A stretch of DNA of 34,648 bases from a virus. The stretch lies in IMG/VR virus record IMGVR_UViG_3300044630_000279, positions 1-34,648 of that record; one strand, written 5' to 3'. The stretch's first letter is position 1, and each line of letters begins with the position of its first letter. The notes below the pieces were generated by a model that was not told where the DNA came from, made no database searches, and saw only the letters and a list, made by a program, of their open reading frames with translations. Positions 1-34,648 of this stretch are shown piece after piece. Made by a program: the position numbers and the translations under genes.

Positions 1-412
1 TGTCTGAACCACCGATATCGTTAGACACTGTTAATGATGTTGATGAGTTTACAAGCGCATCAATAATCATTTGATCTTGTCTACGACCGATAGCGTTAGA
101 TACTAATTGTACTAATTCTTGTCTTTCGTCAAAGTTTACTTTTTGTTGCATAAAGATGTCAGAATATTCTGCTGCATTCCAGTCTGCTAAAGTAGCAGTT
201 ACTTGACTCCAACCAGCATTCAATGGTGATACATCTGTTTGTGGGATTCTTAAAGTAGCAACACCTCTGCCGACTTTAGGAAATTTTACTACTGAGCCTT
301 CAACACCGCGTCTTTGGCGAACTGCACCAACTAGCTTTGCCTTACCTTGGTAAGCCTGTTTAACTTCGGCATCAAAGAGCGTTACAAAAGCATTAGATAA
401 TCCAATAGCCAT
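1..412 (-). CDS. Major capsid protein, N-terminal part (cut by window edge)
   Basis: About 137 residues are visible, reading off the left edge. The protein starts MAIGLSNAFV and contains features typical of podoviral HK97-fold capsid proteins of roughly 300-350 residues: an N-terminal arm with FDAEVKQAYQG, then VEGSVVKFPKVG, DWNAAEYSD and FDERQELVQLV. It forms the icosahedral shell. The ATG at 410-412 has a good Shine-Dalgarno (TAGGAGAA, 418-425). The gene follows scaffold, as in T7-like order. The missing C-terminus is very likely the fragment at 34537-34648, because that piece carries the expected capsid C-terminal pattern. The middle 130-170 residues are not in the window. Confidence 0.9.
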   Translation of the reverse strand, partial: MAIGLSNAFVTLFDAEVKQAYQGKAKLVGAVRQRRGVEGSVVKFPKVGRGVATLRIPQTDVSPLNAGWSQVTATLADWNAAEYSDIFMQQKVNFDERQELVQLVSNAIGRRQDQMIIDALVNSSTSLTVSNDIGGSD

Positions 413-600
413 GTTAATTCTCCTAGAATTGATAAAAATAAAGTTTATCGCTTTGGTTAGCCAGACAAAACCTGGGCCAGTGCTTGCTATTTACGATAGC
501 CAAACGACAAGACGACTTGTGTGAAGGGTTGCGAATGCAATTAGCCTTGCAAAGTTTTTAGCATATTTTGCAAAATTATGCAAGTATTTTGCGTAAAAGA
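413..600 (-). promoter_or_regulatory. Structured leader of the capsid gene
   Basis: This non-coding stretch separates the scaffold terminator from the capsid start. On the minus strand it holds an AT-rich tract with repeated GCAAAATA and TTGCA motifs (about 545-597) and two small hairpins: GCTAT/ATAGC at 486-500 and ACAAG/CTTGT at 507-520. A clear ribosome site (418-425) lies before the capsid ATG. A capsid-specific promoter would make sense here because a terminator lies just upstream, but no pair of -35/-10 boxes at proper spacing is convincing. Its role is inferred from position. Confidence 0.35.
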
Positions 601-601
601 C

Positions 602-626
602 AAAAAAAGACCCACCGAAGTGGGTC
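602..626 (-). terminator. Intrinsic terminator with TTCG loop after scaffold gene
   Basis: On the minus strand GACCCAC-TTCG-GTGGGTC (626-609) forms a perfect 7-bp stem with a stable UUCG tetraloop, followed at once by seven T residues (608-602). It begins about 20 nt after the scaffold stop codon and lies upstream of the capsid gene. It would end or attenuate transcripts coming from terminase and portal. Confidence 0.9.
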
Positions 627-646
627 AAAACAACTACGGAGGAGTA

Positions 647-1441
647 CTATGAACCAAAGTTAGATTGGAACATTCTTTCTACTTTAGCACGATAAACTGG
701 ATCTGTTTGATATTTAGGATCGCCTACCATTGCATAAAGTTCTTCTTTTGATGGAGCGCCAGATATTGGAGCGCTATCTGTAGGCACACGACCTTCATAT
801 GATGATCTAAGTTTTTCTAAAGCAGCTAAACCTTTTGCTGTGCCACCCATAACTTTAAACTCATCAAAATCGTCTTTGCCCCAAATACCTTTATTAACTA
901 AACCATTAGCCCATTTCACCATGCCATTAATACGTGCATCTGCGTTAGGACCTAATGATTTCTTTTCTTGATCTAAGTTAATTGAAAAAGATTGTTGCTG
1001 ATTAACGCCCATTTCTACAACTTTGCCAACTAAATCATCTAATGCAGCTTGGCTTACGCCATATTCTTTTGCCCAAGATAGTACGTGATTACGTACGGGA
1101 TCTTCTGCTGGAATATCTTTAAATGATGCTACATCATAATTACCATCTACTGGAGCTTTATGTTTACCTTGTGAGATTTGTTTGCGTAAGTCTGACCATG
1201 ATTTAGCCATAGCCTGTAAATCTGGCTCTGCTTCATCTTTCTTCCAGAAATTCTCTGGCCACCAATCAGGTCTTTCTAATGGATCATCATCATCATCTTC
1301 ATCTGTTGCTTCAAGATGATTGATTTGCACTGCGTTAGGATTTACTTCTGTTGCTTCTTTTTCGACTGATACGTTGTCGAGTAGGCCAGTTTCTTGAGAT
1401 ACTTCCTCAGATCCACTAGGCTCGATGCTTTCGTCTATCAT
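647..1441 (-). CDS. Capsid scaffolding protein
   Basis: A 264-residue acidic protein directly before the capsid gene, the usual place of the podoviral scaffold that templates procapsid assembly and then leaves. Residues 1-60 are rich in Glu, Asp and Ser, with a run of five Asp (EDDDDDP). Next come RPDWWPENFWKKD and a basic patch, a pattern seen in scaffold or capsid-assembly proteins of T7-like and BPP-1-like phages. The C-terminus contains a helical segment (PVYRAKVERMFQ) of the kind that commonly contacts capsid. Its start codon shares bases with the stop of the upstream small gene. A strong terminator follows. Confidence 0.85.
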   Translation of the reverse strand: MIDESIEPSGSEEVSQETGLLDNVSVEKEATEVNPNAVQINHLEATDEDDDDDPLERPDWWPENFWKKDEAEPDLQAMAKSWSDLRKQISQGKHKAPVDGNYDVASFKDIPAEDPVRNHVLSWAKEYGVSQAALDDLVGKVVEMGVNQQQSFSINLDQEKKSLGPNADARINGMVKWANGLVNKGIWGKDDFDEFKVMGGTAKGLAALEKLRSSYEGRVPTDSAPISGAPSKEELYAMVGDPKYQTDPVYRAKVERMFQSNFGS

Positions 1442-1701
1442 TACATTTTCCTTGCTCTAATTAGCTTTGCTTCTAAATCTCTTACTATGCTATTCTGACC
1501 TTCTCGGTAGTAAGCATAACTAGAATCGCTACCAGGCAAAGCAACTGGTTGCTCTAAAACAGTTTGACGAAGCCATGCCATAAGCTTAGCTCCATCCTCG
1601 CTTCCTAATACTTTTAATGCTAACCTATCTAAATCTTCTCTTGCTTGACTGACATCTCTAACATCTAATGGCAGCGCTTCTAAGTCATCCCATCCAGCCA
1701 T
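1441..1701 (-). CDS. Small conserved phage protein, Bbp19-like
   Basis: 86 residues between portal and scaffold. The C-terminal half, with AKLMAWLRQTVLE, a short loop, then YAYYREGQNSIVRDLEAKL, matches what I recall of the Bbp19-like family (Bordetella phage BPP-1), where a helix precedes a YREGQ motif. The function of that family is unknown. Its position inside the head operon suggests a virion or assembly role. Stop and start codons overlap both neighbours by one base, indicating translational coupling. The family match is from memory of the motif. Confidence 0.65.
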   Translation of the reverse strand: MAGWDDLEALPLDVRDVSQAREDLDRLALKVLGSEDGAKLMAWLRQTVLEQPVALPGSDSSYAYYREGQNSIVRDLEAKLIRARKM

Positions 1702-1997
1702 TATTCATCATCCTCAGGTTCTTTAAATGGAGACTTGCCTAATTTCATTCTTATAATTGCATGTTCGTATGCTTTTTTTACAATCTTATCTGTAGGTTTT
1801 TTTTTGCTTAATAACCGTGTAGTTTCTTGCTCAGACAATGTTGGAACAATCAATGGTATTTCAGTTTCTTTACCATCAATATTTACACCAATACTTAATT
1901 CAGTAACAGTATTCCCTTCAACATCTTTTAATGGGCCTTTCCATCCAGTGTATTTTTTACCAGCACCACCATGACGCATTCCATAATCTTCAGCCAT
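1701..1997 (-). CDS. Conserved head-operon protein, function unknown
   Basis: 98 residues. The N-terminal two thirds carry a motif frequent in phage proteins beside portal: GWKGPLKD, then TELSIGVNIDGKE and IPLIVPTLS, followed by a helix and KSPF near the end. I recognise the pattern as widespread in podovirus head modules and polyvalent phage proteins, but no function is established. It overlaps the portal stop by one base and the next gene by one base, so it is expressed with the head genes. Confidence 0.65.
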   Translation of the reverse strand: MAEDYGMRHGGAGKKYTGWKGPLKDVEGNTVTELSIGVNIDGKETEIPLIVPTLSEQETTRLLSKKKPTDKIVKKAYEHAIIRMKLGKSPFKEPEDDE

Positions 1998-3577
1998 TAC
2001 ATCACTCCTTGACTAGCTGCTTCAACCATACCAGGAATTGCCTCTGGATTTTGTTGAGCAACTTGTTGTGCCATCTCAGCAGTTTGTTGTTGTAGCATCA
2101 TACGTTCTTCTTTCGTATTACGTATCTTTTGTGGGATACCTAACTTCTCAGCAATAAAGTCCATCATCTCATCTGTTTTAATAGTCATAGCAGCTTGAGG
2201 TCCAGCTTGTTGTACGATCTGTGCATATTGCAATACATTCTGCACATCTTCCATGCTTTGAGCCATAGCTAATGGTGCTACTGCTGACACTTTAATTTCA
2301 AGTCCATTAACTTTAAGAGGCAAATCAATAAGACCACGTTGATCCATGACTCTTAAAATCTTAGTAACTAATGGTATCATCGTTTCATTTATCAGTCTAC
2401 CAAAAGCAGAGCCTAAGTTTTGTGATAATTCCTTCATACGCTCTACAACTTCTGTAGCAGAACGAGCTGACATATTATCTGGTGGTAAGGATTCATCAAG
2501 TAAGATACGCTTAATGCTTAGACGTAAGTCATTCATAATAATTTGAGATACATTAAAATCACCAGCACGTGGCAATGGCTTTAATGATTCGCCTTGTGGG
2601 CCACCATTACGAGCAACAGGAATGATTGCACCAGGAATAATCTTAACTGTATTAGGATTTAATACGCCATCATCAGCAGCTGTATAAACACCAGCAATAG
2701 CTAATGAAGCATTCTTGAGCAATAACTCTAATGTCTTATTAAGTGTTTTAATATCTGGCAATGCAGTGATTAATGGACCGCGACCATAGATCTCACCAGC
2801 TACTTTTGCATAGCGTGATACAATCCATGGACTTTCTTCCATACGTCTATATACTAATTCAGTCTTAGATTCTTTATGAATAACGTGATAACAGAAATCA
2901 CCACGCTTTTGATCTAATACTGTAGCTTCAATAAACTCTAAATCTTCTGTTGGCTTTTGGTCAATCTTCTTTTGCAAGTCATCTGGAATAACTGCATCAG
3001 GCCATTGACGCATAATAGACTCACCTTTAAGACGCATACGTCTATATACATTGTCTACTTGACCATTAGCACCTTCTTCAAATGATACTAAGAATTGTGG
3101 CACAGGAATGAAGTTAAGTGGATTAATATCATCACCTGGTTGTACCATCATTACAGCAGTACCTACAGATAGATCAAGTAAAAACTCGCCAATAGCAATA
3201 TCAAAGTTTGATTGCTTGAGTGATGCAAACAATTTATCTGAGTAAATATCTAATGCTGCTTGCGCTTCTTCTTTGCGATCTTCAGGAATATCTGGTCCTG
3301 GTTCAAGTCTGCACCACTTACGTTGTGGTGGGAATATTCCAGATTGCATACGATTAGCAAATCGTTGTGTAGAATTAATTGCTGTAGAATCAAATACACG
3401 ATTCATTTTCTTTTGACCGCCTACTTTACCTTCGTAGTATCCGTCATAAAGATTACGTTGTGGTAACGCAAATTCGTAGCATTCCTCGTATAGACTTCTA
3501 AAGTCCTCTTTTTTTGTTAGCGCTTTATCATGTCTTTTTAAAACATCATCTGCGGATAATCTCATCATTTCTGCCAT
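1997..3577 (-). CDS. Portal protein (head-to-tail connector)
   Basis: 526 residues, the normal length for T7-type connectors that form the dodecameric portal through which DNA is packaged and ejected. Family features include an N-terminal FRSLYEECYEFALPQRN segment, FDSTAINSTQRFANRMQSG, the LFASLKQSNFD region, EIYGRGPLITALPDIKTLN, and a C-terminal glutamine-rich tail. It lies downstream of terminase and upstream of scaffold, as expected. Alanine- and glutamine-rich helices near residues 430-520 would form the crown or barrel. Confidence 0.95.
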   Translation of the reverse strand: MAEMMRLSADDVLKRHDKALTKKEDFRSLYEECYEFALPQRNLYDGYYEGKVGGQKKMNRVFDSTAINSTQRFANRMQSGIFPPQRKWCRLEPGPDIPEDRKEEAQAALDIYSDKLFASLKQSNFDIAIGEFLLDLSVGTAVMMVQPGDDINPLNFIPVPQFLVSFEEGANGQVDNVYRRMRLKGESIMRQWPDAVIPDDLQKKIDQKPTEDLEFIEATVLDQKRGDFCYHVIHKESKTELVYRRMEESPWIVSRYAKVAGEIYGRGPLITALPDIKTLNKTLELLLKNASLAIAGVYTAADDGVLNPNTVKIIPGAIIPVARNGGPQGESLKPLPRAGDFNVSQIIMNDLRLSIKRILLDESLPPDNMSARSATEVVERMKELSQNLGSAFGRLINETMIPLVTKILRVMDQRGLIDLPLKVNGLEIKVSAVAPLAMAQSMEDVQNVLQYAQIVQQAGPQAAMTIKTDEMMDFIAEKLGIPQKIRNTKEERMMLQQQTAEMAQQVAQQNPEAIPGMVEAASQGVM

Positions 3578-3585
3578 ATTAATCC

Positions 3586-3858
3586 CTATGATTTCTTATT
3601 TTTATTTGCAAAGTTTCTTGCTGCTTCTTTACTGCCAAATCCCCAAGCTTTTAATGCTAATTTTAATCTTGTTGGTCTACCTTTTTCATCGACTAACGGA
3701 CCATCCATTCCACCAAAGCGAGCAGCAAAAGACACACGCCTACTATTAGTACCGCTCTTGAGTGGGGCTTGTAGATTACCACCTTCTTTTCTTTCAAAGT
3801 ATTTTCTTCCAGCTTCATTTAAACCACCTTTAGGATTCTGATATTTCTTTAATGGCAT
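3586..3858 (-). CDS. Small basic conserved phage protein (DUF6321-like)
   Basis: 90 residues, basic. The order GGLNEAGRKYFE, NLQAPLKSG, SRRVSFAARFGGM, then LKLALKAWGF resembles the DUF6321 type of phage protein (GLTxxGRxxY, SFCARMxGM, SLRRW). Function is unknown. The high Lys/Arg content and head-operon position would suit a DNA- or capsid-binding minor virion protein, which is inference. Its start overlaps the stop of the preceding gene by one base. Confidence 0.6.
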   Translation of the reverse strand: MPLKKYQNPKGGLNEAGRKYFERKEGGNLQAPLKSGTNSRRVSFAARFGGMDGPLVDEKGRPTRLKLALKAWGFGSKEAARNFANKNKKS

Positions 3859-4442
3859 TATTCATACCACTCTAAAAATAATTCAGCCATGTGGGAAGTG
3901 CCATTTACATTAGTTAATCTAAATAAATATGTTGTTAATGGATTTAATACCATTTCTAAAGCACTAGCTCCAGCACCACCAGATTTTTTACCAGATCCGC
4001 CAGCAATAATTTCTGCATCAATTTCAGTTCCAGTTACTGTTACAGTTGGATTAATTAATATTGCTGATTGACTTGTTGTAGCACTTGTTCTATTTCTTTT
4101 AATTGCTGTAAACGACGTGCCACCAGTTACAGTTGCTCCTTCATAAACATAAAGTTCAGCATCACCACTGCAACTTGCATCAACTGCTATGTGTGCATAT
4201 ACGCCACTAGCCCATGCAATTGCTATATTGCAACTTGCTCCAGCTGCTAGTTTTGTTGCGTTTGGATATATTCTGTATGCTTTAAAAGCCTTACCTTCAT
4301 GTAAACGTAAGTGATTAATGTCTACAATAGGAAATGGTCTATCAGAACTAGCAATATAACTATTGCCATCCTTATCTACATAAGCTGGATTAACATGACG
4401 TGATTTAGTCGTGTCTGACTCACGCAATATATTAATTGCCAT
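3858..4442 (-). CDS. Probable minor structural protein, beta-rich
   Basis: 194 residues. The N-terminal part is charged (LRESDTTKSRHVNPAYVDKDGN). The rest is a low-complexity, beta-prone sequence rich in Ala, Thr, Gly and Val (for example VDASCSGDAELYVYEGATV), ending FLEWYE. Proteins of this look are common in podophage head operons and are probably decoration or minor virion components. I recognise no enzymatic motif. The gene is one-base coupled to both neighbours. Confidence 0.6.
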   Translation of the reverse strand: MAINILRESDTTKSRHVNPAYVDKDGNSYIASSDRPFPIVDINHLRLHEGKAFKAYRIYPNATKLAAGASCNIAIAWASGVYAHIAVDASCSGDAELYVYEGATVTGGTSFTAIKRNRTSATTSQSAILINPTVTVTGTEIDAEIIAGGSGKKSGGAGASALEMVLNPLTTYLFRLTNVNGTSHMAELFLEWYE

Positions 4443-4597
4443 TATTTCTTCTTAGGTTTCATTGCTGTTTTAGCAGCTTTAATAAATGCAGCATCTGTAG
4501 GCGCGCCAGGAGATCCAGGTTTGCGCATCTTTTCTTTAGAGCCAGATTCAATACGTTCACGTTTTTTGTGAATGTTGGCATAAAGTCCAGCTTTCAT
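4442..4597 (-). CDS. Small basic phage protein, 51 residues
   Basis: The reading frame from the ATG at 4597 to the TAA at 4442 encodes 51 residues beginning MKAGLYANIHKKRERI and containing SGSKEKMRKPGSPGAPT. This short peptide type recurs before portal-adjacent genes in many tailed phages, so selection on the protein is likely. It is very basic, ending PKKK. Function is unknown. The stop overlaps the next start by one base, and the start lies two bases after the stop of the upstream small gene. Confidence 0.75.
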   Translation of the reverse strand: MKAGLYANIHKKRERIESGSKEKMRKPGSPGAPTDAAFIKAAKTAMKPKKK

Positions 4598-4598
4598 A

Positions 4599-4757
4599 TT
4601 AATATCCTTTTTTAGTTTTGCCAGCTTCGCTCATAGCAATTGCTACTGCTTGCTTTTGTGATTTAACAACTGGGCCACCTTTACCAGAATGAAGTGTGCC
4701 AGACTTATACTCACGCATAACTTTTTTAACCTTAGCTTGCATCTTGTCTTTTTTCAT
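4599..4757 (-). CDS. Small basic protein, DUF6496-like
   Basis: 52 residues from the ATG at 4757 to the TAA at 4599. The pattern KVMREYKSGTLHSG, GKGGPVVKSQKQAVAIA, then a short basic tail is that of the DUF6496 family, found in phages and some bacteria. Function is unknown. It overlaps the upstream gene by an ATGA quartet, so the two are translationally coupled. Its length and charge would allow DNA binding, but nothing proves it. Confidence 0.75.
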   Translation of the reverse strand: MKKDKMQAKVKKVMREYKSGTLHSGKGGPVVKSQKQAVAIAMSEAGKTKKGY

Positions 4758-5197
4758 TTTAGTTTTTTCCTTAACCCTAACATTGTTTCATCTGCTAAAC
4801 CACCAGAACCTGATACGCCCAATGCTGGCAATGATCCTACTGGAGAAGATGCTGCTGCACCGCCAGCTTCACCACCAATTAAACCACCAGTAACACGAGA
4901 CAATCTTTGTGTTGCTACATCAGAACGCGCTTTTTCTCTTTGGACTTTTTCAGATTGTCCTTTAAGTTGTTGTCTAGCTCGCTCAAGGTATGTAGAACTA
5001 CTACTTTGTAAATCAGATGAATATCTTGCATTCCACCATGATTCTGGTTTTAAAATAGCTCTTTGAGCAACATTTTTATCAACACCATATTCAGACATAA
5101 AGCTTTTATAGATAGCTTTACCTTTACTGGAACTTTTACTTGGAACAACTAATCCTTGTGCTACAGCTTCTACATAAGAAAGATTGCGTTCTGCCAT
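4754..5197 (-). CDS. Hypothetical head-operon protein
   Basis: 147 residues with no recognised domain. The first 60 residues look helical (NLSYVEAVAQGL). A Ser-rich stretch and a likely coiled segment follow (TYLERARQQLKGQSEKVQREKARSD), then a Gly/Ala/Ser-rich flexible part with GGLIGGEAGGAAASS, and a basic end LRKKLK. The gene sits in the head operon between the small Met/Gly-rich protein gene and the DUF6496-like gene. A minor virion or assembly role is plausible only from position. Confidence 0.6.
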   Translation of the reverse strand: MAERNLSYVEAVAQGLVVPSKSSSKGKAIYKSFMSEYGVDKNVAQRAILKPESWWNARYSSDLQSSSSTYLERARQQLKGQSEKVQREKARSDVATQRLSRVTGGLIGGEAGGAAASSPVGSLPALGVSGSGGLADETMLGLRKKLK

Positions 5198-5198
5198 A

Positions 5199-5444
5199 CT
5201 ATGCTCCTAATTTTTCTTCGTCCATTGGTAATCCAGTTTCTGGAGTTAATCTTTCTTCTGCTAATAAAAGACGTGAACCGCCACGCGTTGCTCTTGCTTT
5301 ACGTTTAGCTGACAGTTCTTCTGATAAATCACGTTTTTCTTGCTCAGCTTGCGCTCTTAATCTTTCAGTTTCTTTGCGTTGCTGCTCAATTTGAGCTTGC
5401 ATTGCTGAAGTATCTGGTTTACCACCACCAAACATTCCACCCAT
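5199..5444 (-). CDS. Small conserved coiled-coil phage protein
   Basis: 81 residues. MGGMFGGGKPDTSAM is followed by a charged heptad-like helix (QAQIEQQRKETERLRAQAEQEKRD, cited here by parts) and then ARATRGGSRLLL and LTPETGLP. Proteins with the same order (Gly/Met-rich start, Gln/Glu/Arg helix, RGGSRxLL, LSPETG) are frequent directly downstream of terminase in BPP-1-like podophages. Their function is not known. The start overlaps the stop of the GNAT gene by one base. Confidence 0.65.
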   Translation of the reverse strand: MGGMFGGGKPDTSAMQAQIEQQRKETERLRAQAEQEKRDLSEELSAKRKARATRGGSRLLLAEERLTPETGLPMDEEKLGA

Positions 5445-5935
5445 TACGTTCTCCTTAAAATATTATAATCTTCTTTATCCGCACTGTATTGTTTTAAAAC
5501 GCCTTCAGATTGGAATCCAAGAGCTTTTGCCCACCTAATAGCACGAGCATCAGAGGTTTTAACAGTTATTTGTACTCTGTGCAAGCGAAATAATATCTCA
5601 ACGATATCAATAAATGCAATTCCAGCTTTAGTCATAGCAATTGGATATCTACGAGATTCCTCTGATAGCAAAGACCATGCCTCTCCTACGCCATTCCATA
5701 TTATAACGCATCCAAAAACAGCTACAGGCTTGTTATGTACAAAGGCAGTAATTGCTGGACCCATTGAAGATTGGTATTGAATATGCGTTTCAAATGACTC
5801 TCTGCTTAAAGATGCTTTGGTATACATCTCCGTACCATTTAATTCACTTAAATGTTGCATAAAAAATGGTAAATAATACACACCACGTACATTTGGCATG
5901 TATGGTAATATTTGTTGTATTTCAGTCAAAAACAT
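5444..5935 (-). CDS. GNAT-like N-acetyltransferase (T7 gp13-like family)
   Basis: 163 residues. The second half has the GNAT-type core: VAVFGCVIIWNGVGEAWSLL, a helix with RYPIAMTKAGIAFID, then VQITVKTSDARAIRWAKALGFQSEGVLKQY, where the last helix and GF.SEG turn are typical of acetyl-CoA-binding folds. T7 gp13 and many phage homologues belong to this group. In T7 gp13 is needed for internal virion assembly, yet catalytic activity is unproven. The start overlaps the terminase stop by 14 nt, so expression is tied to packaging genes. Confidence 0.75.
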   Translation of the reverse strand: MFLTEIQQILPYMPNVRGVYYLPFFMQHLSELNGTEMYTKASLSRESFETHIQYQSSMGPAITAFVHNKPVAVFGCVIIWNGVGEAWSLLSEESRRYPIAMTKAGIAFIDIVEILFRLHRVQITVKTSDARAIRWAKALGFQSEGVLKQYSADKEDYNILRRT

Positions 5936-7475
5936 TAAAGTCAGATCCAGCTACAGTTTGAGCGACAACAGTTGATGCAGACAATGGACTCTTAGTTAAT
6001 CGTTTATGTTCGCCACCACCAAGTAGTAAGTAACCAAAAGCATCACCTACGTGAGAGTGTTCGTTTTTGTTAGGTGCATCTTTAAATCGTTCTTGTCCAG
6101 CACCAACAGCTACACGTTTGAAATGGTATCCACCCGCTAATGACTTACGAATCATTTTGCATTTAGTTGAAATTATAAGCCCAGGTTTACCAGCAATAAG
6201 TCTTTGCATAGGTGCGGCTGCTGCTTCTCGTCTTACTTTAAAGTCATTAGATGGTGTAGGTTGTGCGCGTAAGCCTAAAGTTCTAAGATAATCAAATGCA
6301 GTCACTTCGTAAATAGCATCTCGTTGCATACCCGCTGGGTCACCCCACATCATAATCTGTGCTTTAGGATAGCGAGCATTGAGTTCTGCTAATAACTGCT
6401 GACCAAATCTTTCTAATCCCATATCAAATGTAACTATCTCATCTAAAATAATCCATCTGCCATTAGGTAATCGTTGTCCTACCACTGCGGCTGGTGTCAA
6501 ACCAAAGTCAAGACCCACTTGTAATGCATGTTCAGGATCATAATCGACCTCACCGCTCATAGAACTATCGTCATACTCTGGCCATACGGGTCTACCTTCT
6601 TGAACATAGGTGTACTTACCTTCGGCATAACACTTAATCCAGTCTAAGTTCTTACCGCCTAACATCTGCATGTAATAACCCGCTGGTAAGTTACTTACGT
6701 TCTCAGCTTTAGGATTAATCTTCCACCAACGACCACCCGAAAATATATGATCGTTAGCTTCTGGGTTCTCTGGTAAGTTTCCTGGGTCTACTTCTGTGAC
6801 ACCACCAGGTTGTTTAAAGAAATCCCAAGCATACTTGCCAGTTAGTTTTGTTTTCTCTGCTAGTTTAAACCACCAGTGGTCATCATCCATTGGATTAGTA
6901 TCCATCCACACACCATGCCAGGTAGGTCCACCATCACGTTGTGTCGGATATCTACCCACACGATGAGTAAGTCCGTCAATAACTGCTTTAGGAAGTTCAC
7001 GAGCTTCATTTACCCACGCTCCTGTTAGTTCAAGTGATAGTAGTTTTCGTACGTCTTTAGGTTGATCCAATGCTAAAAAAATTACTTCACAATCAATCCC
7101 CGCAGCATCACCCCTTGATGGGAGTCTGATGTGATGAGTAATAGGAGGAGTATATAGCATCGGACCAAAAGTGTTTTCTGGGAATAAATCTTGCCATGTT
7201 TTAATCGTTGTGGTTTTTAATTCAGGATATGAGTTACGTACAATGACAAATCTTGTATAACGAATACCATCAATAGGTGATGGCTTTTGTCTAACTGCTC
7301 GCATCATAATCTCTGCGGCACATGCATAGGATTTACCAGAACCTACAGGTCCCATCAGTCCACGCACGAATGCATCTGACTGTAAAAAGTTCCATGTTGT
7401 TGGAGCGGTACTAAAGTCTAAGTCAATCCCAGGGCCATGAAGCGCCTTCTGAGATACTTCTTTTTTGTTAGCCAT
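5922..7475 (-). CDS. Terminase large subunit
   Basis: 517 residues. It is the ATP-driven packaging motor and headful or cos nuclease. The Walker A motif is GPVGSGKS at residues 42-49. A Walker B/catalytic carboxylate motif appears as TGAWVNEARE at 151-160. The RNase H-like nuclease domain shows VGLDFG (Asp323), MMWGDP (Asp379) and HVGDAF (Asp478), the expected three acidic residues. The length is typical. The ATG at 7473-7475 overlaps the upstream small gene by 8 nt. GNAT and head genes follow. Confidence 0.96.
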   Translation of the reverse strand: MANKKEVSQKALHGPGIDLDFSTAPTTWNFLQSDAFVRGLMGPVGSGKSYACAAEIMMRAVRQKPSPIDGIRYTRFVIVRNSYPELKTTTIKTWQDLFPENTFGPMLYTPPITHHIRLPSRGDAAGIDCEVIFLALDQPKDVRKLLSLELTGAWVNEARELPKAVIDGLTHRVGRYPTQRDGGPTWHGVWMDTNPMDDDHWWFKLAEKTKLTGKYAWDFFKQPGGVTEVDPGNLPENPEANDHIFSGGRWWKINPKAENVSNLPAGYYMQMLGGKNLDWIKCYAEGKYTYVQEGRPVWPEYDDSSMSGEVDYDPEHALQVGLDFGLTPAAVVGQRLPNGRWIILDEIVTFDMGLERFGQQLLAELNARYPKAQIMMWGDPAGMQRDAIYEVTAFDYLRTLGLRAQPTPSNDFKVRREAAAAPMQRLIAGKPGLIISTKCKMIRKSLAGGYHFKRVAVGAGQERFKDAPNKNEHSHVGDAFGYLLLGGGEHKRLTKSPLSASTVVAQTVAGSDFNVFD

Positions 7476-7635
7476 CTATATCTTTAATTTCTAAAGCTAA
7501 CAATTGATTAAGCACATTGATCTGTGCTTGTAATGCATCAATAATCTGCAATGACTCCGTTTGGTAAATGTTATTCAATGCATAAGCATCTCGTAACTTT
7601 TGTATACGATCTTCTAAATTATTTGGTGCGCTCAT
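7468..7635 (-). CDS. Small helical protein, 55 residues
   Basis: I chose the ATG at 7635 (MSAPNNLED) over an upstream in-frame one because a very strong Shine-Dalgarno (GAGGAGGAA) lies just before it. The product is a short helical, probably coiled-coil protein (IQKLRDAYALNN, LQIIDALQAQINVLNQLLALEI). No family is recognised. It lies between the two terminase genes and overlaps the large-subunit start. An accessory packaging role is conceivable, but this rests on location only. Confidence 0.6.
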   Translation of the reverse strand: MSAPNNLEDRIQKLRDAYALNNIYQTESLQIIDALQAQINVLNQLLALEIKDIDG

Positions 7636-7921
7636 TAAATTCCTCCTCAAGTTTTAAACGATTGCCAACTAACATAATATAACCAGCTATGTCTAACCAG
7701 TTATCAGTATGATATGGATCTCCATAAAGAATACGACTAATCTTATGTACCACCATATCTAATGATTCTTGCATATCTGAATCTAATCTATACCAATTTC
7801 CGTTTCCATCACGCATGGCTTCTTTGGTTGTTTGAATGAAAACACATTTAGATAAGTAATCCCCATGTGTTGCTTGACGCTCATTCAGTATCTTTGTTAT
7901 CTGGTCCTGTTGTTTCGCCAT
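7619..7921 (-). CDS. Conserved phage protein, DUF6378-like
   Basis: 100 residues, mostly helical. The signature is ILNERQATHGDY near residue 11, then MQESLDMVVHKISRILYGDP and DNWLDIAGYIMLV, matching what I recall of DUF6378, common in phages. The DIAGY/HKISRI arrangement recalls all-alpha nucleotide-binding helical bundles, but no activity is established. The gene overlaps small terminase upstream by 41 nt, a longer overlap than usual, and the next gene by 17 nt. Confidence 0.65.
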   Translation of the reverse strand: MAKQQDQITKILNERQATHGDYLSKCVFIQTTKEAMRDGNGNWYRLDSDMQESLDMVVHKISRILYGDPYHTDNWLDIAGYIMLVGNRLKLEEEFNERTK

Positions 7922-8348
7922 TATCTATGATCTCTGGTGCGCGTATGTTAATACCTAATACGCTTGGTTTATCGGATTCTTCTGGATTATCTAGTAAGCC
8001 AGATGCTTTTGCCAATAGCCTTAATACGCCAACTTTATCCCACAACTCAATGTCCAAAGTCGTATAACTATTGCCTTCCTTATCAACTTTAGTATTCGAC
8101 TTAATGGACTTAATGGCCTGTAAAGCATGGGGCGGTATATCCTTACTCGGTTTAACTTTAATATTACCTTGCTCATCCCATTCCATAATGTCAGTAAGAT
8201 TTGTATTCGCCAAACATAAAAGAGAATAGCTAACAGCTTCACGATTCTGTTGTAGCGTAGTCGAACGCTCAAGTTTCTTTTGCAAGCTACGGACACCACC
8301 ATAGCCAGCAAGAGAAGGGATTGGATTTTTCTTTTTGACTTCATCCAT
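7881..8348 (-). CDS. Terminase small subunit
   Basis: 155 residues. The middle has the pattern of small terminases of podophages: LTDIMEWDEQGNIKVKPSKDIP, HALQAIKSIKSN, a beta segment, then ELWDKVGVLRLLAKASGLL. These proteins form rings that bind the phage packaging site and load DNA on the large subunit. A basic N-terminus (MDEVKKKNP) and an acidic tail fit. The gene lies two small genes upstream of the large subunit. Its start overlaps the stop of the SSB-tail protein gene by one base. Confidence 0.85.
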   Translation of the reverse strand: MDEVKKKNPIPSLAGYGGVRSLQKKLERSTTLQQNREAVSYSLLCLANTNLTDIMEWDEQGNIKVKPSKDIPPHALQAIKSIKSNTKVDKEGNSYTTLDIELWDKVGVLRLLAKASGLLDNPEESDKPSVLGINIRAPEIIDNGETTGPDNKDTE

Positions 8349-8614
8349 TAGAACGGAATATCGTCAATCATATCGTGGATCGGTGCTGATGCTGCATTAG
8401 CTGGAGCAGCCTTTGGTGCTTTTGGTTTACCTAAAGATACAGAAATATATTCAATACCAGAGTGACCACTAAGTTTCTTAGAAACATTTAGGTAAAATAA
8501 ATTACCATCATGGTCTGCAAATTCACCAGTGAAGTCTGCATGCCAATCTTCTTTCTTATTTTCGTTAATAAACGCTACACCTGTTCCTGGTTTGCGTGGT
8601 TTTTGTTCTGCCAT
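8348..8614 (-). CDS. Small protein with SSB-type C-terminal tip
   Basis: 88 residues. A beta-strand-like core (DWHADFTGEFADHDG, LFYLNVSKKLSG, IEYISVSLGK) is followed by a Pro/Ala linker and an acidic end reading DMIDDIPF. The last five residues equal the DDIPF tip of bacterial SSB proteins, which recruits replication and repair partners. The core is shorter than an OB-fold SSB and looks more like small DUF736-type phage proteins, so DNA binding is not certain. Its place next to RusA supports a role in replication or recombination. It starts with MAEQKPRK. Confidence 0.7.
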   Translation of the reverse strand: MAEQKPRKPGTGVAFINENKKEDWHADFTGEFADHDGNLFYLNVSKKLSGHSGIEYISVSLGKPKAPKAAPANAASAPIHDMIDDIPF

Positions 8615-8625
8615 TATATTCTCCT

Positions 8626-8811
8626 TTATTTAATTGGCGTGGGTTTTACTTTTTTCGTCATACATTCTTCGCATATCCATCTGCGATTCTTGCCATGTGC
8701 TGCAATCTTCCATTTGCCATTGACACTAAATTTGTATTGGTAGCATGTTGAACAGAATCTATCACCAAGTGGACTAGGTTCTGCGTGTACATACTTATCC
8801 TTTAGTTCCAT
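8626..8811 (-). CDS. Small zinc-ribbon-like protein
   Basis: 61 residues with two CxxC knuckles, C20-STC-C23 and C47-EEC-C50, spaced 23 residues apart with basic residues between (HGKNRR). This arrangement suggests a single zinc site and a nucleic-acid or protein contact. No named family is recognised. It overlaps RusA by 17 nt upstream and precedes the SSB-tailed gene, so it is part of the DNA-metabolism group. Confidence 0.65.
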   Translation of the reverse strand: MELKDKYVHAEPSPLGDRFCSTCYQYKFSVNGKWKIAAHGKNRRWICEECMTKKVKPTPIK

Positions 8812-9151
8812 ATTCGCTAATAGTCACTACTGCTGATCCTCCTGGTTTAGGTGTACTACGTGCAATTGATAACATATCTATCTGTGAATCGTCATCATAC
8901 ACACCCGCTGACATCAATGCATCTAAAATAGCCTTCAAGCAATTATCGAGATCAAATATACGCCTACTTCTAGGATGAATATAAATATTAACAGAAAGGC
9001 GAGCATCGCCAAAAGATCCCACTTTGTCTCTAAAGCAGATGGCTTGGACTGCTGTCTTGAATAATACGCCTTCTTTCGATATGAATCTTCTTTTGCCATT
9101 TGCTCTCCAATATGTATTCACTGAGGGTGGATAAGGCAACTCTAATATCAT
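8795..9151 (-). CDS. rusA: RusA-type Holliday junction resolvase
   Basis: 118 residues, the normal RusA length. It cuts four-way DNA junctions, here probably to resolve recombination or replication intermediates before packaging. Family marks are the N-terminal LPYPPSVNTYWR, the catalytic acidic cluster FDLDN (Asp67, Asp69) with Asp77 in LDALMSAG, and YDDDSQI at 85-91. The start is one-base coupled to the RHH gene stop. ERF and YqaJ proteins elsewhere in the genome would make its substrates. Confidence 0.93.
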   Translation of the reverse strand: MILELPYPPSVNTYWRANGKRRFISKEGVLFKTAVQAICFRDKVGSFGDARLSVNIYIHPRSRRIFDLDNCLKAILDALMSAGVYDDDSQIDMLSIARSTPKPGGSAVVTISEYGTKG

Positions 9152-9324
9152 TAAATTATTTTATTCAGTCTTGAATTAATATCGCCACCTTTAGAAAGGT
9201 AAGCTTTAATTGCATCATTGATAATACTTGCTTTAGGTTTTTCTTGTTCTTTAGCTGCTTTATCTAATAGCTCAACACTAGAGGGTGTCAATCTTACTAG
9301 GAATGGTTTTAATTCGGTACTCAT
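9151..9324 (-). CDS. Ribbon-helix-helix (Arc/CopG-like) regulator, 57 residues
   Basis: The frame from the ATG at 9324 to the TAA at 9151 encodes 57 residues. KPFLVRLTPSS is a beta strand with the alternating pattern of RHH proteins. Two helices follow: SVELLDKAAKEQ and KASIINDAIKAYLS. The length and layout fit a dimeric DNA-binding repressor. It is the third gene of the leftward operon and might act on the promoter dyad at 9767-9792, which is inference. It is coupled to both neighbours (ATGA upstream, TAATG downstream). Confidence 0.8.
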   Translation of the reverse strand: MSTELKPFLVRLTPSSVELLDKAAKEQEKPKASIINDAIKAYLSKGGDINSRLNKII

Positions 9325-9575
9325 TCTATCTCCTTATACTTGGTTAATTGCTTGACTACTTTCTTCTTAATATCTTTTTGGCCTGTTTTTTTCTTAGGTC
9401 TTAAAAATTCAGGCAAAATACAATCAATCGCTTTATAGGCTTTTAGATTAGGTGGATCTTCTCGCCAGCCTGGTGACTTTAATTCCACTTGACCTTTATC
9501 ATTTTTGTATTTAACTTTATATTCATACTTACCGAAAGCTTTAGCCATGGATTGCATCCACTCTTTAGCTTCCAT
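9321..9575 (-). CDS. Hypothetical early protein
   Basis: 84 residues, basic at its end (KKKVVKQLTKY). The sequence has an amphipathic start (EWMQSMAKAFGKYEYKVKY) and a motif SPGWREDPPNLKAYKAID. No domain is recognised. It is the second gene after the leftward promoter and overlaps its neighbours by 4 and 11 nt, so it belongs to the same early operon as the RHH regulator and RusA. Confidence 0.6.
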   Translation of the reverse strand: MEAKEWMQSMAKAFGKYEYKVKYKNDKGQVELKSPGWREDPPNLKAYKAIDCILPEFLRPKKKTGQKDIKKKVVKQLTKYKEIE

Positions 9576-9738
9576 CTTTAAATACTTTCTCTACATTACC
9601 AGTAGAAGGATGGAGTTCGTATTCATATTCTTTAATTGTCTCAACAGAAGATGGTTTCTTCTTACCAAAAATCTTATCAAAGTTGGCTTCAAAGATTTCT
9701 CTATCAGTAAATGGTCTGGGTGTTGATCCTTTGCTCAT
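9565..9738 (-). CDS. Conserved small phage protein MSKGSTPRPF type, probably leaderless
   Basis: 57 residues starting at 9738. The beginning MSKGSTPRPF, then FEANFDKIFGKK, is a pattern seen in many tailed phages near the early or regulatory region. Function is unknown. I chose this start over an upstream ATG at 9768 because the protein pattern begins here and the upstream codons lie inside the promoter. The -10 box ends six bases before the ATG, so transcription should begin at or near the A of the start codon and leave no Shine-Dalgarno. Confidence 0.75.
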   Translation of the reverse strand: MSKGSTPRPFTDREIFEANFDKIFGKKKPSSVETIKEYEYELHPSTGNVEKVFKDGS

Positions 9739-9744
9739 ATGCTC

Positions 9745-9773
9745 AATATATATCTTATAGATATACAAGTCAA
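9745..9773 (-). promoter_or_regulatory. Leftward sigma70-type promoter
   Basis: On the minus strand TTGACT (9773-9768) and TATATT (9750-9745) are separated by exactly 17 bp. It is the only strong promoter upstream of the leftward genes and would serve the whole minus block from 9738 onwards. Its -35 box pairs as an inverted repeat with that of the plus-strand promoter. Confidence 0.8.
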
Positions 9774-9792
9774 TAGTATGTTTGCTTGACTT
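9767..9792. promoter_or_regulatory. Dyad formed by the two -35 boxes, candidate operator
   Basis: AAGTCAA (9767-9773) and TTGACTT (9786-9792) form a perfect 7-bp inverted repeat with a 12-bp centre. Both halves are the -35 boxes of the divergent promoters. A dimer bound here could block both at once. The RHH protein at 9151-9324 is a candidate ligand; that link is inference. Confidence 0.5.
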
Positions 9793-9814
9793 AAAAATAT
9801 TTATCGCTTATATT
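9786..9814 (+). promoter_or_regulatory. Rightward sigma70-type promoter with no protein gene behind it
   Basis: TTGACT (9786-9791), 17 bp, TATATT (9809-9814): the same boxes and spacing as the leftward promoter. Transcription should start near 9821. No credible coding frame follows for over 1.4 kb on this strand, but the next 440 nt fold extensively, so it most likely drives a non-coding RNA. Confidence 0.8.
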
Positions 9815-9820
9815 ACTCAT

Positions 9821-10257
9821 ACGGGGCCATTACCCAGCCCTCCTAAATGTAGTAGCTGACAGATAGGGATAAACGTGTTTAATCGGTGGATTCTCCTTAA
9901 CGGTTGCTCTCGGATGAGATCAAGTAACAGTATCGGGGATCAGACCACTGGGGATGTAGCGTAGTGCATTACATCTAAACTAGATAAACGAGAAGCTACA
10001 ATCCATCTGGATTAGTAAGATAATTTAAACAATACTGTTTATTATCGGGTTAGGTCTATTATTCGCACGAACTCTATCACATGATCTTCTATATTACCTA
10101 TAAGCTACTAGATACCCTGGTGTTTGCTTTGTACTTAATCTATATATTTGTAAAGGCAGTCAGTAGGTAAGGTTTGCTTTTGTCAAGACATACCATCTAC
10201 CAGACACCCTTTGATATCATATCGTATCAATAATGAGATCAATTGTTCTCTTTTCTA
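9821..10257 (+). ncRNA. Candidate large structured phage RNA (about 440 nt)
   Basis: There is no credible coding frame on either strand, yet helices nest without conflict. The 5' hairpin is GGGGC/GCCCT (9823-9841). An 8-bp closing helix pairs TAGTAGCT 9850-9857 with AGCTACTA 10103-10110. Inside it: (1) 9884-9889/9945-9950 with 9892-9896/9935-9939, GTTGC/GTAAC 9903-9928 and TCTC-GGAT-GAGA 9908-9919; (2) a three-way junction closed by GGATGTAGC 9952-9960 with 9995-10004 (one bulged A), carrying GTAG-TGCA-TTAC and ATCTA-AAC-TAGAT; (3) an 11-bp hairpin 10019-10046 with tetraloop ATAC; (4) TAGGT/ACCTA 10051-10100. A second domain is closed by GGTGT/ACACC 10119-10208, with hairpins 10126-10157 and 10163-10200. 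Weak terminator-like hairpins end it. Size and phage setting recall GOLLD or ROOL RNAs, but I cannot confirm class membership. Confidence 0.6.
10211..10256 (+). terminator. Weak terminator-like end of the structured RNA
   Basis: The hairpin TTGATA/TATCAA (10211-10230) is followed by a second hairpin, GAGA/TCTC closed over CAATTG (10235-10250), and then TTTTCT (10251-10256). Stems are AU-rich, so termination would be partial at best. It marks where the helices of the upstream RNA stop. Confidence 0.35.
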
Positions 10258-10392
10258 CTACAAAAGTTATACTCCAGTAAAACAAATGTGTAATATGCTA
10301 CACAGTTTATTAAAGTTTCATGCACTTTTAGAGACTATGTATATGATTGTGTTAAGTAATCTCAAAAAAGTAGGAAAAATTTGTGTGGGATA

Positions 10393-10421
10393 CCCTCCCT
10401 ATAGGTGGGCTATAGGGGGGG
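10393..10421. repeat. 12-bp perfect inverted repeat (hairpin)
   Basis: CCCTCCCTATAG (10393-10404) pairs with CTATAGGGGGGG (10410-10421) over a 5-nt loop GTGGG, with one G-T pair on the plus strand. It is the strongest hairpin in the hub. No T-run follows on either strand, so it is not a normal terminator. A single-strand initiation signal or RNA-stabilising 3' end is possible. Confidence 0.75.
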
Positions 10422-10440
10422 CAACATGTGCCTTCACGAA

Positions 10441-10498
10441 TTATGAAAGTCATCTCAAATAATAGGGCATCTTATGAAATCATTGATGTATAGGGCAT
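10441..10498. repeat. Iteron-like direct repeats
   Basis: Two imperfect copies share TTATGAAA(G)TCAT at the left and TAGGGCAT at the right: 10441-10470 and 10472-10498, next to each other. Their halves sit about three helical turns apart. TTGATGTAT inside the second copy recurs at about 10551. They lie close to the 3' end of the winged-helix gene. Confidence 0.55.
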
Positions 10499-10562
10499 GT
10501 CATCGAAGCCCTGTGAATTATTAAGGATGCCAAAGGAACGTATAGCCGTCTTGATGTATGCT

Positions 10563-11174
10563 CTATGAACCTAGAGCCATGCGGGTTTTGACTTCAGATG
10601 GTGTTAAGCCCTGTGAAAGCAAGCGTTCAGCAAGGATCAGGTCAGCTTCTTTTGAGATACTCATAAACAAGCTAGTTAAGTCATCATCTTCCTGAATTGC
10701 TGATTGATTAACCTTCAATGGTTGCACGCTATCCTCTAACTGATTGATAACTTTATTAGTCTTTAATATCTCACTGATATCAGCATTAGTGAATTGATGC
10801 TCTTTTAAATCATCATCTTTAATCTTTTCGTCGTAGATAATCCGCCTAGTATTGCCTTTCAACATAGGAAAATAGTTTGACTTTGTTTCAATAATGCCTT
10901 GTGCTTCTAACTTGTTTAGATGTTTGAGGATGTTTTGAGGGCTGCACTTTAAATCTTTTGCAATAGTCTTTAGACTAACAAAACTATAGCCGCCTCGATT
11001 GCAATAACTAGCAAGGATTGCCAATACTCTTAAATTCTCCCCTGATACTTTTCTATTTAAAAAGGCCTTCAAAGGAACCACACAGAAGCGCCTTTGATCC
11101 TCATTTTTAACTGTCTTTAGCTTTATTTGCTCAGGGATATGATAAGTTTTATTTATTGAATTGCTGTCATTCAT
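10563..11174 (-). CDS. Winged-helix DNA-binding protein, replication-initiator-like
   Basis: 203 residues. Residues about 44-110 form a winged helix: GENLRVLAILASYCN, GYSFVSLKTIAKDLKCS, the recognition helix SPQNILKHLNKLEAQGII, then a wing (RRIIYDE). The basic N-terminus and acidic C-terminus are unlike simple MarR repressors and resemble replisome-organiser or plasmid Rep N-domains. Iteron-like repeats directly downstream fit an initiator that binds them. Autoregulation is possible through the dyad at 11206-11230. The start at 11174 (MNDSN) lies six bases after a -10 box, so the mRNA may be leaderless. The alternative is a transcription regulator. Confidence 0.65.
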   Translation of the reverse strand: MNDSNSINKTYHIPEQIKLKTVKNEDQRRFCVVPLKAFLNRKVSGENLRVLAILASYCNRGGYSFVSLKTIAKDLKCSPQNILKHLNKLEAQGIIETKSNYFPMLKGNTRRIIYDEKIKDDDLKEHQFTNADISEILKTNKVINQLEDSVQPLKVNQSAIQEDDDLTSLFMSISKEADLILAERLLSQGLTPSEVKTRMALGS

Positions 11175-11180
11175 ATAAAC

Positions 11181-11189
11181 ATTGTATCA
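11181..11189 (-). promoter_or_regulatory. Extended -10 promoter of the winged-helix gene
   Basis: The minus strand reads TGATACAAT (11189-11181), an extended -10 element. The -35 at 17 bp (TAGGTT) is poor, as is common with extended -10 promoters. Six bases separate the box from the ATG, so the transcript should start at the start codon. Confidence 0.55.
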
Positions 11190-11205
11190 AAAATAAGTGT
11201 TTTAA

Positions 11206-11230
11206 CCTATTGACATCTTTTAAAAATAGG
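11206..11230. promoter_or_regulatory. Inverted repeat overlapping the divergent promoters
   Basis: CCTATT (11206-11211) and AATAGG (11225-11230) form a perfect 6-bp dyad around 13 bp. It covers the -35 of the rightward promoter and lies within 17 bp of the -10 of the winged-helix gene. This is a good location for an operator controlling both directions. Confidence 0.45.
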
Positions 11231-11239
11231 CGCAATGTT
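11210..11239 (+). promoter_or_regulatory. Rightward promoter of the accessory and recombination operon
   Basis: A perfect TTGACA (11210-11215) is followed after 18 bp by a weak AATGTT (11234-11239). The poor -10 suggests low basal activity or need for an activator. It lies 55 bp before the first plus-strand gene. Confidence 0.5.
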
Positions 11240-11272
11240 CACACATCGCAGCAACACAAGCGATATTTTAAT

Positions 11273-11296
11273 AAACTATAAAAGGTAAATAAAATG
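11273..11296 (+). promoter_or_regulatory. Repeated translation leader, copy 1
   Basis: AAACTATAAAAGGTA then AATAAA and ATG at 11294. The AAAGGT core is the Shine-Dalgarno. Near-identical leaders precede three more genes (11656, 12704, 12970). A small hairpin ATCGC/GCGAT (11245-11264) lies upstream. Confidence 0.7.
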
Positions 11297-11596
11297 ATCA
11301 CTAAAAAAGAAGCCATTACAATTTCAAACTTAATAGCCGATATGAACAGCGCACGCCGTATTAGCGATGATTTCAGAACTGACAAAGAAACTAACAATAT
11401 CATGAACAAAGACTCATCAACGCAGCAGCGTTTAGAATGGGAATATTGGGTAAGGTCTTTAGAATTAGAATTGCAGCTGCTAAAAGAATTTGGTATTAGC
11501 GAGCATTCCTCAGAAAAAGCGGCTGAAAAGATAACTGAACTTGAACAGTATATTCAATCTGGTAAAACTCATCTAAGATATCAGGAAGCTGCTTAA
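11294..11596 (+). CDS. Hypothetical accessory protein
   Basis: 100 residues, charged and largely helical (ITKKEAITISNLIADMNSARR, EYWVRSLELELQLLKEF, EKAAEKITELEQYI). No family is recognised. It is the first gene of the rightward block and carries copy 1 of the shared leader. A strong hairpin and a terminator-like stem follow, so it may be its own transcription unit. Similar small proteins occur in plasmid and phage accessory regions, but I cannot name a function. Confidence 0.6.
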   Translation: MITKKEAITISNLIADMNSARRISDDFRTDKETNNIMNKDSSTQQRLEWEYWVRSLELELQLLKEFGISEHSSEKAAEKITELEQYIQSGKTHLRYQEAA

Positions 11597-11605
11597 TGCG
11601 ATCTT

Positions 11606-11631
11606 ATAAGGCGTTAGCAATAGCGCCTTAT
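11606..11631 (+). repeat. 11-bp hairpin with GCAA tetraloop
   Basis: ATAAGGCGTTA-GCAA-TAGCGCCTTAT: eight Watson-Crick pairs, one G-T, two more pairs, and a GNRA loop. The same core (GGCGTT...AATAGCGCC) recurs at 12661-12687. No T-run follows directly, so it may act as an mRNA stabiliser or processing end. Confidence 0.75.
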
Positions 11632-11633
11632 GC

Positions 11634-11653
11634 GGTCAGCATTGACCATTTTT
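11634..11653 (+). terminator. Probable intrinsic terminator
   Basis: GGTCA-GCAT-TGACC (11634-11647) is followed by ATTTTT. The 5-bp stem is short, but the T-run is right behind it and it stacks on the larger hairpin upstream. It separates the first two accessory genes. Confidence 0.55.
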
Positions 11654-11655
11654 AT

Positions 11656-11679
11656 AAACTTTGAAAGGTACATAAAATG
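11656..11679 (+). promoter_or_regulatory. Repeated translation leader, copy 2
   Basis: AAACTTTGAAAGGTA then CATAAA and ATG at 11677. It is the same layout as copy 1, directly after the hairpin and terminator pair. Confidence 0.7.
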
Positions 11680-12555
11680 AAAACGAAATATTCAAGCAAT
11701 AAAGAATTGACCCATATTTGGGCAAATGATCCAGATTCTAGCGTATATAAAAGCGCTAATTCTATGTCATGCCATTGGGGCAAGTTATATTCTTATAACA
11801 CTGTCATTGCTCAAATAGTAACTGAACCCGCTGGGCGTGATACTGTCATTATCAATACAGGCAGCTTTAGCAATACCACAGCAAAACAGCAGCGTTTATC
11901 TAGAGACGCCTCGCGTCATTATGATGTCATTTATGTGGATATTCCAAAATGGGGGCTTGATAGCCTTGTTTATGGCCAAAATGATTTTGATCAGCTTATT
12001 AAAGAAGCGGGAGAAAAAGAAGCTGCTGCATTATTAGTAAAAGCCTCCCGCTCTCGCATTCATGCCACGCGTTATTATGGCTATGCTTTAGACATATTAG
12101 AAAATTTAGTAAAATACGCAGCATTCTTTAAACTAGATTACACTTCCCCAGATCTTACGGCTATTCAAGCGCAAGCTGTAGAAGCTGCAAAACTTCAAAA
12201 GATTAAAGATAATGAAGCCAAAGCATTAAGAATCATAGAGCAAGCGGAAGCGCTCGAAAAATGGCGCGCGGGTCATGATGTACGTAATAACTTTGAACTC
12301 ACAGCGTTACGCATTAAAGATGATGAGATTCAAACAACACGCGGCGCTCGCATTCCCCTTGATCATGCTATTAAGTTTTGGGGCTTAATTAAGTCATGGC
12401 ATGAAAAAGGCATTCAGTACGTAAAAGATCATCATTCAATCCATTTAGGCAATTATTCAGTTAATAGATTTGAAAATGGCATTTTAACTGTTGGCTGTCA
12501 TTCCATACCATATAGCGAGATCGAATCAATCGCGCATCAATTACGTTTAAATTAA
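11677..12555 (+). CDS. Conserved accessory protein, function unknown
   Basis: 292 residues, the largest accessory gene. The N-terminal 100 residues are beta-rich with LTHIWANDPDSSVY, LYSYNTVIAQIV, VIINTGSFSNTTAKQQ, a type I have seen in plasmid and phage accessory regions without assigned function. A helical middle follows with RIHATRYYGYALDIL and a long charged coiled segment (KLQKIKDNEAKALRIIEQAEALEKW, in parts). The C-terminal domain again looks beta-rich (HSIHLGNYSVNRFENG). No catalytic motif is seen. Codon use looks somewhat richer in GC than the structural genes. Confidence 0.65.
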   Translation: MKTKYSSNKELTHIWANDPDSSVYKSANSMSCHWGKLYSYNTVIAQIVTEPAGRDTVIINTGSFSNTTAKQQRLSRDASRHYDVIYVDIPKWGLDSLVYGQNDFDQLIKEAGEKEAAALLVKASRSRIHATRYYGYALDILENLVKYAAFFKLDYTSPDLTAIQAQAVEAAKLQKIKDNEAKALRIIEQAEALEKWRAGHDVRNNFELTALRIKDDEIQTTRGARIPLDHAIKFWGLIKSWHEKGIQYVKDHHSIHLGNYSVNRFENGILTVGCHSIPYSEIESIAHQLRLN

Positions 12556-12565
12556 GGGGCTAATT

Positions 12566-12652
12566 ATGACTAACTTATTAAAGAACTGTTGTTATTTAGT
12601 ATTAGGCTTTATAAGTGCTTATTGTTGGCTCTTACTATTACTAGGATTATAA
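12566..12652 (+). CDS. Tiny membrane peptide, 28 residues
   Basis: The ATG at 12566, after AAGGGG, opens a frame MTNLLKNCCYLVLGFISAY and a Leu-rich end, with a stop at 12650-12652. It is one hydrophobic helix long enough to cross a membrane. Such peptides can be real phage products, but the length makes chance possible. It lies between the 292-residue gene and the second hairpin. Confidence 0.4.
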   Translation: MTNLLKNCCYLVLGFISAYCWLLLLLGL

Positions 12653-12660
12653 AATTATCT

Positions 12661-12687
12661 CTAAGGGCGTTTAAATAGCGCCCTTAG
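12661..12687 (+). repeat. 11-bp hairpin related to the one at 11606
   Basis: CTAAGGGCG/CGCCCTTAG plus one G-T and one A-T pair over a TAAAT loop. The inner part matches the first hairpin (GGCGTT, AATAGCGCC). It again lies 17-25 bp upstream of the shared translation leader. Confidence 0.75.
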
Positions 12688-12703
12688 GGGCTAATTTTGG
12701 CCA

Positions 12704-12727
12704 AAACCATGAAAGGTATATAAAATG
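12704..12727 (+). promoter_or_regulatory. Repeated translation leader, copy 3
   Basis: AAACCATGAAAGGTA then TATAAA and ATG at 12725. It is preceded by the palindrome TTTTGGCCAAAA. Confidence 0.7.
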
Positions 12728-12964
12728 TTATCACTTAAAATTAATGCTTATCGATATCAAGATTTAGATAATGATGCAAAAAAAGAAGTTATCTATTGGC
12801 TTGATTATAACCCTCAGGAATATGAAAAAGAAGACGGAACCTTTGGCTATTCCTATTATGGGGATTTAGGCAAGGATGACGAACATATAATTATTGAAAT
12901 GTGTGATATGAATAATTATTTATTCGATAAAAACGGAAATCCTATACATCAATTAACACTCTAA
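12725..12964 (+). CDS. Hypothetical small acidic protein
   Basis: 79 residues. LKINAYRYQDLDNDAKKEVIYWLDYN is followed by an acidic, Tyr-rich middle and EMCDMNNYLFDKNGNPI. Short proteins starting with a similar YQDLxxxAKxxV helix are common on plasmids and in phages and are sometimes labelled antitoxin-like, but I see no toxin partner. Function is unknown. Confidence 0.55.
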   Translation: MLSLKINAYRYQDLDNDAKKEVIYWLDYNPQEYEKEDGTFGYSYYGDLGKDDEHIIIEMCDMNNYLFDKNGNPIHQLTL

Positions 12965-12969
12965 TAATT

Positions 12970-12993
12970 AAACCATGAAAGGTAATTAACATG
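12970..12993 (+). promoter_or_regulatory. Repeated translation leader, copy 4
   Basis: AAACCATGAAAGGTA then ATTAAC and ATG at 12991. Its first 15 bases are identical to copy 3. No large hairpin lies before this copy. Confidence 0.7.
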
Positions 12994-13176
12994 TATACAT
13001 CACAAAGGCAGCAAATAGAACTATTAACGCAAGCCCTAGCGCTTGCAATCACAGCGCCAACAAATGAAAAGGCCAATGAGTGTGTGGAAATGGCTTATTC
13101 ATTCATGCGAGGCCTTCCCGCTCAAACTGTAGAACGATGCAAATCTGAGGCTTCAAGATTGGCGGGTTTAATATGA
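12991..13176 (+). CDS. Hypothetical small helical protein
   Basis: 61 residues, Ala-rich and helical (QQIELLTQALALAITAPTNEKANECVE). It has a leader like its neighbours and overlaps the next start by four bases. No family is recognised. The compact form could be a small regulator, but nothing beyond size supports this. Confidence 0.55.
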   Translation: MYTSQRQQIELLTQALALAITAPTNEKANECVEMAYSFMRGLPAQTVERCKSEASRLAGLI

Positions 13177-13403
13177 AAATTCAATATGAAGTGCAAGAGT
13201 TTTGCTTACGCGATGGCTGGATTAATAATTGGTCTTATGAAGATGAAAAAGGGAATGAGATCAAAACCACATTTTCAACGCGAGAAGATGCGCAAGCTGA
13301 ACTTGATTACTTTTTCGAGCAATACCAATTCGAGTTTGAAAGCGGGAACATTCAAGACCCGCCAACGCGTGAAGATTTCCGCATTGCTGAGGTCTCATTA
13401 TGA
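13173..13403 (+). CDS. Conserved small protein of plasmid/phage accessory type
   Basis: 76 residues. YEVQEFCLRDGWINNWSYED, then TFSTREDAQAELDYFF and DFRIAEV, forms a pattern seen in many short proteins from plasmids and phages (QxFxLCDGWVNTW..., TFxTxxEAxxxLxxF). No function is known. It overlaps both the upstream gene and the recombinase by four bases, so these are co-translated. Confidence 0.65.
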   Translation: MKIQYEVQEFCLRDGWINNWSYEDEKGNEIKTTFSTREDAQAELDYFFEQYQFEFESGNIQDPPTREDFRIAEVSL

Positions 13404-14083
13404 AATTTATAGCTTATTATCGAGTAAGCACTGATAAGCAAGGCCAAAGCGGGCTAGGTTTAGAAGCTCAAAGAACTATATGTTACGCCTACGCGCGCAG
13501 CATAAACGCGGAAATCATCTCAGAATATACCGACATCGAGAGCGGCTCTCATAATGATAGGCCTGAGCTGCTCAAGGCGTTGGCATTATTGGAAATTGAG
13601 AATGGTTCTCGTTTACTTGTAGCGAAGCAATGTAGGCTGACGCGATCGGTAGCATTGATGAGTAGCCTATTGGAAAAGAAGGTGCCGCTTACCATAGCGG
13701 AAACACCCGAGGCTAGCATATTTGAACTTCACATCCGAGCGGTACTCAATGAGGAAACGAGGCGCCAAATCTCGATCAATACGCGCAATGCGTTAATGGC
13801 CGCCAAAGCACGTGGGGTGCGCCTAGGCGCGCCAAAAGAGATGATGAAAATCATATCTGTCAAAGGCGGTCAGGCACAAGCCAAAGTTAAAATAGCCTAC
13901 GCACTCAAAATCAAACCTATGTTTGACTTAGCCATAGAGAATTGTGGCAAACCTTCTTGTCGGAATATCGCAAAGAAGCTCAATGAACTAGGCGTTAAAA
14001 CATACTCAGGTAGTACGTGGACAGCGCCAAATGTATCTTATTATTTACACCACATCAAAGACAAGGAGAACATAAGATGGTAG
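13400..14083 (+). CDS. Serine recombinase (resolvase/invertase family)
   Basis: 227 residues. The N-terminal catalytic domain has YYRVSTDKQGQSGLGLEAQR with nucleophile Ser10 and Arg8. SRLLVAKQCRLTRS corresponds to the DRLxR region. HIRAVLNEETRRQISINTRNALMAAKARG is the long E helix, and GAPK starts a small C-terminal DNA-binding domain with a helix-turn-helix (SCRNIAKKLNELGVKTYSG). The size fits small resolvases, not large integrases. Roles could be genome multimer resolution, inversion or integration. GC content is locally higher (two 60-base samples near 13741-13860 are 50% or above), which suggests a separate origin. It overlaps both neighbours. Confidence 0.9.
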   Translation: MKFIAYYRVSTDKQGQSGLGLEAQRTICYAYARSINAEIISEYTDIESGSHNDRPELLKALALLEIENGSRLLVAKQCRLTRSVALMSSLLEKKVPLTIAETPEASIFELHIRAVLNEETRRQISINTRNALMAAKARGVRLGAPKEMMKIISVKGGQAQAKVKIAYALKIKPMFDLAIENCGKPSCRNIAKKLNELGVKTYSGSTWTAPNVSYYLHHIKDKENIRW

Positions 14084-15027
14084 GAAAAGTCACGCCCGAT
14101 GACATGATGTCATGCTCAAGACTTCCAGCATTGTTAGGGTTCAGCAAGTTTCGAACGCCTAATGATGAATTGAAGTATTCAATTAATGCACTTAACGGGG
14201 AAGCTAATGAGTTTACAGAGCAAGAGCCTATGTTATGGGGCAATCTTACAGAGAAGTTAATATTATCCGAGAGTTGTAAAAGGCTTGGCGTTGATATTGA
14301 TGATCTAGCCCATGATAAACCTTACTTTCATCCTGACATACCATTGGCTACAAGCCTTGATGGTACAGCGTCTGGCAATGGCACAACAATATACACTGAC
14401 ATTGACAAAGGTATTTATGTCATGGGGCATGATTCAATCAAGCTCGATGGCTATGGTATCTTAGAAGCTAAACTCACAGCTCAGGAAGTCGAGAATGAGC
14501 CAGCGCCTTATCGTGGTGTCATACAGTTACAAGGTCAAATGGATATTATGAAAGCATCATGGGGCGCTCTTTGTGTGTTATACAAAGGCACAACATTACG
14601 CATATTTTTATATCCTATTAATGAAGATCACATCAACATGATTCACAATGCTGTCGAGGATTTTCAAGAGCGTTTGAATAAGTACAAAACCAATCAAGAG
14701 ATTGAGTGGTATGACTTACAAAACTCTTTTGAAGCCAGTCGTGTGTTTGATCGTGCTGAAAAGAGTACGATTGAGTTACCCGAAGTTGAGATCCAAGCTG
14801 AGAAGATCATTACAATTCGTGAGCAAATCGCGGAGTTAGAAGCACAGATTGATCGTTTGCAAATCAATATCATGGAGCATATGAGAGATCACGAAGTATG
14901 TAATGCGGGTCGTTACAAAATCTCATGGCCTATGCGTTCTTACAAAGCACAGCCAGCAAAAACTGTGCCAGCTAAGGAAGCGTACGTCATTCGTCAATCT
15001 AAATTATCAATAAAGGATCGTATATGA
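14077..15027 (+). CDS. YqaJ-type recombination exonuclease
   Basis: 316 residues from the ATG at 14077, chosen because AAGGAGA lies just before it and the protein begins with a family-like segment (SCSRLPALLGFSKFRTP). The PD-(D/E)XK nuclease residues are visible: Asp95 in SLDGTA, Glu130 and Lys132 in ILEAKLT, and the QLQGQM motif at about 150-155 typical of YqaJ/lambda exonuclease folds. It resects double-strand DNA to give tails for the ERF annealing protein three genes on. A C-terminal coiled coil (EQIAELEAQIDRLQ) and a basic end follow. Confidence 0.85.
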   Translation: MVGKVTPDDMMSCSRLPALLGFSKFRTPNDELKYSINALNGEANEFTEQEPMLWGNLTEKLILSESCKRLGVDIDDLAHDKPYFHPDIPLATSLDGTASGNGTTIYTDIDKGIYVMGHDSIKLDGYGILEAKLTAQEVENEPAPYRGVIQLQGQMDIMKASWGALCVLYKGTTLRIFLYPINEDHINMIHNAVEDFQERLNKYKTNQEIEWYDLQNSFEASRVFDRAEKSTIELPEVEIQAEKIITIREQIAELEAQIDRLQINIMEHMRDHEVCNAGRYKISWPMRSYKAQPAKTVPAKEAYVIRQSKLSIKDRI

Positions 15028-15203
15028 TAGATAGTGAAAAAGAAAATTATTTGCATTTTTTTCAAAGTAAAGATGGTAAGTTAAGTATGAGCAGAAGATT
15101 ATCAATTCATGTTTTTCAAGAAAGATACCTTGGAAGCATTAAATTGGAGGTAGTAGATGAAGACATTAACGCACTTTCGTATACGCAAAAAATGGAGAAT
15201 TAA
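15024..15203 (+). CDS. Hypothetical small protein, 59 residues
   Basis: The ATG at 15024 overlaps the exonuclease stop by four bases. The product starts MIDSEKENYLHFFQSKDGK and ends SYTQKMEN. No family is recognised. The last 47 bases overlap the next gene, so one of the two could be wrong, but the ATGA coupling favours expression. Confidence 0.5.
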   Translation: MIDSEKENYLHFFQSKDGKLSMSRRLSIHVFQERYLGSIKLEVVDEDINALSYTQKMEN

Positions 15204-15324
15204 ATTACACGCCAAACGCTGTGAAGATAAAGATCAATCAGGTACTAGGTATAGCCGCGATGCGGCCTTACTTAACCGAGCCATGGACATGTACAAGATT
15301 GATGGTAGGAGAGCAGCATGGTAG
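15157..15324 (+). CDS. Small basic protein, 55 residues
   Basis: ATG at 15157 with a strong TTGGAGG site. The product is very basic in its first half (MKTLTHFRIRKKWRIKLHAKRCED), then RYSRDAALLNRAMDMYKIDGR. Such short basic proteins between exonuclease and ERF genes might bind nucleic acid. No family is recognised. It overlaps the ERF start by 7 nt. Confidence 0.6.
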   Translation: MKTLTHFRIRKKWRIKLHAKRCEDKDQSGTRYSRDAALLNRAMDMYKIDGRRAAW

Positions 15325-16055
15325 ATAATGACCAAGATCGTTTTGAAGCAGAAGTTATGAATGAATTACAACAACAGGAGAAAAGTATGAAAACTATCGC
15401 AACAGCCTTTGTTAAGGCACAGAAAGAGTTTGCACCAGCACTCAAGACATCAACGAATCCACACTTTAGATCTAAGTATGTGTCTTTAGATGGATGTATC
15501 GAAGCTGTATTGGATGCACTCAACAACAATGGCATAGCATTAATCCAACAGACGCATGATTGTGAGAGTGGCGTTAAGATTGAAACAATACTGGTACACG
15601 AATCAGGTGAGATTTTATCTGGTGGTATCTTGCATGTACCCGCAGCTAAACAAGACCCTCAAGGATATGGTAGTGCATTGACTTATGCTCGTAGATATAG
15701 CCTTATGGCTACTTGTGGCATAGCCCCAGAGGATGATGATGGTAATCTAGCTACAGAAAGAGCTGGCAGTGTTGTAAAAAAGCCACAAACTAAGGAATAT
15801 ACCTTCTATATTCCTAATAAAGACCCAATAGAGGTATCGGATGTATTGACATGGCAAGCAAAATTCGATCAAATGTCTGAACAGCTAGTTAATTCTAGCT
15901 TAAACCCAGAGGATAAGATATCGAAACTTAAAGCATTAGTAGACGCTAATCAGCCAACACTAAATCGCTTACCCATAACAGTTAAGATGCAATACATAGG
16001 CAAACAAGCCACACGCATCAACACAGTGAAAGGACAATCAAATGAAACCAGTTAA
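15318..16055 (+). CDS. erf: ERF-family single-strand annealing protein
   Basis: 245 residues. Family features: KAQKEFAPALKTSTNPHFRSKYVSLD near 34-59, the DPQGYGSALTYARRYSLMATCGIAPEDDDGN block at about 112-142 and a variable C-terminus. ERF proteins form rings on single-stranded DNA and anneal complementary strands. They circularise or recombine phage genomes with a partner exonuclease, here YqaJ. The ATG at 15318 has GGAGAGC before it. The short N-terminal extension before MKTIATAF is unusual but in frame. Confidence 0.9.
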   Translation: MVDNDQDRFEAEVMNELQQQEKSMKTIATAFVKAQKEFAPALKTSTNPHFRSKYVSLDGCIEAVLDALNNNGIALIQQTHDCESGVKIETILVHESGEILSGGILHVPAAKQDPQGYGSALTYARRYSLMATCGIAPEDDDGNLATERAGSVVKKPQTKEYTFYIPNKDPIEVSDVLTWQAKFDQMSEQLVNSSLNPEDKISKLKALVDANQPTLNRLPITVKMQYIGKQATRINTVKGQSNETS

Positions 16056-16242
16056 GACAGACTTCAATGCTTTTGAATGGCGTTACCCACGATCATTTAA
16101 AGAGCTTAATGGCTATGAATACGAGGTGACAATGGAGTCACCCAAAGAGAAAAGGCAACGCATATGGAGAGCAACAAAGATCTCCGTAGGCATTGCCTTA
16201 TCATTGTATGCTTGGCTTATTTATTCATTACGTACATTGTAA
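16042..16242 (+). CDS. Small membrane protein
   Basis: 66 residues. A soluble N-terminus (MKPVKTDFNAFEWRYPRSFKEL) precedes a single hydrophobic helix near the end (ISVGIALSLYAWLIYSL), so it is likely tail-anchored. It overlaps the ERF end by 14 nt. No family is recognised. A role in lysis or membrane change with the hydrolase downstream is possible but not shown. Confidence 0.55.
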   Translation: MKPVKTDFNAFEWRYPRSFKELNGYEYEVTMESPKEKRQRIWRATKISVGIALSLYAWLIYSLRTL

Positions 16243-16361
16243 CTTCGAAGCCAAAGCGCATTTCAGTAGCTGCTGGAGTTGTCCACATGGTGTTAGTCCT
16301 TATCTATGACAAGCAAGATTACTTGTTACGCAAATTATGCACTTTTTGCAAGACAAACTAA
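16164..16361 (+). CDS. Possible overlapping membrane protein
   Basis: 65 residues in another frame, overlapping the previous gene by 79 nt. It has two hydrophobic stretches (LIIVCLAYLFITYIV and AAGVVHMVLVLIY) and AAAGGC before its ATG. It would fill an otherwise empty 158-nt gap before the hydrolase. Chance is possible, since the overlapped DNA encodes a membrane helix in the other frame too. Confidence 0.3.
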   Translation: MESNKDLRRHCLIIVCLAYLFITYIVTSKPKRISVAAGVVHMVLVLIYDKQDYLLRKLCTFCKTN

Positions 16362-16367
16362 TCAGTA

Positions 16368-16389
16368 AAACCATGAAAGCTACCTAATG
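16368..16389 (+). promoter_or_regulatory. Decayed copy of the shared leader
   Basis: AAACCATGAAAGCTA then CCTA and ATG at 16387. The ATG opens only six codons before a stop. The hydrolase uses its own AGGAGA site and an ATG 14 bases later. The core has GGT changed to GCT. Confidence 0.5.
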
Positions 16390-16400
16390 AAGGAGACTTT

Positions 16401-16754
16401 ATGTTAGATATTGCAGCAGTCATGTGTATGAGTTTAACCATGTTCCATGAAGCCAGAGGTGAACCTATCTCTGGCCAAGTGGCAGTGGGGTATGTGCTTT
16501 ATCGGAGAGCTGACTTTGACCAAAAGAATATATGCTCGGAGACTTTCAAACCACACCAGTTTGAATGGACTAAAAAAACAAAGCATGTCCCGCCTTACAA
16601 AACACTCAAACCATTCATAGAATTATCCCAAAAAATTATCCAACAACAAATCAAAGACAGTAGCAAGGGAGCTAGTTACTTTCATAATGTTAAGATGGAT
16701 AATCAATGGGGTATGAAGCCAAGAACTATTATTAACAATCATATATTTTATTAG
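16401..16754 (+). CDS. SleB-like cell-wall hydrolase
   Basis: 117 residues. MCMSLTMFHEARGEPISGQVAVGYVLYRR matches the start of the SleB/Hydrolase_2 domain with catalytic Glu17 in the EARGE motif. QFEWTKK and ASYFHN are later family marks. The enzyme cleaves peptidoglycan glycan strands. No signal peptide is clear, so export would need a holin or another route. It lies in the rightward block, away from the GH24 lysozyme, so the phage has two muralytic enzymes. AGGAGACT precedes the ATG. Confidence 0.88.
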   Translation: MLDIAAVMCMSLTMFHEARGEPISGQVAVGYVLYRRADFDQKNICSETFKPHQFEWTKKTKHVPPYKTLKPFIELSQKIIQQQIKDSSKGASYFHNVKMDNQWGMKPRTIINNHIFY

Positions 16755-16763
16755 GAGGATATT

Positions 16764-16904
16764 ATGGATGACGAGTTAGAACCTAAGAAAGTTAAGAAAC
16801 CACTCAAAGGATTGCAAAAGTTATACGAAGATCCAACTGAGGATGATAATGACATCAAAGATTTTAAGTTTGACCATGGCATACAGGATCATTATGACGA
16901 ATAA
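16764..16904 (+). CDS. Small acidic protein, 46 residues
   Basis: ATG at 16764 with AGGAGGAT directly before it. The sequence is MDDELEPKKVKKPLKG, then LYEDPTEDDND and DFKFDHG. It is strongly charged, probably flexible. No family is recognised. The strong ribosome site and tight spacing to neighbours argue that it is expressed. Confidence 0.55.
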   Translation: MDDELEPKKVKKPLKGLQKLYEDPTEDDNDIKDFKFDHGIQDHYDE

Positions 16905-17106
16905 AGAAATATGGCTAACGCTAATGTGTATAGTGTGTATATTTATAATGCTATTTGTTAGCGTTGAGGTAAACATTAATCAGATCAAGCCAAGAAGTTT
17001 TGCAGACAAAGATCTAAAGTGTATTGATGGCAAACTATTTGAGGAAGTAAAGAAGAATATGTTTGTGACTAACCACCTTGAATGCTTTGAGCAAAGAAAG
17101 TTCTAG
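16894..17106 (+). CDS. Small single-span membrane protein
   Basis: 70 residues from the ATG at 16894, chosen because AGGATC precedes it and the frame overlaps the previous gene by 11 nt. MTNKEIWLTLMCIVCIFIMLFV is a membrane anchor. The rest carries two Cys (CIDGKLFEE, LECFEQ). The type recurs in phages as small membrane proteins of unknown role. It is the last gene of the rightward block. Confidence 0.6.
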   Translation: MTNKEIWLTLMCIVCIFIMLFVSVEVNINQIKPRSFADKDLKCIDGKLFEEVKKNMFVTNHLECFEQRKF

Positions 17107-17109
17107 CTA

Positions 17110-17145
17110 AGTGATTGATTGCTATACAGAACCCACACAATCGCT
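17110..17145. terminator. Inverted repeat between convergent operons
   Basis: AGTGATTG (17110-17117) pairs with CAATCGCT (17138-17145), 8 bp with one G-T over a 20-nt loop. A smaller AAGGT-GAT-ACCTT lies at about 17167-17179. No T-run follows, so termination, if any, may be factor-dependent. The 86-bp region separates the ends of the two transcription blocks. Confidence 0.3.
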
Positions 17146-17192
17146 CTATAACGCACGATCGTAAGCAAGGTGATACCTTAGGCTACCTAGTT

Positions 17193-17393
17193 TTAGTGTA
17201 AAGCTTGAGGCTTAGGGGAAATGTACAGCATTTGCATGTATTCAGCATTGATCTCTATGTAATCATCCTCGTTTTCATTGAAAAAAATTCTAATGATTGC
17301 GAGAGGTTCTTCTTCAATGATCTCAATATCCCAAATCTTACGACCAATAAGTTTGTCTAGGATATCTAGTTGTTCTGATGTAGGGTTTTCCAC
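17193..17393 (-). CDS. Hypothetical acidic protein with GTG start
   Basis: 66 residues, strongly acidic (IEIIEEEPLAIIRIFFNENEDDYIEINAEYMQM). The start codon is GTG at 17391-17393, overlapping the TAG of the phosphoesterase by one base. No in-frame ATG exists near the start. No family is recognised. It is the last gene of the leftward block. Confidence 0.6.
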   Translation of the reverse strand: MENPTSEQLDILDKLIGRKIWDIEIIEEEPLAIIRIFFNENEDDYIEINAEYMQMLYISPKPQALH

Positions 17394-18103
17394 TAAACAA
17401 TTTTACCATTCCATTTACCATTTGTGTTAAGAACCATTGGCATTAGTTTAGGTTGCCCATTCAGTATCATTCCACATCCAACAATGAATCTAGTCTTGAA
17501 GTTCTTAGCATAGTTAAATGCCATAGACTTCTGATTGATAAGTGATCCCACTTGCATACCCCAAACTAAAGCATCGGGATTGCTATAGTAACCGATACTA
17601 AACTTGGTATGGTAATGGCCTTGCACTGTATTCATTCCGTATTGCATAGCTACCTTGAGTACGTCAGCAGATAATCCATGGGTAAAGAAGCAGCGTGATC
17701 CATCTGATAAGTTAATGGTAATATCTTCTTCCCATTCCCAGCCTTTACCAACGCCTAAGAAATCATTGTAATGTTTAAGATAACCCTTAGGTACTCCATG
17801 CTTTAATGCACGTCTGTATAACATGGATGAGTGATTGCTATGCACAATCTTCATCTTAGGGAATATCTTTTCTAGCGTTTGAATGTATGCAATAGACGCT
17901 GCCAACTCATGGCCAGCAGAGAATAGATCTGGATCACTATCATGCATAGACATCGCATGCATATCAAGCTCGTCACCAATATTAATAACGAGATCGGGTT
18001 TGTATTTTGTCTTGAGCGCTTTAAGAAAATTGAATGCATCTGGGTGGTGGTATGGTATATGAAGATCGCTGATTACTAATACGGACTTGTATGCTTGTGC
18101 CAT
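17393..18103 (-). CDS. Calcineurin-like metallophosphoesterase
   Basis: 236 residues. Metal-binding motifs appear in order: SDLH (Asp13, His15), GDELD (Gly43, Asp44), SNHSS (Asn90, His91), THG (His142) and GHYHT (His163, His165). These are the five blocks of the calcineurin-like fold with two metal ions. Substrates of such phage enzymes may be nucleotides, nucleic-acid ends or phosphoproteins; none can be chosen here. ATAGGAGC lies before the ATG. It is placed after the lysis genes, an uncommon position for a DNA-metabolism enzyme. Confidence 0.9.
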   Translation of the reverse strand: MAQAYKSVLVISDLHIPYHHPDAFNFLKALKTKYKPDLVINIGDELDMHAMSMHDSDPDLFSAGHELAASIAYIQTLEKIFPKMKIVHSNHSSMLYRRALKHGVPKGYLKHYNDFLGVGKGWEWEEDITINLSDGSRCFFTHGLSADVLKVAMQYGMNTVQGHYHTKFSIGYYSNPDALVWGMQVGSLINQKSMAFNYAKNFKTRFIVGCGMILNGQPKLMPMVLNTNGKWNGKIV

Positions 18104-18155
18104 TACAGCTCCTATAAATTAGGTATCTGAAAGATAGCACAGTTAGTTTGTTAAA

Positions 18156-18608
18156 TCAATAGCCTGACTCAAACATCTTTCGTTCGTCTTTTCTTCTGTT
18201 AAGTAAACCTTTAAGTACCTTGCCACCAGCTCTGCAATACTTCATTAGCGATTCCATAGCCGCTTCTTTATCGCCACGAAGCAACGCTTGACGGATGGTT
18301 GATCGCTGAAATGTACCCAAGCCAAGATTGAAGGCAAAAGAAACCAAGCAATCGAATTCACATTGTCTAAGGCGCACGTTAGGTAACATCTTAGATACTC
18401 CCAACTCGAAACGATTGAGGTCGCGTTTAAGAATTCCATCTATTTCTTCCTGTGTAAAAGTCTTATTCCAAGATTCAGGCAATGACTTACCATCACCAAT
18501 AAGATGACCGACACCCACAGTCCATAGACCAGCGGGGCAACGATAAGGCTTGCTCCTAACGCCCTCATGGTGTTTGAGCATCTGTATTAATTTGTTTGAT
18601 ACTTTCAT
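18156..18608 (-). CDS. GH24 endolysin (T4/lambdoid-type lysozyme)
   Basis: 150 residues. The enzyme cleaves peptidoglycan glycan strands to lyse the host. The catalytic triad follows the E-8-D/C-5-T rule: Glu15 (HHEGVRS), Cys24, Thr30 (LWTVGVGH). Cys replaces the more common Asp. Later features include LNRFELGV, CEFDCLVSFAFNLG and a basic C-terminal RRKDERKMFESG. No signal or signal-anchor segment is seen, so it should be holin-dependent. Its start overlaps the stop of the holin-like gene by an ATGA quartet. Confidence 0.93.
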   Translation of the reverse strand: MKVSNKLIQMLKHHEGVRSKPYRCPAGLWTVGVGHLIGDGKSLPESWNKTFTQEEIDGILKRDLNRFELGVSKMLPNVRLRQCEFDCLVSFAFNLGLGTFQRSTIRQALLRGDKEAAMESLMKYCRAGGKVLKGLLNRRKDERKMFESGY

Positions 18609-19105
18609 TCACTGCTCTTTTTCTTTTCCCAAGTACGAGATCCGAAATAGAAGCCAATGATTGAAGCTACAATACTCATCTCATCACTAGAGAATATAGC
18701 ATCCATAGATTCTGGTGTGAATCCACCAGTAGATTTAACAGCCCATATGAATCCAGCTACATCAACAAATACAAGTAAGCCTACAAAAGTAAATGCAACG
18801 AATGGTCTGACACAAGCATTAAGAGTCTTGACCCACTGTGATGCACCTTCTACAAGCTTAGTGTCATGTGCATATAATGCTTCACGTTCTTGAGCGTACG
18901 TTTCTGCGTACGTTCCTTCTAATTCAATAGCAGCAATCTTCTCTTGAGATACAAAACCTTTCTCTGCCATGCGCATAGCTTGTTCGTTCTGTAACTTAGC
19001 CATCTCACGTTCGTGTGCTTGATCACCTTTCTGCTGAAAAAATCCTAATAAACTCGGGAGTCCACTAGTGGCAAACCCTAAAATTCCGCTGATGATGCTA
19101 AACAT
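18605..19105 (-). CDS. Holin-like membrane protein (GTA 3-TM holin type)
   Basis: 166 residues. The N-terminal hydrophobic segment (2-22) is followed by a long charged helix and then two more membrane segments: ACVRPFVAFTFVGLLVFVDVAGF and SIVASIIGFYFGSRTWEKK. The WVKTLNACVRP and FGSRTWEK marks resemble the three-span holin family found in gene-transfer agents and phages. It overlaps the lysozyme gene and would release it to the wall. The holin role is inferred from domain pattern and position. Confidence 0.75.
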   Translation of the reverse strand: MFSIISGILGFATSGLPSLLGFFQQKGDQAHEREMAKLQNEQAMRMAEKGFVSQEKIAAIELEGTYAETYAQEREALYAHDTKLVEGASQWVKTLNACVRPFVAFTFVGLLVFVDVAGFIWAVKSTGGFTPESMDAIFSSDEMSIVASIIGFYFGSRTWEKKKSSE

Positions 19106-19107
19106 TC

Positions 19108-19449
19108 CTAAAATTCCTCTCTATTAAATTTGTATAAATCACAGATGATATTAACATATTTGTTAAACTTCTTTTCATGTGCATCGAAGTCATTGTGTCC
19201 ATGATACCAAAGCATACAATGGATCATCTCATGCATAAGTGTTTCAGATATCTTTAAGTATGTATCATTAGAGATATCTATTTGTATTCTAGTAGGCTCT
19301 GTAAGAAAGTATCCAAGCACCTCACCTTTAGTATTGATGATACTAAAATTAACCTTGTGCGGTGCTGGCATTTTGTAGCCATTGAACGGAGGTAGCCCAA
19401 CAAAACAAGCATACATCTTACGCAAGTTTTGTTTGGTAAGTAGCTTCAT
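19108..19449 (-). CDS. SprT-like zinc metalloprotease
   Basis: 113 residues. The metal motif LMHEMIHCMLW gives His73-Glu74-x-x-His77 and a third ligand likely at His91 (FDAHEKKFN). The preceding strand (RIQIDISNDTYLKISETL) fits the SprT-like fold. The protein is shorter than bacterial SprT, but phage forms of this size are common. Substrate is unknown. Start and stop couple it to the neighbours by one base upstream and three bases downstream. Confidence 0.82.
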   Translation of the reverse strand: MKLLTKQNLRKMYACFVGLPPFNGYKMPAPHKVNFSIINTKGEVLGYFLTEPTRIQIDISNDTYLKISETLMHEMIHCMLWYHGHNDFDAHEKKFNKYVNIICDLYKFNREEF

Positions 19450-19850
19450 TACTTGGCCAATGGATTGATCGTTGATTTGCGTAATGCTTTCATCTCCTCA
19501 CGCACTGCGCTAAGAGATACATCAATCTCTCTTTGTGATCCTTTAATGATGGCTGCTGTTTCTTTAGATGTAGCAAAAGCTTCTGATGCTTTCTCGTACG
19601 CTCTGTTGTTAGACATAGCTAATTCAATCATACGATTGTCAGCAGCTTTAACTCTATCTTCTACTAATGTAATGCGCGTTTCAACATTACTCATCTTCTT
19701 TACTTCTTCAATTGTCGAAGTCAAATCGTTGAATAGGGTTATCCCGTAGTAGACTGCTCCACTGGTAGGAACTAGCACTGATAAGATTATCCCCAAGATC
19801 ATCTGCGAGGATAAGTTTAAGGTATACTTCTTGTTCTCTTGCGTAGTCAT
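19449..19850 (-). CDS. Membrane-anchored coiled-coil protein, inner-spanin-like in layout
   Basis: 133 residues. One membrane span at about 17-42 (MILGIILSVLVPTSGAVYYGITLF) is followed by a long charged helix (VETRITLVEDRVKAADNRMIE and beyond) ending in a basic tail. The layout is that of inner-membrane spanins, but no spanin sequence mark is recognised. The start at 19850 lies deep inside the preceding gene (143-nt overlap). A start at Met17 (19802) is also possible and would shorten the overlap. Confidence 0.6.
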   Translation of the reverse strand: MTTQENKKYTLNLSSQMILGIILSVLVPTSGAVYYGITLFNDLTSTIEEVKKMSNVETRITLVEDRVKAADNRMIELAMSNNRAYEKASEAFATSKETAAIIKGSQREIDVSLSAVREEMKALRKSTINPLAK

Positions 19851-20736
19851 TCTCTTGCTCCATGTTGATTGCTTCTATGATCTGTTGATTCTGTATCGTG
19901 TATGCTTGTGTTAGTAACTGCATACTCATAACAATCCCAAACCCAGGCACGAGTTCCTTTGATTTCGGAAGCTCTTGTTTTTGGTCTGGCTTCGCTTCTG
20001 TACTTGCGGTTGTTCTCGATGCGGGCTGTGATTCTTGTCTGCTTTCTGTCTTGACTTCCGTCTTGGTTTCTTGACGCACCGAAGTAGTCACCTCTGGCAT
20101 CTGAGTCTGCGCAAAATCCATTGGCACAATTACAGGTTCTATTGGTATGACTGGTGCATTGATGGGATTCAATGGACTTGTCACACTGAGTGGACTTGTC
20201 GGACTGATTGGATTTGTTGGATTGTCCATCGACTTGACACAACTGTTGGTAACTTGAATCCAAGAACCAAACGCTGGAGTCGAGTATGGATCTGAGCATG
20301 TCGAAGTTCTTTGCTCTAGTATTGATCCAGTGTATCCAGCTTCGCATGCTAGTGTCCTTTGTTCTGTAGCTTCGAAACAAGTTGGCGGATCTTGTGTGCA
20401 ATTATCTGACGTAGTTGTCCAAGAAGTCCAAGTGCTTGAGCTACAAGCATAGGAACGACTCTGATTAACCACGCCACTATAGTGCGGTAGAGGGCAACTA
20501 AGCGATTGATACTCCACTGTATCGGTGCAGACTGGCTGAATGTATGGAGCGCAGATAGGATCATCTGGCCTATACGGACACCATGCTGTAGCAAGCGCTG
20601 TAGCATCGTCAATGCCATGGCACTGTAAGTTACTAACCCAGCCTTGAGTTGTTGGAACATATGTGCAATACCATGCATAGATTGGGTTACTCCACAGGAG
20701 TATTAGGAATAAGAGGGAGCGTATAGGTAGAACCAT
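19708..20736 (-). CDS. Secreted Cys-rich protein with thrombospondin-like repeats
   Basis: 342 residues from the ATG at 20736, chosen because GAGAAA precedes it and because the 14 codons upstream lack a ribosome site. MVLPIRSLLFLILLWSNPIYA is a signal peptide. Next comes a Cys-rich domain with two repeats of a WTSW...C and GSWIQVTNSC type (TACEAGYTG, STCSDPY), then a Pro/Thr/Ser linker and a Gln/Glu/Lys/Thr-rich part. The end is hydrophilic (NPIQRFDFDN). Such repeats are usual in surface adhesins. In a phage it could act on the host envelope, but the function is unknown. Confidence 0.7.
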   Translation of the reverse strand: MVLPIRSLLFLILLWSNPIYAWYCTYVPTTQGWVSNLQCHGIDDATALATAWCPYRPDDPICAPYIQPVCTDTVEYQSLSCPLPHYSGVVNQSRSYACSSSTWTSWTTTSDNCTQDPPTCFEATEQRTLACEAGYTGSILEQRTSTCSDPYSTPAFGSWIQVTNSCVKSMDNPTNPISPTSPLSVTSPLNPINAPVIPIEPVIVPMDFAQTQMPEVTTSVRQETKTEVKTESRQESQPASRTTASTEAKPDQKQELPKSKELVPGFGIVMSMQLLTQAYTIQNQQIIEAINMEQENDYAREQEVYLKLILADDLGDNLISASSYQWSSLLRDNPIQRFDFDN

Positions 20737-21178
20737 ATAGTTTCTCAAATCGTTTTGGATCTCTCTCATGCCATGCACGTTTAGCTGTGTAACCTAGTGA
20801 GCCACCAATAGGGCAAGGAGAGCCAGACATTTCCATAGCTTCCCAAACACGATTGTCTTGACACAATACTGATACTGCTGCTACCTTTAAGCCTAGGTCG
20901 TTAAGTGTCTTAGCTAGTTTAATACGCTCACAGTTTTCATCTGTGATAGTAGCGCCACCACTGATAGAGAACATGCCTGTGTTAGCACCACCAGATACAC
21001 CAGACTTACACATGTCATTAGAGAAGCCAGACATGGATGGGGCCATGGCACTAGGCACTGGCATCCCTTTGTTATTGATCGTTGTTGTATCAGCATGAGC
21101 ATCCATAGATAATGCGAGTAACATACCGACAGACATGCCAAAAATTAATGCTATAAGGTTTCTTAATGTTTGCATCAT
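20687..21178 (-). CDS. Conserved exported phage protein
   Basis: 163 residues. A signal peptide (MMQTLRNLIALIFGMSVGML, cut after AHA) leads into DTTTINNKGMPVPSAMAPSM, then CKSGVSGG, DENCERIKLAKTLNDLGLKVAAVSVLCQD and GSPCPIGG. The DENCERIKLAKTL motif recurs in exported proteins close to tail-fibre and lysis genes of podophages, with no assigned function. Four Cys could form two disulphides. It overlaps the next gene by 50 nt and the previous one by an ATGA quartet. Confidence 0.7.
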   Translation of the reverse strand: MMQTLRNLIALIFGMSVGMLLALSMDAHADTTTINNKGMPVPSAMAPSMSGFSNDMCKSGVSGGANTGMFSISGGATITDENCERIKLAKTLNDLGLKVAAVSVLCQDNRVWEAMEMSGSPCPIGGSLGYTAKRAWHERDPKRFEKLYGSTYTLPLIPNTPVE

Positions 21179-21333
21179 TTCATTCCATTAGTAAGTAGAT
21201 AAACAATGATGAAGCCAGCAGTGCCAATGAGGATCTGCTCTAAGCGTTTAAGCCTAGCATTGATTTGCTCATAACGAATGGCACATACTTCCTCGTGTGT
21301 GCTTAGTCTTGATTCTACGTCAGGCTTAACCAT
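21175..21333 (-). CDS. Small helical membrane protein, XhlA-like layout
   Basis: 52 residues from the ATG at 21333. A helix (ESRLSTHEEVCAIRYEQINARLKRLEQIL) is followed by a C-terminal membrane span (IGTAGFIIVYLLTNG). The HEEVCAIRYEQIN pattern is common in short phage proteins next to holins, with a layout like XhlA accessory proteins. Function is inferred from layout only. Confidence 0.7.
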   Translation of the reverse strand: MVKPDVESRLSTHEEVCAIRYEQINARLKRLEQILIGTAGFIIVYLLTNGMK

Positions 21334-21345
21334 TGCTTTTCTTTC

Positions 21346-21510
21346 TTATTTTTCTTCAGAAGTTTCAGTAGGTTTTTCTACTTGTTGGTCTGCTTGTTGT
21401 TTGATTTTGACCACTAAATTCCATGCACCAGTTTTAGTAGGAAGCTCACCTAATACACCTAGTAATCCGTTTACTTCTTCTACTGTTAAAACTAAATTGA
21501 TTTCTTGCAT
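21346..21510 (-). CDS. Small conserved phage protein, 54 residues
   Basis: MQEINLVLTVEEVNGLLGVL, then GELPTKTGAWNLVVKIKQQ and a Glu/Gln/Pro tail. This short type (LxVEExNxILxxLGxLP, then a helix) is found after tail-fibre genes in many podo- and siphophages, with unknown function. ATG at 21508-21510 is preceded by AGGAGT. It is tightly packed between the small membrane protein and the next gene. Confidence 0.7.
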   Translation of the reverse strand: MQEINLVLTVEEVNGLLGVLGELPTKTGAWNLVVKIKQQADQQVEKPTETSEEK

Positions 21511-21522
21511 AACTACTCCTAA

Positions 21523-21837
21523 TTAAAATGGTAATGGTGGATTAACTACAGTTGGGTTTTTCTTTTCATCTATCTGTGCTTGTACACTAGCTTCTGTTTC
21601 ATCTTTGTCTACAGACGCCCATACCCAGTCTAATACTTGGTCTTTAGTTAAGTCTGCATAAGCTGTGTAAGGTGCGTCAGGCTCTAGTGTAACACCTGCT
21701 GAACCGTAAGATGAACCTGTAGCTTCACCGTCTACACCTTCTAGTGTCCAATGAACTGTAAATACTACGTCTTGTTTGCCATCTTTTTCAGGATAAGCGT
21801 TGAGTTGATTGATGTTCCAGTTAAATGTTGTTGCCAT
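21523..21837 (-). CDS. Conserved phage protein, DUF7936-like
   Basis: 104 residues. FNWNINQLNAYP, VFTVHWTLEGVDGEATGSSYGS, then YADLTKDQVLDWVWASV and the end AQIDEKKNPTVVNPPLPF make a pattern I recall from proteins beside tail fibres in podo- and cyanophages. The role is not established. It may aid fibre assembly, which is inference from position right after the fibre gene. Confidence 0.65.
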   Translation of the reverse strand: MATTFNWNINQLNAYPEKDGKQDVVFTVHWTLEGVDGEATGSSYGSAGVTLEPDAPYTAYADLTKDQVLDWVWASVDKDETEASVQAQIDEKKNPTVVNPPLPF

Positions 21838-21856
21838 TTTATTTTCCTTATTTAAA

Positions 21857-24800
21857 TTAACAAGCCATTAGTACACAAGGCACACAGTAAGAATTATCTG
21901 CATATGTGCAAGTTACATGATTTGAAGTTACTTTAGCGATTGTCTTAGAACGAACAATATCATCGCCTTGTGGTTTAGCGGTGCCGTCACCAGCCGACAT
22001 TAAGAAATCACCTTTTTGAACTGCAACACCTTCTGCAATGCGGATAATCATATCGCCTGTCATAGCCACATTCATATCATCAGATTGGCATTGTTCGTCA
22101 AAAGTCCAATTTACAAACACACCAGCCACATTAGTATCGCCTTCAACATTGGATACTTTCATTTTGTTTAGTTGTTCATTTGGTAGTGTTTCACCATCTT
22201 TGACCCAAACGCACATATCATCAAGGTTAGTAAGAACTGTGCCTTTTAGAATGGTGTCATCTTTAGAGTTGTCAAGTAATTGCGACCAACGGGCTAAGTG
22301 ACCGCCATTGTAGGAAACAGTAGTTCCTGATACAGAAATAGAGCCTTCTTCTGTGGTTGCTTGTTGTAAAGAAACAAGAGTTCCATCGTTTGTCAGTCTA
22401 TTAACAATAAGAGGAACATCTGCATTTCTTGTATGATAAGCAAGACCATCTGCTCCAAGACCTGTTCCTTTTACGCTTGTAGAATAGCTTGTAGTCCCTA
22501 CCAACAAATTACCACTAGAGTCTATACGCATACGTTCTGATGCTGTTCCATTTCCACCTGTTTGAAATGCTAGACCATTAGACTGTTGTTGAATGCGACA
22601 ATCATAATCTTCTGCTGTAGATGATTTAAAATCAATAAAAGGTGCAGCATCAGTTCTTGCTATTTCAATATTACCATCAGTATTTAATCTAACTTCTTGA
22701 GTACCACCATCATAAGCAGCAATTGCTCCACGAACATCTAGTTTTGTTGAAGCTAAAACACTACTCGTACCAATCCCTACATTACCACTAGAGTCTATAC
22801 GCATACGTTCTGTGCCAGCCTCTCCTGTTCCAGAGGTTAAAGCTCCAGCAGTTCCAGAAGGCGTGGTGTAAAAAGCTAACCCAGTAGGAGCTGAGGTATT
22901 TGAGTAAGTTCCCTCTGTAACACCAGCTATCTGTGAACCATAAACAATGTTTGCATCCGTACCATCATAACTGCCACCAAACGCAACCCTACCCACCGCC
23001 ATTCCATTGGTAAGAGCGGCGGGGGCGGTGTTTACTCTAGCTATCAAAACACCTCCACCAAACGAGGAAGAGATATTTGCATCATAGCGTCTACCAACAG
23101 CTTCGTAGTTAGCTTGGTTGGAATTAACTGTACCCGCTAATAGTCTTATGCCGCCATAAGCATTTGTACCAGCTGTTGATTGAATAGTTAATTTTGGAGT
23201 GATTGCAGGACTACTTGTACCAATCCCTACATTACCACTAGAGTCGATACGCATACGTTCTGTATCAAATGTACGCAATGCTAGTGGATGATTAGTACGA
23301 GTTCCTACATAACCAATATTGCCAGCACCCATAATTTCTACTGTTGTTGATGTGAATGCAGAAGACGCCTGTATAAAACCAATGTCTGAACCTTTAACTT
23401 CTAATCCACGATAGGTAGAGCCAAAATTACTTACAGAAGTAGTACCAATCCCTACATTACCAGATGTATCTATTCTCATGCGTTCAGAACCGTTAGTATA
23501 GAATGTCATTGGTAGGTATGTGCCTGTGCCATTTATAGCATTTCTAAATGAAGACTCTGTGGATAATGCTAATACTTGAGTTGCACTAGTATTTGCAGGG
23601 TCATTCGTATTAAATGCTTGGAATGATGATGTTGTAGATGTTCCGTTAGGTATAGCATTTATAGCAGTATTACCGTTAGTTGTACTAGTCTGAAACGCAA
23701 CACGATTAGCTACAGTAGCATTACTAAAGTCACCAGTAATACGTCTATCTGAACCAGTAATAGCTAAGTTTCCATTAACATCAAGAGACTGCGTTGGCGT
23801 AGCTGTACCAATACCTAACCTATTATTAGTATCATCCCAAAAGAAGTTAGCATTGTCTTGTGAGTAAACACCAGATGCACCTGAGAATAGGACTGAACCA
23901 GCAGTAAACGCTGTAGATGTTCCTGTACCACCATTACCTACAGCTAATGTGCCACCTAAAGTGACAGCGCCAGTTGTTGCGGTATTTGGAGTAAAGCCTG
24001 TGCTTCCAGCACTAAAGCTAGTAACTGATCCAGAGATACTAAATGCAGCAGCATCCCATGCAGATCCATTCCATACATATAATTGACTTGCCGTAGTGTT
24101 GTAATATAAAGCACCAGTTAATAAAGCATTACCATCATTGTCTACGCTAGGAGCAGATGATTTAGATCCAAGGTATCTATCATCAAAAGCATCATAACTA
24201 GCAGCTGCATTAGTAGCACTTGTTGCTGCATTAGTAGCACTTGTTGCTGCATTAGTTGCTGATGTAGAAGCATTGCTTGCAGATGTCGCTGCATTGCCAG
24301 CCTGTGTGCTTGCAGATGTCGCAAAGCCAGATGCACTTGTTGCACTTGTAGATGCGTTACTAGCAGAAGTAGCTGCATTAGAAGCTTGTGTTGTAGCAGT
24401 AGTTGCACTATTGGCTGCATTGGTAGCTGATGTTGAAGCTGATGATGCTGAGCTTGCAGCATTCGTAGCAGATGTGCTTGCGTTACTTGCTTGTGTTGAA
24501 GCTGTTGTTGCTGATCCACTTGCAGCAGATGCACTTGATGCAGCATTGCTTGCACTTGTTGAAGCATTTGATGCTTGAGTAGATGCAGTCGATGCGCTAG
24601 TAGAAGCATTGCTTGCTTGGGTAGTTGCAGTAGAAGCAGAAGCGGCAGCGTTAGTAGCGCTTGTTGAAGCAGCACTAGCACTAGCAGCAGCATTTGTAGC
24701 TGATGTTCCAGCAGCCGCAGCGTCTACAACTAAAGACCATTTAGCTACGTCAGCATTACTTGATATAGGTTGTGATCCTGTAGATGTATGTGCAGAAATA

Positions 24801-25375
24801 CAAATATAGATATTGCTATTAGATGTATCTTTAACAATATCTTGTAATACATAAGCTACGCTTGCAGACCAATTACCTTTGTATGCGCCTAATGAGTCTA
24901 CAGCTTGTGGGTTACCAGTAGAATTAAATGATAGAAATTTATTAGCACGCGTTGTATTGGCTGGCAACGTCATGTCAATAGATGTAGGATCTGTTACAGG
25001 CGCTTTAATAGAACGCTCTGCTGTTTCAGCAATTTGCTGAATAAAGATTGTTTCTGAATCTAGTTCTGTATTAAGTGTGTTAGCAAAGAAGTCGCCACCA
25101 GTTACAAAGTCTGTTGAACGCTGAATAGCTCTAGCACCTACAATAGTAATACGATCAGCGCCTGTAGCAGCTACCACTAATGTGACTGATCCTTGACCAG
25201 TAGTTCCGCTAATGGTTACAGTGTAGTCTGTGGTTAATGTAAGAAGTGTAGTATTCTTGTATACTGCGATATCTGTATTTACTAATATGGGGAATGAAAA
25301 GGCATAAGGCCCCACACCCGCAGATCCAGTGTATACGATTCGTCTTGCTACGTTTGTTATTGCATAATCAGCCAT
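21857..25375 (-). CDS. Tail fibre protein
   Basis: 1172 residues. The first 140 residues form the T7-type tail-fibre attachment domain (RRIVYTGSAGVGPYAFSFP, VGARAIQRSTDF, ELDSETIFIQQIAETAERSI). Residues about 215-395 are an Ala/Ser/Thr/Asn-rich heptad-like repeat (SATNAAAS, ASTQASNAST) that should form a long trimeric rod. The middle holds several ERMRIDSSGNVGIGT repeats of beta-helix type. The end (LARWSQLLDNSKDDTILKGTVL, DDMCVW) is a conserved fibre C-terminal domain and probably includes the receptor contact. It follows internal virion genes, as in T7. Confidence 0.92.
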   Translation of the reverse strand: MADYAITNVARRIVYTGSAGVGPYAFSFPILVNTDIAVYKNTTLLTLTTDYTVTISGTTGQGSVTLVVAATGADRITIVGARAIQRSTDFVTGGDFFANTLNTELDSETIFIQQIAETAERSIKAPVTDPTSIDMTLPANTTRANKFLSFNSTGNPQAVDSLGAYKGNWSASVAYVLQDIVKDTSNSNIYICISAHTSTGSQPISSNADVAKWSLVVDAAAAGTSATNAAASASAASTSATNAAASASTATTQASNASTSASTASTQASNASTSASNAASSASAASGSATTASTQASNASTSATNAASSASSASTSATNAANSATTATTQASNAATSASNASTSATSASGFATSASTQAGNAATSASNASTSATNAATSATNAATSATNAAASYDAFDDRYLGSKSSAPSVDNDGNALLTGALYYNTTASQLYVWNGSAWDAAAFSISGSVTSFSAGSTGFTPNTATTGAVTLGGTLAVGNGGTGTSTAFTAGSVLFSGASGVYSQDNANFFWDDTNNRLGIGTATPTQSLDVNGNLAITGSDRRITGDFSNATVANRVAFQTSTTNGNTAINAIPNGTSTTSSFQAFNTNDPANTSATQVLALSTESSFRNAINGTGTYLPMTFYTNGSERMRIDTSGNVGIGTTSVSNFGSTYRGLEVKGSDIGFIQASSAFTSTTVEIMGAGNIGYVGTRTNHPLALRTFDTERMRIDSSGNVGIGTSSPAITPKLTIQSTAGTNAYGGIRLLAGTVNSNQANYEAVGRRYDANISSSFGGGVLIARVNTAPAALTNGMAVGRVAFGGSYDGTDANIVYGSQIAGVTEGTYSNTSAPTGLAFYTTPSGTAGALTSGTGEAGTERMRIDSSGNVGIGTSSVLASTKLDVRGAIAAYDGGTQEVRLNTDGNIEIARTDAAPFIDFKSSTAEDYDCRIQQQSNGLAFQTGGNGTASERMRIDSSGNLLVGTTSYSTSVKGTGLGADGLAYHTRNADVPLIVNRLTNDGTLVSLQQATTEEGSISVSGTTVSYNGGHLARWSQLLDNSKDDTILKGTVLTNLDDMCVWVKDGETLPNEQLNKMKVSNVEGDTNVAGVFVNWTFDEQCQSDDMNVAMTGDMIIRIAEGVAVQKGDFLMSAGDGTAKPQGDDIVRSKTIAKVTSNHVTCTYADNSYCVPCVLMAC
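22506..23263 (-). repeat. Direct DNA repeats inside the fibre gene
   Basis: A 47-base unit covering the ERMRIDSSGNVGIGTS codons occurs at 22767-22813 and 23217-23263 with one mismatch. A shorter copy lies at 22506-22544 and a diverged one near 23440-23490. Homologous recombination between copies would delete or swap whole beta-repeat modules. Confidence 0.75.
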
Positions 25376-25377
25376 CT

Positions 25378-28300
25378 TTAATCCCCTATGTACCTCATTA
25401 CTTCTGTTTCAGAATTGAATCTACCTTCTTTAATTTTCTTTGTGTTCTCTATTTTCTTACGCAACTCAGGATCATTCATCATTAATTCCTGTTCAGCAGC
25501 ACTGTAAAACTGACTAATAACATGATTAATTGCATCAGCCTTCTCTTTGCGAGTCAAAGAGCTATTTTTGGTTAATATGTTTTCAGACAATTCTAACACT
25601 TGCTTCTCTAATCTACCACCCTTTGTAGCAAAATTTATCAAATTATTTTGTTGGGTAGCAGTTAATCTAACACCTTGAATTGTTTGTGGTACTTTAGGTG
25701 GCTGTACACCATGCTCAGCCAATACAATATATCCATTAGGTATCTTGCCCTCAGAGGTTTTAAATGGTCCCCATATGTCATATAGGTTACCCTTACCATT
25801 CTTCATGGTTTCTCCAGTCAATGGATCACGTGCATAAGGCAATGATTCACTGCAACTTGGATTAGCAGCACATACTGTACGTATAGCTTTAGACCAACCA
25901 TCTACAGCAGATTGAAGCCCTGGATCTAACTTAGATTCCATTCTTTCTGGAGCTATGTTGCTTCTTTGTGGATGCACCATATTTTCAAGGTTACGCTTAA
26001 ACCCACTCCATGCCCCACCTACCATTCTTCTTTCGCCATCTATAGTCGCTGGTACACCAGTAGGAATACCTTGAGCTATATATTGTCCATATTCATTAGA
26101 TGCATTTTTCATAATGTCATATAATAGATCTGCACCATCATCAGCGCGAGATGTAAATATCTTAGTAAACTTAGCCATACCTTGTAGCAATGGATGCTCA
26201 GATACATAGTCATGTCCAGCCATAGCAACACCCATAGCTAATCCATCCATTTCACCATCTTTAGGATTAAGGTATGCGTATTCTGCTGTTGTAGCAGACA
26301 TAGCTACTAAAATAGATATTGGCTCAATGCCTTCATAAGAGATATATATCTTGTCCTTAGTAACGCTAACATTAGTAATCTTCTTAAACATCTCAATCTT
26401 TTCTTTGCTTAACTCTCCAGCATTAAAGACTGTAGCAAATGGAAGCCATCCAGTTCTTATCAAAGCTTGACGATCTTCCCATCTATATGGTCCAGCCCCA
26501 GTAAGTCTGCCATTCATGGTTTGTGTTCCCATGGCATACATAAAACCAGTACCAACAGCCACTTTAGATATGGCTAAATCTCTATGCTTACCACCCTTAT
26601 TCCAATTCTTATAAAATCTTGGAGTTAAAAAGAATGTAAATGGGGTTCTCTCTGATGCTGCACCAATGACATTAGATGTGGTGCGCATAAATGGCATAAA
26701 GAGTTTCATTAATGGATTATTAGTAATGTTCTCAATAGTCTTTAAACTACCAGTTAATGGCTGTGTACTTGTAACATATCGACCAAAGTCCAATCCTTCT
26801 TGAATCATATCTTCAGTAGGATTCTGTAATAGTTCTTCTCTATGTTTTGCTGCTTGTTCAATAGCACTAGGTCTATCCATGCCATCTTCAATCAAAGACT
26901 TGAGCATCTTTTCTTCTTCACCAGCAGCTTGCATTTCAATAGAACGCCAATAATGCAATGTCTTAACAAAGTCATCTTCTGACTGTAAGATGCGTCCACT
27001 GATTGTTACTGCATTGCCCATGTATTGAATACCGTTAGATACATGTTTATAATCTGGTCCAAGGTCATAAGTAAATGCTTGTCTGCCAGGACGACTAATC
27101 TCAGCTTTAGTATACGGATCTATTGTTTTATTATGTCTAAATGAATCCCACATAGCAGAAAATGATTTAGTCCAATATGAGCTATTAAACTTAGCATTAA
27201 CCATAGCTTCGCTAAGTAATATACGTTCTGTATCTTTTTGAGAATCCCATAATGTAGTTCTTAATTTGCCAACGCCTACACCAACAAAGCGTTCTGGAAT
27301 ATCAAATCCTGATAATGCAGCAGAACCAGTAATATTTCTAATATGAGTCTTAACGCCAGATACTAAGCCTGTAACATATGTTGTAGGTATAATTTCTATC
27401 AAGCGCCTACCTACTGATGTTTCTATAGCAGAAGCCATCTCAGTACGTTTTGCTCTATCTGATGTAGCAACATACTTTTCTGCAAATTCTAGTATTTTGT
27501 TAGTACCACCATTTTCTTCAATAGCCATTTCAATAAGCTCAGCCTGAGCCTTACTTGGTTTCCTAGCTTGACTTAATACACCTAGTGTTCTAGCTACATC
27601 TACTTGTTGCTTCTTTATTTGTCTAGCTAACATACCCTCTAAAGCCACTGCTTGTCTAAACTGAATAAGCAAGTTCTTGTTATAAGAATTGGTACGTTTT
27701 AGATTAACAATTTGTTGTCCTAAATCATAAGCACGTTTGCTTACTGTAGTCATAAAATGGAATTGCTTATAGAACTCATATGGGTCAGCAATTGTTTTAG
27801 TGTTAGGATCAATGTTGTATTTAGGGTCAGTCATCTTCTCAATAAACTCTTGAGAGTAAACTGGTTGTTCTCTTAATGTATACTCAGGTACTTTTGTACC
27901 GTTCTTTTGAGCAGTCTTAGCTTCGCCAGAGATCCATTTCTCTGCCTCAACTTTGTCCCCAAATATTCTAATAGCATTATCACCTGACAATACTGCATAT
28001 TCAGGCTTGTTAAATTCATCAGCAATTTGTTTGTATGAAATCTTTTTGTATTTATTAAGTCCATCTATTTGTGCTAATGTTTCTATTTGCTGTTTAATGC
28101 CATCTTCACTATCAATCATATCAAGATTGAATGTCATTTTAGGAGGCTTACCAGCCATTGGAGCTTTAGGAATTGTATCGAGTATGTCTTGTTCTACAGC
28201 AGTGAGCTTAGTTTTCTTAAATACATTCTTCCAATTTAAAGCAGCAACATCAACTTTCTCAGTTTTAAATGCTGGATCTTCTGAGGACGTCATAATCGTA

Positions 28301-28482
28301 GAAGATTCTGAGTATGGTTTAGTTGTTTGTTTCTCAGTAGGAGGCAATAGATCATCTAACACATTGCCATACTTAAATTCAAACTCAGTAGGATCAGGTA
28401 TTTTAGTTCCGTCTGGACGAACAACAATCTCAGGTAAATCCGTAAGTTGATCTATACGTTTATCTAATGATTCATTAGCCAT
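25378..28482 (-). CDS. Large internal virion / DNA-ejection protein (gp16-like position)
   Basis: 1034 residues, the last internal virion gene before the fibre. The sequence is mostly helical and charged. The middle has hydrophobic parts (AVGTGFMYAMGTQTMNG, ISILVAMSATTAEYAY) that could enter the membrane, and SGVKTHIRNITGSAAL resembles a motif of large phage proteins tied to ejection. No lytic transglycosylase motif is clear. By order it corresponds to T7 gp16, which helps form the ejection conduit. Confidence 0.75.
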   Translation of the reverse strand: MANESLDKRIDQLTDLPEIVVRPDGTKIPDPTEFEFKYGNVLDDLLPPTEKQTTKPYSESSTIMTSSEDPAFKTEKVDVAALNWKNVFKKTKLTAVEQDILDTIPKAPMAGKPPKMTFNLDMIDSEDGIKQQIETLAQIDGLNKYKKISYKQIADEFNKPEYAVLSGDNAIRIFGDKVEAEKWISGEAKTAQKNGTKVPEYTLREQPVYSQEFIEKMTDPKYNIDPNTKTIADPYEFYKQFHFMTTVSKRAYDLGQQIVNLKRTNSYNKNLLIQFRQAVALEGMLARQIKKQQVDVARTLGVLSQARKPSKAQAELIEMAIEENGGTNKILEFAEKYVATSDRAKRTEMASAIETSVGRRLIEIIPTTYVTGLVSGVKTHIRNITGSAALSGFDIPERFVGVGVGKLRTTLWDSQKDTERILLSEAMVNAKFNSSYWTKSFSAMWDSFRHNKTIDPYTKAEISRPGRQAFTYDLGPDYKHVSNGIQYMGNAVTISGRILQSEDDFVKTLHYWRSIEMQAAGEEEKMLKSLIEDGMDRPSAIEQAAKHREELLQNPTEDMIQEGLDFGRYVTSTQPLTGSLKTIENITNNPLMKLFMPFMRTTSNVIGAASERTPFTFFLTPRFYKNWNKGGKHRDLAISKVAVGTGFMYAMGTQTMNGRLTGAGPYRWEDRQALIRTGWLPFATVFNAGELSKEKIEMFKKITNVSVTKDKIYISYEGIEPISILVAMSATTAEYAYLNPKDGEMDGLAMGVAMAGHDYVSEHPLLQGMAKFTKIFTSRADDGADLLYDIMKNASNEYGQYIAQGIPTGVPATIDGERRMVGGAWSGFKRNLENMVHPQRSNIAPERMESKLDPGLQSAVDGWSKAIRTVCAANPSCSESLPYARDPLTGETMKNGKGNLYDIWGPFKTSEGKIPNGYIVLAEHGVQPPKVPQTIQGVRLTATQQNNLINFATKGGRLEKQVLELSENILTKNSSLTRKEKADAINHVISQFYSAAEQELMMNDPELRKKIENTKKIKEGRFNSETEVMRYIGD

Positions 28483-28483
28483 C

Positions 28484-29098
28484 TTATTTTGCTACGCCTT
28501 TCACTAATTTTGACCCACCTTTAATAGCAGCTCCAGTTACCGCAAACTCAGGAGTTAAGCTTGTAACTAAACCCATTTCTTCAAATGGTTGTTGAATATT
28601 TGGCATGACACCTTGTAGCTCTTTAGCCACTGGTTGTTTAGACATAGGAGGTGTTTCGCCTATTAATTCTTTACGCATAGATTGCGTTTCTTCAATGGTT
28701 GGTAAATTTTCCAATGGAGCAAAAACAGAATCTTTAGGAATAGGTGTATTCATTCCCTCTACAAATTTCTGCATAACTCCCTTACCTTGCTCATTATTAA
28801 ACATATTGACTACACCCTTAATTAAATTAATAGTTTCTTTGGGCGATGCAATAGTTCCCTCAATAAATCCTACAGGAAGATTAATACCTAAGCTTTTAGC
28901 AGATTCCCAAATAGCTTTAAGGTTTGCGTCTGCTGGTGCTTCAAACTTAGAAATAGCTTGAGCCTTTTCTAAAGCAACTTTTTTATTGGTAGCAAGTAAT
29001 GGAGCATCTTTAATCTCTACCATTGCTATTTCTTCTGGAGCTGGCAACAATCCATTGGTATAATAATCCATATACCTTTGATCTAAATCTACCTTCAT
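28484..29098 (-). CDS. Hypothetical virion protein
   Basis: 204 residues. An N-terminal MDYYTNGLLPAPEEI and a middle SLGINLPVGFIEGTIASPKETINLI are followed by a Gly/Ala-rich end (EFAVTGAAIKGGSKLVKGVAK). The end could insert in a membrane. No family is recognised. It lies between the two large internal virion genes, overlapping the upstream one by four bases, so it is probably packaged or needed for ejection. Confidence 0.55.
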   Translation of the reverse strand: MKVDLDQRYMDYYTNGLLPAPEEIAMVEIKDAPLLATNKKVALEKAQAISKFEAPADANLKAIWESAKSLGINLPVGFIEGTIASPKETINLIKGVVNMFNNEQGKGVMQKFVEGMNTPIPKDSVFAPLENLPTIEETQSMRKELIGETPPMSKQPVAKELQGVMPNIQQPFEEMGLVTSLTPEFAVTGAAIKGGSKLVKGVAK

Positions 29099-30792
29099 TG
29101 AGGTGTCCCTTCTCTTAAAATACGGTCAAGCGCATTACGTTCTCTAGTAATAGCATCACGTTGATCTCTATTAAGTTTAAGGTCTTTAAGTTTTTCATCG
29201 GTAAATAAGTAATAATTTTCTTTAGTAATAACGGTAGCTTTACCATCTTTGTCTTTAGGCAAGTTATCGCTTATTGTTTTTAATGCATTGTCTACATTAG
29301 TATTCACACTATCCACTTTATATTGCTTTATAATATCATTAGCAGCTTTAACTTGGTCAAATGGCTTGCCTTCTTTTCTAGCTTTTTCAGCGTCACGAGC
29401 TAATGTATCTACCTGTTTATTAACTTCACTCTTAGATAAATTAGGCAACATATAATAATCATTAATGTCTTTTATGCCCATACTAGTATGAATCACTTGC
29501 AATCCAGATTTTATTTGAGTTAATTGATTGCTATAGTAATCACCTAATTGGTCATATTGCGTACCAGATATTTGACCTTTTTTGTATAGCCCTTTAAGAT
29601 CATTAAATCCTATTTCTCCAAATTCAATTTTACGCTTAATAGTTTGACCATATTCTAATTGATCTGCTGTAGGCTTTTGTGGTTGAAGCATAGCTGTAAT
29701 ATCATCACGCGTCATATGTTTTAACTTTTTCATTTCAGTTAATCCTTCCATGCCTGTCATATCGCCACGCGCTACTTTAATTTCAATGTTAGTAATAGCT
29801 TCTTCATTAGCCAAAGCTTTTTCATCCATTTGTAATTTCATTAATGAATTAGAATTAGAGACATCTTTAATCAGTTGTTCTTCAATATTTCTTTGAGTTT
29901 TCTTTGGCAAAGTAAAGTATAAGTCTGTTAATTTACCTACATTGCCTTTACGCATTTCTTTAAATACATTACTTCCTGGCGGAACAAACTCAGTAGAATT
30001 TTTTAAAGCATAATCAATAATACTATTAGAGTATGCAGTATCTTCCATTTCAACAAACTTAGATTTATACTCGTATTCTTTTCCTCCAGTCCTAGCAATT
30101 AATGCATCTATTCTATCCTTTTCAGGAGCTAACATAGCTTTAATTTCAATAGGATTACCATTGGTAGCATTAATAACATCTGGCAATACTTGCTCAAACA
30201 AACGCAATCCTGTATCAGCTTTGGCTTGATTGTCTGCTAATATATGTTTAGACTTTAAATCTAATGCTTTTTGATATACTGTATATCCTGATGTAGAAGC
30301 AGAAGCTCTATACTTCATTGTTTCTTCAGCATCAACAGTAGACAATACTTTAGAGAAGCCATTAACCATGGCATCCATTTCTGTTGTTACTTGATCTAAA
30401 TCAAATGGAGCGCCTGAATCTAAAGCAGCGCTAATTTCTGCAAACTTTTGCCTTGTTTCCAATTCTAAATCTTGTCTTACGCTTTCAGCTTGAACTGCCT
30501 TGGCTGCTTGTCCAAAGATAGTCCAATCTTCTGAAAATAAATCGTTAGGATTCCTGCCTTTTTTTAATGCATCCCCTAATTGCTGCAATGATGGCCTATT
30601 AGTAACACCATAAAGCATGCCTTCTTTTTTAGCTTTTTCAGCAGCCCCTTTAAAAGCAAAGTCAGATATCTTATTTAAACTTTCAGATAAAGATCTTGAT
30701 GCCTTAATGCTTTCTTGCATACTAGTAAATTGTATGGTTGGCATATCTGCATATAGTATGCCTGACTTCTGATAACGTGGATTATCTGCCAT
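29095..30792 (-). CDS. Internal virion protein (gp15-like position)
   Basis: 565 residues, highly charged and helical with many Lys/Glu runs (RRDADKARKEGKPF-type segments near residue 460) and no enzyme motif. Length and order (after the gp14-like gene, before the gp16-like gene) match T7 gp15, which with its neighbours forms the inner core and the ejection channel. Sequence identity with T7 is not visible, so the call rests on position and composition. Confidence 0.65.
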   Translation of the reverse strand: MADNPRYQKSGILYADMPTIQFTSMQESIKASRSLSESLNKISDFAFKGAAEKAKKEGMLYGVTNRPSLQQLGDALKKGRNPNDLFSEDWTIFGQAAKAVQAESVRQDLELETRQKFAEISAALDSGAPFDLDQVTTEMDAMVNGFSKVLSTVDAEETMKYRASASTSGYTVYQKALDLKSKHILADNQAKADTGLRLFEQVLPDVINATNGNPIEIKAMLAPEKDRIDALIARTGGKEYEYKSKFVEMEDTAYSNSIIDYALKNSTEFVPPGSNVFKEMRKGNVGKLTDLYFTLPKKTQRNIEEQLIKDVSNSNSLMKLQMDEKALANEEAITNIEIKVARGDMTGMEGLTEMKKLKHMTRDDITAMLQPQKPTADQLEYGQTIKRKIEFGEIGFNDLKGLYKKGQISGTQYDQLGDYYSNQLTQIKSGLQVIHTSMGIKDINDYYMLPNLSKSEVNKQVDTLARDAEKARKEGKPFDQVKAANDIIKQYKVDSVNTNVDNALKTISDNLPKDKDGKATVITKENYYLFTDEKLKDLKLNRDQRDAITRERNALDRILREGTPQ

Positions 30793-30793
30793 A

Positions 30794-31321
30794 TTATCCT
30801 ATCTCCAATTTCAGACCGCCAGAAGCTGGCGCTGTACCAAATAAACCACTACCACCAGATGAAGCAGTTTTCCAAAATCCTGTTTTAGCTACAGATGCAC
30901 CAGCCATAGCAAGATCACCTAATGCACTCATTGTGCCACTACGTTTAACGATAGAAGCAGATTCACGCAATATATTGGCTTGAATATTACCAAAAGTAAT
31001 AGAATCTCTAGCGTTATCTATATCACGCATAAACTCTACGCCACCGTCTCTTTCATTGACTTGACGAATTAATGCAGAAGATCCTTCAAGACCTTTAACG
31101 CCACCAGCATAATTACGTGCAACTACAGCAGAATTTGCAGCTCTTACTTTTTTTAATGTTTCATTAGCTCTTTGCGAGTATTGCAATGCTCTACGTTCGT
31201 ATTCAGCCTGAGTTTGTAATGCTTGCAGTTTATACATCTGAGCTTGAGCAGATGCCTGCTGCATTGTATTAGCAGCGCTAAGAATTGATGATCCAGCAAA
31301 TAATGCTACTTCCCATGACAT
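30794..31321 (-). CDS. Internal virion protein (gp14-like)
   Basis: 175 residues. AGSSILSAANTMQQASAQAQM starts a helical part with YERRALQYSQRANETLKKVRA and then NYAGGVKGLEGSSALIRQV, a pattern seen in the small internal virion protein of podophages. The Ala/Gly-rich regions could line a membrane pore during ejection. It follows tail tubular protein B and precedes the gp15-like gene. Confidence 0.75.
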   Translation of the reverse strand: MSWEVALFAGSSILSAANTMQQASAQAQMYKLQALQTQAEYERRALQYSQRANETLKKVRAANSAVVARNYAGGVKGLEGSSALIRQVNERDGGVEFMRDIDNARDSITFGNIQANILRESASIVKRSGTMSALGDLAMAGASVAKTGFWKTASSGGSGLFGTAPASGGLKLEIG

Positions 31322-31323
31322 AA

Positions 31324-33552
31324 TTAAGTCCCCTGATGTACTGCTATTTTATATTCCATACCCAATAATGTTAGCTTTAATGGAGCGCTTTGAGTAATAG
31401 TTATTTTAGCTTCGTTGCTATATCCAAGTATACCATGTAATACTTTAGTTCCTGTAAAATCTGGCACATCTGAATCTAATGTTAAAGGTGTATCAAATGA
31501 TCTAAATGGAACTTCAATGCCATTAATGACCATATTTTGAGTATCTAATACAAGAGCATTAACTTCAACAATACGTTTTTTAAAGCCTAATCTTGACCCT
31601 GTTTGAATCTTAATATCTACTGGCATAGTTGTTGCTTCTATTGCAATTGGCAATCCTATTTCATATGATGATGTAGATGATCGTGGAAATGTAATTGTGC
31701 CTCCACCTGGAACTGTTTGATTAGCCTGTACAATGCCATCTAAAATAATATTAACGCTTTGTCCTATTAAATGGGATACTGAAGCACTAGCTGCTGCCCC
31801 ACCAGTAACAGCAGAATCTGTTAGCAATGAATGCTCTAATCTTTCTACATAATACTGATCCACACCACTAATCGTACGTTTTACGACTGTATAGATTGTA
31901 GTAATATCTACACCTACATCAAGAAATCTTCCGTTAGTAGTTACTAATTCAGACGGAGCAATGACGTTCTGTGATCTCATTAATGAAAATGCAGCTATTG
32001 ATCCATCATCATTATTAGTCATAAGTAACAAGTCATTTTCATCAGTATCCACTGCACGTCTTAAAGCCATGCGCGTTGGCGTTTTAAGTAAATGACCAGC
32101 TAAAAGTGATATTTTAGAAGTAACATATGTAAGTTGTGTATCTGAATATGCAATCTCTGACAATGACTTTCCTTGTCTTTGAACAAATAATATGCCAGAT
32201 TCTAATTGTTGAACTCTTACACCAGGTTTAGATCCATTACGACTTGTAGATCCTAAAAAGAATGATGTAGGCGTAATAGGCTCAAGGCCTTGTTGAGGCA
32301 CATAAAACTCACCGCCAGTAGTAAATACAAGTAAATCTCTACCAGAGATCATATCTGTAATAGCGTTAAATGTATTAGTATCTAATGTTGCTTCTACTGC
32401 ATCATCATCCAATCCCTCTGCTGCTTCAAACTCAAAGAATAATCCAGCTCGAGATCCCCAAATAGTAGATGGTCTTGATTTAGAACCGCCAAAATATAAG
32501 CGACCTTGATGAAATGTTACTGTTCTTGGATAGCCGCGAGTAGATGACCATACTGCTTCATATCCTGCTTCTAATTCCCATAAAGCATTTGCAACAGCAG
32601 TTGTATCAAAAAATGGAAATTCAGTTACAGCATTGACAGAAGTAGCACTATTATATTTAATAATCTTTGCTCTGCCTTGTGGAGATGCATTTATATATTG
32701 ACCAACTGATAAAGTTGTAAATATTGAAAGTGAGTATGTTGATGTAGCATCTGGGGTAGTAGTCCATGCACTATTTACTGTAGCAACTTTTGTAGTACCA
32801 TTATATGCGGTAATAATTTTAATTTGCCCGCTTCCTGTGCCTCCAGTTAATGTTACATACATTCCTGTGTATGCATTATCTGTAGCTGATGCAGCTGCTG
32901 CTAATTTAATAGTTGTTGAAGTAGATCCAGTTTGAGCAGTTCCTGTTACCGCTGCTTGAGATGCGCTTAAAGTAACTTTTCCAGTGACTGCTGATGGAGT
33001 TATTGTTCCTGGTGGAGAAACTGTAAGTATACTAAATGCATATTTTGGAGTGCTATCAAAACTTAATGCAGATGCAGTCCATGTAGCATCTGTAGCTCCA
33101 CGAACAATTTTAACTGGATTAATATCTTCTTGAGTAACAATTAAAGTATCTGCTGATTGAGTCCAGCACATTTCATTTAATCTAGCTGCTGTTAAACTAA
33201 CGCTAGATGTATCAAGATAAGAGTTGCCAGATCCATTAATGTTAGTAACTAAAGCACCATTTTTATACACAAACATACGATTGTGTGTAAAGCAAAGCAT
33301 ATAGCTATCTGATGTTGAAAACTCAAAGGCAACTAACCTAACGCCATTAGCAGCAGATTCTGCTCCTGAATTAGGTAAAGCATTAATATAACGTGTACCA
33401 GACCTACGTGTAATACCACCTTGTGGTTGGCACAATACATTTTTAGCAGTCTCTAAAGCATTCTCATATGCCTTGAGATCTACCCTAGCCCTCATTAAAG
33501 GGTCTAGTTCACCTGTAGTAAAGTTTGTTTGTAATGTAACAAAACGAGCCAT
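31324..33552 (-). CDS. Tail tubular protein B (nozzle, gp12-like)
   Basis: 742 residues, close to T7 gp12 length. Family marks: the start FVTLQTNFTTGELDPLMRARVDLKAYENA, GGITRRSGTRYI, then FEFSTSDSYMLCF, RTVTFHQGRLYFGGSKSRP and VLHGILGYSN near the end. The protein forms the beta-propeller nozzle at the tail tip. It overlaps the stop of tubular protein A by one base. Confidence 0.93.
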   Translation of the reverse strand: MARFVTLQTNFTTGELDPLMRARVDLKAYENALETAKNVLCQPQGGITRRSGTRYINALPNSGAESAANGVRLVAFEFSTSDSYMLCFTHNRMFVYKNGALVTNINGSGNSYLDTSSVSLTAARLNEMCWTQSADTLIVTQEDINPVKIVRGATDATWTASALSFDSTPKYAFSILTVSPPGTITPSAVTGKVTLSASQAAVTGTAQTGSTSTTIKLAAAASATDNAYTGMYVTLTGGTGSGQIKIITAYNGTTKVATVNSAWTTTPDATSTYSLSIFTTLSVGQYINASPQGRAKIIKYNSATSVNAVTEFPFFDTTAVANALWELEAGYEAVWSSTRGYPRTVTFHQGRLYFGGSKSRPSTIWGSRAGLFFEFEAAEGLDDDAVEATLDTNTFNAITDMISGRDLLVFTTGGEFYVPQQGLEPITPTSFFLGSTSRNGSKPGVRVQQLESGILFVQRQGKSLSEIAYSDTQLTYVTSKISLLAGHLLKTPTRMALRRAVDTDENDLLLMTNNDDGSIAAFSLMRSQNVIAPSELVTTNGRFLDVGVDITTIYTVVKRTISGVDQYYVERLEHSLLTDSAVTGGAAASASVSHLIGQSVNIILDGIVQANQTVPGGGTITFPRSSTSSYEIGLPIAIEATTMPVDIKIQTGSRLGFKKRIVEVNALVLDTQNMVINGIEVPFRSFDTPLTLDSDVPDFTGTKVLHGILGYSNEAKITITQSAPLKLTLLGMEYKIAVHQGT

Positions 33553-34166
33553 TAATATCTCACATTAATTAATGAGAAATCATTAATAGCATTTATTGGC
33601 TGTCCTTGTCCGTCAATATTCATAGCTTGACGCATATAGCCACCACGACCATTTTCTGATGGAGAGCCTACTGCTACGCCTTGCCAATATTGAGCCTTTT
33701 CTGTTTGATCTGTAATAGGCACTGATAGATGCCAAGCCAATAAGTATTTAAGCAATTGTACAAAAAATACTGGCATAGATGATTCTGAAACAGAGTATTG
33801 ATAATCTACCCATACTTCTTCGTAATTAGTTAAAACTTTATCGCCCATAATGCGATAGTCATTTCTAACAGGCGATCCTACTTCATTAGCATCATAGACT
33901 GCTCTTGGAGAGCCTAGTCTATCTGATGGTAATTGATATTCGTATTTGTATTCTGTAACTGGTATAGTGACCAGTCTAGCACATTGAACTTTTTTAAATG
34001 AAAAAGACCAAGGATACATCATTAATGCTTGATCTCTAATATCTGGATATAGTCTATCGCATATAGATGCTTCGTCTGTACCTTCGGTAAAAGACGCAAT
34101 AGGTTTAGCACCTAACATTAATAGTGAATCAGAACATACTGATAATGCTGAATCTCCAGCTGCCAT
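33552..34166 (-). CDS. Tail tubular protein A (gatekeeper, gp11-like)
   Basis: 204 residues. LSVCSDSLLMLGAKPIASF, then ICDRLYPDIRDQALMMYPWSFSFKKVQ and YEYQLPSDRLGSPRAVYD are the usual marks of podoviral gp11, the adaptor between portal and nozzle. Length and position (after capsid, before nozzle) agree. It is preceded by a hairpin that may lower readthrough from the capsid gene. Confidence 0.94.
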   Translation of the reverse strand: MAAGDSALSVCSDSLLMLGAKPIASFTEGTDEASICDRLYPDIRDQALMMYPWSFSFKKVQCARLVTIPVTEYKYEYQLPSDRLGSPRAVYDANEVGSPVRNDYRIMGDKVLTNYEEVWVDYQYSVSESSMPVFFVQLLKYLLAWHLSVPITDQTEKAQYWQGVAVGSPSENGRGGYMRQAMNIDGQGQPINAINDFSLINVRY

Positions 34167-34191
34167 ACTCTATCTCCAAATGTAAGAATAA

Positions 34192-34212
34192 GGCGAGTGC
34201 AAAACACCCGCC
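34192..34212 (-). terminator. Hairpin after the capsid module
   Basis: On the minus strand GGCGGGTG-TTTTG-CACTCGCC (34212-34192) forms 8 bp with one G-T pair, followed by TTATTCTT. The tail is only partly T-rich, so it is probably an attenuator. T7 has a partial terminator at the equivalent place after gene 10. Confidence 0.6.
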
Positions 34213-34243
34213 CTACCCAAGTTACTTACTACTATACAGTTTT

Positions 34244-34519
34244 TTAGTCTGTATCTGTTGCTGTTACTGTTAAACCATCAGATACGTCTACAACGCCAGA
34301 TGCATTTGATAATACAAATACAATGCTCATTGTAGGAGTTGCTGAATCGTAAACAAAAATGATGTCGCCCACTTTTAAAAGTGAAGAAGCATCATTAAAG
34401 TAAGCAGCTGTGTTTACTGTAGCGATTGCATCAGCGCTAGTATATGTCCAAATTTGCGGAGCATTACCAGCCTTTGATTGACCGCCAGCAGAGTTTAAAC
34501 CAGTTGATGAATAAGCCAT
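34244..34519 (-). CDS. Small structural protein between capsid and tail genes
   Basis: 91 residues, beta-rich: MAYSSTGLNSAGGQSKAG, QIWTYTSADAIATVN, AYFNDASSLLKVGDIIFVYDS, then VVDVSDGLTVTATD. This type (MAYSSTGL...W.Y.S.D....YF......KVGD) is frequent right after podoviral capsid genes and is probably a head decoration or fibre-like protein. CTTAAGGAGA before the ATG is a good ribosome site. Confidence 0.75.
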   Translation of the reverse strand: MAYSSTGLNSAGGQSKAGNAPQIWTYTSADAIATVNTAAYFNDASSLLKVGDIIFVYDSATPTMSIVFVLSNASGVVDVSDGLTVTATDTD

Positions 34520-34536
34520 GTTTTAATCTCCTTAAA

Positions 34537-34648
34537 TTATGCTGATTCGCGGCATGTGAGTTGAACAATACCCTCAGCATCGATAGCAGTTGCAGTCGCA
34601 GAGAATACAGCATTCACAAGGAATGAAGTTTTTTCTGGAATGTAATTG
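34537..34648 (-). CDS. Major capsid protein, C-terminal part (cut by window edge)
   Basis: 36 residues plus stop at 34537-34539. The fragment, NYIPEKTSFLVNAVFS then AIDAEGIVQLT, is the typical end of podoviral capsid proteins, where INYIPEKTSWLV and a final strand recur. It is transcribed just before the small structural gene. It should be the other end of the gene started at 412, so the missing middle lies outside the window. Confidence 0.85.
   Translation of the reverse strand, partial: NYIPEKTSFLVNAVFSATATAIDAEGIVQLTCRESA

Follow-up and report, generated by a model that had tools for sequence, protein, structure and literature searches.

DnaA-dependent replication origins are built from DnaA boxes, a GC cluster and AT-rich DNA in series, and the origins of iteron-type plasmids and lambdoid phages lie next to the gene of their initiator. 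The basal unwinding system of the bacterial chromosomal origin, oriC, is treated in PMC6669920 and PMC8287927. For Methylophilales phage MEP301 (MW452941), no DNA or RNA polymerase has been reported (PMC8024684); its record annotates neither of the two things that we describe below, a GC tract with an AT box and a structured RNA, and the terms noncoding and intergenic do not occur in its paper. GOLLD and ROOL are large phage and environmental noncoding RNAs (PMC12286853). Our literature searches returned nothing specific on the RNA or on phage origins of the kind described here.

The window, the whole 34,648-nucleotide stretch of viral DNA analysed here, encodes a terminase with 85% identity to that of MEP301, and its gene order resembles that of MEP301. 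A phage without a DNA polymerase or helicase gene had been predicted, and we agree: a domain search detected neither DNA_pol_A nor DnaB_C in the window, and no polymerase or helicase is found among its other scanned proteins. DNA polymerase A was likewise found neither in the window nor in the ten relatives tested, and among these genomes only the 60-kb G002 has a match to DnaB_C. The relatives compared throughout are metagenomic contigs.

The interval 10258-10562 was originally proposed to hold an iteron-like origin beside a Rep-like winged-helix gene. It probably does hold a replication origin, on other grounds than those first given. Comparing its sequence with those of its relatives, we consider it rather likely that 10364-10562 would act as an origin made of a conserved core and an adjacent 203-aa initiator, for which DnaA boxes can substitute in relatives. 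What stands of the proposed pairing of an origin with an adjacent initiator is carried by the conserved element at 10364-10421, the DnaA-box arrays of relatives and the PHROG matches of the protein; the iteron argument does not stand. The features of the locus are as follows.

10563-11174, minus strand: 203-aa winged-helix protein, initiator-like (HTH_36, PHROG matches, structure model)
10422-10562, minus strand: initiator side of the core, the 3' flank of the winged-helix gene, which holds both repeats; DnaA-box arrays lie here in some relatives
10364-10421, minus strand: origin-like core (C tract, hairpin, AT box, T run)
10415-10421, minus strand (GGGGGGG on plus): C tract, part of the core
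10393-10421, minus strand: hairpin, part of the core
10373-10383, minus strand: AT box CAAATTTTTCC, part of the core
10364-10369, minus strand: T run, part of the core
10210-10363, no strand: AT-rich stretch past the AT box, mostly an insert missing from most relatives
9820-10056, minus strand: structured RNA, length about 240 nt (203 bits with the covariance model, of which it is a seed member)
9745-9773, minus strand: promoter-like site TTGACT-17-TATATT between the structured RNA and the leftward operon

Results

The winged-helix gene and the repeats beside it

The winged-helix gene does neighbour the interval, as predicted, and its 203-aa product matches HTH_36 with an E-value of 1e-10. The protein is 31% identical to MEP301 gp55, which is annotated as hypothetical, and its close relatives are encoded by 28 viral contigs. 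The replication-initiation PHROG family phrog_428 was matched by 30 of the 31 aligned family members. The AlphaFold2 model of the protein has a mean pLDDT of 74, and a Foldseek search with this model, which had been suggested as a comparison with Rep proteins, gave a divided answer: a Rep-DNA complex and an initiator structure (5kbj, 4pt7; E about 5e-4) are among the best PDB matches, and so are generic winged-helix repressors, with CodY and MarR winged helices on the list. The HTH_36 match, the phrog_428 matches and this mixed list make “initiator-like” a fair description, and “initiator” is what we infer from them. A winged-helix protein of about 141 aa that has no C-terminal part is encoded beyond the RNA in L038, L053, L055, L060, L068, L085 and their relatives.

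Within the interval, the predicted 12-bp hairpin is present, with arms at 10393-10404 and 10410-10421 that are 92% complementary. The description of this DNA as AT-rich holds for 10210-10392 only (GC 27%) and not for the interval as a whole, whose GC of 36.7% compares with 38.3% for the window; 33% of the 305-bp windows in the genome have a GC content as low. The two adjacent repeats, of 30 nt (10441-10470) and 27 nt (10472-10498), also exist and have TTATGAAA, TCAT and TAGGGCAT in common, with imperfect agreement otherwise. Their iteron-like character could not be upheld: the best self-alignment of the interval scores 15.0, shuffled sequences average 13.96 (sd 2.28) and reach at least that score in 58 of 200 cases, and 61 of the 113 tiles of the whole window score as high as the interval itself. 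The repeat pair is also unconserved in relatives, at 28-52% identity in the bin 10451-10500 with the exception of the closest relatives. An alignment of the DNA 3' of the winged-helix gene shows that 10210-10350 is an insert missing from most relatives, and that two other stretches, unlike the insert and the repeats, are conserved. Several direct repeats beyond chance by the initiator gene, as would mark an iteron origin, were thus not found in the interval; an initiator-like gene does adjoin it at 10563-11174, coding for a putative initiator with a winged helix and a place in the replication-initiation PHROG family.

A conserved tract and AT box 3' of the initiator-like gene

On the minus strand, the conserved element runs from a C or G tract through the AT box, CAA(A)TTTTT[CG], to a T run, and in 72 of 75 distinct elements the start of the tract lies 37-41 nt from the AT box. 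We counted its occurrence in 129 distinct loci that bear the pattern of the neighbouring RNA and have enough upstream sequence. The AT box is present in the expected region upstream of the RNA in 69 of these loci, where dinucleotide shuffling predicts 1.5, and the AT box together with the tract in 56, where it predicts 0.00; the element definition had been refined on the same data prior to counting, and these expectations overstate the number of independent events because distinct loci have common ancestry. From the AT box onward, the DNA is AT-richer than its own locus in 114 of 124 cases. The elements thus show a GC cluster followed at a fixed distance by AT-rich DNA, as in a DnaA-type origin. 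Relatives differ in whether the tract is C-rich or G-rich (e.g. L038, L068, L085, L103 and L037 versus L051, L053 and L060); both variants occupy the equivalent place, and the orientation of the AT box is unchanged.

The initiator gene has the element at its 3' end in most groups. One phage group (L166-L173, L177, L180, L183 and L204-L207) has the RNA inverted, divergent from the initiator gene and on its other side, and there too the tract and box adjoin the 3' end of this gene. Because the element keeps this position despite the inverted RNA, it belongs with the initiator and not with the RNA. An inverted repeat, GCTAAA..TTTAGC, occurs 5' of the tract in 17 of the 75 elements with 0 expected. 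In MEP301 and several group A relatives this candidate binding site falls close to the stop codon of the initiator gene, and the window has a degenerate version of it. The GC-skew minimum, at 9599, is near the element; it is confounded by transcription direction, and we therefore reject GC skew as proof of an origin.

DnaA-box arrays in place of the putative initiator

In groups whose shortened (~141 aa) winged-helix gene lies beyond the RNA, several members have perfect DnaA boxes directly before the tract. At least one perfect DnaA box is present in 9 of 75 elements against 0.18 expected. These nine loci hold 22 perfect boxes, all in a single orientation, in the 1350 nt before the tract, compared with 4 in 66.6 kb elsewhere, which amounts to an enrichment of about 270-fold; independent events are few, since the arrays stem from a few related groups. 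Among the 53 loci whose tract directly follows the end of the initiator gene, 52 have no DnaA box, and L189 has both. The end of the initiator gene thus sits where relatives have a DnaA array, which suggests that both feed one core. In six elements whose initiator is displaced, this side lacks both an initiator and perfect DnaA boxes; our model does not explain them.

Computation shows that the core is conserved, has a fixed geometry and adjoins the initiator gene at that gene's 3' end, and that some relatives have DnaA-box arrays; on this basis we propose the following course of events for origin activity at 10364-10562. The 203-aa protein would bind the DNA that separates its own gene from the tract, would then part the strands of the AT box and of the AT-rich DNA past it, and would recruit the helicase and replisome of the host. 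The initiator alone would perform this opening in the window; in relatives without an initiator gene on that side, DnaA-box arrays would substitute for it, and host DnaA would open the common core. Several points count against this model: no binding site of the initiator was identified, winged helices of this kind also occur as repressors, and the window's own element has no DnaA box before its GC tract.

A structured RNA flanked by the element and the leftward operon

Highly conserved noncoding DNA at 9820-10056, outside the coordinates of the original prediction, lies between the origin-like element and the leftward operon and matches a structured RNA present in more than 120 viral contigs, among them phages without this initiator. 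A pattern made from its two most conserved parts retrieved 118 stretches from IMG/VR, and a looser pattern gave at least 120 matches and at least 61 further loci. The covariance model, built from 21 sequences, matched 69 of 71 loci in a first set, and all 35 in a second set composed of 34 looser-pattern loci and MW202825 (weakest match L216, E 9e-4). The two misses of the first set, L143 and L144, were the two pattern hits among the bacterial chromosomes of genome_contigs, so that chromosomal copies of the RNA were discarded as a candidate.

In the first set, 87.5% of cells are paired against 66.6% in shuffled alignments, with a covariation of 0.371 against 0.119; in the second set the corresponding values are 87.9% against 59.2% and 0.373 against 0.092, all of these figures being inflated since the alignments were fitted to the structure. 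Shifting the partner by 1-3 columns lowers pairing to 33-51%, and the stems are visible in raw sequence, for example as TGAG:CTCA, TTGG:CCAA, GCGG:CCGC and GGCC:GGCC at a single position. Compensatory base changes, the mark of a structured RNA, are thus found in the helices. Helix P4 is paired in just ~60% of cells, and a long-range helix P1 (AACAGUAU:AUACUGUU) that would form a pseudoknot with P4 fits some groups only and was omitted from the model. The imbalance of G-U over A-C in hairpins P2, P3 and P5, 47 versus 24, favours the minus strand, which we take with moderate confidence as the RNA strand from this sequence bias; folding energies do not tell one strand from the other, and a sequence folded singly has no lower energy than its shuffles. 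No Rfam family matched at gathering score in the window or 12 relatives, relaxed thresholds yielded nothing relevant, and a known RNA family or tRNA identity was accordingly dropped for 9820-10056.

Each of 18 records has a single copy of the RNA, some of the non-MEP301-type ones being fragments, and the initiator occurs only in the 10 MEP301-type records. The neighbours and orientation of the RNA also vary, from the initiator, primase-helicase, YqaJ and RecT-like genes to the terminase. For these reasons the RNA is probably an element independent of the origin core and initiator. A general role as cis leader of the late operon was rejected because L108 and L145 have the flanking genes on the other strand, and our preferred guess is a transcribed RNA that may bind a conserved host factor. 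Several relatives and MEP301 carry TTGACA-16/17-TATACT or TATATT at the place equivalent to 9745-9773 of the window.

Some further observations concern the surroundings of the RNA. In L042, L063, L081 and L114 the RNA is followed by another element, a hairpin with a loop that may pair to downstream sequence; MW202484 (L146 5995-6110) has this element without the RNA. Read on the opposite strand, the element is terminator-like. In L084, unrelated sequence stands in place of the 5' half of the RNA, packaging genes recur in inverted orientation on both sides, and this contig is probably misassembled. A serine recombinase with a resolvase domain and a weak Recombinase-domain match (13400-14083, plus strand, in the window) lies near the RNA in many relatives; the window also encodes an SprT-like protein (19108-19449, minus strand) and a cell wall hydrolase (16401-16754, plus strand).

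Discussion

Alternative explanations

We regard it as rather unlikely that the 203-aa protein is merely a transcriptional regulator, with the GC tract and AT box as its operator or as a transcription terminator where its gene ends. The generic winged-helix matches to ArsR, Lrp, MarR and CodY proteins would suit a regulator, and in many members a hairpin could form from the tract ahead of the T run, as in a terminator; however, the T run lies at least 10 nt from the hairpin, a terminator scan reports none there, and in some relatives (e.g. L068, L085) the G tract has no matching C tract nearby. Both operator and terminator would leave the adjoining same-orientation DnaA-box arrays unexplained.

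By analogy with ColE1 and ssi sites, the structured RNA might itself be the origin, its transcript or single-stranded DNA priming replication or loading the host primase. That it is kept as one copy per genome, near replication and recombination genes across many phage types, is conserved as a single-stranded structure and occurs where no polymerase A was found would all agree with such a role. We nonetheless hold it to be very unlikely, given that the skew minimum is not coupled to the position of the RNA where transcription and position are separable (MW202825, G002, G004) and that DnaA boxes and AT box go with the tract rather than with the RNA. An iteron origin as first predicted, in which the repeats at 10441-10498 would be the binding sites of the initiator, seems highly improbable from the sequence comparisons. 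One repeat copy overlaps a site kept among near relatives as GACATCCCTTATA, and the 140 nt beside the tract, tested alone on the same sequence in L003, give z = 2.9, so that a weak locus-specific repeat signal persists. Against this, the repeats are not significant within the interval, the pair is unconserved, and the mean direct-repeat z over 53 initiator-type elements is just 0.54 (se 0.25), even with one outlier, a DnaA array, counted in.

Implications

The preferred reading, a conserved core fed by an adjacent initiator, would supply a testable origin for a mostly uncultured phage group in which polymerase A was not found. On this reading, a DnaA-box array could stand in for an initiator gene, and the reverse, at a fixed core; such interchange, if true, would be a natural experiment on origin opening and on phage takeover of host replication. 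Separately, the analysis brings out a widely distributed, strongly covarying RNA missing from Rfam. MEP301, which has a cultured host, carries both the origin-like element and the RNA and is hence experimentally tractable. A wider conjecture joins the two: a widespread group of environmental phages without polymerase A might use one core with a modular input side, phage initiator or host DnaA boxes, and a single-copy RNA that starts or switches replication by binding a conserved host factor. As a whole, we find this conjecture decidedly doubtful.

Comparison with known systems

The relatives' elements resemble oriC in that DnaA boxes of one orientation lead to a GC cluster and then to AT-rich DNA. 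They differ from it in belonging to a phage genome, and the window has the 3' end of an initiator gene instead of DnaA boxes. Like iteron-type plasmids and lambdoid phages, the window has an initiator-like winged-helix gene beside AT-rich and GC-rich origin-like DNA and encodes neither polymerase A nor a helicase of the DnaB type, and it differs from them in that significant conserved iterons were not found. GOLLD and ROOL are similar to the window's RNA in that comparative genomics revealed them as structured RNAs of bacteria or phages, with unclear function, whereas the window's RNA measures ~240 nt and is matched by no Rfam family. The initiator of MEP301 is only 31% identical to that of the window. 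The two phages agree in gene order, and both have the tract and box, the RNA and the initiator gene, whose homologue in MEP301 is gp55.
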